NCBI GenBank assembly: GCA_021781535.1
Contig: JAJXWO010000002.1
Span: forward strand, 124,001 to 188,000
Length of the DNA stretch: 64,000 nt
From: Deltaproteobacteria bacterium
Lineage (GTDB): Bacteria > Desulfobacterota > Desulfuromonadia > Geobacterales > Pseudopelobacteraceae
Direction: 5' to 3'
Shown here: in pieces, positions 1 through 64,000 of the stretch
Layout of the letters: the number at the start of each line of letters is the position of its first letter
How positions within the stretch are numbered: position 1 is the first letter of the stretch
Notes under the pieces: model-generated
The model's database searches: none
Seen by the model: only the letters and a program-made list of their open reading frames with translations
Told to the model about the DNA's origin: nothing
Program-made: the position numbers and the translations under genes

Positions 1-129
1 GATGAACTCTCATATTTACTTGACGAGGCCGGGCAGCTTGATTTTTACCGCCAGCGGATCGATTCATTTCTGAATCTTACCGGAGATGGGTTTGTGGCGT
101 GGGATGCAATATGCAAGGCAGCATTGTGA
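1..129 (+). CDS. C-terminal end of an unidentified protein (partial)
   Basis: An open frame enters from the left edge and stops at TGA 127-129, leaving the last 42 residues. The segment is mixed polar and hydrophobic, ends in DAICKAAL, and shows no motif I can name. It is followed after 22 bases by another gene on the same strand, so it is probably the upstream member of the same transcription unit as the DUF815-like ATPase and the HDOD protein. No function is proposed. Confidence 0.5.
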   Translation, partial: DELSYLLDEAGQLDFYRQRIDSFLNLTGDGFVAWDAICKAAL

Positions 130-151
130 CAACTGATACGGAGTGATAATT

Positions 152-553
152 ATGGCGCAAATGAGTACAAAGCAGATGGTCATCACGATCTACAATCAGA
201 ATTACCTGAGAAATGATTGGTGTTTTGATTTCGATGGCCAACAGTTTCAGAACTTTCTGACTGACCTGATGGGAGATATGGAACGGTTGGGGGTGATTTT
301 GTCTGTTGTGCGCAACCGGGACGCAGTTATCACTATTAACAGTTACGCCGATCTGTTGAATGTGGTTAAAATATCTTCTCTGCAAGATGGTCATAGCAAT
401 CAGTGTGTGGGGCATGTTATTGGGAAAAGCCAGGGGCTGAATATTATGGAAGATATCGGTACAGCTGTCAGACGAGTTGCCTTTGCTCCTGAAACGATTG
501 CCCCGTCCAGTGAATTCAGAAAAGTTTGCCATAACTGCGGTTGCGGATGTTAG
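152..553 (+). CDS. Small hypothetical protein with Cys-rich C-terminus
   Basis: This 133-aa protein is not recognised. I chose ATG 152 over the in-frame GTG at 143 because a GGAG (140-143) sits 8 bases upstream of the ATG. The N-terminal half has alternating beta-type hydrophobic residues (MVITIYNQNY, FDFDGQQFQNF). The extreme C-terminus carries CHNCGCGC, four cysteines within eight residues, which could bind a metal or be oxidised. There is no signal peptide or membrane segment. It lies between a truncated upstream gene and an ATPase gene, which suggests co-transcription. Confidence 0.6.
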   Translation: MAQMSTKQMVITIYNQNYLRNDWCFDFDGQQFQNFLTDLMGDMERLGVILSVVRNRDAVITINSYADLLNVVKISSLQDGHSNQCVGHVIGKSQGLNIMEDIGTAVRRVAFAPETIAPSSEFRKVCHNCGCGC

Positions 554-633
554 CACGCTGAACTACACAGTAGTTTCTGACGGGAAACACAGAGTATTTT
601 GATAACGTATTGTCTGGGAATATTAAGGCCGGA

Positions 634-1557
634 ATGCAAATGGATAGTAAGTTTGATAAGCTTGACGTGCTGCTTGATAAAATTGAAGCATTGGTCGATC
701 GCTTGGCGCCTGTTGACGAGCAACCTGTCAGCTTAAGCGACAATCTCGCCTTTCGATGGGAAAAAACAGGAAATACCGGCCGACTGATTGCGGTGACTCA
801 TCCGCATCTGTTTGACCTTGGTGAACTGGTTGGTATTGATAATATCCGGGATGAGGTTGTCCGCAATACAAGGCAGTTTGTGGAGTTACTTCCTGCCAAT
901 AATGTCCTGCTCTGGGGAGAACGTGGCTGCGGCAAATCCTCACTGGTCAAAGGGATGTTGAAACTGTTTGCACACCGTGGATTGCGGATCGTGGAACTGA
1001 AACGCTGGGATATCATGGCCCTGCCGCAGATTATCGGGCTGTTGCGTGATGTCCCGCTTCGTTTTATTCTTTTCTGTGACGATCTTTCTTTTGACGAAGG
1101 AGAGGGGGATTTCAGGGCGTTAAAAACATTGCTGGATGGAGATATTGAAGAGCGACCGTCAAATATTCTGATATACGCGACTTCCAATCGTCGGCATCTC
1201 ATGCCGGAACGGATGTCTGCTAATGGCTCTGATTCTGAAATACACCCGGAGGAGGCAGTTGGGGAGAAGCTGGCTTTGTCTGATCGGTTTGGCATTTCCC
1301 TTGGATTTTATGAATTTGACCAAGACGAGTATCTGGCTGTAGTACGTGCGTATGCCGCTTCGAGAAATATTTCCCTTTCGGACGAAAAATTATGCGACAA
1401 AGCTCTGAAATGGGCCGGGCTCGTTGCCCGCAGGAGCGGCCGTTCCGCACGGCAGTTTATTGATGACCTGGAAGGGCGCCTGCTGCTGGAAAGCCAGACA
1501 TGCAATGGTATTCAGAGCGAAGTACACTGTGATTGTTACCCCCCTGTATTGTCATAA
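634..1557 (+). CDS. DUF815-like AAA-type ATPase
   Basis: A predicted cytoplasmic P-loop ATPase of 307 aa. A Walker A motif (GERGCGKSS) follows the segment NNVLLW, and a Walker B-like strand FILFCDDLSF lies about 55 residues later. The next part (ILIYATSNRRHLMPERM) looks like sensor 1 of AAA proteins and is typical of the DUF815 family (PF05673), whose biochemical role is not established. The start is uncertain: ATG 634 has AAGG at 625-628, and ATG 640 is possible. It is followed after 11 bases by the HDOD gene, so the two are probably co-transcribed. The family call is by motif order; a related AAA protein is the alternative. Confidence 0.75.
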   Translation: MQMDSKFDKLDVLLDKIEALVDRLAPVDEQPVSLSDNLAFRWEKTGNTGRLIAVTHPHLFDLGELVGIDNIRDEVVRNTRQFVELLPANNVLLWGERGCGKSSLVKGMLKLFAHRGLRIVELKRWDIMALPQIIGLLRDVPLRFILFCDDLSFDEGEGDFRALKTLLDGDIEERPSNILIYATSNRRHLMPERMSANGSDSEIHPEEAVGEKLALSDRFGISLGFYEFDQDEYLAVVRAYAASRNISLSDEKLCDKALKWAGLVARRSGRSARQFIDDLEGRLLLESQTCNGIQSEVHCDCYPPVLS

Positions 1558-1568
1558 GGAGATCCGCA

Positions 1569-2414
1569 ATGTCATCAGCAACTATTCCGGAAACCGTTAG
1601 AAGGTTACTTGCTTCACAACCGATTGAATTGCCGATCTTTCATCCTGTCGCCTTAAAACTTCAGAGGATGCTTTCCAACTATGATTTTACGGTCGATGAA
1701 GTTTCACAGGTTGCAAACGAGGATATGTCGCTGGCCAGCCAGATGCTTAAAATTGCCAACTCTCCTATGTACATGGGGCGCTCCAAGGTTGCAACAATCA
1801 AAGAAGCGGTAATCAGGCTCGGAGCACAGCAGGTTATCAATCTGGTGATTGCGGCTTCTCAGGCATCAGCCCACGCGTCGAACAATCCGGCACTTGACCA
1901 CTACATGAAAGAACTCTGGCTGCACAGCCAGGGATGCGCGCTTGGGGCTCGCTGGCTGGCCCATTCCTGCGGTATGCGTGGGGTGGCCGACGAAACCTAT
2001 CTGGCAGCGCTTCTGCATGATGTCGGCAAGCTCTACCTGCTGAAATCAATTGAGAAGCTGGTGACGGCAGGAGTGATTAATTCACTGTTCGACGATGAGC
2101 TGATTATGGAAATCTTTGATGCAATGCATGTGGAACAGGGATACCGCATGATGCAACATTGGAATTTCCCGGCGATGTACTGTGACGTAATCCGTGACCA
2201 TCACGCCGAAGAATGGGATACGGTCAACAAGATGCTGGCAATCGTGCGGTTTGTGAACATGTCCTGTCATCGGATCGGGCTTGGCCTGATACATGAGCCG
2301 GATCTTGTTTTGATAAACACGCAAGAAGCGGAAATACTTGATATAACCGATACGCAGATTGTTGAACTTGAGGCATTGTTGGAGGACTCCCGGGACGCTG
2401 CGCTGGAGGGGTGA
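1569..2414 (+). CDS. HDOD domain protein
   Basis: A 281-aa HDOD-domain protein. HDOD domains resemble HD phosphohydrolases but usually lack the full metal site, and they occur in signalling proteins that link to cyclic-di-GMP, motility or stress. The N-terminal part carries the family signature (LPIFHPVALKLQRML, then ANEDMSLASQMLKIANSP), followed by KEAVIRLGAQQVINLV and an HDVGKLYLL segment that keeps an HD pair. No output domain is fused, so it is a stand-alone regulator. The start is ATG 1569 with AAGGAG at 1556-1561. It directly follows the ATPase gene. Confidence 0.85.
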   Translation: MSSATIPETVRRLLASQPIELPIFHPVALKLQRMLSNYDFTVDEVSQVANEDMSLASQMLKIANSPMYMGRSKVATIKEAVIRLGAQQVINLVIAASQASAHASNNPALDHYMKELWLHSQGCALGARWLAHSCGMRGVADETYLAALLHDVGKLYLLKSIEKLVTAGVINSLFDDELIMEIFDAMHVEQGYRMMQHWNFPAMYCDVIRDHHAEEWDTVNKMLAIVRFVNMSCHRIGLGLIHEPDLVLINTQEAEILDITDTQIVELEALLEDSRDAALEG

Positions 2415-2462
2415 TGTATGCAAGCTCTCCGGATACTCTGTTGCCCGGTATGGAAATGCGTT

Positions 2463-2645
2463 CTACTCTATGGGAGCCGGTTCGCAGAGGTTTTCCGCAC
2501 AGTTGGCCTCACCGCCGCAGGTGAAACAGTAAAATTTAGGATCACTGTTTACCTTGGCTATTTCATCATACAACCCGTTGCTTCTCAACATACAAAGATG
2601 GCCGTGGTGATCAGCTCCGCAACGGCATGTGGGCTTGCCAGTCAT
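2463..2645 (-). CDS. Small Cys-rich protein, probable zinc binder
   Basis: A 60-aa protein on the minus strand, convergent with the HDOD gene. A strong AAGGAG lies 7 bases upstream of its ATG, which supports translation better than the overlapping plus-strand frame. It has six cysteines: TCRCGADHHGHLC near the N-terminus, FYCFTCGG in the middle, and ANCAENLC near the end. This pattern suggests one or two metal-binding knuckles. No family is recognised; small zinc-ribbon proteins are common in this bacterial group. Function unknown. Confidence 0.6.
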   Translation of the reverse strand: MTGKPTCRCGADHHGHLCMLRSNGLYDEIAKVNSDPKFYCFTCGGEANCAENLCEPAPIE

Positions 2646-2838
2646 AATGATTCTCCTTGAGAATGATCTCTGATTGTTGAAACTGCCGATACAATACCAG
2701 AACAGTTTAAAAAAGAAAATAGTCCGGACGCTGACAAAACTTCCTGTTCTTGGAAAAACGCTTCGTGTGGTAATAAAATTATTTTCTGCTTAAATACCTC
2801 AGGAAAATTTTACAATTTATTAAAAGGACATTAATACT

Positions 2839-3912
2839 GTGATATTTAAACCTGCAGCACTTCTTGTTACCGGTGGAGCCGGCTTTATCGGGTCCAATTT
2901 CATTCACTCTTTTATGGCCAATAACCACCAGTGCACGGTTACCAATCTGGATTGTCTGACGTATGCCGGCAACCTGAAAAACCTCACAGCACTTGAAGGC
3001 AATCCGAATTATCGCTTTGTTAAAGGGGATATTGGTGATGCCTCTCTGGTGGCCCGCGTGCTGGCCGATCAAAAAATTGATGCAGTTGTGCATTTTGCCG
3101 CCGAGTCCCATGTCGATCGGTCTATTACCGGCCCGGAAATTTTTGTTCGCACAAACGTGCTTGGCTCGCAGATTTTACTGGAAGAAAGCCGCAAACATTG
3201 GCAGTCAGGTGCCGTCGCTGATTTTCGTTTTTTTCAGATCTCGACTGACGAGGTCTATGGCAGCCTGGGAAACACCGGCTACTTTACCGAAGGAACGCCG
3301 CTGGCCCCGAATTCTCCCTATTCGGCAAGTAAGGCCGGAGCTGACCTGTTGGTGCGCGCCTACCATGAAACATTCGGCATGCCGACATTGAATAGCCGAT
3401 GCTCAAACAACTATGGTCCGTACCATTTCCCGGAAAAGTTGATCCCGCTTCTGATCCATAATATCATCAATAAAAAACCGCTGCCGGTTTACGGTGATGG
3501 ATTGAATATCCGTGACTGGTTGCATGTACGCGATCATGCCGTGGCTATTGAGACTGTTCTAAAAAAGGCGGCGCCCGGTTCTGTCTATAATATCGGCGGT
3601 AACAACGAATGGAAAAATATCGACATCGTCAATCTGGTCTGCGATCTGCTGGACGAACGTCTTGGCCGCGCGTGTGGAGAGAACCGCGCGTTGATATCTT
3701 TCGTCAAGGATCGCCCCGGCCATGACCGCCGCTATGCAATAGACGCCGCGCGAATCAAAGCTGACCTCGGCTGGAACCCTGCCTATACCTTTGAACAGGG
3801 GATCGCCGAGACGGTTGACTGGTATCTTGCCAATCAGGAATGGGTGGCTGAGGTAACTTCCGGTGCGTACCGCGAATACGTTGCGGCTCAGTATGGCGGA
3901 GGTGTCTTATGA
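2839..3912 (+). CDS. rfbB: dTDP-glucose 4,6-dehydratase
   Basis: RmlB/RfbB converts dTDP-glucose to dTDP-4-keto-6-deoxyglucose, the second step of dTDP-rhamnose synthesis, in the cytoplasm. The 357-aa protein has the extended SDR layout: a Rossmann motif GGAGFIGSNF near residue 12, then HFAAESHVDRS, an STDEVYGSLG active-site strand, and YSASKAGAD with the catalytic Tyr and Lys. Length fits the family. Translation begins at GTG 2839 with AAAGGA at 2823-2828. The stop overlaps the start of rfbD by 4 bases. No glucose-1-phosphate thymidylyltransferase or RmlC epimerase gene is in the window, so the pathway must be completed elsewhere. Confidence 0.95.
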   Translation: MIFKPAALLVTGGAGFIGSNFIHSFMANNHQCTVTNLDCLTYAGNLKNLTALEGNPNYRFVKGDIGDASLVARVLADQKIDAVVHFAAESHVDRSITGPEIFVRTNVLGSQILLEESRKHWQSGAVADFRFFQISTDEVYGSLGNTGYFTEGTPLAPNSPYSASKAGADLLVRAYHETFGMPTLNSRCSNNYGPYHFPEKLIPLLIHNIINKKPLPVYGDGLNIRDWLHVRDHAVAIETVLKKAAPGSVYNIGGNNEWKNIDIVNLVCDLLDERLGRACGENRALISFVKDRPGHDRRYAIDAARIKADLGWNPAYTFEQGIAETVDWYLANQEWVAEVTSGAYREYVAAQYGGGVL

Positions 3913-4748
3913 TTCTGGTTGTGGGGGCAAACGGCATGTTGGGGCGTGACCTGATTGCGCTTCTGGGCGACAGAGGCCACGGCATCGATATTGAAGATAT
4001 TGATATTACATCCCCTGAATCGGTGATGACGGTTATCGGAGAGCTGAAACCGGAGGTCGTGATTAATTGCGCTGCCTATACCGATGTCGACGGCTGTGAA
4101 AGCAATACTGAAACGGCAATGGCGGTCAATGGTGAAGGGGTGGCATATTTGGCAATGGCCTGTCGGGACATCGGGGCTCTGCTGGTGCAGGTCAGCACCG
4201 ATTATATTTTTGATGGCGGCAAAGGAACTCCGTATGTTGAGGATGATGCCCCATGCCCGCTGAGCGTCTACGGTGAATCAAAGCTGGCAGGGGAAATGAA
4301 TGCCTCATTCTCCCCGGAGCATTTGGTTGTGCGGACACAGTGGCTGTATGGTCTGCATGGCAAGAATTTTGTAGAAACCATGCTGCGTCTGGGAGCTGAA
4401 AAAGACGAGCTGACCGTGGTTGATGATCAGATAGGTTCACCAACCTGGACGGTGGATCTGTCCCGGTCAATTATTGCGTTGATCGATAACGGCTGCCGAG
4501 GAGTCTATCACGCAGCCAACTCTGAATACTGTTCGTGGAATGGTTTTGCTCAAGCTATCTTTGAAGAAGCCGGCTTGAACGTCACGGTCAAGCCGATGAC
4601 AACATTGGAGCTGAATCGTCCCGCCCGCCGGCCGCTCTACTCGACTCTGGAGTGCAGTAAGCTGGCCGCCGACACCGGTTTCAGGCCGCAGGCATGGCGC
4701 ACCGCCCTGCGGGAATATTTAAAACTTCGCGCCTCAAATTCGTACTGA
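3909..4748 (+). CDS. rfbD: dTDP-4-dehydrorhamnose reductase
   Basis: RmlD/RfbD reduces dTDP-4-keto-rhamnose to dTDP-L-rhamnose with NAD(P)H. The 279-aa protein starts with the nucleotide-binding motif VVGANGMLGRDL and shows INCAAYTDVDGCE, STDYIFDG, and the catalytic YGESKLAGE (Tyr-x3-Lys). It ends with the family's PARRPLYSTLE segment. Its ATG overlaps the rfbB stop (ATGA), indicating translational coupling, and a cupin gene follows after 11 bases. Products probably feed O-antigen or exopolysaccharide synthesis. Confidence 0.94.
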   Translation: MILVVGANGMLGRDLIALLGDRGHGIDIEDIDITSPESVMTVIGELKPEVVINCAAYTDVDGCESNTETAMAVNGEGVAYLAMACRDIGALLVQVSTDYIFDGGKGTPYVEDDAPCPLSVYGESKLAGEMNASFSPEHLVVRTQWLYGLHGKNFVETMLRLGAEKDELTVVDDQIGSPTWTVDLSRSIIALIDNGCRGVYHAANSEYCSWNGFAQAIFEEAGLNVTVKPMTTLELNRPARRPLYSTLECSKLAADTGFRPQAWRTALREYLKLRASNSY

Positions 4749-4759
4749 AAGGATCACTA

Positions 4760-5179
4760 ATGGAACGTGGCGAACGCCCGTGGGGAACCTATACCGTTCT
4801 CGATGAAAACACGAACTACAAAATAAAGCGAATCGAAGTCCAACCCGGCCAACGCCTGTCGCTACAGAAGCATCACCATCGGAGCGAGCACTGGATCGTA
4901 GTGTCCGGCACGGCCCTTGTTACCTGTGGTGACAGCCAGCAGACTATTAACGTTAATGAGTCTACCTTTATACCGATCGGCCAGAACCACCGCCTTGAAA
5001 ATCCGGGCAAGATACCGCTTGTGATTATCGAGGTCCAGAGTGGAGAGTATCTGGGTGAAGACGATATCGTCCGTTTTAATGATGATTACAATCGCTGTGA
5101 AAATCAAAACCCTGACAAAAAGGATACGTGCGTCGACGAGATCATTTTCTGCGCAAAAACTGCTGAAAATGATATTTAA
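4760..5179 (+). CDS. Mannose-6-phosphate isomerase-type cupin
   Basis: A 139-aa single cupin of the mannose-6-phosphate isomerase type II family, which interconverts fructose-6-phosphate and mannose-6-phosphate. It matches the C-terminal domain usually fused to ManC: ERPWGTYTVLDE, then PGQRLSLQKHHHRSEHW, where the histidines and Glu would bind metal, then an IPIGQNHRLENPG strand. The start is ATG 4760 with AAAGGA at 4748-4753; the longer upstream reading would overlap rfbD by over 50 bases. It is not RmlC, whose motifs differ. Together with the guanylyltransferase gene at 5736 it forms a split version of bifunctional ManC. Confidence 0.85.
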   Translation: MERGERPWGTYTVLDENTNYKIKRIEVQPGQRLSLQKHHHRSEHWIVVSGTALVTCGDSQQTINVNESTFIPIGQNHRLENPGKIPLVIIEVQSGEYLGEDDIVRFNDDYNRCENQNPDKKDTCVDEIIFCAKTAENDI

Positions 5180-5186
5180 TGTCCCC

Positions 5187-5720
5187 ATGTCGTATCGCAC
5201 CGGTTCTTTACTGCGTATAGTGCTGGTTCTTTGTTCCTCCTGCCTGCTGTTGTTTTCTGCGGGATGTGCTGCCACCTCTACGACAATCGTTGATGAGGAA
5301 GTCGTTACCAATCCTAAGCCGATGTACAACTATACATCGCTCATAATTCGGGATCTTGAGCTAAAGCGTGAATTATATTCCGATTCTCCCGCTTCCGAAA
5401 TGAGCCAGCACGATTTACGCTATGCAAAGCTCCCCGGAGAGTTGTCCGAGCATATCGAACGTTATGTAAGGTCTCATAACATCTATAAAAATATTTCCCG
5501 TGACGGGAAACCGGATGCTTCGACATTGCTGCTTACCGGCAAATTCAAGCGTCTTGGACGTTTTAAAATATCGGTTATTGTCAGTTTGCGCGATGGCGGC
5601 AGCGGTCAAGAGGTGGCCTACTTTCGTGAAACACTGTGGGATGTTCTTGATACCACCGAATCGATCAGTCAGCTTGGCCGCGAAATAGCCGATTTTATCG
5701 ACCGGATTCAGTATAAATAA
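5187..5720 (+). CDS. Putative lipoprotein (DUF4410-like)
   Basis: A 177-aa secreted lipoprotein candidate. A hydrophobic signal segment (LLRIVLVLCSSCLLLF) ends in a lipobox SAGC, with the lipidated Cys at residue 27. The mature part has an LIIRDLELKREL strand, a charged middle, and a KISVIVSLRDGGSG strand that resembles DUF4410-type lipoproteins. I am not certain of that family. ATG 5169 is an alternative start; neither ATG has a strong ribosome site. It sits between the cupin and the guanylyltransferase genes with short gaps, so it may serve envelope polysaccharide export or simply be carried along. Confidence 0.65.
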   Translation: MSYRTGSLLRIVLVLCSSCLLLFSAGCAATSTTIVDEEVVTNPKPMYNYTSLIIRDLELKRELYSDSPASEMSQHDLRYAKLPGELSEHIERYVRSHNIYKNISRDGKPDASTLLLTGKFKRLGRFKISVIVSLRDGGSGQEVAYFRETLWDVLDTTESISQLGREIADFIDRIQYK

Positions 5721-5735
5721 TAAGGAGCGGCACCT

Positions 5736-6836
5736 ATGTACATCGTCATTCTGGCCGGAGGGTCGGGAACCAGGTTCTGGCCGCTTTCGCGGGCTGCCCG
5801 CCCAAAACAGCTGATTTCGATCACCGGTGATCGAAGTATGCTGCAGAGAACGGTTGAGCGAATATTGCCCCTTGGCCCGAAGCGGATACTGATTATAACC
5901 AACCATCTCCAGGCGGATGAAACCGAACGCCAGATGCAGCGGTATGACTCGGTACCGATTGACGTTATCGCTGAACCTGCCGCTCGCAATACCGCTCCGG
6001 CTATCGGCCTGGCCGCTGCGTGCATTGCCGCCATAGACCCTTCCGGAGTTATGGTGGTTCTTCCTGCCGATCATTTTATAAGAAACGAACAGAAATTGCG
6101 CGATACTCTGGTTTTTGCGGGACAATCCGCTCGTAACGGTTTTCTGGTAACGCTTGGTATTTTACCGTCACGTCCCGAGACCGGATACGGTTATATAGAA
6201 GCCGGGCTGGATTCACCCAGTGAGTGCAATGAAATGGTGCATGAACAGGGGCCGTTTCCGGTCAGGCGCTTTGTAGAAAAACCGCCGCTGGCAGAGGCTG
6301 TGCGCTATCTGCATGATGGAAACTATTTCTGGAACAGTGGCATGTTTATCTGGCGGGCTGATGCAATTCTCGAGGAAATGGGAGCATTTATGCCGGCCCT
6401 GCACCAAAAGCTCATGCAGTTCATGGCAATCAGCGCTCCGGAAGAAGATGCACGGCTGAAGGAGCGGATTGCGGCGCTGTACCAGGATATCGAGGGTGTT
6501 TCGATTGATTATGGCGTTATGGAAAAATCTTCCAAGGTTCAGATGGTGCCGGTTGAGATGGGGTGGAGTGATGTCGGCAGTTGGAGCGCTTTACCGGAAG
6601 TGGTGGAGCCTGATAGTAGCGGGACTGTTTGTGTCAATGCTGCCGGGCATGTTGCCATAGATTCTTCTGGCTGCCTCATCTATGCCGATCAGAGATTGGT
6701 TGCTACGGTTGGCGTTCACAACATTGTTGTCGTATCCACGCCGGATGCCATTTTGGTGTGTGACCGCGACAGGTGCCAGGATGTAAAAAAAGTGGTCGAA
6801 CAATTGGGAGCCGCCGGACTGACGACATATCTATAG
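5736..6836 (+). CDS. manC: Mannose-1-phosphate guanylyltransferase
   Basis: Makes GDP-mannose from mannose-1-phosphate and GTP in the cytoplasm. The 366-aa protein has the nucleotidyltransferase signature ILAGGSGTRFWPLSR followed by PKQLI, then AARNTAPAIGLAA, the VLPADHFI metal-binding strand, GYGYIEAG, and FWNSGMFIW. Only the catalytic and left-handed helix parts are present; the isomerase cupin that many ManC proteins carry at the C-terminus is encoded separately at 4760-5179. AAGGAG at 5722-5727 serves ATG 5736. An 84-base gap follows before the biotin genes. Confidence 0.92.
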   Translation: MYIVILAGGSGTRFWPLSRAARPKQLISITGDRSMLQRTVERILPLGPKRILIITNHLQADETERQMQRYDSVPIDVIAEPAARNTAPAIGLAAACIAAIDPSGVMVVLPADHFIRNEQKLRDTLVFAGQSARNGFLVTLGILPSRPETGYGYIEAGLDSPSECNEMVHEQGPFPVRRFVEKPPLAEAVRYLHDGNYFWNSGMFIWRADAILEEMGAFMPALHQKLMQFMAISAPEEDARLKERIAALYQDIEGVSIDYGVMEKSSKVQMVPVEMGWSDVGSWSALPEVVEPDSSGTVCVNAAGHVAIDSSGCLIYADQRLVATVGVHNIVVVSTPDAILVCDRDRCQDVKKVVEQLGAAGLTTYL

Positions 6837-6873
6837 TGCTGTAGCCTCGGGCGAACAGTTTTTTTTGAGTCCA

Positions 6874-6905
6874 TTGTCAACCGGATTTTCTAAATCGGTT
6901 GACCA
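6874..6905. promoter_or_regulatory. Candidate BirA (biotin repressor) operator
   Basis: Two inverted 9-base half sites, TTGTCAACC at 6874-6882 and GGTTGACCA at 6897-6905, are separated by 14 bases. The established BirA operator is TTGTAAACC-N14 to N16-GGTTTACAA, so half-site sequence and spacing both fit, with one to two mismatches per half. The site is 16 bases before the bioF start, where a bound repressor would block transcription or early elongation. Biotin-dependent control is inferred. As RNA the same bases could form a hairpin with an inner ATTT/AAAT extension. Confidence 0.65.
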
Positions 6906-6920
6906 TCGAGAAGGCCGATT

Positions 6921-8093
6921 ATGCAACGAACCATACAGAACGAACTTGGTGAAATCAAAAAACAGGGACTACTGAGAAGCACCAGAGTGATCAGCGGTCG
7001 ACAAGCGGCACGCGTTATGTGCAATGGCCTCGATGTATTGCTGCTCTGTTCCAATAATTATCTGGGATTGGCCGATCATCCTGCCTTGTCCGCCGCATCA
7101 ATAGCGGCTATCCAGCGATATGGCACATCGAGCGGCGCTTCCCGGCTGGTGTCAGGGACTATGGAACTGCACGAAGAGCTGGAGCGTGCTGTTGCCTCCT
7201 TTAAAAAGTCTGAAGCGGCACTTGTCTTCAACAGCGGGCATGCCGCAAATACCGGCATCATTCCGGCCCTGGTCGGCCGGGGTGATGTTGTTTTTTCTGA
7301 TCGACTGAACCACGCCAGTATCGTTGACGGAATAATTCTCTCCGGAGCCCGTTTGGTGCGCTATCCCCACAATGATTATCGCGCGCTGTCTCACCTGATG
7401 GAAAAACATGCCAAGGGGCGCAGTTTGATCGTCAGTGATGGTGTGTTCAGTATGGATGGTGATATTGCACCGCTTGCCGAGCTGGCAGAGATCAAGCAAA
7501 GGTATGGAGCGCTCCTCATGGTCGATGATGCCCACGGTAGCGGTGTACTGGGGGAGCGGGGGCGTGGGAGCGCCGACCTGTGTGGTGTCGGAAATGACGT
7601 GGATATTCAGATGGGAACGTTTGGCAAGGCGCTGGGGAGTTTTGGTGCATACGCTGCCGTATCTGCCGAATTGCGCGACCTGTTGATCAATCGTGCTCGC
7701 AGTTTCATATTTTCAACTGCCTTGCCTCCTTCAGTATTGGCGGCCTCGCTGGCGGCTGTCGAACTTGTACAGACACCGGAGGGAGATACGCTGAGAGAAC
7801 AACTGGATGCCAATACCCGCTTTTTCAGGGACAGTCTCGCGGATGCCGGGTTTAAACTACCTGAAGGTTCAACCCAGATTGTGCCGATAGTCATAGGTTC
7901 GGCAGTTACCACAATGCAGTTTTCGGAAGCTCTCCTGGCTGAAGGGCTCTTTGCTCAAGGAATACGTCCTCCAACGGTGCCAGCCGGCACCAGTCGTCTT
8001 CGCTTTACCCTGATGGCTACTCATACTCATGCTGATGTGGCTGCCGCCGTTGAGCGTATCTGTCATGTCGGTCGGCGTCTTGGGGTGGTGTGA
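6921..8093 (+). CDS. bioF: 8-amino-7-oxononanoate synthase
   Basis: Condenses pimeloyl-ACP with alanine in the first committed step of biotin ring assembly, using pyridoxal phosphate. The 390-aa protein shows [10 protein letters not shown] near the N-terminus, [13 protein letters not shown], a [11 protein letters not shown] strand, the cofactor-binding [11 protein letters not shown], and the Schiff-base lysine in GTFGKALGS. Length is normal for the family. It is the first gene of bioF-bioH-bioC, overlapping the next gene at TGATG. Its upstream region carries the BirA-like operator. Confidence 0.94.
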
Positions 8094-8920
8094 TGCCGTG
8101 GTACGAGAATCGCAGTGGGGAGTCTTTATGGTATGAAGATGGCGGGACAGGATGTCCGGTTGTACTGGTACACGGCTGGTGCATGTCTTCAGCTGTCTGG
8201 AAGTATCAGTTCGATTGTCTCTCGTCATCAGTGCGGCTTCTGGCGCCAGATCTTCGTGGTCATGGTCGCTCCCGTGGGATATCCGGCAACCTGAATTTTG
8301 ATGGTTTTGCCACGGATCTTGCCGATTTATTCGAGTGCTTGAATCTATCGGAGGTGGTTCTGCTTGGGTGGTCGATGGGTGCGCAGATTGCGTTGCAATC
8401 ATATGCCCAGCTCTCGGGGAGGCTTGTCGGCATGGTGCTGGCCTCGGCAACTCCCTGTTTTACCGCTGTGGAAGATTTTCCCTACGGTCTCGCCGGGAAA
8501 GAAGCAGCTGGCATGCGTCTCAAAGTAGAGCGAAACACGCAACGTGCATTGGATGGTTTTTTTACTCGCCTGTTTACTGAGGAAGAGCTGGCAGAGAATG
8601 CTGCAGCTTCTGAAATCAGGCAGATGCTATTGTCAATTCCCCTCCCCGAAACCGCTGCCGTGCTTGAAGCACTTGACGCTCTTGCCCGGGCAGATATGCG
8701 TCCGTTGCTGGCTTCGATAGCCATTCCGACTCTGATTATGAACGGCGGACAGGATCTGGTCTGTCTGCCTCAGGCATCAAATTATCTGAAAGAACACATT
8801 CCAGGCGCTGAACAGGTTGTTTTCTCCCGGTGTGGACATGCACCGTTCTTGACGCAGAGCCATCAATTCAATGCCGAGCTTATTCGTTTTACAAGGAGCG
8901 TCTGTGGACAAAATGCCTGA
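8093..8920 (+). CDS. bioH: Alpha/beta hydrolase, probable BioH
   Basis: Probably cleaves the methyl ester from pimeloyl-ACP at the end of pimelate synthesis. The 275-aa alpha/beta hydrolase has an oxyanion segment VLVHGWCMSS, a PDLRGHGRS strand, a nucleophile elbow GWSMG, an acid candidate in NGGQDLVC, and a catalytic His in CGHAPFL. The role is inferred mainly from its position between bioF and bioC; other esterases share this fold. ATG 8093 overlaps the bioF stop (TGATG). The 3' end overlaps the start of bioC by 17 bases. Confidence 0.8.
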   Translation: MPWYENRSGESLWYEDGGTGCPVVLVHGWCMSSAVWKYQFDCLSSSVRLLAPDLRGHGRSRGISGNLNFDGFATDLADLFECLNLSEVVLLGWSMGAQIALQSYAQLSGRLVGMVLASATPCFTAVEDFPYGLAGKEAAGMRLKVERNTQRALDGFFTRLFTEEELAENAAASEIRQMLLSIPLPETAAVLEALDALARADMRPLLASIAIPTLIMNGGQDLVCLPQASNYLKEHIPGAEQVVFSRCGHAPFLTQSHQFNAELIRFTRSVCGQNA

Positions 8921-9746
8921 AACCAGCAAGATTGCTGCCGCATTTCATCAAAAAGCGGTCGAGTATGACCAGCACGTTCTTGTACAGAAACGGATTGTGG
9001 AGCTTCTTGCCAGATCAGTGGACTCACAGCAGATCCAAGCGTATGAGCGAATTCTTGATGTTGGGACGGGTACAGGAGCTTTGCTTGAAAAGCTCCATTC
9101 TCTTTATCCGGCAGCACGCCTGACGGGGGTGGATATTGCGCTGAATATGTGTCTGCAGACAATGCAGAAACTGGGAACGATCTGCCAGGCGGTTAACGGC
9201 GATGCCGAGCATCTTCCATTCAGAACCGGAGTATTCGATCTGGTTGTTTCGGCGTCAGCATTGCAGTGGGTGGGCGATTTGTCTGCAGCGCTGCATGAGA
9301 TATGCAGAGTCGTGCGGCCGGGAGGCGGAATCAGCCTGGCTTTTTTTTGTGAAGGCTCATTGTACGAGCTGCAGGACTGTTTTCGGGAAGCGGCCAGCCG
9401 GAGCAGCTCTGACAGCGGCCAGAGAATATCCCGCCTGCACCGTTTCCGGGGTGTTGACGATGTGAAGTCAATGTTGAACGGAATGGATTTTGAACGATGT
9501 GCGGTCAGTGTTGGAACTGAGGTTGACTGGTATGACGATCTGAATTCACTCCTGCGGTCAATCAAAAATATCGGAGCCGGAACAGCATCCGGCGGGCCTG
9601 GAAGACACTTTGGTCTGGGCTGGAGGGGAATATTGAATGAAACGTCCCGGTTGTACCGGGAGCGGTATGAAGAAAATGGCAGAATTCCGGCTACGTATAA
9701 GGTGTTATATATTTCTGCTCGAACCTCGTTACAATCACATGGTTGA
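8904..9746 (+). CDS. bioC: Malonyl-ACP O-methyltransferase
   Basis: BioC methylates malonyl-ACP with S-adenosylmethionine so that fatty acid synthesis enzymes can build the pimeloyl chain. The 280-aa protein has IAAAFHQKAVEYDQH at the N-terminus, as BioC proteins do. It then shows SAM motif I (LDVGTGTGALLEKL), an acidic strand end (LTGVDIALNM), and VVSASALQWVGD. GTG 8904 is chosen because AAGGAG at 8893-8898 lies 5 bases upstream; ATG 8913 would be too far. It is the last biotin gene in the window; bioA, bioB and bioD are not present. Confidence 0.88.
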   Translation: MDKMPETSKIAAAFHQKAVEYDQHVLVQKRIVELLARSVDSQQIQAYERILDVGTGTGALLEKLHSLYPAARLTGVDIALNMCLQTMQKLGTICQAVNGDAEHLPFRTGVFDLVVSASALQWVGDLSAALHEICRVVRPGGGISLAFFCEGSLYELQDCFREAASRSSSDSGQRISRLHRFRGVDDVKSMLNGMDFERCAVSVGTEVDWYDDLNSLLRSIKNIGAGTASGGPGRHFGLGWRGILNETSRLYRERYEENGRIPATYKVLYISARTSLQSHG

Positions 9747-9754
9747 TTGTAACG
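9727..9754. terminator. Perfect stem-loop over the bioC stop codon
   Basis: CGTTACAATCA (9727-9737) and TGATTGTAACG (9744-9754) form an 11-bp perfect inverted repeat with a 6-base loop. The bioC stop TGA (9744-9746) is inside the right arm. There is no T-run after it on either strand, so it is not a classical intrinsic terminator. It lies in the gap between convergent bioC and the ArsR gene and may act as a 3'-end stabiliser or factor-dependent terminator. Confidence 0.5.
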
Positions 9755-9772
9755 CATGAATCCTGCTTGAAT

Positions 9773-10045
9773 TTACAGTGAATTTATTATTTTTTTAGCA
9801 AAATCATTAATGACGCTGTAATGTACTTCAACGCCTTCCCGCTTCCCATCAATTATTCCCTTGTTTTTAAGCAGTGCCAGATGTTGCGAAACTGTTGCCT
9901 GCGGAAGTCCAAGGCATTCCCAGATATGTTTGACATTGCATTCATGGGTACAGAGCCCGGCAATAATCTTCAACCGGATCGGATGCCCAAGCACCTTTAA
10001 CACTTCTGCTTCTGTTGAAAAATTTTTTTCTTTGTCAAAGGCCAT
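9773..10045 (-). CDS. ArsR-family transcriptional regulator
   Basis: A 90-aa winged-helix repressor. It contains LKVLGHPIRLKIIAGL, then CLGLPQATVSQHLALLKNKGI (recognition helix) and a wing GKREGVEVHYSV. The start is ATG 10045, served by GGGAG 8 bases upstream; a longer reading to 10123 has no ribosome site. The segment CTHECNVKHI at the usual alpha3 metal site has two Cys and two His candidates, so metal sensing is possible. It lies downstream of the OppDF-like ATPase genes on the same strand, 174 bases away. A palindrome CATATATATG at 10150-10159 might be its own operator. Confidence 0.82.
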   Translation of the reverse strand: MAFDKEKNFSTEAEVLKVLGHPIRLKIIAGLCTHECNVKHIWECLGLPQATVSQHLALLKNKGIIDGKREGVEVHYSVINDFAKKIINSL

Positions 10046-10219
10046 TGAGTGAGCTCCCATTCGTAAGATAAAAGGTATTGCGGTGTTTTCAGGTGAAAAA
10101 ACCTTCTTAAATGAAGGTATCACTGTATTAGGACTAAATTTCTGATTATCATATATATGGAATCTGCGCTCGTCAATCTAAAACTGGAGTTTATACGTTA
10201 ATAGGTTGATCCGGGCTCA

Positions 10220-11194
10220 TTATCCGTACAACTGCTTGCTGAGATGGCAGGCGGCGGTATGGCCGTTCGCATATTCTTCCATCCGCGGGACCTCAGAGCT
10301 GCATCGATCAACCGCGTGACGGCACCGCGGATGAAATCTGCACCCTGGCGGAATTGACAGGGCAGATGGCAGGTCATCGTGGAGCAATTCACTTTTGGTG
10401 GTGGATGACGCGTGAAAGCCGGGAATTGCTGCAATGAGAGCTTCGGTATATGGATGTCGGCAGCGATCGAATAGTTTTGCAGCGGGTCCACACTCAACAA
10501 TCGCCCCAAGATACATGATGATAATTCGGTCGCAGATGTGGCGTAATACCAGCATATTGTGGGAAACAATCATCATGGACAACGAAAATTCACGCTTCAT
10601 CTGCAGCAGGATATTGATTATCTGAGCTTGAATTGAAATATCGAGAGATGAAACCGGTTCATCGGCGATCAAAATTTCTGGAGAAGCCGCCAGGGCTCGC
10701 GCGATACCGATGCGCTGGCGCTGCCCTCCTGAAAATTCATCGGGAAAGCGATTGACTGCATCGCCATGCAAACCGACCGCCGCCATGATACGTTCGAGTT
10801 CAGTGCGTTGCCGAGGTGCTGACAGGCCTGCGATCTTGAGTGGTTCAGAAATGCTGTCCCCAATGCGCATACGGGGGTTGAGGGATGAAAATGGATCCTG
10901 AAAAATCATCTGGGTTTTACGCCGGAAAACGGTCTTGTCGTCCAATCCAAGAAGTGACAGTTGTGTGCCCTTGTAGAACACATTCCCTCTGTTGGGTGTC
11001 AGAAGTCCAGCCATGACCTTTGCCAAGGTTGACTTGCCGCAGCCGGACTCGCCGGCAATTCCGAGTGTTTCTCCCGCTGCAAGTCGTAATGAAACATTAT
11101 CCAGTGCCGTCAAGAGTCTAGAGGAACGACGCTGTCCGGAAACTCTGAATGTTTTATATAATTCGCTTCCGCTGAGAAGAGGGGGCAGGTTCAT
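10220..11194 (-). CDS. Oligopeptide/dipeptide ABC transporter ATPase, OppF/DppF type
   Basis: A 324-aa ATP-binding subunit of a peptide-type importer. It has Walker A GESGCGKST, signature FSGGQRQRIGIARAL, Walker B ILIADEPVSSLD and the H-loop IVSHNM. The C-terminal oligopeptide extension carries HPYTEAL and a Cys cluster (GCRFHPRCRHAVDRC), typical of the OppDF group, some members of which bind an iron-sulfur cluster there. ATG 11194 overlaps the stop of the upstream partner (ATGA). No permease or binding protein gene is adjacent, so the pair must work with subunits encoded elsewhere. Confidence 0.88.
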   Translation of the reverse strand: MNLPPLLSGSELYKTFRVSGQRRSSRLLTALDNVSLRLAAGETLGIAGESGCGKSTLAKVMAGLLTPNRGNVFYKGTQLSLLGLDDKTVFRRKTQMIFQDPFSSLNPRMRIGDSISEPLKIAGLSAPRQRTELERIMAAVGLHGDAVNRFPDEFSGGQRQRIGIARALAASPEILIADEPVSSLDISIQAQIINILLQMKREFSLSMMIVSHNMLVLRHICDRIIIMYLGAIVECGPAAKLFDRCRHPYTEALIAAIPGFHASSTTKSELLHDDLPSALSIPPGCRFHPRCRHAVDRCSSEVPRMEEYANGHTAACHLSKQLYG

Positions 11195-12153
11195 AAGTTT
11201 TTCCAGCACCGTACTAAATGTGACGGAGCAATTTCGAGCAGTTCTTGAGATTCCGTGTGGCATTGCGCCGTTGCAAACGGGCACCGTTCCGCAAAACTGC
11301 AGCCATCGGCAGACGCACTCCGGTTGTTCAATTGATCCGTCAGGGTCGGCAGTGGCCTGCCCGGCTCTGCATACTGAGGTAAAGAAGCCAGAAGCGCCTT
11401 TGTATACGGATGCCGTGGGGACTCCAAGAGAAGGCCTGTTGGAGCTGACTCAACAATCTGACCGGCATACATGACCGCAGTTTGGTCGGCGCGTTCGGCA
11501 ACGATTCCCAAATCATGCGTAATAAGGAGAATTGACAATCCGCTGGATTTTTTCAGAGCATCAAGAAGTTCCAGTATCTGAGCTTGGATGGTGACATCCA
11601 ATGCTGTTGTCGGCTCATCAGCTATAAGTAACGAGGGCTGGCATGCCAGCGCCATGGCAATCATGACCCGCTGGCGCATCCCGCCGCTCAATTGATGAGG
11701 GTAATCACGCATCCTCTCTCTGGCGGATGGAATACCGACATGTGCCAGCAACTCGACTCCACGCTCAAGAGCATCATGGCGGGACAGGCCCATATGAAGC
11801 ATCAGTGGCTCACAGAGTTGGTCAGAAATTCGTAAGACCGGGTTCAACGAGGTCATCGGTTCCTGAAAAACCATTGAAAGCCGCCGTCCTCTGATGTCAC
11901 GCAAAGCATCTTCCGGGAGCAACAGCAGATCTTTCCCCTCAAAAACAATTTCCCCTGAACTGATAAACCCTGGCTGCGGAATAAGCCGCATAATCGAGAG
12001 GGCCGTCATGGTCTTTCCCGACCCGGATTCACCGACTAATGCCAGTACAGAGCCGGGTGCCAGAGAAAGAGAAATCCCCCGGACGGCATGAAAAATGCCT
12101 TGTTCTGTCGGAAAGGAGACCTGCAGGTTATGCAATGAAAGCAATTTTGTCAC
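11191..12153 (-). CDS. Oligopeptide/dipeptide ABC transporter ATPase, OppD/DppD type
   Basis: The 320-aa partner of the OppF-type ATPase. It shows Walker [10 protein letters not shown], signature [15 protein letters not shown], Walker [13 protein letters not shown] and ITHDLG. The C-terminal [12 protein letters not shown] and a Cys-containing tail ([15 protein letters not shown]) match the peptide-importer subfamily. GTG 12153 is the start; no AGGAG lies upstream, so translation may be weak or the start may be misjudged. The gene is translationally coupled to the OppF-type gene. The substrate could be peptide, nickel or another small molecule. Confidence 0.87.
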
Positions 12154-12396
12154 AGGAGGGAACTCGGTGATAAAAGGTTCATACCGGAGATATGAAGCGG
12201 GCTGCTTGTCAATCTGATATTTGTTGAACTGTTAATCAATGGAAATACCTTCTTTTCATTTTTCTCAGCAAAAATATACAAAACCAAAATATATAGATGG
12301 CCGATTCATGGCAGCTAATAGATACAGTATATCCACCATATTGTGCAATAGCGATCTTTGGTCACTATACGCAGGAAGAATGGATAATCAAAAAAA

Positions 12397-13584
12397 TTGA
12401 CACGATACGGCATAATATGTTTCTATCGTCAGGTTTTGCAGACATCATATCGTATCCATATACTTATCCTCTTCACACTGGCAACAGTCGTTTTGTTGTG
12501 GCCGGGAGTGAGCAGGGTAAATGCTGCTGTTCTGGATGAAACCATCCGGATTGCAATTGTGAAGTCAGCTTCCGAAGTAACGGTAGCCGGTGACGGGCTA
12601 CTTGTGACGAATGAGAGAGGCGATGCGCTTCTTATGTCGTTTCCGGCTACAGTAAAGCCGGTACAGGGTGGTCTGCTGGTCGAAGGTAAACTGTTTCAGC
12701 GCCTGTTGTTCTCTGCCTCTTCCGCGGTGTATGTGAACAATAAACCGTATCGGGGGCTTGCGGAGCTGTCAGTGGCAGACAAGGGAATTCTGGTGGTAAA
12801 CCAGTTGCCGCTTGAGGAATATCTGGTTGGACTTATTAATTGCGAAATATCTTCCGCGTGGCCGATTGAAGCGGTAAAAGCCCAGGCCATTATTGCCAGA
12901 ACGTATGCCATGAATAGAAAAATGGCCCGCAAGGACTCCCCATATCATTTGGAGTCATCAGTTGTTGATCAGGTGTACGGGGGGTGTCTGCTTGAAGACA
13001 GCCGTGCCCGTCGCGCCGTTCTCGAGACAGAAGGAGAGGTGCTGACATTCGGTGGCAGTATCATACAGGCGTTTTATCACTCCAGTTGCGGCGGACGAAC
13101 CGAATCTTCCGAAGATGTCTGGGGAGCGTCGTTGCCATATCTAAAAGGCGTTGAATGCCAGTATTGCCTGACTTCACCGATGGCCACTGCGTGGGAATAC
13201 AAACTTTCGTTAAAAGAGCTTGAGGCTCGGCTACAGGCTGCCGGACACAACGTATCGGGCCTGTATGATATAAAACCGGGGGGGCTTAATGCACGGGGCC
13301 GTTTGAAACAGGTTGTCCTGCTGACAGCGAGAGGCAGCAGTACGGTAAGCGGCGAACAGTTTCGTAAGGCGATTGGGTATGGTGCCATAAAGAGCACCAA
13401 TTTTACCATAAAGAACTCAAAGAACGAAATCAGCTTTTCCGGAAGAGGAAATGGACACGGTGTCGGGCTCTGCCAATGGGGCGCCAAGCAGCGTGCACTC
13501 GCCGGTTTTTCCTGTGAAGAAATTCTTTCCTATTACTACCCTGGCACGGAGTTGAAAAAGCTCTCTGATATTAATGGAACCTGA
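12397..13584 (+). CDS. SpoIID/LytB-domain protein
   Basis: A 395-aa exported protein of the SpoIID/LytB family; SpoIID itself is a lytic transglycosylase that acts on peptidoglycan stripped of stem peptides. A hydrophobic segment (LILFTLATVVLLWP) near residues 24-40 is followed by an export-type VNAAV site. The SpoIID core shows LPLEEYLVGLINCEI, a WPIEAVKAQAIIARTYA helix with the family's catalytic-type Glu upstream, YHSSCGGRTE, and GRGNGHGVGLCQWGA. The start is unclear: TTG 12397 and TTG 12436 are both poor. The gene ends 5 bases before queA. A wall-remodelling role in a non-sporulating cell is inferred. Confidence 0.82.
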   Translation: MTRYGIICFYRQVLQTSYRIHILILFTLATVVLLWPGVSRVNAAVLDETIRIAIVKSASEVTVAGDGLLVTNERGDALLMSFPATVKPVQGGLLVEGKLFQRLLFSASSAVYVNNKPYRGLAELSVADKGILVVNQLPLEEYLVGLINCEISSAWPIEAVKAQAIIARTYAMNRKMARKDSPYHLESSVVDQVYGGCLLEDSRARRAVLETEGEVLTFGGSIIQAFYHSSCGGRTESSEDVWGASLPYLKGVECQYCLTSPMATAWEYKLSLKELEARLQAAGHNVSGLYDIKPGGLNARGRLKQVVLLTARGSSTVSGEQFRKAIGYGAIKSTNFTIKNSKNEISFSGRGNGHGVGLCQWGAKQRALAGFSCEEILSYYYPGTELKKLSDINGT

Positions 13585-13589
13585 ACTAA

Positions 13590-15742
<2,153 letters not shown>

Positions 15743-15765
15743 TAAACTAAAGGGAGGGTGATGAC

Positions 15766-16092
15766 ATGTTTGGATTGGCTTTTGCGATGGGAGGCGCTCC
15801 CGGGGGGGCAGCCGGTGGGGCTGGCGGCGGAATGGCGGCATTTCAGCAGGTAATTCCGCTGGTGTTCATGTTTGCGATATTTTATTTTTTACTCATTCGT
15901 CCGCAGCAAAAGAAGGCCAAAGAGCATAAAGCACTGCTTGAAGCGATGAAAAAAGGTGATAATGTCATAACTGCCGGTGGTGTTCATGGTAAAGTAACTG
16001 CGGTAGAGAACGACCTCGTGACGTTGGAAATTGCAAATAACGTCAATATTAAAATCACCAAGAGCTATATCGCAGCAATCAAGAAGGACTAG
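15766..16092 (+). CDS. yajC: Preprotein translocase subunit YajC
   Basis: A 108-aa single-pass inner membrane protein that associates with SecDF. After a Gly/Ala-rich N-terminus (AMGGAPGGAAGGAGGG) there is one transmembrane segment (VIPLVFMFAIFYFLL), then the family motif IRPQQKKAKEH. A small soluble domain with DNVITAGGVHGKV follows. AGGGAGG precedes ATG 15766. It leads the yajC-secD-secF set. Confidence 0.93.
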   Translation: MFGLAFAMGGAPGGAAGGAGGGMAAFQQVIPLVFMFAIFYFLLIRPQQKKAKEHKALLEAMKKGDNVITAGGVHGKVTAVENDLVTLEIANNVNIKITKSYIAAIKKD

Positions 16093-16125
16093 CTAACAAT
16101 CCGGAAGGAAGGGAGAACAAGCCTT

Positions 16126-17715
16126 ATGCCAAAAGGAACTGGCTGGCGTATAAGCCTGATATGTGTTTTTGTAGCACTTTCGTTTCTGTACCTGACTCCA
16201 ACTCTGGTCGGAACGTTGCCGTCATGGTGGGGAACCTTTTTGCCAAAGGATAAGATTCACCTCGGACTGGATCTGCAGGGTGGCACGCATCTGGTAATGG
16301 AGGTCGAAACCCAGAAAGCGGTTGAAGGGTCTCTTGACCTTGTTGCTACAGATCTTGAAGATACGTTGAGCAGCAAAAATCTTCATTACAAACATATTGC
16401 CAGGGATGGGGAAGATAAGGTGTCGGTGGTTCTGTATGAAAAGGGGACTGCCGAAACCGTACAAAAACTGATTAAGGATAAATACCCCTCCTATGAACAG
16501 AGTCCGATATTTGATGAAGGCGGTTATGCCGCCTTTACGTTGCGGGTTAGCGAGAAGGATGCCCAGGAGCGCAAGGACAAAGCAGTTCAGCAGGCACTGG
16601 AGACTATCCGTAACAGGATTGACCAATTCGGTGTTTCGGAACCTACCATCCAGCGGGAAGGTATAAATAATATTGTTGTCCAGTTGCCCGGCATCAAAGA
16701 TCCGCAGCGGGCGATTGATCTGATCGGTCGGACTGCACGGCTGGATTTTAAAATGGTGCGTGAGGATATTTCACCGACAGGAACGATTCCGGATGATGCT
16801 GAGGTACTGAAGGAAAAAAGTGTTGATCCTGTCACTGGTGCAGTCACGGAAATTCCGATTGTAGTGCAGAAAAAATCGATGATTACCGGTGATTTATTGA
16901 CTGACGCTCAGGTAAGAATCGATTCACAGTTCAACCAACCATATGTGGCGATTGAATTCAATTCTTTAGGCGCCAAGCTGTTTGACCAGGTTACGGCTGC
17001 AAATGTCGGCAAACGTTTTGCGATCGTTCTTGATAATAATATTTATTCTGCTCCTGTTATACGTGAGAGAATTTCCGGAGGGAGCGCGCAGATATCAGGT
17101 AATTTTACCGAAAAAACTGCTGCCGATCTTGCGATTGTACTTCGGGCCGGGGCGTTGCCTGCACCTGTTAAGATTATTCAGAATGTGACTGTCGGTCCGT
17201 CTTTAGGACAGGACTCCATCAATAAAGGCTTGTATGCAGGTCTGATCGGAGTGCTGCTTGTCGTTGTTTTTATGGCGATTTACTATAAGTTGTCAGGCTT
17301 GATTGCCGATCTGGGGATGGTCCTGAACATTGTGTATTTGATGGGTGCCTTGGCTGCATTGGGTGCAACCCTTACACTGCCCGGTATCGCCGCTATTGTT
17401 CTATTGGTTGGTATGTCGGTTGACTCAAACGTAATTATTTTTGAGCGCATCCGCGAAGAGCTCAAGTTGGGGAAATCGCCCAAATCAGCCCTGGACGCCG
17501 GCTATGACAAGGCTTTCCTGACCATTATGGACTCCCATATCACTACCCTGATTACTGCAGCGGTATTGTTCCAGTTTGGCACCGGTCCGGTAAAAGGTTT
17601 TGCAGTTTCCTTAAGTCTGGGGGTTATCATTAATCTGTTTACCTCACTGGTTGGAACAAAGGTGACTTTTGACCTGTTTCTGCACAAGGGCAAAGTTAAA
17701 AAAATGAGCATATAG
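16126..17715 (+). CDS. secD: Protein translocase subunit SecD
   Basis: SecD with SecF uses the proton motive force to help pull secreted proteins through SecYEG. The 529-aa protein has an N-terminal membrane anchor, the signature LGLDLQGGTHLVMEV, and a large periplasmic part with IRNRIDQFGVSEPTIQ and VVQLPGI. A C-terminal bundle of five membrane helices follows, including LLVGMSVDSNVIIFERIREEL. AAGGAAGGGAG lies before ATG 16126. It lies 33 bases after yajC and 15 before secF. Confidence 0.95.
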   Translation: MPKGTGWRISLICVFVALSFLYLTPTLVGTLPSWWGTFLPKDKIHLGLDLQGGTHLVMEVETQKAVEGSLDLVATDLEDTLSSKNLHYKHIARDGEDKVSVVLYEKGTAETVQKLIKDKYPSYEQSPIFDEGGYAAFTLRVSEKDAQERKDKAVQQALETIRNRIDQFGVSEPTIQREGINNIVVQLPGIKDPQRAIDLIGRTARLDFKMVREDISPTGTIPDDAEVLKEKSVDPVTGAVTEIPIVVQKKSMITGDLLTDAQVRIDSQFNQPYVAIEFNSLGAKLFDQVTAANVGKRFAIVLDNNIYSAPVIRERISGGSAQISGNFTEKTAADLAIVLRAGALPAPVKIIQNVTVGPSLGQDSINKGLYAGLIGVLLVVVFMAIYYKLSGLIADLGMVLNIVYLMGALAALGATLTLPGIAAIVLLVGMSVDSNVIIFERIREELKLGKSPKSALDAGYDKAFLTIMDSHITTLITAAVLFQFGTGPVKGFAVSLSLGVIINLFTSLVGTKVTFDLFLHKGKVKKMSI

Positions 17716-17730
17716 GGGGTAACACCTTTC

Positions 17731-18642
17731 ATGGAACTTCTTGGAAAAACAAGAATAGATTTTATTGGTAAACGCAAAATTTCTTTCATCATTTCGGCCA
17801 TTATTTCGATTGTCGGTATTATCGGGGTTATTCAGGTCGGCCGTGGTGCAGCCAATATGGGCATTGATTTTTCAGGCGGCACCGCGATGCAGCTGAAGTT
17901 CAGCAAGCCGATCTTGATTGCCGATGCCAGAGCGGCATTGCACAATAACGGCATAGCTAAAGCCGATCTGCAGGAAATTAAGGACAGCAATAAACTGCTG
18001 GTTAAGATGGCCGGAGCTACAGTCGGAAAGTCGTCTGAAATGGTGCAGGCCGCCTTTAAAAAGGAATTTGCGGACAATGCCTTCACCGTAGAAAGCTCAA
18101 CAGAAATTGGGCCTTCCATTGGTAACAAGCTGCGCAAAGATACGCTGATTGCGGCAGTCATTTCGATGCTGGGGATAATCATGTATATTGCCTGGCGCTT
18201 TGACTTCAAGTTTGGAGTTGGTGCGACCTGTGCGACCATACATGACTGTCTTGCCATGTTTGCGGTTTTTTATCTTATGAACAAAGAGATCAACCTGCTT
18301 TTTATCACTGCCGTTCTGACAATAGCCGGCTATTCACTGACAGATACGGTCGTTGTCTTTGACCGCATCCGTGAGAATCTGCATAAAAACTTGAAAGGTT
18401 CAATGAACACCGTTTTCAACGACAGCATCAATGAAGTGCTTTCACGTACGATTGTTACCTCTCTGACCGTTGTTCTTGCCGCTTCTTCACTCTTCTTTTT
18501 CGGAGGTGAAGTTATCCATGACTTTTCATTGGCCCTTTTGATTGGCGTGCTTGTCGGTACTTATTCCTCGGTATTTGTTGCAAGTCCAATCGTGGTGCTC
18601 CTTGAAAATCGTGCTGTGGCAAAAAAGGTAAAAACGGTCTGA
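17731..18642 (+). CDS. secF: Protein translocase subunit SecF
   Basis: A 303-aa partner of SecD. It has an N-terminal membrane helix (FIISAIISIVGIIGVI), the MGIDFSGGTAMQLKF signature, and a periplasmic domain. A C-terminal helix bundle follows, with YSLTDTVVVFDRIRENL and SINEVLSRTIVTSLTV. Length fits the family. It closes the yajC-secD-secF operon and is followed after 31 bases by a TPR gene. Confidence 0.95.
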   Translation: MELLGKTRIDFIGKRKISFIISAIISIVGIIGVIQVGRGAANMGIDFSGGTAMQLKFSKPILIADARAALHNNGIAKADLQEIKDSNKLLVKMAGATVGKSSEMVQAAFKKEFADNAFTVESSTEIGPSIGNKLRKDTLIAAVISMLGIIMYIAWRFDFKFGVGATCATIHDCLAMFAVFYLMNKEINLLFITAVLTIAGYSLTDTVVVFDRIRENLHKNLKGSMNTVFNDSINEVLSRTIVTSLTVVLAASSLFFFGGEVIHDFSLALLIGVLVGTYSSVFVASPIVVLLENRAVAKKVKTV

Positions 18643-18673
18643 ACGGTTCAATCCACCATATGGGGAGGTCCCT

Positions 18674-19249
18674 TTGAATAAAGATTCAATTTTGATTACT
18701 GTTGTTGCCCTGATAGTCGGCGTGCTGGGTGGATATTTGATCTTCAGTATCAGCACTGCCGGTAAAGCCGGCCAGACGGATGGAGCTGTTTCGGCCGTTA
18801 ACAGTTCACCAATCGACTATTCACGGCGTATTGTCCAGGCCGAAAAGATTGTCGCTCAGGATCCGAAAAATTTTAATGCCTGGGTTTCGCTTGGCAATGA
18901 TTATTTTGATACTGAACAAGTGCAGAAATCAATCAACGCCTATGGAAAAGCTCTGGAAATTCAGCCGAATAATCCGAATGTACTGACCGATCAAGGCGTT
19001 ATGTTTAGAAAAGTTGGCTGGTATGATAAGGCGCTTGCCAATTTTGACACTGCCAACAAAATCGAGCCAAATCATCTGCAGAGTTTGTACAATGCCGGAC
19101 TTGTGTATGCTGTCGACCTGAAGCAGCCTGAGAAGGCGGCGCATTACTGGCAGAGATATCTTCAACTTGATTCAAGCAGCCAGACCGCACTTCAGATTAA
19201 AGCTATGATGAAAGATCCTGACAAGTCCAGAAAGCCGGCAATGAAATAA
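18674..19249 (+). CDS. Membrane-anchored TPR protein
   Basis: A 191-aa protein with one N-terminal membrane helix (ILITVVALIVGVLGGYLIF) and at least three tetratricopeptide repeats. The repeats are recognisable as NFNAWVSLGNDYFDTEQVQKSI, NPNVLTDQGVMFRKVGWYDKA and HLQSLYNAGLVYAV. It starts at TTG 18674, supported by GGGGAGG at 18662-18668. It probably acts as a protein-interaction scaffold facing the periplasm. It is the last gene of the sec unit; a strong intrinsic terminator follows. Related TPR genes follow secDF in Geobacter relatives, but a role is not known. Confidence 0.8.
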   Translation: MNKDSILITVVALIVGVLGGYLIFSISTAGKAGQTDGAVSAVNSSPIDYSRRIVQAEKIVAQDPKNFNAWVSLGNDYFDTEQVQKSINAYGKALEIQPNNPNVLTDQGVMFRKVGWYDKALANFDTANKIEPNHLQSLYNAGLVYAVDLKQPEKAAHYWQRYLQLDSSSQTALQIKAMMKDPDKSRKPAMK

Positions 19250-19261
19250 CTGAAATGAATT

Positions 19262-19286
19262 CCCCCGCTTGCCGGGGGTTTTTTTT
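19262..19286 (+). terminator. Rho-independent terminator after the TPR gene
   Basis: CCCCCG and CGGGGG form a 6-bp GC stem with a 5-base loop, followed by eight T residues. It ends the queA-tgt-yajC-secDF-TPR transcription unit 12 bases after the TPR stop. recJ begins 19 bases further on. Confidence 0.9.
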
Positions 19287-19304
19287 CGCAAAAGGCGTGC
19301 ATCA

Positions 19305-21026
19305 ATGCAAAGCAGGATGGAGAAAAAATGGCATATCAAGACTGTTGATGAAGCAAAAGTCAGAGAACTCTCCAGATTTCTCGGCATATGCTCCACCACC
19401 GCTCGTATTTTGATCGGCAGGGGTATTGACTCCGTTGATGTAGCTACGCAGTTTCTCTCTCCAACTCTTTCTGCCATGGTTGACCCGCTGCTGTTGAAAG
19501 GTATGCAGGCTGCGGTTGCGCGAGTGCTGATGGCCTTGAAAGGTGGCGAAACTGTCTGTATCTATGGTGACTACGATGTGGACGGCATTACAGGCACAGC
19601 GCTCCTGGTGTCATTTCTGCGGCAGGTCGGCTTAAACTGTAATTATTTCATACCGAATCGTTTTGATGATGGCTATGGTCTTAACGAAGCGGCGCTTCAA
19701 CGGATCATAGATTCTGGTACTACGCTTATTATATCTGTCGATTGCGGCATTACCTCTTTAGAGGAAGCGGCTTACTGTCAACAGGCGGGAGTCGATCTGA
19801 TAATACTCGATCATCATGCGCCCAAGGAGAGCATTCCGGTCGCCGCTGCTGTAGTCAATCCGCTGCAGCCCGGATGTGCGTATCCATTTAAAATGCTGGC
19901 CGGCGTCGGTGTCGCCTTTAATCTTCTTGTCGCGATACGGAGCCTCATGAGGCAGGAGGGGCTTTTTGGAGTGGGTGATGAGCCGGACCTTCGGGATTGG
20001 CTCGATCTGGTGGCACTCGGAACCATTGCCGATGTGGTGCCACTCGTCGGACAAAACCGGATATATGCGTACTTCGGTTTGCAACGTCTTGAAAATAGCC
20101 GCAGACCGGGCATTGCGGCACTTAAAAAGGTTGCCGGGATCACGGATGCCGTTACCTGTGGCCAGGTTGGCTTTCGTTTGGCTCCCCGTCTCAATGCCGC
20201 CGGGCGCATGGAAAGCGCGGTGCCGGGGGTTGATTTACTGCTTGGTGCAGATGCGGAAGAATGTACCGTTATTGCTGACGAACTGGATACGGCAAATACT
20301 GAACGCCAGACTGTGGAACGCACCATTCTTGAAGAGGCGGCCGGGATGGTTGATAGCGGCGGCAAATATCCGGCCTGCAGGAGCATTGTGCTCGCTTCTA
20401 CTGCCTGGCATCAGGGGGTAATAGGCATTGTCGCCTCCCGGTTAGTCGAACGCTATCATCGGCCGACAATACTGATTGCAATTGACGAACAGGGAACCGC
20501 GAAAGGTTCCGGTCGCAGCATTCCCGGTTTTCACCTGCTGGACGCACTTACGGCCTCTTCTGAGCTTCTTGAACGTTATGGCGGACACCGCTATGCCGCC
20601 GGCGTCGGTTTGCAGTCAGAGCACATTACCGCTTTTGCTGCCGCTTTTGAAGGTGCGGCTCGGCATACACTTGGTGATTCCGATCTTGTGCCGGCACTTG
20701 ATGTAGATGGTGACGTGGCCCCTGCAGAAGTCAATATTGCACTTACCCAAGAGTTACAGCGTTTGGAACCGTTTGGCGCCGGAAATCCGGAACCGACCTT
20801 GCTGCTGCGCAGTGTCACTGTGGTGGAACGCCGGATTGTCGGGGATGGACACTTGAAACTGCGTATCACGGTTGCCGGGCAGACCTTCAATGCCATCGCG
20901 TTCCGGCAGTCAGAATCTCCGACAGACGGGCTGTTGGATATCGCCTTTTTCCCGGAACTTAACTGCTGGAACAATTCAACGACACTGCAGTTACGGATTA
21001 AAGCAATTCGCAGGGCGGAGGCATAA
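19305..21026 (+). CDS. recJ: Single-stranded-DNA-specific exonuclease RecJ
   Basis: RecJ degrades single-stranded DNA 5' to 3' in recombination and mismatch repair. The 573-aa protein has the DHH-family motifs: VCIYGDYDVDGITGTA (motif I), IISVDCGITS, IILDHHAPKE (the DHH motif), and LGTIADVVPL. The DHHA1 part carries GSGRSIPGFHLLDAL and YGGHRYAAGVG, and the C-terminus has an OB-like segment with PFGAGNPEPTL. ATG 19305 is used, with AAGG at 19292-19295; ATG 19317 is possible. The stop overlaps the next start (TAATG). Confidence 0.94.
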   Translation: MQSRMEKKWHIKTVDEAKVRELSRFLGICSTTARILIGRGIDSVDVATQFLSPTLSAMVDPLLLKGMQAAVARVLMALKGGETVCIYGDYDVDGITGTALLVSFLRQVGLNCNYFIPNRFDDGYGLNEAALQRIIDSGTTLIISVDCGITSLEEAAYCQQAGVDLIILDHHAPKESIPVAAAVVNPLQPGCAYPFKMLAGVGVAFNLLVAIRSLMRQEGLFGVGDEPDLRDWLDLVALGTIADVVPLVGQNRIYAYFGLQRLENSRRPGIAALKKVAGITDAVTCGQVGFRLAPRLNAAGRMESAVPGVDLLLGADAEECTVIADELDTANTERQTVERTILEEAAGMVDSGGKYPACRSIVLASTAWHQGVIGIVASRLVERYHRPTILIAIDEQGTAKGSGRSIPGFHLLDALTASSELLERYGGHRYAAGVGLQSEHITAFAAAFEGAARHTLGDSDLVPALDVDGDVAPAEVNIALTQELQRLEPFGAGNPEPTLLLRSVTVVERRIVGDGHLKLRITVAGQTFNAIAFRQSESPTDGLLDIAFFPELNCWNNSTTLQLRIKAIRRAEA

Positions 21027-21925
21027 TGCAACGGAGTGAACGCTTTGACAGTGCCGACCGGATCATAAAAATCGGGTTCTGGATTAACGCAGTATTGATG
21101 GTTATGAAGTTGTCAGCCGGTCACTGGGGACGTTCGGATGCGGTTTTTGCCGATGGTATCGAGAGCGCGTGCGATTTTGTGGCGATTTTTGCTACCATGG
21201 TGGCCCTTAAACTGGGGCGCCAGCCTTTTGATGCCAACCACCCCTACGGTCATGGACGCGCTGAAAGTCTGGCGGCGTTGCTTATTTCACTGGTGATTGC
21301 TGCCACCGGCGGCTGGATCCTGTATGATTCCGTTGCCAGTGTCATCGACGGAGACTTCAAATCACCTGAATGGATCGCAGTTGCTGCTGCTGCCGCGACG
21401 ATACTGATCAAGGAATGGCTCTATCGTTTTACAAAACGTACGGGTAAAAAACTCGAAAGCCCGTCGCTGCTGGCAATTGCCAAAGATCACCGAAAAGATG
21501 CCATTACCTCAATATCAACGTTGATCGGTGTCATTGGTGCCTTTTTCGGTTGGGGGATCATGGATCCGCTGGCGGCCGGTCTGACCTCGTTTTTTATTCT
21601 GCATGTCGGTTACCAGACGTTTCGTGAAGCCGCCCATGATCTGATGGACGGAACAGCCCCGGCTGATTTTATCGATGCACTCCAGGGTCTTGCGGAAAGT
21701 GTAGAACATGTTGAGCATGTGCATGAAATGCGTGCCCGCCGCTCCGGGCAGTATATGATTGTTGACCTGAAGCTAGAAATGGACCCGAATATGACGGTCA
21801 AGCAATCACATGATGTTGCGACTCGTGTAAAAAAACTTATTTTCGATCGTTATCCCGGCGTCGGGGATGTGATGATTCATATAAATCCTCATGACGAGGA
21901 ACATGAGGACCTGATCAGGTTATGA
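21026..21925 (+). CDS. Cation diffusion facilitator family transporter
   Basis: A 299-aa proton-coupled metal exporter of the CDF family in the inner membrane; substrates in the family include Zn, Fe, Mn, Co and Cd. The first helices hold FADGIESACDFVAI, with the Asp ligands, and HPYGHGRAESLAAL. A later helix has DHRKDAITSISTLIG, and a cytoplasmic domain of about 90 residues follows (VEHVHEMRARRSGQY, DVMIHINPHDE). Helix 2 has ESACD where many members have HSLSD, so the metal is not predicted. Its stop overlaps the convergent mtaB gene by 6 bases, with no terminator between them. Confidence 0.88.
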   Translation: MQRSERFDSADRIIKIGFWINAVLMVMKLSAGHWGRSDAVFADGIESACDFVAIFATMVALKLGRQPFDANHPYGHGRAESLAALLISLVIAATGGWILYDSVASVIDGDFKSPEWIAVAAAAATILIKEWLYRFTKRTGKKLESPSLLAIAKDHRKDAITSISTLIGVIGAFFGWGIMDPLAAGLTSFFILHVGYQTFREAAHDLMDGTAPADFIDALQGLAESVEHVEHVHEMRARRSGQYMIVDLKLEMDPNMTVKQSHDVATRVKKLIFDRYPGVGDVMIHINPHDEEHEDLIRL

Positions 21926-23218
21926 GGCTACGACAGATTTTAACTCCCCGGAGCAGGTTTCGTCATTACAGCTGGTTATCGTGATGTCTACTTCCTGATT
22001 AACACGCGACTTCTCACCAGAGAACGAGGTAGAGATATAATTAGGCGTCAGCCCTCTGCACTCTCCTGTCTTATTATTATGACCTTGAACCAGCACTGAA
22101 ACTGTCCTGCCGGTGAAACGTTTCAGGAATAATGTCTTTTTCACCTTGGCGATGCTTCGCAGGATGGCTGCCCGCTCAGTAATAATCTGAGCTGATATAT
22201 GTCCTGCCATTTCTGCCGCTCTGGTCCCGGGGCGACTGGAATAGGGGAATACATGCAGGTCGGAGAACGGCAGATCTTCAAGCAGCTTGACCGTATCTTT
22301 GAACTCCTCCTCTGTCTCTCCCGGAAAACCAGCGATCACGTCAGCACCGATAAATGCATCCGGCATGGCTGTGGTAATCCGTGCTGCAAGATTCCGGAAA
22401 ACATCTGAAGTATATGGTCTCCCCATTCTATTCAATACCGAATCGCTGCCGCTCTGCAGCGGCAGATGCAGGTGCGGACAGATACTGTGCGATGTCGCCA
22501 TCAGTTTGAGAAGATCTTCGCTGACTTCGTTTGGTTCAATCGAACCGATTCGCACGCGGGGCATAATACCGGCGGTATCAATCTCCCTGACCAGAGTCGT
22601 CAGTGATATTGGTGGTGTCAGGTCGAGGCCAAAGGCACCAAGATGGATGCCGGTCAGTACGACTTCTTTGAAGCCGTTGTCGGCAAGAAATTGTAAGCCT
22701 CGCAGGATGTCATCAGGTCTGACACTGCGGCTGCGCCCACGGGCATAGGGGACAATGCAGTACGCGCAGAACGAGTTGCATCCGTTTTGAATCTGGAGAA
22801 ACGCGCGGGTATGCTCGGCAAAGCTGGTCAGCTTGAGCGGTTCTGCCTGGCCGATTGCGGCGATATCGGACACTGCGTTGTTGGTGGATTCAAGAAGGGC
22901 GGAGATGTTCTGCTTCTCCTGATTGCCGAGGATACAATCAAGTTCGGGCATCTTTTCCAGCTCGCCGGGCGATACCTGGGCATAACAGCCGGTTGCCACA
23001 ACGCGTGACGCGGGATTCAGACGGCGGGCGCGCCGGATCAGGCGACGGGTTTCCGCGTCTGTTCGGGCAGTGACCGTGCAGGAGTTGATGATATAAATGT
23101 CGGATGGTTCGCTGAAGGGGACAATACGGTATCCTGCGGCTTTCAATTGTTCAATCATGGCGGCAGATTCGAATTGATTCGTTTTGCACCCCAGAGTACT
23201 GATGGCTACGCGTTTCAT
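21920..23218 (-). CDS. mtaB: tRNA t6A37 methylthiotransferase MtaB
   Basis: A radical-SAM enzyme that adds a methylthio group to t6A at position 37 of tRNAs reading ANN codons. The 432-aa protein opens with STLGCKTNQFES, and further cysteines in INSCTVT and ATGCYAQ complete the first Fe-S cluster. The radical-SAM motif is CNSFCAYCIVPYARGRSRS. A TRAM-like tail follows (GRTVSVLVQG). The TLGCKTNQ start separates MtaB from MiaB and RimO. It overlaps the upstream MATE gene by 4 bases. Confidence 0.9.
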   Translation of the reverse strand: MKRVAISTLGCKTNQFESAAMIEQLKAAGYRIVPFSEPSDIYIINSCTVTARTDAETRRLIRRARRLNPASRVVATGCYAQVSPGELEKMPELDCILGNQEKQNISALLESTNNAVSDIAAIGQAEPLKLTSFAEHTRAFLQIQNGCNSFCAYCIVPYARGRSRSVRPDDILRGLQFLADNGFKEVVLTGIHLGAFGLDLTPPISLTTLVREIDTAGIMPRVRIGSIEPNEVSEDLLKLMATSHSICPHLHLPLQSGSDSVLNRMGRPYTSDVFRNLAARITTAMPDAFIGADVIAGFPGETEEEFKDTVKLLEDLPFSDLHVFPYSSRPGTRAAEMAGHISAQIITERAAILRSIAKVKKTLFLKRFTGRTVSVLVQGHNNKTGECRGLTPNYISTSFSGEKSRVNQEVDITITSCNDETCSGELKSVVAS

Positions 23219-24570
23219 GTGTTTACCAGATCCTTTTCAAGCTTGGCAAGAGTTCTGCTGACATAGATAACAACGACCAGTGCCGCTGTCCATGTTATGC
23301 CGAATATTCCCCACCAGATACCGATAAGCCCTAATCCCATAACAACTGTGAGCAGGTGGAACACAAAGGCGGGTCCGGCAATCTGGCGGTAGAGTCCGAT
23401 GAAGAGACCGAACAGGGGCATCCGTATACCCTGCATGGCAGAAATAGAGATGTAGAGTAGAACATATGCCGGCATTACTAATGCTTCTATAGCAAGAAAT
23501 CCGACCCCTGCGTTAATTACCGAGGCATCATTGGTAAAGAATCCCATTAATTCACGGCGATACAGTAATGCAGCAGCCGTTCCACACAGGGCAAACAGGA
23601 CACCGAAGCGGAGCGAGACACGGACTGTTTCCCGGATGCGGTCAATTCTTCCGGCTCCAAAATTCTGTGCGGTTAGAGCCAGGGTTGAAATATTCAGTCC
23701 CATAACCGGCAACAGGGCGATCTGTTCAATACGTGTTCCAATGCCATAGGCTGCTACGGCATGTTTCCCATAGTGCCCTACGAACCAGGTGATAATAAAG
23801 ATGCCGAGCGAGACTGTCATCATATTCATGGCTGATGGCAATCCCTGTCTGAACAATTCCCGGTAATAACTCCAGCGCGGGCGAAGGTCGGCAAGGCGGA
23901 AGGATGGCATGCTACCGGTTTTCGATATTTGTCTGAAAAGGTAAAAAACCCCGAGGCATTGGATAAAAACAGTTGCCAGGGCAATTCCTGCCAGGCCAAG
24001 CGTCGGAAATCCTGCTCCTCCGTACATAAACCACGGGTCAAGGACAAGATTGAGGCAAAAGCCTCCGATCAAAAAATTGCGGTATGCCACGGTATTGCCG
24101 TGTGAGTTGAGGATGGCATTCATAACAAAGTTAAGGAGAAAAAAGATGCTGCCGGCAAAGATTATGTTCATATAACTCAGCGCAAGTGCAAGGTACTCTC
24201 CTTGTGCACCCATCAGTATGAAAATTCTAGGGGCCAGCACTATTCCCGCAGCAGTGAGGAACAGCGCATGGAGCAGGGCAAAAGAGAGTGACTGGGACAG
24301 ATATCGCCTGGCCTCATTGTGATCCTTGCGGCCGAGCGCATTGCCGATCAGGGTGGTAGCACCAGTCGATACGCCGCTGCCAACCGCCAGAAGCAGAAAA
24401 AAAACCGGGAAAGAAAGCGACATGGCGGCCAGCGCGTTGGTTGAAAGTTTCCCGCCATACCAGGTGTCGACAACATTAAACATGGTATTAAAGAAAAAAC
24501 CGGTTCCAGCCGGTATCGCCAGGCGTCTGACGAGGGTGGAAATTGATGCGGATGTCAGATCGGAAGTCAT
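23215..24570 (-). CDS. MATE family efflux transporter
   Basis: A 451-aa polytopic inner membrane protein with about twelve hydrophobic segments and the two-half arrangement of MATE exporters. Recognisable parts are NTMFNVVDTWYGGKLS in helix 1, GVSTGATTLIGNALGRKD, and the second-half equivalent LALTAQNFGAGRIDRI. Family members export cationic drugs or metabolites in exchange for Na+ or H+. ATG 24570 is chosen; GTG 24591 is possible and neither has a clear ribosome site. It is transcribed with mtaB. Confidence 0.87.
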   Translation of the reverse strand: MTSDLTSASISTLVRRLAIPAGTGFFFNTMFNVVDTWYGGKLSTNALAAMSLSFPVFFLLLAVGSGVSTGATTLIGNALGRKDHNEARRYLSQSLSFALLHALFLTAAGIVLAPRIFILMGAQGEYLALALSYMNIIFAGSIFFLLNFVMNAILNSHGNTVAYRNFLIGGFCLNLVLDPWFMYGGAGFPTLGLAGIALATVFIQCLGVFYLFRQISKTGSMPSFRLADLRPRWSYYRELFRQGLPSAMNMMTVSLGIFIITWFVGHYGKHAVAAYGIGTRIEQIALLPVMGLNISTLALTAQNFGAGRIDRIRETVRVSLRFGVLFALCGTAAALLYRRELMGFFTNDASVINAGVGFLAIEALVMPAYVLLYISISAMQGIRMPLFGLFIGLYRQIAGPAFVFHLLTVVMGLGLIGIWWGIFGITWTAALVVVIYVSRTLAKLEKDLVNT

Positions 24571-24615
24571 GTGTGCAGGGTAAGGTGTCACGTGCTACTG
24601 GTCAAGAAAAAACAG

Positions 24616-24659
24616 TTAGCCGTTTTAGTTGAAAAATACTGAAAAAACGGCTAAAACGG
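24616..24659. promoter_or_regulatory. Overlapping alternative hairpins upstream of cimA
   Basis: TTAGCCGTTTT (24616-24626) can pair perfectly with AAAACGGCTAA (24644-24654). The overlapping CCGTTTTAG (24620-24628) can instead pair with CTAAAACGG (24651-24659). The two stems exclude one another. The second is followed after a few bases by CACGTTTTTATTTT, a T-rich stretch. The site lies 57 bases before cimA and about 45 bases before the divergent MATE start. It could be an attenuator or a DNA operator; which is not decided by the sequence. Confidence 0.5.
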
Positions 24660-24716
24660 AACACGTTTTTATTTTGTCAGGAAAATAAGTAATTTTACTA
24701 CTTTCAGGAGGCATTC

Positions 24717-26285
24717 ATGAGTTTAGTCACGTTGTACGATACAACCTTGCGGGATGGTACCCAAGCTGAAGATATTTCCTTTCTGGTTGAGGATAAAATT
24801 CGCATTGCCCACAAACTCGACGAATTGGGTGTTCATTATATAGAAGGAGGGTGGCCGGGGAGCAACCCCAAAGATGTCTCTTTCTTTAAGGATATAAAGA
24901 AGGAGAAGCTGATGCAGGCCAAAATCGCCGCATTTGGCTCCACTCGTCGCGCCAAGGTTACTCCTGATAAAGATAGCAATATCATCACGTTGATAAAAGC
25001 CGAGCCGGATGCGATTACAATCTTTGGCAAAACCTGGGATTTTCATGTACGAGAAGCGCTGCGCATTTCGTTGGAAGAAAATCTGGAGTTGATTTTTGAT
25101 TCACTCGAATATCTCAAAAAACATGCCCCAGAAGTTTTCTATGATGCGGAACATTTCTTTGACGGCTATAAGGCTAATCCCGAGTATGCCATAAAGACCC
25201 TTCAGGCTGCTGAAAATGCCAGCGTGGACTGTATTATTCTGTGTGACACCAATGGTGGAACAATGCCGTTTGAGGTTGCCGAAATTATCAAAACGGTAAA
25301 AAAACATATCAAGACGCCACTCGGTATTCATACCCATAATGATAGCGAATGCGCCGTCGCCAACACCATGATTGCCGTCGAACAGGGTATTGTTCAGGTG
25401 CAGGGCACTATCAACGGATTTGGTGAACGCTGTGGTAATGCCAATCTCTGCTCCATCATACCGGCTTTGAAGGCCAAGATGAAGAAAGAGTGCATTACCG
25501 ACGAGCAGATGCGGCATCTGCGCGACGTTTCCCGCTATGTGTACGAGCTGGCCAATATATCGCCGGACAAGCATCAGGCATACGTTGGAAATTCGGCGTT
25601 TGCACATAAAGGCGGGGTTCATGTCAGTGCAATCCAGCGCCATCCGGAAACGTACGAGCATATGCGGCCGGAGTTGGTTGGTAATTGCACCCGAGTGCTG
25701 ATTTCCGATCTGTCCGGTCGTTCCAATATCCTCGCAAAGGCTGAAGAATTTAACATCAATCTGGATAGCAAGGATCCTGTCACTCTGGAGATACTTGATA
25801 ATATCAAGGATATGGAGAATCGCGGTTATCAGTTTGAGGGGGCTGAGGCTTCATTTGAATTATTGATGAAAAGAGCGCTTGGCGCTCATAAAAAGTTCTT
25901 CAGCGTTCTAGGGTTCCGGGTGATTGATGAAAAGCGGGGTGAGGATCAAAAACCACTGGCTGAAGCAACCATTATGGTCAAGGTTGGCGGGAAAGTGGAA
26001 CACACCGCCGCTGAAGGCAATGGTCCGGTCAATGCCCTCGACAACGCCATTCGCAAGGCACTGGAAAAATTCTATCCCAAGTTGAAGGAAGTGAAATTGT
26101 TGGACTATAAAGTACGTGTCCTTCCTGCTGGTCAGGGCACCGCCTCATCGACTCGCGTGCTGATTGAATCCGGTGATAAGCAGAGCCGTTGGGGCACCGT
26201 CGGTGTTTCCGATAATATTATTGACGCTTCCTATCAAGCACTTATCGATAGTATCGACTATAAACTGCACAAGTCGGAGGAGTAG
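24717..26285 (+). CDS. cimA: (R)-citramalate synthase
   Basis: Condenses pyruvate and acetyl-CoA to citramalate, the threonine-independent entry to isoleucine synthesis, a route known in Geobacter. The 522-aa protein begins [18 protein letters not shown], the metal- and substrate-binding start of the isopropylmalate synthase superfamily. It has the long CimA-specific segments [10 protein letters not shown] and [13 protein letters not shown], then [10 protein letters not shown] and [13 protein letters not shown] with the metal-binding His pair, and a C-terminal allosteric domain from about residue 400. AGGAGG precedes ATG 24717. The hairpin at 24616 may control it. Confidence 0.92.
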
Positions 26286-26301
26286 ACTGAAGGCGGAAAC
26301 G

Positions 26302-26859
26302 ATGCGGCGGGTCGTGGTGATTATGTGTGCGGCGCTTCTTTTAGTGCCGCTTTCAATCAAAAACCGCATGAGTCAGGATATTCCTGCTCCTGCGGTTTTT
26401 CGTGTTTTATCGAGTGGCAGGATAACCGTCAAAATAAGCGGTGAAGTCCTTCATTCGGGCATATATGAAGTGCCCGCCAACTCATTGGCGGAAAGCGTCA
26501 TAAATATGGCGGTGCCGCTGCGCCCTCTGGAACAGTACAAGGTCAGCTCTTCTGCCGGTACTCCTCTGCACAATGGTTCGGCGGTCGAGCTTGTCGTTCA
26601 GCCAGACGGGACATCATTACTGACAGCAGGGAGAATGACTGTTGCCGAGCAGGTGGTCCTGGGAATTCCACTTGATATTTCAAGCATGAGTGATGCCGAT
26701 TTTGATCGCTTGCCAGGAATTGGACCTGTTTTGGCAGGGCGAATTGTTGCGTATCGTCAAAATAATGGCGGTATTTTGCACGTCAAAGACCTGCTTGGAG
26801 TCAAAGGTATCGGTGAAATGAAATATCAGAAGCTTCGTAACTACTTCCAACAGTCTTAA
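26302..26859 (+). CDS. ComEA-like DNA-binding protein
   Basis: A 185-aa protein with an N-terminal hydrophobic segment (VVVIMCAALLLVPLS). An SLBB-like domain follows (VKISGEVLHSGIYEVP), and two helix-hairpin-helix motifs end it (DRLPGIGPVLAGRIVAYR and KDLLGVKGIGEMKYQKL). This order matches ComEA, the periplasmic DNA receptor of natural transformation. ATG 26302 is used, with AAGG at 26290-26293; longer readings run back into cimA. It follows cimA after 16 bases. Competence is not shown; ComEA-like proteins also occur in species not known to be transformable. Confidence 0.82.
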   Translation: MRRVVVIMCAALLLVPLSIKNRMSQDIPAPAVFRVLSSGRITVKISGEVLHSGIYEVPANSLAESVINMAVPLRPLEQYKVSSSAGTPLHNGSAVELVVQPDGTSLLTAGRMTVAEQVVLGIPLDISSMSDADFDRLPGIGPVLAGRIVAYRQNNGGILHVKDLLGVKGIGEMKYQKLRNYFQQS

Positions 26860-26973
26860 AATATTAGATAATTTAATTTTATACTGTTACTGGCCAATAA
26901 ATTATATTAATTGGCATACAAGGTGTATCTGTCCCGCTATCTCTATTTTATTACAGTAGCAGGGGGGAATTGT

Positions 26974-27129
26974 ATGCATTGTCCACGTTGTAAAGGCCGA
27001 ATGTTTGCTGAGAAGTTCTATGATTTTGTCCGCTCCTTCGACGCCTGGAAGTGTACCTGCTGCGGAGAGCTACTGGATTCGACCATTCTTGCAAATCGGG
27101 CAAGAAACAACAACAATCACCTCGGGTAG
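26974..27129 (+). CDS. 51-aa zinc-ribbon protein
   Basis: A very small protein with two CxxC knuckles (CPRCKGRM and CTCCGELL) separated by about 24 residues, the layout of a zinc ribbon. The start is ATG 26974 with AGGGGGG at 26961-26967. A palindrome GCCAAT-N11-ATTGGC at 26893-26915 lies in its upstream region and may be a regulatory site. An intrinsic terminator follows 37 bases after the stop, so this is a single-gene unit. Function unknown. Confidence 0.7.
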   Translation: MHCPRCKGRMFAEKFYDFVRSFDAWKCTCCGELLDSTILANRARNNNNHLG

Positions 27130-27165
27130 CTCTGATCGTACCGGATTCTAATTGAATCGTCTCCA

Positions 27166-27192
27166 GGGAACCTGATATCAGGTTCCCTTTTT
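27166..27192 (+). terminator. Rho-independent terminator after the zinc-ribbon gene
   Basis: GGGAACCTGAT and ATCAGGTTCCC are a perfect 11-bp self-complementary stem (22-base palindrome), followed by five T residues. It separates the zinc-ribbon gene from the rph unit. Confidence 0.9.
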
Positions 27193-27194
27193 GT

Positions 27195-27223
27195 TTGACA
27201 CGACACTGTTGACAGGTTAATGA
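27195..27223 (+). promoter_or_regulatory. Candidate sigma-70 promoter for rph
   Basis: TTGACA at 27195-27200 and TAATGA at 27218-27223 are spaced by 17 bases, right after the preceding terminator and 43 bases before rph. The -35 box is perfect and the -10 is fair. Confidence 0.5.
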
Positions 27224-27266
27224 ACAGCTCCACGTTTTGATTTTTTGAAGTTGAGGAGTATTATAA

Positions 27267-27983
27267 ATGAGGAATGACGGTCGGAGTGCCGCTGTGTTAC
27301 GTCCTGTGAAATTGACGCGCGGTTTTACCAGGCATGCTGAAGGTTCTGTTTTGGTAGAATTTGGCGATACAATGGTGCTGTGTACGGCATCGGTAGAGGA
27401 ATCCGTACCCCCTTTTCTGAGGGGTAAAGGCAGCGGCTGGGTAACTGCTGAATATGCCATGTTGCCGCGAGCCACTCATACCCGCTCGCAACGTGAAGCG
27501 GCAAAAGGGAAGCAAACCGGGCGTACGCTTGAAATCCAGCGTCTGATCGGTCGATCCTTACGAGCGGTAACGGATCTGGAAAAGCTTGGTGAACGATCAA
27601 TTTATATAGATTGCGATGTCATACAGGCCGACGGTGGAACACGCACCGCTTCAATAACTGGCGCGTATGTTGCTCTCATTGATGCACTTACAACGCTGAA
27701 GTCCAGAGGTCTATTGGTTGAAATCCCGCTCAAGGAAGCTGTTGCGGCTGTCAGTGTCGGCATTGTGGGGGGGGAAGCTCTGTTGGATCTGAATTATATA
27801 GAGGATTCTTCTGCAGAAGTTGATATGAATTTTGTCATAACCTCCAGTGGCCGTTTTGTGGAAGTGCAGGGTACGGCTGAGGCCGAGCCGTTTACGAGCG
27901 CCCAGATGGACGCCATGCGTGACCTTGCTTTGGGGGGCGTACAACAACTTTTTGCATTTCAGCAAGAGGTGCTTGCCGGATGA
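27267..27983 (+). CDS. rph: Ribonuclease PH
   Basis: A phosphate-dependent 3' exoribonuclease that trims tRNA 3' ends. The 238-aa protein begins [19 protein letters not shown] and contains [18 protein letters not shown], the [19 protein letters not shown] segment with the phosphate-binding Arg, and [18 protein letters not shown]. Length fits the family. Its stop overlaps the start of rdgB by 4 bases. Confidence 0.95.
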
Positions 27984-28576
27984 AGCATTTGGTTGTAGCG
28001 ACTCGTAATAAGGGTAAAATAGTGGAAATAAATGCACTGCTGACAGGTTTGGTCGATCAGATCAGTAGTGCTGCAGACCATGCCGATTTTCCCGAGACTG
28101 TTGAAGATGGAACCACTTTCGAAGAGAACGCCCTTAAAAAAGCTCGGGAAGCGGCTTGTTTTACCGGGCTTCCGGCGCTGGCAGATGACTCGGGTCTGGT
28201 TGTTAATGCCCTGGGTGGCCGTCCCGGAGTTTTTTCGGCTCGTTATGCCGGCGAGGGTGCCGGTGATACCGCCAACAATGCCCGACTGCTGGAGGAATGT
28301 CAAAATGTACCTGACATTCTCCGCCAAGCGGCTTTCGTCTGTGTGCTGGCATTTGTGACTCCGGAGGGTGTGGAACGACTGTTTACCGGCAGGGTTACTG
28401 GACGGATTCTTTCTGCACCAAGAGGGGAGGGGGGCTTCGGATATGATCCACTTTTTCTGGTGGATGGTTTTGAACGCAGCATGGCAGAACTTACTTTGGC
28501 AGAAAAAAACTCGGTAAGTCACCGAGCCCGGGCTTTTGGAATGTTCCGGGAATATCTTGAAACGATGAAACGATGA
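27980..28576 (+). CDS. rdgB: XTP/dITP diphosphatase
   Basis: Hydrolyses non-canonical purine triphosphates such as XTP and dITP and so protects DNA. The 198-aa protein has [13 protein letters not shown] at the start, [41 protein letters not shown], and GFGYDPLF near the C-terminus, all characteristic of the Ham1/RdgB family. It is coupled to rph through an ATGA overlap, a common pairing. Confidence 0.95.
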
Positions 28577-28626
28577 AGTACCATGTTCTTTGGTAAAGGC
28601 AGATCGGCGAAAAAGGAATTAACACT

Positions 28627-30087
28627 TTGAAAAATACTAAGTTCGAACGTACAAAGACAAAAACGGCACGTATTCCATCGCACAAAGCGGCTGAAACGAT
28701 GGCTGCAGACAAACCATTTGTGCCTTTGACCCGTAAAAATGTCCTGGAGTTGCGCATATCCTCCCTGGATGAAGACGGCTATGGAACCGCCCGCAACGAA
28801 GACGGGATGACGCTTCGTGTTGGCGGGGCCTTGCCGGGTGATCTTGTGCTGGCCGGCATCGATCACGTTGCCGGTGGCACAGCCTTTTGCCATGTAAAAA
28901 AGCTGTTGCAGCCATCTCAGCTGCGAAGTAACAATCCTCCTTGTCGCGAAAGTGCGGATTGTTTCGGCTGCCCATTAATTGCCATGAAATATTCCGAGCA
29001 GAAAAACTGGAAACGGGGCATGATTCTGGCTGAAATGGCCAAATATCCCGGTTTGTCGGATAGCGTCGTGCATCCGCTGCTTTCACCGGATAATCTGATC
29101 CATTATCGCACGACAGCGAAGCTGACGGTTGCCGGCAAGTTTTCAGAGCCGTTTATCGGTATCTACCGACGTGCAAGTCACGATGTCTATGATCTGGACC
29201 AGTGCCCGATTCATCATCCGCTTATTGACAAGGTGGTTGAAGCGGTCAGGAAGGGGATCAAAAAAGGGAAGGTGCAGGTTTATAATCCCCAAAGTAAGAT
29301 GGGGCTGCTGCGCTATCTGGTAGTACGTGTCTCTGTACATGAGAAAAAAGCGATGGTTGTTTTTGTCACTTCCAAGCGTTCCTTCAACGAGATTCATCAC
29401 CTGGGGCGTTTTGTGCAGGAGTTGGTTCCCGAGGTTGAAGTTGTTGTCCAGAATGTAAATGCAACTGAAGGTAATGTGATTATGGGGCAGAAAGATTATT
29501 TTCTGACCAAGAAACTGTACCTGACGGAACGGATTGGTGAAGTCGCTTTCAGGATTTCCCCCCGTTCATTCTTCCAGGTCAATAACAGCGGTGCCAATCT
29601 GATCTACAGTAAGGTGCGCGAATGGGCCGGGCTTACCGGTTCTGAAACAGTTCTCGATCTGTATTGCGGCATTGGCGGTATCGCGCTGTTTCTGGCCGGA
29701 TCCGCCAAGAATGTGATCGGGGTTGAAGTCGTTGAAGAGGCTGTAGCCGATGCACGTATGAATGCTCGAATAAACGGCATCAAAAACTGCCAATTCGAAG
29801 CCGGAGATGTTGCCGACCTGCTTGATGAGATGACGGCGGATCAACTCCAGGTCAATGTGGCGGTGCTAAACCCTCCCCGTAAAGGGTGTGATCAAAATGT
29901 GTTGGAGCGTGTTGTCGCTCTCGGGCCAAAATCGATTATTTATGTTTCGTGCTCTCCGCAAAGTCTTGCGCGTGATCTTGATATCCTGAACAATCTGGGA
30001 TATCTCTGTTGTGAGATTCAACCGGTTGATATGTTTCCGCAGACGGTACATGTTGAGAATGTTGCCAGGTTAGAGCTAACGAGATAA
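28627..30087 (+). CDS. rlmD: 23S rRNA (uracil-C5)-methyltransferase, RlmD type
   Basis: A SAM-dependent RNA m5U methyltransferase, 486 aa. It has an N-terminal TRAM-like segment (LRISSLDEDGYGTAR, GALPGDLVL). An Fe-S cluster site is formed by PCRESADCFGCPL and a later Cys in LDQCPIH. The methyltransferase core has VLDLYCGIGGIALFLA, and the catalytic Cys lies in YVSCSPQSLARDL. The start is TTG 28627, supported by AAGGA at 28613-28617. Methylation of U1939 is the usual role; U747 or tRNA U54 are alternatives within the family. Confidence 0.85.
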   Translation: MKNTKFERTKTKTARIPSHKAAETMAADKPFVPLTRKNVLELRISSLDEDGYGTARNEDGMTLRVGGALPGDLVLAGIDHVAGGTAFCHVKKLLQPSQLRSNNPPCRESADCFGCPLIAMKYSEQKNWKRGMILAEMAKYPGLSDSVVHPLLSPDNLIHYRTTAKLTVAGKFSEPFIGIYRRASHDVYDLDQCPIHHPLIDKVVEAVRKGIKKGKVQVYNPQSKMGLLRYLVVRVSVHEKKAMVVFVTSKRSFNEIHHLGRFVQELVPEVEVVVQNVNATEGNVIMGQKDYFLTKKLYLTERIGEVAFRISPRSFFQVNNSGANLIYSKVREWAGLTGSETVLDLYCGIGGIALFLAGSAKNVIGVEVVEEAVADARMNARINGIKNCQFEAGDVADLLDEMTADQLQVNVAVLNPPRKGCDQNVLERVVALGPKSIIYVSCSPQSLARDLDILNNLGYLCCEIQPVDMFPQTVHVENVARLELTR

Positions 30088-30106
30088 TTTTGGCAGCAAA
30101 ATCAGC

Positions 30107-30135
30107 TTGACATCTATGGCGTAACTTGCTATTAC
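30107..30135 (+). promoter_or_regulatory. Promoter for tRNA-Val
   Basis: TTGACA (30107-30112) and TATTAC (30130-30135) are 17 bases apart, and the -10 ends 18 bases before the tRNA. Position and spacing are those of a strong sigma-70 promoter. Confidence 0.75.
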
Positions 30136-30153
30136 TCTCCAGCTTTTTGATGT

Positions 30154-30228
30154 AGGCGCGTAGCTCAGCGGGAGAGCGCTACCCTGACACGGTAGAGGTC
30201 GGCGGTTCGACACCGCCCGCGCCTACCA
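30154..30228 (+). tRNA. tRNA-Val (GAC)
   Basis: A 75-base cloverleaf. The acceptor strands AGGCGCG and CGCGCCT pair perfectly and are followed by an encoded ACCA end. The D arm is GCTC/GAGC, the anticodon stem CTACC/GGTAG encloses the loop CTGACAC, giving anticodon GAC, and the T arm is GGCGG-TTCGACA-CCGCC. It lies between its own promoter and an intrinsic terminator, upstream of thrS. Confidence 0.95.
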
Positions 30229-30260
30229 TTAATTAAGCAGAGCGAAGCGAGCAGGATGCA

Positions 30261-30284
30261 GGCATCGATGTATCGATGCCTTTT
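30261..30284 (+). terminator. Terminator after tRNA-Val
   Basis: GGCATCGAT and ATCGATGCC form a 9-bp perfect stem with a 2-base spacer (the tip must open), followed by TTTTCTGTTT. It is 32 bases after the tRNA and 26 before thrS, so it may end the tRNA transcript or attenuate entry into thrS. Confidence 0.75.
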
Positions 30285-30310
30285 CTGTTTGCCCTCTTAA
30301 AGGGAAAATT

Positions 30311-32221
30311 ATGGCTACTATTTTAATCACACTTCCGGATAATTCTTCTCGTGAGCTTCACGAGAACGCTACTGTATATGATCTGGCTGCCTCAATTGGT
30401 GCCGGTCTTGCCAAAGCGGCGTTGGCGGGAAAAATTAACGGGCAGCTGGTAGATCTGTACTCCCGGTTGGCTGATGGTGATCGTGTTGAAATTGTTACTG
30501 ACAAGAGTCCGGAAGCACTTGAGATTATGCGTCACTCAACCTCGCATCTTATGGCTCAGGCTGTCAAGGAGCTCTTTCCTCAGGCCAAGGTTACGATTGG
30601 TCCGGCCATAGAGACCGGTTTTTATTATGATTTTGATGTAGATAAGCCGTTTACACCGGAAGATCTGGAGCGTATTGAGGCAAAGATGCAGGTGCTGGCC
30701 TCCGCAGATCAGAAAATTGAACGGCATGAGTATACCAGCGCCGATGCGATCAGTATGTTTGAAGCCATGGGAGAGCCGTATAAAACCGAATTGATTAATG
30801 ATCTCGGTGTTGAACGTGTATCGGTATACACCCAAGGCTCTTTTGCCGATCTTTGCCGTGGCCCGCATCTTCCGTCCACCGCGCGGATCAAGGCATTTAA
30901 ATTGCTTTCGATTGCCGGTGCGTACTGGCGTGGTGATGAAAAAAATCGTATGCTTCAGCGTATCTACGGAACCGCCTTTGTTGACAAAAAAGAGTTGGAA
31001 GCGTATCTCCACCGCCTTGAAGAGGCAAAGCGACGTGACCACCGCAAGATCGGCAGGGAGCTGGATCTGTTTTCTTTTTCTGATGAAGTTGGCGCCGGTT
31101 TCCCTATCTGGCATCCCAAGGGTGCCATGCTGCGCACTATTCTTGAAGATTTTGAGCGCAAAGAACATTTGAAACGGGATTACGACATAGTTGTTGGACC
31201 GCAGATCCTCAAGAGCGAGCTCTGGCAGCGTTCTGGACACTACGAGAACTACCGGGAAAACATGTATTTCACTGAGGTGGATGAGCAGAGTTACGGCATC
31301 AAGCCGATGAATTGCCTCTCCCATATGATGATTTACAAGTCCCAACTGCGGAGTTATCGGGATCTTCCGCTCCGCTATTTTGAACTCGGAACGGTGCACC
31401 GTCATGAACGGGCCGGCGTGCTCCATGGTCTTATGCGGGTACGATGCTTCACTCAGGATGATGCCCACATACTCTGCACTCCTGAACAACTTGATGCCGA
31501 AATCAAAGGTGTTCTCTCCTTTGTCAATGACGTGATGACAATTTTCGGTTTTGAATATGAAATGGAACTTTCAACTCGACCGGAAAAATCAATCGGATCA
31601 GATTCAGATTGGGAGCAAGCGACAGAAGCATTGCTGTCGGCTCTGAAGGATTCCGGTCGACCCTATGAGATAAATGAGGGCGATGGCGCGTTTTACGGGC
31701 CTAAAATAGATATAAAGCTTCGCGATTGTCTTGACAGGAGATGGCAGTGTGCTACTATCCAATGTGATTTTACCCTGCCGGAGCGCTTTGATCTTACGTA
31801 TGTAGCGTCTGACGGTGAACGTCGGCGTCCCATCATGGTACATCGTGTTATCCTCGGCTCGATTGAACGTTTTATCGGTGTTCTTATTGAACATTTTGCC
31901 GGCAGTTTTCCTCTCTGGATTTCTCCGGTTCAAGCAGTTGTTGTCACGGTGACGGATAACCAGGTGCCGTTTGCCCAGGATGTGTACAGGTTGTTGCGTA
32001 ATGCCGGAATACGCGTTGAACGTGACGTTCGTAATGAAAAGCTTGGCTTCAAAATCCGTGAGGCACAGCTGCAGAAAATACCCTACATGCTGGTTATCGG
32101 TGATAAAGAGGTTGAACAGGGTATGGTTACACCTCGTTATCGCGACGGCAAGAATCTCCCGGCTATGAAACCTGAAGAATTTGTCGAGTTTGTAACCCGG
32201 GAATGCAAGAATTATAAATAG
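30311..32221 (+). CDS. thrS: Threonyl-tRNA synthetase
   Basis: Charges tRNA-Thr. The 636-aa protein has an N-terminal TGS domain (residues 1-60), and an editing domain beginning around [13 protein letters not shown] with its HxxxH site. The class II catalytic core shows [29 protein letters not shown] (motif 2), the zinc ligand Cys in MNC, and [13 protein letters not shown] (motif 3). The C-terminal anticodon-binding domain starts near residue 540. It begins the thrS-infC-rpmI-rplT-pheST block typical of bacteria. Confidence 0.96.
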
Positions 32222-32271
32222 ATGTAAGTCAGATAGTAGCGAAGAATAATCTGCTATCAGGAGGTGTCGCC

Positions 32272-32790
32272 ATAGCAAAACCGACCGTCAATATCAATCA
32301 GGCCATCAGGGTTTCTGAAGTTCGCGTAATTGGTGCAACTGGAGAGGCGCTTGGTGTGCTTACCCTTTCACAGGCATTAGAGCTGGCCGAACAACAACAG
32401 CTTGACCTTGTTGAAGTCTCACCAACTGCAGTCCCTCCTGTCTGCAGGATAATGGACTACGGTAAGTTCAAATATCAGCAGAGTAAAAAGCTTCAGGAAG
32501 CAAAAAAGAAACAGGTGCATGTGCTGTTAAAGGAAGTGAAGTTGCGCCCTAAGACAGATAGCCATGATCTGGAATTTAAAATAAATAACGTTAAACGTTT
32601 TCTTGAAGAGGGCAACAAGGCCAAGATTACTCTCGTTTTCCGTGGCCGCGAGATTACCCATATGGACGTCGGTCGGGCGGTTATTGAAAAGGTTGCGAAA
32701 GAATTGCAGGATGTCTGTGTAATAGAGAACCAACCTCGGGTTGAGGGGCGCAATATGTACATGATTGTTGCTCCAAAACCGAAGAAATAA
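32272..32790 (+). CDS. infC: Translation initiation factor IF-3, ATA start codon
   Basis: IF3 binds the 30S subunit and checks the start codon and initiator tRNA. The 172-aa protein covers the N-domain ([19 protein letters not shown], then [21 protein letters not shown]), a basic linker, and the C-domain ([37 protein letters not shown]). No ATG, GTG or TTG exists in frame upstream of the conserved N-domain. A strong CAGGAGGTG at 32258-32266 lies 5 bases before ATA 32272. A GTG at 32356 would cut off 28 conserved residues. Rare start codons on infC are known to allow IF3 to repress its own synthesis. Confidence 0.92.
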
Positions 32791-32840
32791 AGACGTATAA
32801 ACATTATAGTTACGCTATTATAACGAAGAAGGAGTTTTAC

Positions 32841-33038
32841 ATGCCAAAAATTAAAACCAATCGTGGCGCTGCCAAGCGCTTCAGAAAATCAGCGTCCGGA
32901 CGTATTAAACGCGGCGCAGCCTTTACCAGTCATATTCTGACCTGCAAGAGCACGAAGCGCAAACGGAACCTGCGCATGGGCGGAATGGTCGCAGCTGTTG
33001 ACCAGAAGAATATAGCCCGTTTGATCCCTTACAAATAA
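32841..33038 (+). CDS. rpmI: 50S ribosomal protein L35
   Basis: A 65-aa basic ribosomal protein. It opens [20 protein letters not shown] and ends NIARLIPYK, both diagnostic for L35, with the KRKRNLR segment in the middle. GAAGGAG precedes ATG 32841. It lies between infC and rplT as in most bacteria. Confidence 0.97.
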
Positions 33039-33043
33039 CAATA

Positions 33044-33105
33044 TTCTCTCACGTATGTGAGGGGATGCATAATGCCACGAACCATGAGGAAATTGTCTCC
33101 CCTTG
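33044..33105 (+). promoter_or_regulatory. Possible ribosomal protein leader before rplT
   Basis: The 105-base gap between rpmI and rplT is structured. TTCTCTCAC (33044-33052) pairs with GTGAGGGGA (33057-33065), a 9-bp stem including two G-T pairs, with a GTAT loop. GGGG at 33061-33064 could instead pair with CCCC near 33099. L20 autoregulation through such structures is known in other bacteria; here it is only a suggestion. Confidence 0.35.
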
Positions 33106-33143
33106 TGGATCTGGCCAATTCAGCAACGAAGGAGTAGTGACGT

Positions 33144-33497
33144 ATGGCACGTGTAAAAAGAGGGTTTAAAGCGAGACGCAGACGCAACAAAGTATTGAAA
33201 CTGGCTAAGGGGTATCGTGGCGCACGCAGTAAGCTGTTTCGCAGTGCGACAGAGGCGGTTGACCGGGCTTTAAATTATGCCTTCCGCGACCGGCGCGTCA
33301 AAAAGCGTGATTTCCGCAGTCTGTGGATCGTTCGCATTAATGCTGCATCGCGTCTTAATGGTTTGTCGTACAGCAAGTTCATCTTTGGTCTCAAAAAAGC
33401 CAATGTCCAGATTGATCGCAAGGTGCTGGCTGACATTGCTGTGACCGACCCGGATGGATTTGCACAGATTGCAGTGCTTGCCAAAGCCGGTATCTAG
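33144..33497 (+). CDS. rplT: 50S ribosomal protein L20
   Basis: A 117-aa early-assembly protein of the large subunit. It begins [23 protein letters not shown], a hallmark of L20. [21 protein letters not shown] and [14 protein letters not shown] are also characteristic. AAGGAG precedes ATG 33144. An intrinsic terminator follows 24 bases after the stop. Confidence 0.97.
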
Positions 33498-33521
33498 GAG
33501 CTTTGTAAGTTTATTTTACGG

Positions 33522-33555
33522 AAAGGGAATGGGACTGGATCCTGTTCCCTTTTTT
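33522..33555 (+). terminator. Terminator between rplT and pheS
   Basis: AAAGGGAA and TTCCCTTT flank an inner GGGACTGGATCC segment and are followed by a run of T. The structure lies between rplT and pheS and may end or attenuate transcription into pheST. No Phe-rich leader peptide was found near it. Confidence 0.7.
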
Positions 33556-33604
33556 GTACAGCATATATGCTGTTACTACTATTTTGTCTCGAAGGTAATC
33601 AACT

Positions 33605-34621
33605 ATGCGGGAACAACTTGAGCAATTGAGAAGTGGCGCCTTGCAGGCCATTGCCGCCGCGTCCTCAGTGGAGCAACTTCAGGAAATACGTATCAGTATG
33701 CTTGGGCGCAAAGGCGAATTGACAGCTCTGATGAAAGGGCTTGGTGCTCTATCGGCTGCAGAACGTCCAATAGTCGGGCAGATGGTTAATGCAGTACGTG
33801 ACGAAATTGAATCGTCTCTTGGCGCTGCAATCATGTCGGCACAGGAAGAGGTTATTGCAGCTCGCCTTCGATCAGAGCGCATTGATACTTCTCTTCCCGG
33901 TCGTCGCCCGGTCAAGGGTTCTAAACATCCAGTCTCGCTGGTTATTGAAGAGATCTGCTCTATTTTTGCAGGGCTCGGTTTTGCGGTTGCCGAAGGGCCT
34001 GAGATTGAACATGACTGGTACAATTTTGAAGCACTTAATTTTCCACCTGAACACCCTGCCCGTGATATGCAGGATACATTTTTTGTTGAAAACAACTTGC
34101 TGCTGCGGACCCATACCTCACCGGTGCAAATTCGTACCATGCTCAAGCAAAAGCCTCCGGTACGCATTATCGCTCCAGGGACCGTGTATCGCTGCGATTC
34201 AGATGCGACACACTCCCCGATGTTTCATCAGATTGAAGGTCTAATGGTCGATTCTGCCGTGACCTTTGGCGATCTGAAAGGCATTCTGACCGTGTTCACC
34301 AACCAGCTTTTCGGGCAGAAAACCGGAGTGCGGCTTCGCCCCAGTTATTTTCCTTTTACGGAGCCATCGGCTGAGGTGGATATTGCCTGTGTCATTTGTG
34401 GCGGCAAAGGGTGCCGGGTTTGTAAAAACAGCGGCTGGCTCGAGATTCTCGGGGCAGGCATGGTTGATCCGGAAGTCTACCGCCACGTTCAGTATGATGC
34501 TGAAAATATTTCCGGTTTTGCTTTTGGAATGGGGATCGAACGTATTGCAATGCTTAAGTATGGCATTTCTGATATGCGCCTCCTGTTCGAAAATGATGTC
34601 CGCTTTCTCCGGCAGTTCTAA
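33605..34621 (+). CDS. pheS: Phenylalanyl-tRNA synthetase alpha subunit
   Basis: The catalytic subunit of the (alpha-beta)2 enzyme that charges tRNA-Phe. The 338-aa protein has an N-terminal coiled coil for tRNA binding (residues 1-90). The class II core follows: [72 protein letters not shown] and [14 protein letters not shown]. It lies 27 bases upstream of pheT and is transcribed with it. Confidence 0.96.
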
Positions 34622-34648
34622 TCCCACTATATATTATGGTGCATTGAT

Positions 34649-37057
34649 ATGAATGTTACGTACAACTGGCTAAAAGAATTTGTCGATTTCCATGAAACCC
34701 CTGAAGAACTTGCTGCGCTGTTAACCATGCTTGGGCTCGAAGTAGAGTCAATGGAAAAGCTTGGCGAAGGAATGGATAGTATTGTCGTGGCGCTGGTTGA
34801 AGAAAAACGTCAGCACCCTAATGCCGATAAACTTTCGTTATGTCGGGTGAATAATGGGACGGAACTACTCGATATCGTGTGCGGAGCCCAGAACTTCAAG
34901 CAGGGGGATACCGTTGTGTTAGCCCAGATTGGGTCCGTGCTGCCCGGTGATTTTAAAATTAAAAAATCTAAAATACGCGGTGAAGAGTCATGCGGAATGC
35001 TCTGTTCTGAAAAGGAGCTGGGTTTGGCTGAGGAGAGTGCCGGTATTATAGTTCTGCCTCCAGAGTGCGCACCACTCGGAACGCCGGTTTTTACCGCTCT
35101 TGGGCTTAAAGATACTCTGTTTGAGATTGGCCTGACTCCTAACCGTTCGGACTGTTTGAGTGCGATCGGGATTGCGCGTGATATCGCCGCCAAGCTCGAT
35201 CTGAAACTGAAGTACCCTGGTTCCCCGGTGGTGGAAGGCGCTCAGAAGGTTGAGTCGATAATCGGAGTAACGGTAGAGGATACTGACAACTGTCCGCGTT
35301 ATGCTGCCCGATATCTTTCCGGCTGCACGATTGCTCCCTCACCGGAATGGCTGGTAAAACGTCTCAACACAATCGGTGTACGATCTATCAACAATGTCGT
35401 TGATATTACGAATCTGGTCATGATGGAGTTAGGGCAGCCGCTGCATGCCTTTGATTGTGACCGGCTTGCAGGACACCGGATTGTTGTGCGTACCGCACAC
35501 GAGGGAGAGCAGTTTACGACTCTTGATAATCAACTCCGCATTCTGACATCAACTGATCTTGTCATTTGCGATGCAGAGCGCCCTGTCGCTCTGGCGGGCG
35601 TTATGGGCGGATTGAACTCTGAAATTGAAAACACGACAACTTCAATTCTTCTTGAGAGCGCTTTTTTCAAACCGGCCACAATTCGTAAAACCAGTAAAAG
35701 AGTCGGCCTGCACACTGAATCTTCACACCGTTTTGAGCGGGGCATAGATATCGATAATGTAGCCCGTGCGCTTGACAGGGCAGCCGGGTTGATCGTCGAG
35801 CTGGCTGGTGGTGTTTTGGCTCACGGATGCATTGATGTCTATTCGGATAAAAAAGAACGTGCTGCAATCACGTTTCGACCCGAAAAAGCAAATAAACTGA
35901 TCGGGATTGACCTGGAGAGGGATGCTATTATAGGCATTCTGACTCGATTGGAATGCCGGGTTTCTCCGGGTGCTGATGGTTCTGTTTTGGTAGTGCCACC
36001 GCACTATCGTATCGATATAGAGCGTGAAATTGACCTAATTGAAGAAATAGCCCGTTTAAACGGTTATGATAAGATTCCTGCAACCATGCCGCATGCAAGA
36101 GTCGTCTCAGACAGAGCAACTCGTCATCAGGAAATTGAAAAGCAGATACGAGATCTTCTGGTAAATAATGGAATGACTGAAATTATCAATTTCAGTTTTA
36201 CCGCTCCTGACGCAGCCTGCAAGCTACTGCTGACAGATGATGATCCGCGACACCTTGCGATCAGGCTGGTCAACCCGCTAGTCGATGAACAGTCGGTAAT
36301 GCGTACTACCTTGTTGCCCGGGCTTCTGGAAACCATTGCAAGAAATATTAATTACCGTTCACTGGATCTCAAGCTCTTTGAAATGAGGCGCGTCTACATT
36401 CCCGGCGAGGCGGAGACTATGCCCCAAGAACCACTGTGCCTCGTAGGAGCTATCACCGGATCGCGGGACGGAGACGAGTGGAGTCGTCCCAATGAGCTGG
36501 TTGATTTTTATGATGCAAAGGGACTTATTGAGACAGTCCTGGATTTTCTGGACATCGGAGGGGTGTCATGGAAAACGGAAGATCCGGAAACTTATTTTCA
36601 TCCGGGGAAGTCGAGCCGGATTTATGCCGGTCGTGAATATATCGGGTCGGTTGGGGAACTGCACCCATCGGTACAAAAAAACTTTCACATTGAAAAGCCC
36701 GTATATTGTTTTGAGCTCAACGTTGAAAAAATAGTGAAGCTGTCCAGAACCAAAAAAACTATCATTGCCCCTTCCCGGTTCCCTGACAGCAGTCGCGATA
36801 TTGCCATGCTGGTTCCGGAAGAGCTTGCTGCCGTCAAGATCGTTGAGTGTATCAGAGCAGAAAAATCAAAAGAAATTGAAAATGTTCAGATCTTTGACGT
36901 CTATCGCGGCAACGGTGTCCCTGATGGGCACAAAAGTATTGCGGTACGCATTAAATACAGATCCTTTGAGCGTACATTAGCCGAAGAAGAGATCGCCTTG
37001 CTTCATAATAAAATAGTTGAAAACCTGATAAGTAAATTACGGGTAACAGTGCGATAA
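34649..37057 (+). CDS. pheT: Phenylalanyl-tRNA synthetase beta subunit
   Basis: The 802-aa beta subunit. It has a B1 domain, a tRNA-binding OB domain (VEEKRQHPNADKLSLCRV, VCGAQNF), a B3/B4 editing core (NNVVDITNLVMMELGQPLHAFD, GVMGG), and a B5 domain. The inactive catalytic-like part carries NPLVDEQSVMRTTLLPGLL. A C-terminal anticodon-binding FDX-ACB domain follows (SRFPDSSRDIAMLVPEEL). Length is standard. Confidence 0.96.
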   Translation: MNVTYNWLKEFVDFHETPEELAALLTMLGLEVESMEKLGEGMDSIVVALVEEKRQHPNADKLSLCRVNNGTELLDIVCGAQNFKQGDTVVLAQIGSVLPGDFKIKKSKIRGEESCGMLCSEKELGLAEESAGIIVLPPECAPLGTPVFTALGLKDTLFEIGLTPNRSDCLSAIGIARDIAAKLDLKLKYPGSPVVEGAQKVESIIGVTVEDTDNCPRYAARYLSGCTIAPSPEWLVKRLNTIGVRSINNVVDITNLVMMELGQPLHAFDCDRLAGHRIVVRTAHEGEQFTTLDNQLRILTSTDLVICDAERPVALAGVMGGLNSEIENTTTSILLESAFFKPATIRKTSKRVGLHTESSHRFERGIDIDNVARALDRAAGLIVELAGGVLAHGCIDVYSDKKERAAITFRPEKANKLIGIDLERDAIIGILTRLECRVSPGADGSVLVVPPHYRIDIEREIDLIEEIARLNGYDKIPATMPHARVVSDRATRHQEIEKQIRDLLVNNGMTEIINFSFTAPDAACKLLLTDDDPRHLAIRLVNPLVDEQSVMRTTLLPGLLETIARNINYRSLDLKLFEMRRVYIPGEAETMPQEPLCLVGAITGSRDGDEWSRPNELVDFYDAKGLIETVLDFLDIGGVSWKTEDPETYFHPGKSSRIYAGREYIGSVGELHPSVQKNFHIEKPVYCFELNVEKIVKLSRTKKTIIAPSRFPDSSRDIAMLVPEELAAVKIVECIRAEKSKEIENVQIFDVYRGNGVPDGHKSIAVRIKYRSFERTLAEEEIALLHNKIVENLISKLRVTVR

Positions 37058-37141
37058 AAATTATTGCGTAATAGATGCCTCTGTGCTATAAAATTTCTCC
37101 TTTTGATTCAGTGTATTAACCGATAACAGATTGAGGTAACT

Positions 37142-37426
37142 ATGACAAAAGCAGACATCGTTGAACGTATTCATCAGAAAATCGGTTTTTCAAAAAAAGA
37201 ATCAGCTGAAATGGTAGAAACCGTCTTTGGGCTTCTTAAGGTAACATTAGAATCCGGAGAAAAAATCAAGATTGCCGGATTTGGCAATTTTGTTGTAAAA
37301 CAAAAGGCTGATCGTCGCGGACGAAATCCGCAGACCGGCGAAACAATAACAATCAATGCGCGCAGAATCCTGACATTCAAGCCAAGTCAGGTTCTTAAAA
37401 ATGCAATAAATGCTGAAGCCAAATAG
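37142..37426 (+). CDS. ihfA: Integration host factor subunit alpha
   Basis: A DNA-bending nucleoid protein that also supports sigma-54 promoters and phage integration. The 94-aa protein has KADIVERIHQKIGFSKKESAEM, then GEKIKIAGFGNFVV, and the DNA-binding arm RRGRNPQTGETITI. Position after pheT is the classical ihfA location. GAGGTAACT precedes ATG 37142. HU is the alternative, but the arm sequence and gene order favour IhfA. Confidence 0.93.
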   Translation: MTKADIVERIHQKIGFSKKESAEMVETVFGLLKVTLESGEKIKIAGFGNFVVKQKADRRGRNPQTGETITINARRILTFKPSQVLKNAINAEAK

Positions 37427-37449
37427 ATTGCAGTGACAGTTTAATCATT

Positions 37450-37803
37450 ATGGCTTCAACCTTATCTGAAAAAATATATTATAAAATCGGCGAAGTCGCT
37501 GAAGTTGCCGGCGTTAAAACCTCTGTCTTACGTTTTTGGGAGTCTGAATTTTCTTTTCTAAAACCAGTGAAAAGCAGTTCCGGCCAGCGATTATATTCAA
37601 AAAATGAAGTTGACCTTGTTATGCAGGTCAAGCACCTCTTGTACGAAGAAAAATTTACAATTGAGGGTGTTAAGAAGCGTATCACTTCAAAAGGTAAGCT
37701 GGTTAAAACGGAAGACCTTCTTGATAAAGGGGCCGCTTTGGAATGTAGCGAGGTCTTGAAGGCAGTCCGGAACGAGCTGAAAGTATTACGAGATTTACTG
37801 TAG
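37450..37803 (+). CDS. MerR-family transcriptional regulator
   Basis: A 117-aa regulator with an N-terminal MerR winged helix (YYKIGEVAEVAGVKTSVLRFWESEF, with GQRLYSKNEVDLVMQVK) and a short C-terminal helix of dimerisation type. No metal-binding cysteine pattern is present. It follows ihfA after 23 bases and is probably co-transcribed with it, an arrangement seen in related bacteria. tRNA-Pro begins 12 bases after its stop. Confidence 0.88.
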   Translation: MASTLSEKIYYKIGEVAEVAGVKTSVLRFWESEFSFLKPVKSSSGQRLYSKNEVDLVMQVKHLLYEEKFTIEGVKKRITSKGKLVKTEDLLDKGAALECSEVLKAVRNELKVLRDLL

Positions 37804-37814
37804 AATAGTTTTAT

Positions 37815-37891
37815 CGGTGCGTAGCGCAGCCTGGTAGCGCACTAGACTGGGGGTCTAGTGGTCGCAAGTTCAAATCTTGTCGCACCGACCA
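37815..37891 (+). tRNA. tRNA-Pro (GGG)
   Basis: A 77-base cloverleaf. The acceptor strands CGGTGCG and CGCACCG pair, with an encoded ACCA end. The anticodon stem CTAGA/TCTAG encloses the loop CTGGGGG, giving anticodon GGG. The T arm is GCAAG-TTCAAAT-CTTGT, with the G-T pairs allowed. It follows the MerR gene closely and a terminator comes 5 bases after it. Confidence 0.95.
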
Positions 37892-37896
37892 TTTTA

Positions 37897-37935
37897 AGCG
37901 GGTTTACAGAGATTCTGTGAACCCGCTATTTTTTT
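37897..37935 (+). terminator. Terminator after tRNA-Pro
   Basis: AGCGGGTTTACAGA and TCTGTGAACCCGCT form a long stem with one G-T pair and a short loop, followed by ATTTTTTT. It ends the long thrS-to-tRNA-Pro block before the convergent accessory locus. Confidence 0.92.
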
Positions 37936-38039
37936 GCATCTTCTTGCACAAATTCCATATTTTATATCTTCAATAACTCTTCAACTTCTGCCCCACTTCC
38001 CCAAGTCTGATACTCATAATACTTTATGCGGCACCTATA

Positions 38040-39293
38040 CTATTTCTTCGTATTGGCGGTCGCTTCCTTCCTGACTAGATAATTTGCGGTATAGATATAG
38101 TCATCCAGATAGTCATGTCTGCCATCACTGTTGGTGTCTTTTTTGGGGTTTACGGGCCCGTTATTTTTTGTGAACGCTATAAAATTCGTTTTAGAAGGTG
38201 AAAAACCATTGATAGGTGGAGCCAAAGTGAGAGGGTATTCGATAATATCGGTATCAGTCAGAATTGTCAGGCCAGCCTGTATAACGCCTGCCTGAGGCAG
38301 GGCTTCAATCATCCACGTTAAAGAGGCGTCATCCCTATGAACTGATACCAGCTTAGCGCCGTTCAGAGCAAAATTTGGTGATTTATCGCTGTTGCTCTTA
38401 AGTTTTACCACAATTTTCAGCAGGGTCTTACCATCACTCAGTGCAATGGCAGGCTGCTGATGAATATTTGGCGCAATTTCTTTCTTAAAAAGTGCAATAA
38501 ACATATCAGGAGTTTTTGCACCCTGATAAGCACGAAAGTTATCGAGAGTTCCTCTGTAGGATGTAATTACAGTTTCCTTTGATTTATTTGCTTCAGAAAC
38601 CGACGGTTTTTCTGCAGGAGATTCAGTCGGTTCCGCAGATGCTGATTCAGTGGGTTGATGAGGTGCACTGGTTGTGTCTGCCGATTTTACCTCACTTTTG
38701 GTCAGAGCATCAGACGGCAGGCTTACGGTACCCAGATAGACCGGTGTTGATGAAGCAGGCGGAGTGGATGTGGATAATGCTCCTGTGGAGCCGGCGGCAG
38801 GGGTGATTGCCGTTGTAGCGGAATTTTGTTGGTTGAACGGGATGCCTGGTGACGAGATGAAACCGGTTGTGGATGAGGAGGAGCCCGTTTCTGCTGTTAC
38901 CGGTAATGCCTTGCTGTCGATCATGTTGGCAGATGTTATTGTAATGCTAGACGTTCCTTTATGTGTTGCAAATGAAACAGTGGCAATCGGTCCACTTCCC
39001 GAAAACGACGTAGTGCTGATAATTGCTATTTTGATAGTTCCTGGAATATTTGTATTGGCAGCAAACAGAGCATCGCCGATAAGGCTGCCTTTCGTAACTG
39101 TCGGTGATGCCAGTGTCGAAATGTCGTAGGTGATGTTTAACTCTATTCCGGATACTCCATCCATGTTGTTACCTTGAACTATGTAGGTTCCGCTGTTGGA
39201 TGGCGGTACTGTTATGGCCGCTGCGAAAACCATTGAATTACTGAACAACAGCAGAAATACGGCAATAACATATTGTATGAGGTATCTAAACAT
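38040..39293 (-). CDS. Exported cohesin-like protein with EF-hand-like tail
   Basis: A 417-aa secreted protein. Residues 1-25 are a signal peptide (VIAVFLLLFSNSMVFAA). Residues about 27-145 resemble a cohesin-type beta sandwich: VSGIELNITYDISTLASPTV, GTIKIAIISTTSFSGSGPIATVSFA. A Ser/Thr/Ala/Pro-rich linker (about 145-235) follows, then an unrecognised domain. The tail KKDTNSDGRHDYLDDYIY looks like a single EF-hand or dockerin-type calcium loop. GAGAGG precedes ATG 39293. It is the last gene of the accessory locus, downstream of the cytochrome fusion. A scaffold or docking role is inferred from the domains and from the dockerin-like end of the nearby multicopper oxidase. Confidence 0.75.
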   Translation of the reverse strand: MFRYLIQYVIAVFLLLFSNSMVFAAAITVPPSNSGTYIVQGNNMDGVSGIELNITYDISTLASPTVTKGSLIGDALFAANTNIPGTIKIAIISTTSFSGSGPIATVSFATHKGTSSITITSANMIDSKALPVTAETGSSSSTTGFISSPGIPFNQQNSATTAITPAAGSTGALSTSTPPASSTPVYLGTVSLPSDALTKSEVKSADTTSAPHQPTESASAEPTESPAEKPSVSEANKSKETVITSYRGTLDNFRAYQGAKTPDMFIALFKKEIAPNIHQQPAIALSDGKTLLKIVVKLKSNSDKSPNFALNGAKLVSVHRDDASLTWMIEALPQAGVIQAGLTILTDTDIIEYPLTLAPPINGFSPSKTNFIAFTKNNGPVNPKKDTNSDGRHDYLDDYIYTANYLVRKEATANTKK

Positions 39294-39330
39294 TGTTGCC
39301 TCTCTTTTACACTAAGGTGTTTTTTAAACA

Positions 39331-39355
39331 TAGTGGCAAGCAAAGTCTGCCACTA
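39331..39355 (-). terminator. Stem-loop between cytochrome-fusion and cohesin genes
   Basis: TAGTGGCA and TGCCACTA form an 8-bp perfect stem with a 9-base loop in the 94-base gap. On the minus strand it is followed by TGTTTAAAAAA rather than a clean T-run, so it may be a weak terminator or an RNA processing site that sets a lower level of the last gene. Confidence 0.45.
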
Positions 39356-39387
39356 ATGGAATTGAATGAAAATAAGAAAAATGAAAA

Positions 39388-41127
39388 TCAGTAAATTACC
39401 CAATCGCTTTTTCTGATCAGGTCAGGCTCAGATCCTTGAGACAATTGGACAATGTAACATCCCTTTGATGCGTATCGTTGGTTCGGTCCGAAGCTGAAGC
39501 GGGCATAGATCGAAGATGGTTGGTCCGGTACCATGCTGATCACGTCTAATAGTTTGTCGCGATAATAATAGCCGTACATGTCCATCAGGACCATTGTCAG
39601 TACCTCGGTAAGTGATTGTGTTACGCTGGAAATGCCCTGTGCGCGGTTGTTTATCGGGCTGTTCCTCAGGGGGGTCTGCCATTGTGAGTCATCTTCCACG
39701 GTTGTACTGCCCATGGAAGAATAGATTACAGTCCGGGCAAATGAGTAAGGGTATGTGATATAGGTAAATGCGCGCGACCGTTCAGGTAGTAATTGTATTT
39801 TTCTTCCCAGATAACGCGCTGAGACAAAAACGAGTTCAGGTCTCGTGCTGCTCTCAGACAGTATGTCCAGCGCCAGCAGGCTTTCTGAACTATCCCACAG
39901 GAGAAATACAACCGGCTTTCCGGTAACCGGTAATTGCTTGATAAATTGTCTTGTGATCTTTTCGCCTGGCTTCAATTTAATTGTTACTACCGCGTGGTGT
40001 CCTGTGTTCTCCCATGTCTGGTCAAAACCGGCGGCAAGTGCACGGCCCTCGCGTGACTCCCTGACAATCTGCACGATCATTTTGTCGGATTTAATATCAT
40101 CTTTGTTGTTAAGATAGTGGGCCGCCGCCTCACCCTCCTGAAAATAGCCTTTTGACGGATACAAGGTATACCAGTCAGTGGGAGAAATAACCGGAAAATC
40201 TGTCTGGGGAAGGATACAGGGAATTTGCTTGTCTTCGCTGAACTTGTGGATAACGCTCCAGTCGCCGTAGGTTATCCCACCAAGTAGTGCAAATATTGGC
40301 TCTGTGCGATAGTACTCTTCGAGTTGGGCGCGCCAGGTCTCCGGGGGGCCTTTCAGGACCCAGGTCGACAGCGTCATGGTGCGTGTTGCCAGTTCTTTTG
40401 AAACAAACATATTTTCCGCCATCAGGCGTGATTTTCTTCCTGATGGCCGTTGGTACGCTCGTGCCTGACTGTTTTTAATATTTATGTACAGTTGCAACGG
40501 AGCCAGCATAGCCGCACGATCTTGGGGGCTTACATCATCGGTAACAATGGTCGCAAAATGGAGTGCCATCTTGGAAACTCCAGGAGAAAATTGTGTCGAG
40601 AGAGATTTTAGATAAGAAATGAGGATTGCCATATCATTATCTTCGAGCAGATAACGGGGCATGATGTCATTTAGATGGCCACCGGTGGGGGTTTCGCCGC
40701 TCCGAATAACTTCGGCGAGAGTTGTATCATTATATGCCGGTCGGCGGTCAGGAAAAGGGAAATATTTTTGTTCAAGACCTTTGAAGAGAACCCGGAACGG
40801 CTTGTAGAGTATCGTTCCGTTTGTTGGAGGTGTGAATACCCCCCCCTCACTTGACCCGAGCCCACTCTGCATATGGCAGCTAACACAGGAGAAGGCTGTG
40901 CCTGGTACCGGGAGATCACCTTTTATAAAAGCGGTCATTGGTTCTCCGGAGGGCAGGATTCCACTACGATATAACCGTTCTCCCAGCTGGAGAATTTCCT
41001 GGGAAGAACGAGGCGGTTGTATTGATTCACCATATGTGCTTGGTACCATGACAGAAAACAGAAATAACATGGCACAAAGGAGTGCAACGGTTACAAAATT
41101 ATATGGCCTGTTGTTCCATCGACTCAT
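39388..41127 (-). CDS. Monoheme cytochrome c fused to a periplasmic binding protein-like domain
   Basis: A 579-aa exported protein. A signal or anchor segment (VALLCAMLFLFSVMV) is followed by a cytochrome c domain with CVSCH at residues 81-85 and a likely axial Met in DIMPRYLL. From about residue 195 there is a long alpha/beta region with the look of a type I periplasmic binding protein of the branched-chain amino acid group: LLGGITYGDWSVIHKF, IPCILPQTDFPVIS, FFQ-type EGEAAAHYL, and VVFLLWDSSESLLALDIL. I am less sure of this second domain. ATG 41127 overlaps the stop of the SCO gene. The fusion suggests redox sensing or electron transfer tied to ligand binding. Confidence 0.78.
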   Translation of the reverse strand: MSRWNNRPYNFVTVALLCAMLFLFSVMVPSTYGESIQPPRSSQEILQLGERLYRSGILPSGEPMTAFIKGDLPVPGTAFSCVSCHMQSGLGSSEGGVFTPPTNGTILYKPFRVLFKGLEQKYFPFPDRRPAYNDTTLAEVIRSGETPTGGHLNDIMPRYLLEDNDMAILISYLKSLSTQFSPGVSKMALHFATIVTDDVSPQDRAAMLAPLQLYINIKNSQARAYQRPSGRKSRLMAENMFVSKELATRTMTLSTWVLKGPPETWRAQLEEYYRTEPIFALLGGITYGDWSVIHKFSEDKQIPCILPQTDFPVISPTDWYTLYPSKGYFQEGEAAAHYLNNKDDIKSDKMIVQIVRESREGRALAAGFDQTWENTGHHAVVTIKLKPGEKITRQFIKQLPVTGKPVVFLLWDSSESLLALDILSESSTRPELVFVSARYLGRKIQLLPERSRAFTYITYPYSFARTVIYSSMGSTTVEDDSQWQTPLRNSPINNRAQGISSVTQSLTEVLTMVLMDMYGYYYRDKLLDVISMVPDQPSSIYARFSFGPNQRYASKGCYIVQLSQGSEPDLIRKSDWVIY

Positions 41128-41702
41128 TTTATCCCTACTTTCTGGAACTCGCTCAAGAATTCCGAACTGCTCATGAGCCCGAAAATCCTGACCCATGTAC
41201 CATCTGCCGGCGAACGAATAAAGGTCAGTGGATAGTGGGACATTTTGTTGGGGATATAGGCATTAAAGGCATACATGACGCGATCGATGTTTTTACGCGA
41301 ACCAGTGAGAAAATCCCACCCCGGTTTTGCCCTATATCGTTTCAAATACTCCTTCATGACTTTTGGAGTATCGTTTTCAGGGTCAATTGAAATGGAGATC
41401 AAGTGGATTTTTTGTGAGTCAAGACCAAGTTTGTTTTGGAGATTTATAAATCCTGCTGACAGTACTGGACAGATTGTTGTACAGGTCCCAAAGATGAAGT
41501 CGACAACGACAGGTTTGTTTGATTGTATCAAGTCCTTTAGGCGGACTTTAGCACCGTTTTGGTTGATCAGAACAACATCGGGCATAGTGTAATTTTCAAT
41601 CGTGCGTTTGTATTTCTGCTCGGCGGAATAAGCCTGGCTTGTGCCACAGAGGATCAGGGTGATTGTCAGGATAATGAGAATATACGGTGTTTTAGGCGCC
41701 AT
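41124..41702 (-). CDS. SCO1/SenC-type copper chaperone
   Basis: A 192-aa exported thioredoxin-fold protein of the SCO family, which delivers copper to, or reduces cysteines of, copper enzymes. After a signal segment (ILIILTITLILCGTSQAYS) it has PVVVDFIFGTCTTICPVLS with the CxxxC copper pair, ISIDPENDTPKVMKEY, and a His candidate in MSHYPLTF. ATG 41702 has AGGAG 7 bases upstream. No cytochrome oxidase genes are near, so the probable client is the multicopper oxidase of this locus. It is coupled to the cytochrome-fusion gene. Confidence 0.88.
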   Translation of the reverse strand: MAPKTPYILIILTITLILCGTSQAYSAEQKYKRTIENYTMPDVVLINQNGAKVRLKDLIQSNKPVVVDFIFGTCTTICPVLSAGFINLQNKLGLDSQKIHLISISIDPENDTPKVMKEYLKRYRAKPGWDFLTGSRKNIDRVMYAFNAYIPNKMSHYPLTFIRSPADGTWVRIFGLMSSSEFLSEFQKVGIK

Positions 41703-41751
41703 GCAAATTCTCCTGCTGTTGTTGATTACGAGTTTTCTGGTTCGTGGCGTC

Positions 41752-41793
41752 AAAAAAAACTGGTAACGGTTATTTATACCACCGCTACCAGTT
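41752..41793 (-). terminator. Intrinsic terminator after the lipoprotein gene
   Basis: On the minus strand AACTGGTAGCGGT and ACCGTTACCAGTT pair with one mismatch and are followed by a T-run of eight. It lies between the cohesin-like lipoprotein and the SCO gene, so the locus is split into at least two transcription units or the level drops here. Confidence 0.85.
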
Positions 41794-41814
41794 CTTCAAG
41801 CCGATTTACAAAAC

Positions 41815-42372
41815 TTATTGATAGGTTGTTACAAAATTGGTTTTGCTGCCGGTCGGATAACTTGTATCGTGAGTTGATAAAACTTCCTGGCCGACTTCTG
41901 CCAAGCTGTCTGATACCGGCATGGAAGTAGGGATATTTCCCGCTGTCGCAAGGCTGAAATTAATTGTAGCAATTTCCTTCCCATTGCCACTTGAACCACT
42001 TTTCAGAGAAACCCTGGAAGAATTAACAAGATTGAGGGTTAACACCCTGCTGGCGATGTCGTATGAACTGGAGTTAAAATCAGATGTCGAAACCATAACC
42101 GGCCCTGACGGAACTAGTACCCCTTTACGTAGTTTACAGAGACCAGATGTGGCACCGGGTGCAGATGAGTAGTTTACTAATACACCGCTGGGTATATTCA
42201 ACGTTGTCCTGACCGTTCCCACAATGTTAGCTGCAGATGTGATATTACCAAACAGATAGACTTTGGTTGTTGCTTTAGCCGCTCCGCCACCACCGCCACC
42301 ACCGCCACCGCATCCGGCAAGTGCGAGAGCAGAAAAAATACAGATTATTGTTGTCGTGACATATTTTTTCAT
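41815..42372 (-). CDS. Lipoprotein with poly-Gly linker and probable cohesin-like domain
   Basis: A 185-aa lipoprotein. The signal segment ends ALALAGC with the lipidated Cys at residue 21, directly followed by nine glycines. The mature part has NIPSGVLVNYSSAPG, VSTSDFNSSSYDIASRVLTLNLV and GKEIATINFSLATAGNIPTS, an alternating beta pattern like the cohesin-type domains of secreted Geobacter proteins. That fold call is tentative. AGGAG lies 8 bases before ATG 42372. It is the next gene after the multicopper oxidase, so it may be the membrane receptor for the oxidase's dockerin-like end. Confidence 0.68.
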   Translation of the reverse strand: MKKYVTTTIICIFSALALAGCGGGGGGGGGAAKATTKVYLFGNITSAANIVGTVRTTLNIPSGVLVNYSSAPGATSGLCKLRKGVLVPSGPVMVSTSDFNSSSYDIASRVLTLNLVNSSRVSLKSGSSGNGKEIATINFSLATAGNIPTSMPVSDSLAEVGQEVLSTHDTSYPTGSKTNFVTTYQ

Positions 42373-42395
42373 AGAATAATCTCCTGGTTGGGTAT

Positions 42396-42434
42396 GCATG
42401 GAAGGCCTCATCGACGGGAGGAGGCCTTCCATGC
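42396..42434. repeat. Perfect 14-bp inverted repeat between oxidase and lipoprotein genes
   Basis: GCATGGAAGGCCTC (42396-42409) and GAGGCCTTCCATGC (42421-42434) are exact reverse complements with an 11-base loop. It begins 2 bases after the oxidase stop codon in transcription direction. No T-run follows, so it is more likely a 3'-end stabiliser or processing site than a terminator. Confidence 0.8.
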
Positions 42435-42436
42435 CG

Positions 42437-45400
42437 TTAGAATGTTGATATCAGGCCAACACTACGTAGCATGATGGTGTAAACATCCAGCAGGTCTACT
42501 TTACCGTCTGGGTGTGCCGCACCGCCGGAATATGGCGCTACGTCAGCATGAACCAAGTCCAGAGCTGTTGGGGCAACAAATCCGCTGGCAATTTTCAGTG
42601 CCTTAAGGGCGCTTGCAATATACCCTGTCGAGCCGGGGATCAACCCATCCTTGGTGCCCAACAGGATCGTGGCCGTGATGGGTGGATATGTTGTACCACC
42701 ACCCAGATTGGTGTCGGTGAATCTTACGTACACAGTTTTCGAGCCCTCACCATCGGTTAAGGTCCAACTTGGAGTTATTGTTATGGTGGCTCCGGCAGTC
42801 GTGTCCGGTGAGGGGAATGGGCCTGACCAGGTTACACCGTCGTTTGAAAGTTCATAACTGGCAATACCGGTAGGGTCGGAACCTTTCAGTGTCAAAGTGA
42901 CACTTGGGATCGGCGTCCAGCTAGCCCCGTTGTTGATATTGATACTGGCCTTCAAATCAATCGTGGCCATACTCCACACGCCGGTCTTTACCGCTTCCTG
43001 GTTGCCGGAATTGTCGACAGCAAAGTATTTGATGGTGGTTGATGAACCGGCAGCCGAATTGACTTGAATGGGAGTTGCATAAACCGCTGACGACGTGGTC
43101 GGTGTCGTGCCGTCGGCCGTGTAATAAATCTTTGCTGCTTCGTTTGCATTCAATGCCACCGCGAGTGGAGAACCATTGGTGTATGAGCCGGGGATCGGAC
43201 TAGGCGTGGTGACCGGCGGAGTCGTGTCCAGGGCAATGGCGGCAGTGATCGGTGGATACTGCACGCCGGTTGGCAGCGATTTGTCGCGGAATCGGACATA
43301 GACAGTTCTTGGGCCGTCACTGCCGTTTGCGAGAGTCCAGGACTTGCTGGTAGCATAGGGCTCTTCAATAAAAGGCCATACGGAACCGTCATTGGAAAAC
43401 TGCATGGTGTCAACGCCGGTCGGGTCATACGCATTCAGGGTCAGGTTGACTGTAAGGTTGTTTGTGGATGTTGCTCCATTATTGATGCTTGCCGTGGCAA
43501 TCAGGTCCGGATCATGAATGTACCATGTGTCCGAATGAACAGCTTCTGCTGTTCCGTTCACATCAACGGCAAAGTATTGAATGTTGGTAGTCCCATTTAC
43601 CACAATCGGCGTAGTGAAAATGGGTGATGCCGTAGTCGGCAGGTTTCCGTCGATCGTGTAGTAGATTGTTGCTGGCGGTGCGTTTGTCGTTGCCGTCAGG
43701 CTTACCAGTACTGGGGCAGCGGAGTAGGTAGCAGGAACCGGGCTGGCTATGGTTACCGGAGGCTGCGGAGGTTCGTTGACAACATGGGTTATGGTGGTGC
43801 TTGCAACCGGATTTTGTCCAAGACTGGTACGCGCCTCGACAGTAATGGTATACGTGCCGACAGGTGTCGTGGCAGGCAGGGTCCACATATTGTTGTTACT
43901 GAATGCTTGTGTCTCCACATTGTTGAGTAGGAACCGATACTGATATTGTGCAGTAAGCGGAGGGGTAGGAGCCGGGTTTGGTTGAGTAACCGTTGCTCCG
44001 GAGCCGGTTGCAACGAACTGAACATTAGTACCGACCACGTGGCCAATCGGCTTGCTATCGACGACAGTTACTGCTGTGGCATCCGTCCAGGAACCGGTCG
44101 TAGCGGTGACAGGGCCGTCAAGTGAATTTGTTGGTCCCACAGCGTTGAATGCTATGATCTGATACGAGTAGGTCGTCCCGGGATTAACCGATGTATCCGT
44201 ATAGATGGGCGGGTATCCCGGTAAGTATGATACTTCGGCAATTGGGGTGTTGTCGCGTAAAATACGGAAACTGCTCGGTGCTGAAATTGGCGCACCGTCA
44301 TTCCATTGAAGGATAACCTGATTGACATTTGGGTTGACGTACGAGGTGATATAACTCGTTTTACCGGGCACGGTAGCGCCACCGACAAAGGCGCCACCTG
44401 CAGGGGCAAAAGATGGTGCTGCTGCTGCTGTTATTGAGGTTTTAAAGACAACTGGCCTCATGAAATCATTTTCTTCGTGCCCCAGGATGTGGCAGTGCCA
44501 GACGTATTCATAACCGTAGTCTGTGAAATTGTGATCGTTGTTGGCTACAGTTGTGACGACACCGGCGACAGGTGTCCCGGTTCCTCCCGGTATGTTTCCA
44601 AAGTCAGTGGCAATAATACGCGCATTATCAGGGAGCGCAGGGTCTATATTACGAATACTTCTTGGTAGCGGAAGGCCTGCAGCACCTGGATCGGTATTCA
44701 GAGCCACCCACGTAGCGGGCAAGGTTTGTGACTTCGGCCGCATGGCTACGATGATGTCCTCCAGGGGGTTCATCCTGACGGTTTCCTTCCAGCCCAGCTC
44801 ATTTTCGTCAGGCGGACGAATGGCGCCATCCCAGCCGACCCGGTTGATCACCTGAACGTCGAACATGTGGAAGTGAACCGGGTGGGTGTCAACGCCGTTG
44901 TGGGTTATCTTCCATATCTGTGGCTGGCCATCGGTAATTATCTCGGTGGCCGGCTCGTTGTAGCCCATGGGGATAGTCGTCTGGTTAAATTGATTGGTAA
45001 AGGGGAGTTCTACCCCAAGTGTAGCGTTCATGCGACCGTAGGGATCCCATAATTCCTGTATTGCTTTGGGGTGGAACGGAATGGTGACCGGAATAGCACT
45101 CTGGGTATAGTCGCTATTGAGCGGCTTCAGGGTCATGGCATAATCTTGAATCTTCGCATACTGCTCTGTCGGCGCATATCCTCCGGACGCGAGTGGATGT
45201 GTCGGTTCTGGAACCAGAGGCGCCGGTTGGCTGGCTTTGAATGCTACTGGCAACGCGGCTTGCAGCGCAGCAAGATTAAACGGCGTGGCTGGAGTTCCGG
45301 CTACACGGAATTGCATGATGGTGCGCATGTTGGGGCCGTATCCCCGCAAGGTAGAAGGTGCACCGCCGTTTACCGTCTGGTCGGGGTTGCCCGTGTAGTA

Positions 45401-47161
45401 ATCGACGCGCGGATCAGACGCCGGTATGGGAGCAGGGGCATCGTTATAAAGGATGACGGTTTTGCCGACAAATTGGGAAAAGTCGATAATTACGTCGGCC
45501 CGTTCCGCAGCGCCCATAAAAAGGTTTTTTTCCTGGACGTTCAACACAACAATATCACGGCGGTTATAGTTGTAGTTGACCGGTTGATTGGGATGTACGA
45601 CCGGATAGGGCAGGAAGCCGCTTTCGCTGCCGATCTGGACTATGTTCGGGCCCTTGGTCGCGGGATCAGGGACTCCTCCATCCCTTCCATCTGTCGGCCA
45701 CCCCGCCGGAAAGGAAGGGTTCGGACCTGCCGGGACCATCTTGACCTCGGTATTGGAAGGATCGTTGGGATCGGAGACAAACAGACTCAAATTGTAGCCG
45801 CGGTCGTTACTGGCATTTAGGATCCGGAAACGATAGGTCTTGGGCTCCACCGACAGATAGGGGTAGGCGGTGCCGTTGATCACAGGGGTATCCATGAAGG
45901 CTTCCGGGGTAGTTGATGGCTCAGGCAGTGTCGAGCGATCTGCGGGAACTGAAATGGGGGGCCAGAACCAGGGGCCGTAATCCCAGCGACCAAAGGGGTT
46001 TGCCCCCGCCGGGCTGGTAGGGTCCTGATTTGGCTCATAGACATGCGGGAACCACAGGTCGCCGTAGCTTCCCCAATTGTTTGCCACTCCTTTGGAATTT
46101 TTGGTCCACAAGGCATCCTGGACATCGATGTTTTTGGGCACGAATGTTTTGTCCTGAATAATCAAAGGGATGCCGTAACGGTACTCGCAGGTCGCCGTCG
46201 GACCGCCGGGGCAAATATTGGGAAGGATACCGGTGTCGATCAAATTCTCCTCGACCGGATCTGTCAGCAGATAACCTGCGGCCTCGCCGGCATAGACATT
46301 CAGACGCGTGACGCCCAATGAGTGATCATGATAAAACATCAACCGGTTACTCTGCTGATTGGTCCAGTAGAAGGTCATTTCCCCGTCATTGGTAGGCGGC
46401 ATGTCGGGTACGTCCCGTGTGCTTACGCCCTTCTTGTAAGGGGTCGTTTCACCGGCCGGCACAGTCCATTGGTTGGGTGTCCCATCGCTGATCCAGGGCG
46501 AGTTGCCGCCGTGCAAGTGAGCGGTGACCCGGTTTTGGGTGTATGACACGTTAGTCGGGCAGTTTTCCGAGATGTTTTGTGTTGGATTACTGGGATCAGG
46601 GCGGAGCACGGAACACGGGGTACCATCGGCGGCTAGTGGTCCTGTTCCGGCCCCCATAAGTGTGTTGTCAACCGGTATAAAAAGATTGCCGGCTGTGCCG
46701 GTGGGGAGTTGATTTACGAGCTTGACGCGGACCGGCACGTTTCGTTTGGCTATGATCAACGGTCCAAGATAATGGGCGGACATGTTTGAAAAAACAGGGT
46801 TGAGATCCTTATACCCCCTGAGTAAGGTCTTCTTGGGAAGATCGGAATGCATCTTCTCTCCATACTGAACGACCCCGATTTCATAATAATCGCCATCGTT
46901 GGGCACTCCGGCCGGTAGTTGTGCTGGCGTAAATTTTTGTGCAATGGGAATGTACTGCCCGAGGTTGTTCTTGTTGGCAGCCCCCAGGCCGGCCAGCGAA
47001 TCAACAAACTTTCGGAGCGCCGTTCCTGATGCTCCTCCAGATGGGCTGTTGGCATAGTATGTACCACCTCCGGGGCCTGCCTGGGCCTGGTTTATGCCCC
47101 ATGGAACGGTAAACAGTACCACCAGCACGCTCAGTAGTTTCCAGAAAATTTGTCTGTTCAT
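42437..47161 (-). CDS. Giant exported multicopper oxidase with dockerin-like C-terminus (OmpB/MofA-like)
   Basis: A 1574-aa secreted copper oxidase. Residues 1-28 are a signal peptide. All four copper-binding motifs are present: HLHGG (215-217), FYHDHS (278-280), HPVHFHMF near 760, and WHCHILGHEENDFM near 890, including the type-1 Cys and an axial Met. A fibronectin III-like segment follows (about 935-1030). Two copies of a chitobiase C-terminal-like module (IYYTIDGNLPTT, IYYTADGTTPTT) are each followed by an Ig-like module with DPTG and SNDG. The end (HPDGKVDLLDVYTIMLRSVG) is dockerin-like. Size resembles the Geobacter Fe(III)-reduction proteins OmpB/OmpC and the manganese oxidase MofA. The substrate is unknown; Mn(II), Fe(II) or an electron-transfer role are possible. 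Confidence 0.87.
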   Translation of the reverse strand: MNRQIFWKLLSVLVVLFTVPWGINQAQAGPGGGTYYANSPSGGASGTALRKFVDSLAGLGAANKNNLGQYIPIAQKFTPAQLPAGVPNDGDYYEIGVVQYGEKMHSDLPKKTLLRGYKDLNPVFSNMSAHYLGPLIIAKRNVPVRVKLVNQLPTGTAGNLFIPVDNTLMGAGTGPLAADGTPCSVLRPDPSNPTQNISENCPTNVSYTQNRVTAHLHGGNSPWISDGTPNQWTVPAGETTPYKKGVSTRDVPDMPPTNDGEMTFYWTNQQSNRLMFYHDHSLGVTRLNVYAGEAAGYLLTDPVEENLIDTGILPNICPGGPTATCEYRYGIPLIIQDKTFVPKNIDVQDALWTKNSKGVANNWGSYGDLWFPHVYEPNQDPTSPAGANPFGRWDYGPWFWPPISVPADRSTLPEPSTTPEAFMDTPVINGTAYPYLSVEPKTYRFRILNASNDRGYNLSLFVSDPNDPSNTEVKMVPAGPNPSFPAGWPTDGRDGGVPDPATKGPNIVQIGSESGFLPYPVVHPNQPVNYNYNRRDIVVLNVQEKNLFMGAAERADVIIDFSQFVGKTVILYNDAPAPIPASDPRVDYYTGNPDQTVNGGAPSTLRGYGPNMRTIMQFRVAGTPATPFNLAALQAALPVAFKASQPAPLVPEPTHPLASGGYAPTEQYAKIQDYAMTLKPLNSDYTQSAIPVTIPFHPKAIQELWDPYGRMNATLGVELPFTNQFNQTTIPMGYNEPATEIITDGQPQIWKITHNGVDTHPVHFHMFDVQVINRVGWDGAIRPPDENELGWKETVRMNPLEDIIVAMRPKSQTLPATWVALNTDPGAAGLPLPRSIRNIDPALPDNARIIATDFGNIPGGTGTPVAGVVTTVANNDHNFTDYGYEYVWHCHILGHEENDFMRPVVFKTSITAAAAPSFAPAGGAFVGGATVPGKTSYITSYVNPNVNQVILQWNDGAPISAPSSFRILRDNTPIAEVSYLPGYPPIYTDTSVNPGTTYSYQIIAFNAVGPTNSLDGPVTATTGSWTDATAVTVVDSKPIGHVVGTNVQFVATGSGATVTQPNPAPTPPLTAQYQYRFLLNNVETQAFSNNNMWTLPATTPVGTYTITVEARTSLGQNPVASTTITHVVNEPPQPPVTIASPVPATYSAAPVLVSLTATTNAPPATIYYTIDGNLPTTASPIFTTPIVVNGTTNIQYFAVDVNGTAEAVHSDTWYIHDPDLIATASINNGATSTNNLTVNLTLNAYDPTGVDTMQFSNDGSVWPFIEEPYATSKSWTLANGSDGPRTVYVRFRDKSLPTGVQYPPITAAIALDTTPPVTTPSPIPGSYTNGSPLAVALNANEAAKIYYTADGTTPTTSSAVYATPIQVNSAAGSSTTIKYFAVDNSGNQEAVKTGVWSMATIDLKASININNGASWTPIPSVTLTLKGSDPTGIASYELSNDGVTWSGPFPSPDTTAGATITITPSWTLTDGEGSKTVYVRFTDTNLGGGTTYPPITATILLGTKDGLIPGSTGYIASALKALKIASGFVAPTALDLVHADVAPYSGGAAHPDGKVDLLDVYTIMLRSVGLISTF

Positions 47162-47254
47162 ATGTCGCCTCTCTCCTCGTTGGTCTTATAGTGCGTTCTT
47201 GACAGCTGGTATGTAAATGCAGGTCGAAAAAAGTCGTGGTAACAGTAATCACAA

Positions 47255-47944
47255 TTATTTTATTGCCAACAGCTCCACCTCGAAAATGAGGGCCTCGTTC
47301 GGTCCGATGGAATAGCCCGCTCCCCGCTCTCCGTAGGCAAGCTGGGGGGGGATGAAAAGTAGCCACTTCGAACCAAGCGGCATAAGTTTGAGAGCCTCTT
47401 TCCAGCCAGGAATGACGCCATCCGATATATTGACATGCAACGGTTTTCCCGTCACAAAGGTATTTTCAAATTCAGTCCCATCAAGGTGAGTACCACGATA
47501 GTTGCACTCCACAGTGTCGGAATTTGTTGGTTTCTTTCCTTTCGCCGTTGTGAGGATTTTGTACTGCAACCCGCTTGGTAAAGTTACTACACCAGGCTTA
47601 GACTTGTTTTCAGCCAAAAAGGCGTCACCTTTTTTCTTGTTGTCAATTGACGAAATTCTTTTGGTAGCGGCCTGCTTTTGCCGCAACTCGGCTTGGAAGT
47701 CTGCCATCGACTTGCGCAGTTCATTTTCTGAGACAAGTAACTTTCCGGACAATCCATCTGTCATGCCCCTGATAACCATATCGAGATCAAAATTTATGCC
47801 CTGGTTTTTAAAGTTTCTGACTACCTCGACCCCAATGCCATAATTTATTTTATCCATCGGAGACTTGAAGGGCTGGAGCTCATTTGCTTCTGCCTGGGTA
47901 ACCATAAGACCAAGGCCAATAATCAGCATTAATATCATTTTCAT
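47255..47944 (-). CDS. FKBP-type peptidyl-prolyl isomerase, exported (FkpA/Mip-like)
   Basis: A 229-aa periplasmic folding catalyst. A signal peptide (MILMLIIGLGLMVTQAEA) leads to an N-terminal helical dimerisation domain (SPMDKINYGIGVEVVRNFK, then a long charged helix). The C-terminal FKBP domain shows DTVECNYRGTHLDGTEFENTF, VIPGWKEALKLMPLGSKW and PPQLAYGERG. ATG 47944 is used because GGGAG lies 5 bases upstream; ATG 47956 is possible. It directly precedes the oxidase gene, whose proline-rich chain is a likely client. Confidence 0.9.
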   Translation of the reverse strand: MKMILMLIIGLGLMVTQAEANELQPFKSPMDKINYGIGVEVVRNFKNQGINFDLDMVIRGMTDGLSGKLLVSENELRKSMADFQAELRQKQAATKRISSIDNKKKGDAFLAENKSKPGVVTLPSGLQYKILTTAKGKKPTNSDTVECNYRGTHLDGTEFENTFVTGKPLHVNISDGVIPGWKEALKLMPLGSKWLLFIPPQLAYGERGAGYSIGPNEALIFEVELLAIK

Positions 47945-47972
47945 CAGTACTCCCATGTGGGTTCAAGTGCTT

Positions 47973-48311
47973 TCATTTTTTATTTTCAAAACCGTCAGGT
48001 GACGGGTTTGCTTCTACTGCGTCAAATCGATGGGCGTTAAGCGAACGTATTTCTTCGATCCGCCGTCTTTGTCTTGATACCTGAGCGCCATTTGTAATGG
48101 CAGAATTTGGGGCAGCATGTTCAGGTTGTTTAAGTGTATAGTTAGGGTCTCCGAAACACACCGCTTCAAAATGATCTTGATATTCGATTACCCGGCAGTT
48201 TTTAGCCGCGAAAACCATGTGAGGCAAGAATAGTACCCCGGCAAAGAGAATTAATGCGCTTTGTCGGATTTTTATTCGATTTTTTTGGGGTTCACATTGA
48301 ACGTGTGCCAA
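47973..48311 (-). CDS. Small exported protein, unknown
   Basis: A 112-aa protein with an internal signal-type segment (ALILFAGVLFLPHMVFAA) and a short mature part. That part has two cysteines (NCRVIEYQDHFEAVCFGD) and a basic, charged tail (QRRRIEEIRSLNAHRF). TTG 48311 is chosen because GAGAGG sits 6 bases upstream and this avoids overlap with the receiver gene; ATG 48365/48359 would overlap it. Not recognised. Its position between the regulators and the prolyl isomerase suggests it belongs to the same unit. Confidence 0.55.
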   Translation of the reverse strand: MAHVQCEPQKNRIKIRQSALILFAGVLFLPHMVFAAKNCRVIEYQDHFEAVCFGDPNYTLKQPEHAAPNSAITNGAQVSRQRRRIEEIRSLNAHRFDAVEANPSPDGFENKK

Positions 48312-48324
48312 GAGACACCTCTCT

Positions 48325-48786
48325 TTAAAGGCATAAATAGTTATTTTTCTCTTGTTCATCTGCAAGCAGATGCAACGTTCGTAACATCGACAGAATCAGT
48401 GACGGTTTGACAGGTTTTTCAAAGTAGTGGTAGGTACCGAGTTCGTGTGCGGTCTTTTTTAACTCGTCACTGCCATAACCTGTTACGAGAATCACCTTCG
48501 CGTACGGTTGCTCTTTTCGCACTTCCTCTACAAAATAAATACCCTCTTCGCTATCGGATCCTGCAAAGCGTACGTCTGAAATAACGGCAAAGTAATCATT
48601 GGATTTCAAAAGAGCCGTTGCCGTTTCAATACTTTCGCACGTATCAAAACCAAAACGTTCACTTGCAAATAACTTGCGGTAAGCAAAACAGATTGCCGGC
48701 TCATTATCTACGATCAAAACTCGATGGAGTTCCGGTTTAGTATTGTCACCTGACGGTGAATTATATTGACTCTCTTGATAGCTCAT
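48325..48786 (-). CDS. Stand-alone response regulator receiver protein
   Basis: A 153-aa single-domain receiver. It has the acidic start HRVLIVDNEPAIC, the phosphoacceptor Asp in YFAVISDVRFAG, the Thr of ILVTGYG, and the Lys of YFEKPVKP. No output domain follows. ATG 48786 is chosen; a longer reading to 48912 lacks conserved sequence. It lies between the NtrC-type regulator and the exported-protein genes and could act as a phosphate sink or a second target of the kinase. Confidence 0.82.
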   Translation of the reverse strand: MSYQESQYNSPSGDNTKPELHRVLIVDNEPAICFAYRKLFASERFGFDTCESIETATALLKSNDYFAVISDVRFAGSDSEEGIYFVEEVRKEQPYAKVILVTGYGSDELKKTAHELGTYHYFEKPVKPSLILSMLRTLHLLADEQEKNNYLCL

Positions 48787-48944
48787 TGTTATCTGCTCAT
48801 CAAGAATTGTGCCGACGTGATTTTGTTTGTGATGTGAATGAAATCGGCAGGTTGTTCGATTGAACAAATTCTGAATTGTCTCAAAAGGAGAAAAAATCTC
48901 AGTTTGAGACAAGTGGAGTGAGAATGGCGGGTGTGTCTGTTGTT

Positions 48945-50258
48945 CTATTGATTTTGTTTCAATCTCCGATAAAGGGTCGCGCGTGAAATATTGAGGCTTT
49001 TTGCTGCCTTTTCAATGTTGCCACCCGCCTGATCGAGAACCGCTCTGATATGTTCTCCTTCAACCTCCTGCACTGTGCGCTGGATTTGTGCCGGTTTGGG
49101 GGGGCGATGAGGTGCCAGGTTTGAAAATGCCGACTGGCGAATTATTGCACCGGGCGGAGTAAGCAACAGGGCCCGCTCAAGAACACTTCTCAACTCCCGG
49201 ATATTGCCGGGCCAGGGGTAGGCACGGAGCATTTTCATGCATTCATCGGAAAGCACGTCCGAGGTTGAACCGAGCGAGCGGAGCAGATATGAGGTCAATG
49301 CCGGAAGATCATCCATGCACTCTCTGAGAGGCGGCAAGTGCAGTTTCATCATGTTGATCCGAAATACAAGATCCCGTCGGAACTGCCCCAATTCCACCAA
49401 TGAATCAATGTCGTGATGTGTCGCGCAAATGAGGCGAAAATTGCTTCTCAACAGCTTTATATCGCCGAGTCTGCGGTAACTTTTATCCTCCAGTACCTTG
49501 AGAAACTGTGCCTGGACATCAATACTCATGTCGCCGATTTCATCAAGAAACAGTGTCCCACGGTCAGCAGCATCAAGCAGTCCTTTGCGGTCCTGGTCGG
49601 CAGAAGTGAAAGCGCCTTTGACATTTCCGAAAATTTCTCGTGAAAGCATCTCTCCTCGCAAGCCGGAACAGTTCAGTTCAACGCATTCATTTGATGCGCG
49701 AGAACTGTGCTGATGAATCCATCGGGCAAGCATTCCTTTGCCAGTGCCGGTCTCACCGGTAATGAGTACCGGTATGTCGCTGGCTGCAGCCGCAAGTGCC
49801 AGCGTATGCACTTCCTGAATGATTTTATTGCTGCCGACAAAGAAAATATCCTTCTTTTCGAGTCGTTTTCGAACCGATTGCTGCTTTTTCAGGATGCCGA
49901 TTTCGAGTGTTTTAGACATAAATACAGCGAGAGCGGCATTATCAACCGGTTTGGTCATGAAGTTGTCCGCCCCGCGCCGCATGGCCTCAACGGCGAGAGG
50001 AATATCGCCTTCACCGGTTATAACAATGATCGGAATGCACGGCTCTTGTGTCCGTGCGGTGTGGATAAAGTCGATTCCGTTCCCGTCCGGCAGGTTTATG
50101 TCAAGAACTATGATGTCACAACGTCGGGCGGCAAGAATGGCTGTCGCCTCGGCAAGATTCGCCGCCTCATGGATCTCATAGCCATCTTTGGAAAAATAGC
50201 GGACAAAGCCGAAACGGGTGGAAGCATTGTCTTCAATTAATAGTACGCTGGGTTTCAA
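48945..50258 (-). CDS. NtrC-family sigma-54-dependent response regulator
   Basis: A 437-aa activator with three parts. The receiver domain has the phosphoacceptor Asp in IIVLDINLPDG. The AAA+ domain shows Walker A GETGTGKG, GAFTSAD at the sigma-54 contact loop and LFLDEIGDM as Walker B. The C-terminal Fis-type helix-turn-helix is GGNIEKAAKSLNISRATLYRRLK. GAFTSAD is a mild variant of the usual GAFTGA. TTG 50258 overlaps the kinase stop and has AGGAGG upstream. It probably activates sigma-54 promoters in this locus; I could not find a convincing -24/-12 site. Confidence 0.92.
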   Translation of the reverse strand: MKPSVLLIEDNASTRFGFVRYFSKDGYEIHEAANLAEATAILAARRCDIIVLDINLPDGNGIDFIHTARTQEPCIPIIVITGEGDIPLAVEAMRRGADNFMTKPVDNAALAVFMSKTLEIGILKKQQSVRKRLEKKDIFFVGSNKIIQEVHTLALAAAASDIPVLITGETGTGKGMLARWIHQHSSRASNECVELNCSGLRGEMLSREIFGNVKGAFTSADQDRKGLLDAADRGTLFLDEIGDMSIDVQAQFLKVLEDKSYRRLGDIKLLRSNFRLICATHHDIDSLVELGQFRRDLVFRINMMKLHLPPLRECMDDLPALTSYLLRSLGSTSDVLSDECMKMLRAYPWPGNIRELRSVLERALLLTPPGAIIRQSAFSNLAPHRPPKPAQIQRTVQEVEGEHIRAVLDQAGGNIEKAAKSLNISRATLYRRLKQNQ

Positions 50259-52531
50259 TGTGATTCCTCCTGGTAAAGCGGGATGCAAATTTCAACGGTA
50301 CATCCTGGTGGTGGGCTATTGTTCCAAATCTGTACAGTTCCGCCGATGTTTTCAATAAAGTGTTTGACAAGGGCGAGGCCGAGACCGGTGCCCCCTTTTC
50401 GATCGGTATAGAAGGGTTCAAAAACGTGTGAGAGTTTCTCTTCAGGTATGCCGGTCCCCTGATCGATTACCTGTATGACTGCCATGGCTTTGGCACTATC
50501 AAGGCCATTATGGGTTAGTCGAACCAAAATTCTGCTGCTGCCTGGAGTGTGAGATCCGGCGTTTTCCAGCAGATTAAAAAATACCTGTTGCAGTTTGAGG
50601 CCATCAGCTAAAACCAGGATTGGCTTGTCGTTATCTTCGGAGGTCAAGATACCCTGCTTGTTTTCAGATGCGCCGGTGGACTTCCAGAGATCCAACGCCT
50701 CACAGCATACCTGGGTAAGTGGTAGTGGTTGCATGCTGGCTGCTGGAATCGTTCTTCCCAGGTCAAGCAGGTCGTTCATCAGGTGGGCCAGACGGTTGAC
50801 TTGTGTTCTGATATGCTGGATGAACGGTTCCAGTTCAGGGTTGGAGACAATTTCTTTCTCCCTGAACAGGGCCTCGGTTATGGTGAGAATAGCATTCAAC
50901 GGATTACGCACTTCATGGGCAACACCACCGGCAATCTGACCGATAGCCTCAAGTCGTTTGGCGTTGAGCAGCCGCTGCTCAAGGGTTTCCCGTTCAACTA
51001 TTTCCTGGCGGAGCAGTGAGTTGATTTCTGAAAGATCGGCTGTCCGTTCAGTAATCTGCTGCTCCAGACGAGCATGGATACCTTGAAGTTCTGATTCGGC
51101 GTTCTTCTGGACAGTGATGTCATAGCAGCTGCCGATGTAGCCGGCAAAATCACCATTCAGGTCATAGTAGGGGCAGCCATGATCATTGATCCAGTGATAG
51201 CTGCCGTCATTAAAGCGCAGCCGATACTCCATCCTGAATGCGTGGTGGCTGTTAAATGCCTCCCTGTAGATGGTGACGCACCGCTCCAGGTCTTCCGGGT
51301 GAACTCCGTCCATCCAGCCGTCATCCAACTCTTGTGCAAGTGACCGTCCGGTGAAAGCCAACCACGTCTGGTTAAAATAATCACAACGGGCGTTGGAGTC
51401 TGAACGCCAGATGAGAGACGGGAAAATTTCCAGCAATTTCATGTGGTAGTCACGTGATTGGATCAAGTCGTCTTCTGATTTCTTCAGTTCAAGGTTATGG
51501 TGCTGCTCAATTGTAACCATCTTGCGAAGCATTTCCGCTTTTTTGCGGGTGCCCAACAGGAAGATGCCGAGAATTTCGGTGAAAATTAATACCACTCCAG
51601 CAAACGACACCATCAAGGTCGTCTTTAAAAGTGGTGCCATTACTTCACTGGCATCAATTTTAGTAACGATTCCCCATCGCGTACCGGGTATAATTCTGGT
51701 CGTAGCAATCACCCTGGTATTACGATAATCGATCCCCTCAAAGCTCCCCTCCTGCCCAAGTGCGGCCCTCACCGCCGGTACGGCGCGATTGGTGAGCGGA
51801 ATCTGGAATGGAGTCGTTGTATTTGTTCGAGAGCGGAGACTGTTCAGGAAAAGAACGGAATCACCTTCACGCATTACAAGCAGTGTTTCCGCTGATGAGC
51901 TGGCGGTTGGCCAGGACTTGACAAGGGGATAAAGACGTTTGGCCGGGTCGATGTCGAGCACCAGTACGGCAATGCAACGGCCAGCTTGCATGATCGGAAT
52001 GGCGAGGTTTATGTTATAGGCTCCGATATCAGTGTCACGATGAAAATTCGAAAGTATTAATTCTTGTTCCTTGCCAGCTTCAGAAACCAGTTTTTGGTAA
52101 TGCTGCGACAGTGGCAAAGGCACCGCTGAATCGGAAGTAATTATTTCACCGTCGGGGGAAAAGATGATTCCGTTACTGTATTCACCAAGGTCAACCAGGC
52201 TCGACAGCCAAAGTTTGCATTCCTGGAGAATTACCTTTTTGCTCTTGTCAGCAATGTAGTCATTGATGCGACGGGCCATCATCGCATTTGCACGTATTGA
52301 TGCACCTTCGGCAAAGCGCTCCTTGCGCCATTGTGCTATCTGGGAGGTCTTAAGGTCTGCAATGGTTGAAATTTCTTCGTATTTTTGGGTGAGTAAAAGC
52401 TGTTTTTGTTGTTGGATCAAGCTATAAGAGACAAAAATGACAAGAGTTATAAAAATAAAAATGGCGAGAAATAATCTGGCTGAATCAGACCACGGTTTTT
52501 TTGCGAGGGGAGGGCTTTGCATGCGTAACAA
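50255..52531 (-). CDS. Membrane sensor histidine kinase with extracytoplasmic sensor and PAS domain
   Basis: A 758-aa kinase. A first membrane helix (LFLAIFIFITLVIFVSYSL) and a second near residue 310 (FAGVVLIFTEILGIFLL) flank about 260 periplasmic residues of Cache-like character. Inside the cell come a PAS/PAC unit (about 375-485, FNQTWLAFTGRS, GSYHWINDHG), a coiled coil, and a HisKA domain with the phospho-His in GGVAHEVRNPLNA. An ATPase domain follows with NLLENAG, DQGTGIP and GGTGLGLALV. TTG 52531 or ATG 52522 is the start. It is coupled to the NtrC-type regulator, its likely partner. Confidence 0.9.
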   Translation of the reverse strand: MLRMQSPPLAKKPWSDSARLFLAIFIFITLVIFVSYSLIQQQKQLLLTQKYEEISTIADLKTSQIAQWRKERFAEGASIRANAMMARRINDYIADKSKKVILQECKLWLSSLVDLGEYSNGIIFSPDGEIITSDSAVPLPLSQHYQKLVSEAGKEQELILSNFHRDTDIGAYNINLAIPIMQAGRCIAVLVLDIDPAKRLYPLVKSWPTASSSAETLLVMREGDSVLFLNSLRSRTNTTTPFQIPLTNRAVPAVRAALGQEGSFEGIDYRNTRVIATTRIIPGTRWGIVTKIDASEVMAPLLKTTLMVSFAGVVLIFTEILGIFLLGTRKKAEMLRKMVTIEQHHNLELKKSEDDLIQSRDYHMKLLEIFPSLIWRSDSNARCDYFNQTWLAFTGRSLAQELDDGWMDGVHPEDLERCVTIYREAFNSHHAFRMEYRLRFNDGSYHWINDHGCPYYDLNGDFAGYIGSCYDITVQKNAESELQGIHARLEQQITERTADLSEINSLLRQEIVERETLEQRLLNAKRLEAIGQIAGGVAHEVRNPLNAILTITEALFREKEIVSNPELEPFIQHIRTQVNRLAHLMNDLLDLGRTIPAASMQPLPLTQVCCEALDLWKSTGASENKQGILTSEDNDKPILVLADGLKLQQVFFNLLENAGSHTPGSSRILVRLTHNGLDSAKAMAVIQVIDQGTGIPEEKLSHVFEPFYTDRKGGTGLGLALVKHFIENIGGTVQIWNNSPPPGCTVEICIPLYQEESH

Positions 52532-52860
52532 AAAATCTCCGATTGCTGCGATTTTGAATGGCTGCTGTTTCTTTGTCTGGATGCACCAGGTGTTCAGCTC
52601 TGCTCCTGATTGTGTACCCTTTGGTTAACCGGGAAAACCGCATTTATTGTAGTAGATACGTTTGAATGATATGGGCTATAAATGGTTATAACTTGTTTTT
52701 TCTACTTGGGTACAATATCACCCCGTGCAAGCCGTCGTCAAAGCAAATTCTGCGCACTTTTAACTCGATCATGCTCCACCAATAACGATATGCCGCTGTT
52801 GCACGGTTAAAAAAAATGATGTAGAGTTCACTAATCTATTAATCCAAGGGAGGTGTAAAC
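52532..52860. promoter_or_regulatory. Divergent intergenic region (kinase / NosL operon)
   Basis: About 330 bases without a gene between divergent units. A possible rightward promoter is TTGCAC (52799-52804) and TAGAGT (52822-52827) spaced by 17 bases, 34 bases before the first NosL-like gene, which has AGGGAGGTG as ribosome site. No sigma-54 site (GG-N10-GC) was found in it on either strand by eye. Nothing else is recognised. Confidence 0.4.
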
Positions 52861-53364
52861 ATGAGAAAACAGTTTTTACCATGTTATATTGTTGCAATGT
52901 TGCTACTGAGTAGCGGCACTGTTCTGGCGGGACAAATGCTGGGTCATGACGGGCATGACCACATGACAGAAGCTGCCGTCGGATCAAATCATGCTGATGT
53001 TGTAAAACATAAAGCGTGCGCGCACTGCGGTATGGATCGGGAAAAATTTGCATTTTCACGAATGCTGATTACCTATGCCGATGGTTCGTCTGTTGGCGTA
53101 TGCAGCATTCATTGTGCGGTTACGGAACTGAAAGACCAAAAAAACAAAGTGGTCAAGTCTATCGAAGTTGCTGATTTAAATACCAAAAAACTGGTTGACG
53201 CTAAAAAAGCTACCTGGGTTCTTGGAGGCGAAAAGAAAGGTGTCATGACACGAGTACCAAAATGGGCCTTTGCAAAAAAAGCTGACGCTGTTGCATTTGT
53301 TGCAAAGTACGGTGGTAAGCTGGCTACATACAAAGAAGCGCTGGACATGGCAGAAAATAACTGA
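52861..53364 (+). CDS. NosL-like periplasmic metal-binding protein (first copy)
   Basis: A 167-aa exported protein. The signal peptide (IVAMLLLSSGTVLAG) leads to a His-rich stretch (GHDGHDHM), then CAHCGMDREKFAFSRM, the CxxCGM core of NosL proteins, and a second pair VCSIHC. NosL is a copper(I) chaperone known from nitrous oxide reductase maturation, but no nos genes are present. The C-terminal half (AKKADAVAFVAKYGG) also matches the family. It leads a six-gene plus-strand unit and lies back to back with the two-component genes. Confidence 0.82.
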   Translation: MRKQFLPCYIVAMLLLSSGTVLAGQMLGHDGHDHMTEAAVGSNHADVVKHKACAHCGMDREKFAFSRMLITYADGSSVGVCSIHCAVTELKDQKNKVVKSIEVADLNTKKLVDAKKATWVLGGEKKGVMTRVPKWAFAKKADAVAFVAKYGGKLATYKEALDMAENN

Positions 53365-53378
53365 AAATGTGGTGTCTT

Positions 53379-53855
53379 ATGAAACGACTTATCCCGGCAG
53401 TTATTCTGAGCTGTTTTCTGATGGTGTCAGTAAGTCTGGCGGCTGGCACGGCTCCTGTCGTCGTGCCACCTGGAGCCAAGTGCCCGGTCTGCGGGATGTT
53501 CGTTGCCAAATTCCCCGATTGGACGGCAACTGCCCGCTTCAAGGATGGCACAACTTTTTATTATGACGGGCCGAAGGATATGTTCAGTCATTTTTTAAAT
53601 ACATCCCGGTATACCCCCGGGAAGCAGCAGGCTGATATTGTTGCGCTGTCAGTGAAGGAATATTACTCGCTGGAAAGGATCGATGCGCGTACCGCTTTTT
53701 TTGTATCCGGCAGCGACGTCTATGGGCCGATGGGAAATGAACTGGTTCCGTTTAAAACGGAGAAGGATGCCCGGTCTTTCAAGCTTGATCACAAAGGTAA
53801 GCACATTCTGCGCTTCAACGAGATTACCCGGCAGACCATACAATCACTCAATTAA
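53379..53855 (+). CDS. NosL-like periplasmic metal-binding protein (second copy)
   Basis: A 158-aa exported protein of the NosL family. The signal peptide (VILSCFLMVSVSLAAG) precedes AKCPVCGMFVAKFPDW, the metal-binding core. Family segments FKDGTTFYYDGPKDMFSHFL and GNELVPFKTEKDARSF follow. The lack of a His-rich stretch and second Cys pair sets it apart from the first copy, so the two may hand copper on in sequence. ATG 53379 is the start, 14 bases after the previous gene; the ribosome site is weak. Confidence 0.85.
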   Translation: MKRLIPAVILSCFLMVSVSLAAGTAPVVVPPGAKCPVCGMFVAKFPDWTATARFKDGTTFYYDGPKDMFSHFLNTSRYTPGKQQADIVALSVKEYYSLERIDARTAFFVSGSDVYGPMGNELVPFKTEKDARSFKLDHKGKHILRFNEITRQTIQSLN

Positions 53856-53864
53856 GGATTCAGT

Positions 53865-54161
53865 ATGCGTCGTTCAGTGAAGTATTTGCTTTTTACCGCG
53901 GCTATTCTGGCCCTCTTTCTGTTGCTGCCGCTGCATGCTCATTATATCCAGCACCACTCCGGAGACGAAATAAAACTGCAGATGACGAAATTACAGCGTC
54001 TCCATGTGACAGATCTCTGTCTGGCCACAGAAGCCCGCTACACCCGCCATCTTGCCCTGGCTGATCGTCATGCGCCTTTTCAGGAGCATCCCCTGGCCCT
54101 GGAACATTTTCCTTCCGGTTCAATGATCCTGCCACATCTTCTTACTCGTGATACTCCATGA
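53865..54161 (+). CDS. Small membrane-anchored protein, unknown
   Basis: A 98-aa protein with one N-terminal hydrophobic segment (LLFTAAILALFLLLPLHA) and a His-rich periplasmic tail: HAHYIQHH and several further His residues (11 in all). AAGGA lies 7 bases before ATG 53865, and the stop overlaps the permease start (ATGA). Not recognised. The His content and the neighbours fit a metal-handling role, which is inference. Confidence 0.7.
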   Translation: MRRSVKYLLFTAAILALFLLLPLHAHYIQHHSGDEIKLQMTKLQRLHVTDLCLATEARYTRHLALADRHAPFQEHPLALEHFPSGSMILPHLLTRDTP

Positions 54162-55294
54162 AACAAGCTCTCGAACGCCATCTGAATATCCTCGATTTCA
54201 CCCTTGCGTCGCTTCTGCGTAGAAGAGCCAAAAACCTGTCTCTTCTGGCAATATATCTGCTCGTTGTTTTTATGCTGGCATCGCTGGCATTTTTTGTGAC
54301 GGCACTGAAGAAGGAGGCCACCATTATTTTGAGTGATGCCCCCGATATGATCGTGCAACGACTGATGGCAGGCCGGCAGGATCTGGTGCCGGCTGATTAT
54401 GCCGTTGAAATAGCCAAGATCAGAGGGGTGACGGCGGTGCGACCCCGTTTGTGGGGATATTACTATGATGCTCTGAACGGTGCTAACTATACGATCATGG
54501 CCAGTGAGGATCCCGCTGTAGTGCCGGGGAGTGCCGCCATTGGCGCGGGTGTAGCAAAAGCCCGTAATCTGGCGGTTGGTGATCTCTTGCCGCTGATAAG
54601 TTATGACAAATCTCCGGTGATGCTGGAAATCAATTCGATATATCCGCATGGCGCCGATCTTGCTGCCGCGGATCTGATCGTCATATCTCCGGTCGATTTT
54701 CATCAGTTGTTCAATTTTCCGGGTGGCCAGGCAACTGATTTGGCCGTAACCGTGCGTAATCCAAAAGAAATGTCAACCGTTGCCGCCAAGATCGCCGGTA
54801 CGTTTCCTGATTCCCGCCCGATTCTGAAGAGCGAAATCCAGCGCACCTACCAATCAATTTTTGATTGGCGCGGAGGAATGACACTGATTCTCCTGACCTC
54901 GGCACTGATTTCATTTATTATCTTTGCCTGGGACAAAGCCACCGGCCTTTCAGCTGATGAGCGCAAGGAAATAGGCATTCTCAAGTCAATCGGGTGGGAA
55001 ACTTCTGATGTCCTGCTGCTTAAATTCTGGGAAGGACTGGTAATCTCGCTCACGGCTTTTTTGCTGGGGGTTGTGCTGGCCTACGGACATGTTTTTCTTC
55101 TCTCGGCGCCACTTTTCGCTCAGGCACTCAAGGGGTGGTCGGTGATTTACCCCCGTTTTCAGCTGGTTCCGGTCGTTGATGCCTATCAATTGTCGGTGCT
55201 GTTCTTCCTGACGGTTGTGCCTTATACGACCGCAACGATTATACCCTGCTGGCGGGCGGCAACAATCGACCCTGATGCCGCCATGAGGTATTGA
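54158..55294 (+). CDS. FtsX-like ABC transporter permease
   Basis: A 378-aa permease of the MacB/FtsX (type VII) group. One N-terminal helix (LSLLAIYLLVVFMLASLAFFV) is followed by about 220 periplasmic residues. Three C-terminal helices come next (LILLTSALISFIIFAW, GLVISLTAFLLGVVLAYG, SVLFFLTVVPYTTATI). The typical segment ADERKEIGILKSIGWETSDV precedes helix 3. It overlaps the previous gene and is followed by its ATPase. The group drives mechanical work in the periplasm, for example on lipoproteins, rather than channel transport. Confidence 0.88.
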   Translation: MKQALERHLNILDFTLASLLRRRAKNLSLLAIYLLVVFMLASLAFFVTALKKEATIILSDAPDMIVQRLMAGRQDLVPADYAVEIAKIRGVTAVRPRLWGYYYDALNGANYTIMASEDPAVVPGSAAIGAGVAKARNLAVGDLLPLISYDKSPVMLEINSIYPHGADLAAADLIVISPVDFHQLFNFPGGQATDLAVTVRNPKEMSTVAAKIAGTFPDSRPILKSEIQRTYQSIFDWRGGMTLILLTSALISFIIFAWDKATGLSADERKEIGILKSIGWETSDVLLLKFWEGLVISLTAFLLGVVLAYGHVFLLSAPLFAQALKGWSVIYPRFQLVPVVDAYQLSVLFFLTVVPYTTATIIPCWRAATIDPDAAMRY

Positions 55295-55295
55295 T

Positions 55296-56024
55296 GTGAT
55301 AGAGCTGTCAGGCATTACAAAGTCATTTAACAGCGGCAAGCCGAACCAGTTTACCGCCGTTGATAATGTCACCCTCACGGTGCATCCGCACCAGATAACG
55401 ATATTCAAAGGCCCGAGCGGTTCCGGCAAAACGTCGCTTCTGACGATGATCGGCTGTATGGCCCGTCCAACATCCGGGCGGATATTTCTGCGCGGGGTGG
55501 CGGCTGCGATGCCTTTTCAACAGGAAGGGCTGGAGGTGGTCGAAATCACCAGCTTGCCGGAGCGCTTTTTAAACGAGATCCGCCGTTCCACATTCGGTTT
55601 CATTTTTCAGCAGTTCAATCTGGTCAAAGGAATAACGGTTCTGGAAAATGTCATGCTGCCTGCATACCCGACCGGTGAGGCACGTGCTCTCTTTCGTGCC
55701 CGTGCCTTGAATCTGCTGGAACAGTTCAGTATATCACGCCTTGCAGGGCAAAATGTGGAGCTGCTTTCTGGTGGCGAGCTGCAACGGGTAGCAATCGCCC
55801 GTTCACTGATCAACAACCCCTCCATTATTATTGCCGATGAGCCGACGGCCCACTTGGATTCAAAGTTGTCACAGGAGTTTATGGCCATTGCAGGACGGCT
55901 GAAGGGGGAGGGGAAGAGCGTGCTGATCGCCAGCCACGACCCTATCGTATATGATTCGCCACTGATAGACTCGCTTGTTGAAATGCGCGACGGCGCTATT
56001 GTAGATATCCGGAGTTGCCGGTGA
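55296..56024 (+). CDS. ABC transporter ATPase (LolD/MacB type)
   Basis: A 242-aa ATPase for the preceding permease. It has Walker A FKGPSGSGKTSL, a Q-loop FIFQQFNLVKGITVLENV, signature LLSGGELQRVAIARSL, Walker B IIIADEPTAHLD and the H-loop LIASHDP. An insertion after the Walker A region (about residues 65-95) is longer than in LolD. GTG 55296 is the start. The gene overlaps the next at GTGA. Confidence 0.9.
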   Translation: MIELSGITKSFNSGKPNQFTAVDNVTLTVHPHQITIFKGPSGSGKTSLLTMIGCMARPTSGRIFLRGVAAAMPFQQEGLEVVEITSLPERFLNEIRRSTFGFIFQQFNLVKGITVLENVMLPAYPTGEARALFRARALNLLEQFSISRLAGQNVELLSGGELQRVAIARSLINNPSIIIADEPTAHLDSKLSQEFMAIAGRLKGEGKSVLIASHDPIVYDSPLIDSLVEMRDGAIVDIRSCR

Positions 56025-57094
56025 TTTTACATCCCGCTGCTCTGGCGTTGATGCTGATTGCACTGCTGGTCTCTGGAATGGGAATCTATGCCGGATATTA
56101 TGGCATACGAATCCTTCGTTACTGGAATCCTGCCTGCGGCAGCGAACAGCAACTGGAGCTTGAACGCAGAACCTATCTCATATCAACAATCATGAGCTAT
56201 ATCCTCAGCTTTGAGCTTATATCGCTGTTCCTGTTTATCTATACTGCTGACGATCTTCATACACTGTTTACCGGCGCCATGTGCGCGGCTGGAACGCTGG
56301 CGGTAAATTCCTTCGGCTATCCGACGCTGCTGATCAAGATAATCAACTTTGTGTTGGCAGGCATCTGGCTAATCGTAAACTATACCGATAACAGGGGGTA
56401 TGACTATCCGCTGATACGGGTCAAATATATTTTGCTCACTCTGATAGTACCGCTCCTGCTCCTGGAGAGCTTTCTGCTATTTGCCTATTTTGCCGGACTG
56501 AAGCCGGACATCATTACCTCCTGCTGTGGCAGTTTGTTCAGTCACGAGTCCGGCGGCTTCAGCGGTGATCTAGCTTCTCTACCGTACCGGCCGACGCGTA
56601 TTGTTTTTTTTATCTGCATGGCAATCACGGTATGCAGCGGGTTGGTTTTCTACGTAGCCCTGACAAACAGGATACGAGCGTTAACGGGATTGTTTGCTGC
56701 ACAAGAAGTGCAGAAAATGTTTTCTGCTATTCTGAAGTGTGGTGGCGGCTATCTGTTCTCAATTGCTGCGGCTGTCACGTTTCTGGTCGCCTGTGCCTCT
56801 GTGGTGTCATTTATCTGTCTTTATTTCTACGAACTGCCCACCCATCATTGCCCGTTCTGTATATTGCAGAAGGAATACCATTATGTGGGCTATCTCCTGT
56901 ATGCGACCCTTTTTGGCGGTGCTGTGGCCGGGATCGGAGCCGGGGTGTTACTGCCGTTCAGAAAAACCGGAAGTCTGGTCCGTATTATTCCGGACATTCA
57001 GCGCCGCCTTGTCCTGATTACACTTGTCTGTTATCTGCTGTTTACGCTGATTACGGTCTGGAAGATGATCTTCTCGGCTCTCAGGCTTGCTTGA
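56021..57094 (+). CDS. Polytopic membrane protein with DsbB-like CxxC motif
   Basis: A 357-aa protein with about eight hydrophobic segments. Near residue 280 it has HHCPFCILQKEYHYVGY, similar in style to the CxxC-plus-Q active loop of DsbB/VKOR quinone-linked thiol oxidoreductases. A second pair, TSCCGSLF, occurs near residue 165, and a further pair could complete a redox relay. It is not a normal DsbB, which is about half this size. GTG 56021 overlaps the ATPase stop, with GGAG 6 bases upstream. In this operon it may keep NosL or SCO cysteines in the right redox state; this is inference. Confidence 0.65.
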   Translation: MILHPAALALMLIALLVSGMGIYAGYYGIRILRYWNPACGSEQQLELERRTYLISTIMSYILSFELISLFLFIYTADDLHTLFTGAMCAAGTLAVNSFGYPTLLIKIINFVLAGIWLIVNYTDNRGYDYPLIRVKYILLTLIVPLLLLESFLLFAYFAGLKPDIITSCCGSLFSHESGGFSGDLASLPYRPTRIVFFICMAITVCSGLVFYVALTNRIRALTGLFAAQEVQKMFSAILKCGGGYLFSIAAAVTFLVACASVVSFICLYFYELPTHHCPFCILQKEYHYVGYLLYATLFGGAVAGIGAGVLLPFRKTGSLVRIIPDIQRRLVLITLVCYLLFTLITVWKMIFSALRLA

Positions 57095-57182
57095 ACCTTG
57101 TCTTCATCCTTAAAATAGAGACCGCGGCACAAAACATGTTTTAAGCTGAAGTAGATTGTTACAGAATTCCATTGAATAGAAT

Positions 57183-57217
57183 AAAAAAAGCCCGACCAGA
57201 ATATGGCAGGCTTTTTT
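57183..57217. terminator. Bidirectional terminator next to the tRNA fragment
   Basis: AAAAAAAGCC and GGCTTTTTT flank CGACCAGAATATGGCA. It works on the plus strand to end the NosL operon, and on the minus strand it would be the original terminator of the tRNA-Val gene whose 3' half remains at 57221-57265. Confidence 0.85.
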
Positions 57218-57220
57218 ATT

Positions 57221-57265
57221 TGGTGGGCGAAACAGGGATCGAACCTGTGACATCCAGCTTGTAAG
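57221..57265 (-). other. Truncated tRNA-Val(TAC)-like 3' half, attachment site
   Basis: On the minus strand these 45 bases read as a tRNA from the anticodon loop (CTTACAA) through the 3' anticodon strand GCTGG, the T arm ACAGG-TTCGATC-CCTGT, and the acceptor strand TTCGCCC to ACCA. The matching 5' strand CCAGC is missing upstream, so only the 3' half exists. With an integrase gene 194 bases away, this is best read as the att core duplicated by integration. The intact tRNA should lie at the far end of the element, beyond the window. Confidence 0.85.
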
Positions 57266-57333
57266 TACGGGTAACATGCTTTTTGTTGAGAGTTGGTGAA
57301 AAATAATCCCTCCAGTAAAACCCCCATAAATGC

Positions 57334-57361
57334 TTGACAATACCGCTTTTATTGCTATATC
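57334..57361 (+). promoter_or_regulatory. Candidate integrase promoter
   Basis: TTGACA (57334-57339) and TATATC (57356-57361) are 16 bases apart, about 98 bases before the integrase start, in the 193-base space after the att core. Confidence 0.55.
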
Positions 57362-57407
57362 TGTATTCATGGTCTTTCAGGTTAATCATTTATTTTCAGA
57401 AAAATAC

Positions 57408-57443
57408 GGATACGTGAGAGGATACGTGTGAAATTGCGTATCC
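57408..57443. repeat. Direct and inverted GGATACGTG repeats before the integrase
   Basis: GGATACGTG occurs at 57408-57416 and 57420-57428, 12 bases apart, and CGTATCC at 57437-57443 is an inverted partial copy. They lie between promoter and ribosome site of the integrase gene, where arm-type integrase sites, excisionase sites or a repressor operator would be expected. Confidence 0.55.
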
Positions 57444-57458
57444 TTTTGAGGGGGCATT

Positions 57459-58757
57459 ATGGCAAACGGATTTACTGACAAAGGTATCAAGGCGCTTAAG
57501 GCTGCCGAAAAGGAATACTGGCTCAGAGAAGGCCAGGGCTTCGCTATCCGAGTCTACCCCTCTGGGGAAAAGGCATGGTACTACATCTACACCTTTGAGG
57601 GCCGCAAGCGGTTTATGAAGCTCGGCACGTATCCTGACGTATCCCTTTTAAAAGCCAGAGAGAAACACGGGGACGCTAAAAAGAAGTTTGCCAACGGGGC
57701 CGATCCATTGGCCGAACAGGAGCAGGCGAAGGATGAACGAAGTAAGGCCCTGACCGTATCCAGGCTGATAACGGAGTACATCGAGAAACACGCCAAACCT
57801 AAAAAGCGGAGCTGGAGCGAGGACGAGCGGATACTGAATAAGGACGCGCTTGTCGTGTGGGGTAAACGAAAGGCGGTTGATATAACAAAACGTGATGTTG
57901 TGCTGTTGCTCGAATCCATTATTGAACGTGGTTCCCCTGGATCTGCAAACAATAACTTCAAAATCATCCGGAAAATGTTTAATTACGCAGTAGAAAAGGA
58001 CATTATCAAGCACCGGGATAATCCTTGTGTGGGTGTCAAGATGCCGGCACCTCTGAACCGCGGCGATCGTGCTTTAAATGCGGACGAAATAAAAACGCTA
58101 TGGGCGAACATGGCAGCATGCCCGATTTCCGACGATATCCAGCGGGCATTGAAGCTGATAATCCTCACAGCACAGCGACCAGGTGAAGTGATAGGAATGC
58201 ATACGAGCGAGATAGACGGTAAATGGTGGACGGTCCCGGCTGAGAGATCAAAGAACAAACTGGCTCACCGTGTTTATCTGACGCCAACGGCGCTTGACCT
58301 GATTGGCCCTCTTGAGGTTATGGATGAAGAAACAAAAGAGATGAAGCCGAAAGAGTTCATTTTCCCGTGCGTCAGTGTCAAGAAGGACAAACCCGCAAAG
58401 CGTCTTTCAATCTCTCAGGCTGTTTCTCGTAGTCTTGCGGTTCCGATCAAGGCCAATGGAGAACAGGTCTTCGACAAAGAAGGAAACCCGGTAACAGAAA
58501 ATAAACTCGGTGTTGCTGACTTCACTCCACATGACTTGAGACGGACGGCAGCGACATTCATGTCACAACTCGGATTTATGGACGAGATCATAGACTCAGT
58601 GCTGAATCATACCAAGCAAGGCATTATCAGAACCTATAACCTCAACCGGTACGACAAAGAGAAACAGCAGGCCCTCGAAGCCTGGGAACGGAAGCTGAAC
58701 AGCATCATTACCGGTCGCGAGTGCAAGGTGATACCGATAGGGAGCAAGGCTGCTTGA
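57459..58757 (+). CDS. int: Tyrosine integrase, P4-like with DUF4102 domain
   Basis: A site-specific recombinase of 432 aa. The N-terminal DUF4102 arm-binding domain has DKGIKALKAAEKEYWLREG and GKAWYYIYTFEGRKRFMKLG-like strands. A core-binding SAM-like domain covers about 95-190. The catalytic domain has the first Arg in TAQRPGEVIGM, HDLRRTAATF with the second Arg, a third His in NHTKQG, and the Tyr nucleophile in IRTYNLNRYD. GAGGGGG precedes ATG 57459. This group integrates into tRNA 3' ends, which fits the truncated tRNA next to it. Confidence 0.94.
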   Translation: MANGFTDKGIKALKAAEKEYWLREGQGFAIRVYPSGEKAWYYIYTFEGRKRFMKLGTYPDVSLLKAREKHGDAKKKFANGADPLAEQEQAKDERSKALTVSRLITEYIEKHAKPKKRSWSEDERILNKDALVVWGKRKAVDITKRDVVLLLESIIERGSPGSANNNFKIIRKMFNYAVEKDIIKHRDNPCVGVKMPAPLNRGDRALNADEIKTLWANMAACPISDDIQRALKLIILTAQRPGEVIGMHTSEIDGKWWTVPAERSKNKLAHRVYLTPTALDLIGPLEVMDEETKEMKPKEFIFPCVSVKKDKPAKRLSISQAVSRSLAVPIKANGEQVFDKEGNPVTENKLGVADFTPHDLRRTAATFMSQLGFMDEIIDSVLNHTKQGIIRTYNLNRYDKEKQQALEAWERKLNSIITGRECKVIPIGSKAA

Positions 58758-58795
58758 CTTTTAACACACTTGGTTTATACTATTCAAAGGTATAA
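58754..58795 (+). promoter_or_regulatory. Promoter and operator of the toxin-antitoxin pair
   Basis: TTGACT (58754-58759) and TATACT (58776-58781) are 16 bases apart; the -35 overlaps the integrase stop codon. An inverted repeat TTATAC (58775-58780) and GTATAA (58790-58795) covers the -10 box. Binding of the antitoxin there would give autoregulation, as is usual for such systems. Confidence 0.6.
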
Positions 58796-58803
58796 GGTAA
58801 TTT

Positions 58804-59079
58804 ATGGCATGGATTGTAAAGTTACATCGGAAAACTGAAAAACTTGCATTGAAGCTGCCACGCCCGGCACTCGCGGCACTGTATCTGCTTATGGAAAACA
58901 TTCAGCAAAGCGGTCCTGTGCGTGGTGACTGGCCGAATTATGGCAAGCTGGAAGGTATTCGGCATCATTGCCATTTGAAGAAGGGCCACCCAACATACGT
59001 TGCCGTGTGGACTGAGGACAAGCAAACTATAACCGTGGAGATTATTTATGCAGGCACACACGAAAAAGCACCTTACTGA
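58804..59079 (+). CDS. RelE/HigB-like toxin
   Basis: A 91-aa basic protein of the RelE/ParE superfamily, probably a ribosome-dependent mRNA interferase. It has the short fold of HigB-type toxins: IVKLHRKTEKLALKLP, a Lys/Gly segment KLEGIRHHCHLKKGHPTYVAVW, and a final strand TITVEIIYAGTHEKAPY. The following XRE-type antitoxin overlaps by 32 bases, giving the toxin-first order of higBA-type pairs. A ParE-like gyrase inhibitor is the less likely alternative. Confidence 0.82.
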   Translation: MAWIVKLHRKTEKLALKLPRPALAALYLLMENIQQSGPVRGDWPNYGKLEGIRHHCHLKKGHPTYVAVWTEDKQTITVEIIYAGTHEKAPY

Positions 59080-59404
59080 ATCCAGTCTTGTTCCGCTCCA
59101 GTTTATGGTGCACCCGGCTAACGTTGAGAGGATTACCCGCTTTGTCAAAACGATTGAGCCAAGTGGTGAAGGTATCACGGTTGACGAGTTTTTTGATAAG
59201 CATTTCTCTGGCCAGACAAAGGGATCGGTTGCGCTCAAAGGATATCGTTACCGCGAGAACCTTACCCAACATCAACTGTCTAAGTTAACCGGCATACCGC
59301 AGCGTCACCTTTCAGAGATGGAGAACAGAAAGCGTGGTATCGGCAAGGAGAATGCTCTTAAGCTGGCGGCGGCGCTAAATTGTGATTATAGAGGATTGCT
59401 GTGA
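59048..59404 (+). CDS. XRE-family antitoxin
   Basis: A 118-aa antitoxin. Its C-terminal XRE helix-turn-helix (LKGYRYRENLTQHQLSKLTG, RHLSEMENRKRGIGKENALKLA) would bind the operator at 58775-58795. The N-terminal part (ANVERITRFVKTIEPSGEGI) likely wraps the toxin. GGAG lies 8 bases before ATG 59048. It overlaps the toxin gene at the front and the next gene at the end. Confidence 0.83.
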   Translation: MQAHTKKHLTESSLVPLQFMVHPANVERITRFVKTIEPSGEGITVDEFFDKHFSGQTKGSVALKGYRYRENLTQHQLSKLTGIPQRHLSEMENRKRGIGKENALKLAAALNCDYRGLL

Positions 59405-59826
59405 CCGACGCAGAGCGGGTAGTGCTGATCCGAGATGTTGTAAATGGCAAGGTAAGCCCGGCTGCCATGGTTGAGGCAATCAAATCAATTGTAGGGGAGC
59501 GGTTGGCTGTTCCTGTTTCAGCCGCGAAATGTTTGGAGCGGACCAAAACTCCAGACTTTCAAGCAAAGTCGCAAAAGGACAGTAATCACTATGAGGAAAA
59601 TCAACCTCAAGATAGATTTGTGACACTCCCTGAGCTTTGCAAACGGGCAGGTTACCAACCAAGAACCGTTCACAACTATAGAGCGAGAGGACTTTCCCAC
59701 AAACTCAAACTTCCAAATCTGATCAAGCGCGGCGATGGGCGTCTCGGGTGTTTGGAGTCGGTTTTAAATAAGTATTTGTTAGAACAGTATGGAACAATTG
59801 AAACAGACAAATCAAGACAGCTGTAA
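59401..59826 (+). CDS. Phage protein with predicted DNA-binding helix
   Basis: A 141-aa protein starting at GTG 59401, which overlaps the antitoxin stop. The N-terminal part is helical and acidic; the second half has a MerR/excisionase-like helix-turn-helix, FVTLPELCKRAGYQPRTVHNYRARG. It may be a third member of the toxin-antitoxin operon or a separate phage regulator. Not recognised beyond the helix. A bidirectional terminator follows 6 bases after the stop. Confidence 0.65.
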   Translation: MTDAERVVLIRDVVNGKVSPAAMVEAIKSIVGERLAVPVSAAKCLERTKTPDFQAKSQKDSNHYEENQPQDRFVTLPELCKRAGYQPRTVHNYRARGLSHKLKLPNLIKRGDGRLGCLESVLNKYLLEQYGTIETDKSRQL

Positions 59827-59831
59827 GAACC

Positions 59832-59859
59832 AAAAGGCCACCCGAGAGAGTGGCCTTTT
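59832..59859. terminator. Bidirectional terminator between convergent phage genes
   Basis: AAAAGGCCAC and GTGGCCTTTT form a 10-bp perfect stem with an 8-base loop, with T-runs in both directions. It separates the toxin-antitoxin unit from the leftward repressor gene. Confidence 0.88.
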
Positions 59860-59860
59860 G

Positions 59861-60385
59861 CTATGAGTATTCGGGCTTTTTTAAAGCCGCTTCACAACGG
59901 GCCTCGTATTTATCTACAATAGGTTTAAGTCGGATTAAACATTCGTTGATTATCTCTTCATTTTCGATCTGCACGCCTGCCACCTTCTGAATAAGAACAT
60001 CTCTAATATCATCTTCAAGTCCACAAATAACTATCTCAAGCGTGGGTTTAAGATCATCCGGCACCATGTTGTAAACCTTAATCATATCATCAGCCATATT
60101 TACTAAGGAAGGTGCTTCATCAAAATCAAGGTCATCATTCGGTCTATTTTTATTTGTTATTATTTTTGCTCCCCGCAAATAAGCTACCGATGTTCCAAAG
60201 TAATAAGCAAGTGTCTCTAGGGTTGCTGTTGTAGGTTCACCCACGCCTTTTAAATAAGAATTAATTGTAGCAAGTCCTAATCCTGATTCTTTAGAAACGG
60301 CACTCTGGCTTTTTTCAGCCACAGCCTTTTTTAAAAGTTCCACAACCCTTTCCGGAGTTTTTCCGCTTCCTCTTCCTTTTGGCAA
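59861..60385 (-). CDS. Phage repressor (CI-like) without peptidase domain
   Basis: A 174-aa repressor. The N-terminal helix-turn-helix is SQSAVSKESGLGLATINSYL, followed by GEPTTATLETLAYYFG, a CI/XRE-like arrangement. The C-terminal half is acidic and helical (MADDMIKVYNMVPDDLKPT) and has no S24 peptidase-type Ser-Lys motifs, so it should not self-cleave under RecA. TTG 60385 is the start, with GGGGG at 60391-60395 upstream. Three operators lie just upstream, one next to its ribosome site, so autoregulation is likely. Confidence 0.85.
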   Translation of the reverse strand: MPKGRGSGKTPERVVELLKKAVAEKSQSAVSKESGLGLATINSYLKGVGEPTTATLETLAYYFGTSVAYLRGAKIITNKNRPNDDLDFDEAPSLVNMADDMIKVYNMVPDDLKPTLEIVICGLEDDIRDVLIQKVAGVQIENEEIINECLIRLKPIVDKYEARCEAALKKPEYS

Positions 60386-60395
60386 AATATCCCCC

Positions 60396-60461
60396 TTTCG
60401 ATAAAACGAAATATATTCTTGACATTACGATAAAACGAAATTACATTACGACAAAACGAAA
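60396..60461. promoter_or_regulatory. Three repressor operators and rightward promoter
   Basis: Three 16-base near-palindromes share NACG/TTCG-AYAAAA-CGAAA: 60396-60411 (TTTCGATAAAACGAAA, perfect TTTCG/CGAAA ends), 60425-60440 and 60446-60461, with starts 29 and 21 bases apart. A rightward promoter TTGACA (60419-60424) and TACATT (60442-60447) with 17-base spacing is covered by the second and third sites. The first site lies near the repressor's own ribosome site. This is an immunity-region switch as in temperate phages. Confidence 0.87.
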
Positions 60462-60519
60462 GGCAATGGAAAAGATGAAAGCATTAGCAATACATACATG
60501 ATTCAAAGAGGGGGGTAAC

Positions 60520-60747
60520 ATGACGACAGAAGCTATTACTAACAAACAAGACAAGGGTCAATTGAAGTTTTCAACAATGTTGTCGATCAAGGAAACGGCA
60601 AAGATGCTTGGAATAAGTTACAGCACTCTTCACCGTCTCGTAATGGCGGGGAAAATTCTGCAGGTCCAAGTATCACCAGGGAGACGTGTAATCCCCCTGG
60701 AAGTAGCAGAGGCATACGTTAACCAGTGCTATCAAGCTGCTGCATAG
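60520..60747 (+). CDS. Excisionase/Cro-position helix-turn-helix protein
   Basis: A 75-aa protein, first gene to the right of the operator region. It has the excisionase-family winged helix: MLSIKETAKMLGISYSTLHRLV followed by GRRVIPLEVAEAYV. It could be the directionality factor for the integrase or a Cro-like early regulator; position favours the latter, sequence the former. AGGGGGG lies before ATG 60520. Confidence 0.78.
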   Translation: MTTEAITNKQDKGQLKFSTMLSIKETAKMLGISYSTLHRLVMAGKILQVQVSPGRRVIPLEVAEAYVNQCYQAAA

Positions 60748-60771
60748 ACGGTAACAAAAGGAGTATTGGCC

Positions 60772-60873
60772 ATGCAAAAGTTAATCAACGAGATCAAGTA
60801 TCAGTGGTTGAAGTTCAAACTTCGTAGGTCAGCAACACGGTACGCCGTGAACATCGCAATGGGGAGAATTTGA
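60772..60873 (+). CDS. 33-aa basic peptide
   Basis: A very short frame starting at ATG 60772 with AAAAGGAG at 60756-60763 and stop at 60871-60873. The peptide is rich in Lys, Arg and aromatic residues (EIKYQWLKFKLRRSATRY). It lies 24 bases after the excisionase-like gene and its end runs into the ribosome site of the next gene, so it may mainly serve coupling. Product unknown. Confidence 0.5.
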   Translation: MQKLINEIKYQWLKFKLRRSATRYAVNIAMGRI

Positions 60874-60875
60874 AA

Positions 60876-61208
60876 ATGGTAAACAAGTTTGTGCAGATCA
60901 CCAAAACCGGAGAAAACTTCACGTACCAGCATACAGCCAAAGACGAGAAACAACACGTCTCAATGGATGCGATATTCAAGACATCTGATCGTGCTCTCAA
61001 GGGTCTGGATAGAGCACATGCCGCCATGACATTTCTTCGGGACTGTTTTGAAGCGAGAGCAGAGTCCGGGGAAAGCATGGATGAATACGGCCAGAAAGGT
61101 GCGGCGGCAGTTTGTTGTGCGATAAGCGATATGATCCGGGCAGAGACTGAAAATACTTTTAAGGAGACCATGGTTATTAAAGCATTGGTAGCTGGTGAAG
61201 TTCAATAA
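60876..61208 (+). CDS. Hypothetical phage protein
   Basis: A 110-aa soluble protein with mostly helical prediction by eye (DRALKGLDRAHAAMTFLRDCFEAR, then GAAAVCCAISDMIRAET). ATG 60876 has GGGGAG at 60861-60866; TTG 60870 is too close. It lies in the early region between the excisionase-like gene and the replication genes. Not recognised. Confidence 0.6.
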   Translation: MVNKFVQITKTGENFTYQHTAKDEKQHVSMDAIFKTSDRALKGLDRAHAAMTFLRDCFEARAESGESMDEYGQKGAAAVCCAISDMIRAETENTFKETMVIKALVAGEVQ

Positions 61209-61255
61209 GCGGCATAGCCGTAGTCCCCTCATAAAAAACATTTACCAAGAAACAA

Positions 61256-61306
61256 TGGCGCATGAGTGCCTCCAATCACCTGATACAGGAGATCACTCAT
61301 GCGCCA
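61256..61306 (+). promoter_or_regulatory. Hairpin hiding the start site of the 52-aa gene
   Basis: TGGCGCATGAGTG (61256-61268) and CACTCATGCGCCA (61294-61306) are exact reverse complements. CTCC (61270-61273) and GGAG (61288-61291) extend the stem past a small bulge, giving 17 pairs around a 14-base loop. The right arm contains both the ribosome site (AGGAG, 61287-61291) and the start ATG (61299-61301) of the 52-aa gene. Translation should be blocked unless the hairpin is opened. Confidence 0.8.
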
Positions 61307-61457
61307 GAATTTTATCAACCAGAAGATGCAGAACAGAATAACAGAAGAATTCCGCCGCGCAAACCTTCTAGCATCGTTACCAGGGGGCGGGAGTATGGCG
61401 TGTAAGGCAGTCATCAAGGCAGGCACTATCGCCGCTTATGCCGCAGTAAACGCATAA
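61299..61457 (+). CDS. 52-aa basic phage peptide
   Basis: A short gene with AGGAG 7 bases before ATG 61299 and stop at 61455-61457. The N-terminal half is charged and Gln/Asn-rich (NFINQKMQNRITEEFRRANL); the C-terminal half is mildly hydrophobic (VIKAGTIAAYAAVNA) and could be a weak membrane helix. Its start lies inside a 17-bp hairpin. A small toxin, lysis or regulatory peptide are options; none is supported by recognised sequence. Confidence 0.5.
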   Translation: MRQNFINQKMQNRITEEFRRANLLASLPGGGSMACKAVIKAGTIAAYAAVNA

Positions 61458-61464
61458 CCAGCTT

Positions 61465-61516
61465 GCACGGCTAGGCTTGCAACCGAAGAGCGGCACCCCT
61501 GGGCCGCCTGCCGTGC
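61465..61516 (+). other. Structured intergenic segment before the replication gene
   Basis: GCACGGC (61465-61471) pairs with GCCGTGC (61510-61516), with AGG/CCT continuing the stem past one bulged base. Inside, CGGC-ACCCCTGG-GCCG can form a second small hairpin. The segment lies between the 52-aa gene and the replication gene and has no T-run. It might be a small RNA, a translation control element or a replication origin hairpin. Confidence 0.35.
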
Positions 61517-61550
61517 AGATTCTTCCAGGGTACAGGTCAGGGGATCAAGT

Positions 61551-62249
61551 ATGGACGACAACAACGGCTGGATATGCCTTCATCGAAGTTTGATAGGACA
61601 TGATCTATGGACACAGAAACCTTTTTCCATGGGGCAAGCCTGGGCGGATCTCCTTTTGTTGGCGAACCATAAAGAGGGCTTTGTCCGAAAACGTGGAATA
61701 AAAATAACTATTGCCAGAGGTCAGGTTGGATGGTCAGAGCGTCAACTGGCTGAACGTTGGGGATGGTCCAGGGGGAAGGTAAGCCGCTTCTTGGAAGAAC
61801 TGGAAGATCTTGAACAGGTAGAGCAGAAAAACGGGCCACAGAATATTAACGTAACTAGCTTAATTACAATCATAAACTATGACAAGTATCAAAGCAGCGG
61901 GCCGCAGACGGGCCGCAAACGGGCCGCAAACAGTACCATGAACAACAATGAGAACAATGAAAACAAAGAATCTATAGGGAAATTTACACCACCTTCCATT
62001 GAAGAAATTAGAGCGTATTGCCAGGAACGAAACAATGAGGTTGATCCTCAGCGCTTCGTAGATTTTTACGAGTCAAAAGGCTGGATGATCGGAAAAAACA
62101 AAATGAAAGATTGGAAAGCAGCGGTGCGTAGCACATGGGAGAAGCCTGTTCCTAAAATCTCTATTCAGGATGCGAAACAACCAGAAACCTCAACCTTAAG
62201 CGCTGAACAGATCAGAGAAACAATGGAGCGACGATATGCAGGCAAATGA
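61551..62249 (+). CDS. Phage replication protein with winged helix
   Basis: A 232-aa protein of the O-like/DnaD-like replication initiator type. The N-terminal winged helix has RGQVGWSERQLAERWGWSRG and VSRFLEELEDLEQVE, followed by an Asn-rich linker and a C-terminal helicase-loader-like part (SIEEIRAYCQERNNEVDPQRF, GWMIGKNKMKDWKAAVRSTW). AGGGG lies 7 bases before ATG 61551. It overlaps the helicase gene by 14 bases, a common O/P-like arrangement. It probably binds the origin and recruits the helicase. Confidence 0.8.
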   Translation: MDDNNGWICLHRSLIGHDLWTQKPFSMGQAWADLLLLANHKEGFVRKRGIKITIARGQVGWSERQLAERWGWSRGKVSRFLEELEDLEQVEQKNGPQNINVTSLITIINYDKYQSSGPQTGRKRAANSTMNNNENNENKESIGKFTPPSIEEIRAYCQERNNEVDPQRFVDFYESKGWMIGKNKMKDWKAAVRSTWEKPVPKISIQDAKQPETSTLSAEQIRETMERRYAGK

Positions 62250-63537
62250 TCACGATCTATTGCAGCAATCAATACTCGGGTCCCTTCTGACTTGGCCTGG
62301 TGAAATAGATAAGATTTCATCGGTATTATCTCTCAACGACTTTACGAAAGAGAGCTATCGAGACGTTTATCAATACCTGCTCAAAAACGATGGTGGTGAT
62401 CTAGTTACTGTCTCAACGGCACTCAAGGGGAAGGTAAGGCCAGAAGACCTTTGCACCTGGATCGGCCACGAAGTCACCTCGGCATTTCTTCCCCGCTACT
62501 GCCAACAACTTAAAGAAATTTCCCGCAAGGTACAAATAGTTGATACAGCAAGGCACATCGGATTGATGTTCGAAGAAAGTACGTCTACTGAAATGTTAGA
62601 AAAACTGGAATCGTTGACGACCTCTATTACCGGCAAATCGAGCAGAGAACCAATTGAAGCTATGGCGCTTGTTATCGACTCAGCCCGCCGCCTCAAGTCC
62701 CGTTATGAAAATCGCGGCAAGATTCAGGGTGTACCGTTTGGGTATGATGCCCTCGATGCCGTGACATGCGGTATGCAGCGCGGGGATCTGATCATCATTG
62801 CCGGGCGCCCATCAATGGGAAAATCTGCTTTTGCAGGCAACGTACTGGAAAATATCTGTGAAGCCGGATTTTCAGGAATGTTGTTCTCGCTGGAAATGAA
62901 GGCTGGCAACGTGACTGATAGGATGGTCTCCAGCAGGGGCGGCATTCAGTACGGGAACATCAGGAGCGGCAATCTGACAGATGTGGAATGGACGCGTAAC
63001 TCACAATGTTCTGAAAAAATATCCAAGTATCGATTGGCTATTGATGACACTCCTGGAATTACCCTTCGTGAAATACGGTCAAAAGTGCGGAAGCGGAAAC
63101 GCTTGCTCGGCCTTGACGTGGTGGTAGTTGATTACCTTCAACTCATGGGAATCAACCCGCGAGACAACAGAGTGCAGGCAATCGGTGAAATTACCAGAGG
63201 GCTCAAACAGCTTGCTCTCGAATGTGACGTTACAGTGGTTCTGCTCTCTCAATTGAGCCGTGCACTTGAGAGTAGGCCAAACAAGCGCCCTTTGCTGAGT
63301 GACCTTCGGGACTCGGGAGAGATAGAGCAGGATGCGGACGTTATCCTTTTCCCGTACCGAGAGGCCGTCTATTGCGAGAAATGCAAGCAGCGGGTCAACG
63401 ACGGCACTCACAGGCTTTATGAACACTTGGCAACTGCAGAGTTGATCATTGGAAAACAACGTAATGGAGAGGCAAACCTTACTTTGCCTATGGTGTGGAT
63501 GGGGCATTTTCAGCGGTTTGAAGCTGTGACTGCCTGA
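62236..63537 (+). CDS. dnaB: Replicative DNA helicase, DnaB type
   Basis: A 433-aa helicase. The N-terminal domain has QQSILGSLLTWPGEIDKI and DFTKESYRDVYQYL. The RecA-like domain has GVPFGYDALDAVTCGMQRGD, Walker A AGRPSMGKSAF, FSLEMKAGNVTDRM, Walker B VVVVDYLQLM and LSDLRDSGEIEQDADVI. Near residue 380 an insertion carries CEKCKQRVNDGTHRLYEH, a Cys2/His2-like pattern, before the conserved IIGKQRNG. That segment is absent from usual DnaB and may bind zinc. It forms the replication module with the preceding gene. Confidence 0.92.
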   Translation: MQANDHDLLQQSILGSLLTWPGEIDKISSVLSLNDFTKESYRDVYQYLLKNDGGDLVTVSTALKGKVRPEDLCTWIGHEVTSAFLPRYCQQLKEISRKVQIVDTARHIGLMFEESTSTEMLEKLESLTTSITGKSSREPIEAMALVIDSARRLKSRYENRGKIQGVPFGYDALDAVTCGMQRGDLIIIAGRPSMGKSAFAGNVLENICEAGFSGMLFSLEMKAGNVTDRMVSSRGGIQYGNIRSGNLTDVEWTRNSQCSEKISKYRLAIDDTPGITLREIRSKVRKRKRLLGLDVVVVDYLQLMGINPRDNRVQAIGEITRGLKQLALECDVTVVLLSQLSRALESRPNKRPLLSDLRDSGEIEQDADVILFPYREAVYCEKCKQRVNDGTHRLYEHLATAELIIGKQRNGEANLTLPMVWMGHFQRFEAVTA

Positions 63538-63538
63538 C

Positions 63539-63796
63539 GTGCGGTGCTCCTGTGGCGGTCTCATGCAGCATCGACAGCTGACGTCCGATACAGAGGCGCA
63601 CGTCTGCATCTCTTGTGGCCGGGACGATATGCCGCGAAGAACGGCAACCAACAGAGACCAGGAAGATGACACGCCGCTGCAGCGTAAGCAACGCACGACG
63701 GGATTATGCAAGGTATGCAAGCGGTTAAAGCCTTTACGTGTGGGACTTTGTGCTCGTTGCCAAGCGAGAATCGATAACGGAATTCAAGCCGTTTAA
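63539..63796 (+). CDS. Zinc-ribbon phage protein
   Basis: An 85-aa protein starting at GTG 63539, one base after the helicase stop. It has two pairs of cysteine knuckles: CSCGG and VCISCGRDD in the first half, and LCKVCKRL and LCARCQAR in the second, joined by a charged, Arg/Gln-rich linker. This suggests two zinc sites. A DNA-binding or recombination-related accessory role is possible. No clear ribosome site, so it may depend on coupling with dnaB. Confidence 0.65.
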   Translation: MRCSCGGLMQHRQLTSDTEAHVCISCGRDDMPRRTATNRDQEDDTPLQRKQRTTGLCKVCKRLKPLRVGLCARCQARIDNGIQAV

Positions 63797-63811
63797 GCCA
63801 AAGGAGGGGAC

Positions 63812-64000
63812 GTGAAAAACGACAAGAGTGTTTATGAACGCATGGGTGAAGTGCTCAAAATGGTAGAGCAACTACAGCAATCAACGGAAATATCGCGTGA
63901 TGAAGTTGTCCATTATTTTGAAGAGACAATCAGCATCATGGCCCTGTTGACCGCACAGGTTCAAGACGCCGAACAGCATACAGCAAGCACGGCGGCATAC
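63812..64000 (+). CDS. Hypothetical phage protein (partial, runs off the window)
   Basis: A frame starts at GTG 63812 with AAGGAGGGG at 63801-63809 and stays open to the last base, giving 63 residues. The sequence is acidic and helical (ERMGEVLKMVEQLQQS, then VVHYFEETISIMALL). Not recognised. It follows the zinc-ribbon gene in the same unit. Confidence 0.65.
   Translation, partial: MKNDKSVYERMGEVLKMVEQLQQSTEISRDEVVHYFEETISIMALLTAQVQDAEQHTASTAAY

Follow-up and report, generated by a model that had tools for sequence, protein, structure and literature searches.

Archaea and syntrophic sulfate reducers are known to have cohesins and dockerins outside cellulosomes (available text of PMC9012536, PMC10553843 and PMC5244752): adjacent domains of the two kinds are noted in a syntrophic sulfate reducer (PMC10553843), and ANME archaea are credited with scaffoldin-like proteins (PMC9012536). 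Geobacter dockerin, cupredoxin and laccase transcripts, including those of laccase genes that bear a dockerin, have been described in soil; the available main text of that report lacks the word 'cohesin' and gives no receptor, gene pair or anchoring mechanism (PMC6199725). In the published OmpB/MofA gene cluster, as far as the available text of PMC5566968 goes, the isomerase and the SCO protein are taken as folding and copper chaperones, and homologs elsewhere are described as extracellular.

The locus studied here lies in a 64,000-nucleotide stretch of DNA (the window) from a genome of 3.8 Mb in 133 contigs. The - strand of the window carries a run of genes for an FKBP isomerase, a 1574-aa multicopper oxidase, a lipoprotein, a SCO1/SenC protein, a putative cytochrome/periplasmic-binding protein and an exported 417-aa protein. 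An earlier sequence-only reading had placed these open reading frames correctly, all on the - strand. The features are as follows.

47255..47956, - strand: FKBP prolyl isomerase, MofB-like by kind (PF00254, PF01346)
42437..47161, - strand: giant multicopper oxidase, 1574 aa (Cu-oxidase_2 and CHB_HEX_C_1 by Pfam; four copper motifs)
42440..42631, - strand: C-terminal dockerin-like tail of the oxidase, last 64 aa (conserved in oxidase-tail alignment A1; relatives match PF00404)
42485..42544, - strand: single intact F-hand-like loop of the oxidase tail, DVAPYSGGAAHPDGKVDLLD (pattern match)
42396..42434, - strand: GC-rich hairpin in the gap that separates the stop codon of the oxidase from the ribosome-binding site of the lipoprotein (MFE -30.5 kcal/mol, z -5.51 against dinucleotide shuffles)
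41815..42372, - strand: cohesin-like lipoprotein of 185 aa, the proposed receptor and anchor in the membrane (lipobox LAGC by inspection; predicted fold)
41818..42282, - strand: cohesin-like domain of the lipoprotein, aa 31-185
41124..41753, - strand: SCO1/SenC copper chaperone (PF02630, E 5.4e-21)
39388..41196, - strand: putative cytochrome c and periplasmic-binding protein, resembling MofC in its domains (PF00034 and PF13458, each below the cut-off; one CVSCH)
38040..39293, - strand: exported cohesin protein, 417 aa, with cohesin, linker, beta domain and F-hand; possible adaptor
38886..39221, - strand: cohesin domain of the exported protein, about aa 25-136 (model elements; Foldseek match to 2xdh, E 4.5e-7)
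38103..38138, - strand: canonical F-hand loop DTNSDGRHDYLD near the C terminus of the exported protein (pattern; invariant loop residues in alignment A3)

The oxidase and its gene neighbourhood

All four copper motifs of the oxidase are present, in line with the earlier claim: HLHGG at aa 215, YHDHS at 277, HPVHFH at 760 and WHCHILGHE at 888. Its first named relative among the matches listed is from Oryzomonas japonica. The giant copper oxidase has isomerase, cytochrome/periplasmic-binding and SCO neighbours, and by domain content and gene context it is OmpB/MofA-like. By analogy, its role may lie in metal redox chemistry.

The SCO protein, the heme protein (a weak cytochrome c match with one CVSCH) and the FKBP isomerase do belong to the same gene run, as first described. 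Their proposed membership of a protein complex was not supported; they match the published OmpB/MofA cluster instead (PMC5566968, available text). SCO and cytochrome genes were found in none of the eight fetched tailed loci (L034-L039, L041, L045), seven of which have the isomerase type, and they also stand beside tail-less oxidases (for example L042 and L051), so both were dropped as fixed members of the module. They do adjoin the lipoprotein in one further locus (L070, genome G019), as in the window. In genome G018, SCO and cytochrome genes lie upstream of an oxidase truncated at the edge of its contig (L044), and a different contig carries a tail, a lipoprotein and a soluble cohesin (L066).

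The SCO and cytochrome/periplasmic-binding frames (39388-41753) overlap by 73 nt as listed, and the latter has a single CxxCH; its true start may be internal. Upstream of the isomerase, 48325-52531 encodes a response regulator, an NtrC-type regulator and a histidine kinase, which may control the oxidase cluster. All three have relatives near the oxidases of L040 and L044; in L041 this holds for two of the three.

Linkage of oxidase tail and lipoprotein

The lipoprotein gene starts 64 nt after the oxidase stop codon, and the lipoprotein adjoins the oxidase in all eight tailed loci with flanking sequence (those listed above). The complete tail-less oxidases of L042, L043, L047, L049, L051 and L052 had no lipoprotein match. 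Among 277 genomes, the 17 with strong tail matches were exactly the 17 with strong lipoprotein matches. Synteny held in that the tail and lipoprotein genes were adjacent in all 17, of which nine had supplied the profiles and in which not every tail ORF is a complete oxidase. Named records supplied 80 loci holding 86 oxidase ORFs, of which the tailed ones had the lipoprotein in 6 of 6 cases. These six come from related taxa and are the same DNA as members of the other locus set, so a p-value calculated for this contrast overstates their independence. Four of the 62 scorable tail-less ORFs in these records had some lipoprotein and none had one of the oxidase-lipoprotein family; 18 were unscorable.

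The hairpin in the intergenic gap is perhaps an mRNA processing or stability element; no T-run follows it in the window. When nine such gaps were folded, six gave z < -2 (window, L035, L036, L037, L041, L045) with differing stem sequences, L034 gave z -1.39, and L038 and L039 gave none. More widely, 24 of 60 tail-cohesin gaps of at least 30 nt had z < -3 against composition-only shuffles.

The oxidase tail as a divergent dockerin

The C-terminal end of the oxidase, ...DVAPYSGGAAHPDGKVDLLDVYTIMLRSVGLISTF, had been read as a dockerin-type calcium loop. A profile built from nine oxidase tails (A1) matched in 104 of the 277 class genomes and also retrieved the tails of other proteins. In an alignment of 86 C-terminal tails of these proteins, 85 have the D of DVAP, and all 86 have its P and the final D of the loop; such near-invariance argues that the oxidase tail is not a chance sequence. 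The second loop carries a characteristic insertion, DVAPxxxGxxxPDG, and the tail lies at most 9 residues from the C terminus in 86 of 87 tail genes examined. The canonical first-loop pattern, for example DINGDGTVDIVDA, was present in 22 of 86 tails, the second-loop pattern in 79, and both in order in 20.

Recognition by standard profiles was limited. Pfam on the window tail alone returned no family at E <= 10, with the Dockerin profile (PF00404) unmatched. Likewise, a PF00404 search of the source genome gave nothing over the cut-off, Pfam and NCBIfam found no dockerin among the window proteins, and a PDB sequence search with the oxidase-tail profile retrieved neither cohesin nor dockerin. The window tail does not have the two F-hand calcium repeats that define a dockerin: the calcium ligands of its first repeat are lost and only the second loop is intact (alignment A1, pattern match), and the first loop is decayed in the oxidase clade. 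Homology to recognised dockerins runs through the A1-retrieved tails of other proteins. Nine of these, chosen for an intact-looking first loop, all matched Dockerin_1, two of them above the curated cut-off, and 4 of a wider set of 40 tail proteins matched at E <= 0.01. By sequence homology, then, the oxidase tail is a divergent dockerin. The original claim of a dockerin-type loop stands for its relationship to dockerins and its intact second loop.

The lipoprotein as a candidate receptor

The lipoprotein gave an AF2 model with a pLDDT of 87.1, and the predicted structure of 41818-42372 is a cohesin jelly roll. Cohesins head both fold-comparison lists, and the top 37 entries are all cohesins. 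Thus the cohesin-type sandwich seen by the sequence-only reading was upheld by the predicted fold but not by Pfam, which found no family at E <= 1 and left Cohesin (PF00963) unmatched. NCBIfam likewise gave no cohesin name, and neither the oxidase-lipoprotein profile nor the broader lipoprotein profile A7 retrieved a cohesin or dockerin when run against PDB sequences. Set directly against the exported cohesin, the oxidase-lipoprotein profile showed no match; a tentative link to recognised cohesins at profile level ran only by way of an intermediate family (98.4 and 88.9). Of 37 tail-adjacent lipoproteins, one was called Cohesin by Pfam, weakly.

The residue after the lipobox cysteine is glycine. 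In E. coli, glycine at this position directs a lipoprotein to the outer membrane, and by this sorting rule the protein would most likely be located there.

Among the 37 lipoproteins downstream of tail genes, 25 are short and 12 are long (L115, L134, L135, L147, L148, L152, L166-L168, L170, L173, L193). The long forms carry an additional N-terminal part; their C-terminal domain looks cohesin-like by eye, and L152 seems to have two such domains. A carboxypeptidase-regulatory-like part was found in two of the 37.

The exported soluble cohesin

The exported protein 38040-39293 matches the Cohesin profile (PF00963), and the sandwich proposed for it was confirmed as a predicted cohesin fold. Its canonical F-hand loop, which the sequence-only reading had not mentioned, has D, N, D, G, D and D invariant in all five rows of alignment A3.

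A two-gene module across the lineage

The oxidase and its lipoprotein exemplify a general two-gene module, in which a gene for a large tailed protein is followed by one for a cohesin-like lipoprotein. The sample comprised 80 tail regions from the listed part of a longer set: 79 are the A1-profile matches that follow the oxidases in the ranking, and L194 stands outside that order. A single overlapping match was dropped, and 13 better non-oxidase matches (L102-L114) were left out, their loci being short. Removal of repeats and of genes with less than 700 nt of room gave 87 tail genes, or 86 after one internal match was dropped. The 40 tail proteins scanned are diverse, with bacterial Ig domains, fn3, NHL and beta-propeller repeats.

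For 37 of the 87 tail genes, a lipoprotein with a strict lipobox started within 400 nt; the same was true of 4 of 179 control ORFs. Cohesin-profile matches lay within 1500 nt downstream of 53 of 86 tail genes, representing 16 of 19 protein sequence clusters, and were absent from that distance in 33 of 86; since the profile was trained on tail-adjacent lipoproteins, these counts are partly circular. Three loci (L119, L126, L140) have more than one tail gene and no cohesin-profile match, so their receptor, if any, would be elsewhere.

From the cohesin side, a tail gene stood immediately before 52 of 60 rank-ordered lipoproteins, ending no more than 700 nt from the cohesin match; of the other ORFs of at least 200 aa in the same loci, 59 of 256 carry a tail. 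These 60 regions are the first cohesin matches in rank order without a locus of their own, with an oxidase-type match (G040:C23) left out; matches with their own loci are uncounted, some of the regions repeat genes of the tail set, and 3 of the 30 rows of A5 (L104, L107, L113) come from tail loci, so that the count is not wholly blind. In five of the eight misses a tail lies roughly 850-1620 nt upstream, and three of the five have long lipoprotein forms, so these are probably adjacent pairs as well; the other three misses (L298, L304, L320) are cohesin-like lipoproteins with no tail gene in the fetched stretch. All of these counts include related genomes, which are not independent.

Tail and cohesin distances were correlated (r 0.46; 124 pairs, 59 genomes), and none of 1000 within-genome shuffles reached this value. 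For distant tails in different genomes r was 0.24 (0 of 1000 shuffles), and for same-genome comparisons 0.60 (2 of 1000). The correlation fits matched pairs and also joint inheritance, and because the latter may explain it, co-variation of tail and lipoprotein is no proof of binding.

Proposed mechanism and alternatives

We consider it probable that the oxidase is tethered through its tail. The oxidase would be exported, and its C-terminal dockerin-like tail would bind, perhaps in a calcium-dependent manner, to the cohesin-like domain of the neighbouring lipoprotein; the lipoprotein would hold it at the cell envelope, most likely at the outer membrane. The products of the SCO, cytochrome and isomerase genes would help to mature the oxidase or otherwise serve it. 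The soluble cohesin, which has an F-hand loop itself, may enlarge the assembly, and the pair would be one of the general modules described above.

The soluble protein could itself be the main receptor, or a bridge from the oxidase tail to a third protein via its F-hand loop. We think this unlikely: it is separated from the lipoprotein by two genes in the window, and its family, which occurs in 117 of 277 genomes, shows no strict association with tails, with a tail gene within 1.2 kb upstream in only 7 of 30 loci, even though these are the best-scoring ones and hence biased towards oxidase clusters. The exported cohesin thus appears only loosely tied to this oxidase. Alternatively, the lipoprotein might act as a pilot or chaperone in secretion; the tail would then be a signal recognised in the course of export and not a permanent tether. 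The near-terminal position of the tail in 86 of 87 genes is that of a sorting signal, and OmpB of G. sulfurreducens is reportedly secreted by an atypical type II system (Mehta et al. in 2006). Homology to dockerins and cohesins nevertheless suggests stable docking, and the sockets differ along with their tails, which a single general secretion factor would not do. Moreover, OmpB/MofA homologs are extracellular elsewhere (PMC5566968, available text) and many oxidases of the family are tail-less, so the tail is unnecessary for export in general; a pure export role therefore seems rather improbable.

Plain co-inheritance of two surface-protein genes, with a vestigial tail or self-contained cap and a generic beta sandwich, would also yield adjacent genes, but we hold it very unlikely given the uniformly cohesin fold matches of the lipoprotein and a linkage that recurs behind 16 of 19 sequence clusters (partly circular) and at 52 of 60 loci from the cohesin side. 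Beyond docking at this one locus, Geobacterales may possess a large set of dedicated, mutually selective tail/cohesin-lipoprotein pairs, mostly missed by annotation, that display secreted proteins including metal-redox enzymes at the cell envelope, each tail serving mainly its adjacent socket; on this wider proposal we are evenly divided.

Comparison with known systems

The tail-lipoprotein pair in Geobacterales was not found in the literature searched, and the 2009 survey of non-cellulosomal modules by Peer et al. may already list Geobacter modules. To our knowledge, it is an open question how OmpB-type copper proteins and other giant proteins of metal reducers attach to the cell; a cohesin lipoprotein anchor encoded next door would be an answer that can be tested directly. 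Since the module is found repeatedly in the lineage and is for the most part missed by Pfam, many hypothetical lipoproteins could become named receptors, and the pairs might supply orthogonal binding pairs for surface display.

The locus does not resemble a cellulosome: its two cohesin proteins have one cohesin-like domain each, and no catalytic carbohydrate-active domain was found by Pfam among the eight window proteins scanned. The locus resembles the OmpB/MofA clusters (G. sulfurreducens ompB, Leptothrix mofABC; PMC5566968, available text) in combining a giant exported multicopper oxidase with prolyl isomerase, cytochrome c/periplasmic-binding and SCO genes, a likeness of gene content. It differs in the tail and lipoprotein, which are confined to a subset of OmpB/MofA-like oxidases; that description seems to name neither dockerin nor cohesin. 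With the cohesin-dockerin systems of Archaeoglobus fulgidus (cohesin 2xdh), ANME archaea and syntrophic sulfate reducers it shares the cohesin fold, F-hand tails and a non-cellulosomal setting. Unlike in those systems, the modules are mostly below Pfam detection, and the cohesin-like partner is a membrane lipoprotein, as a rule with one such domain, whose gene adjoins the tail gene, in Geobacterales.
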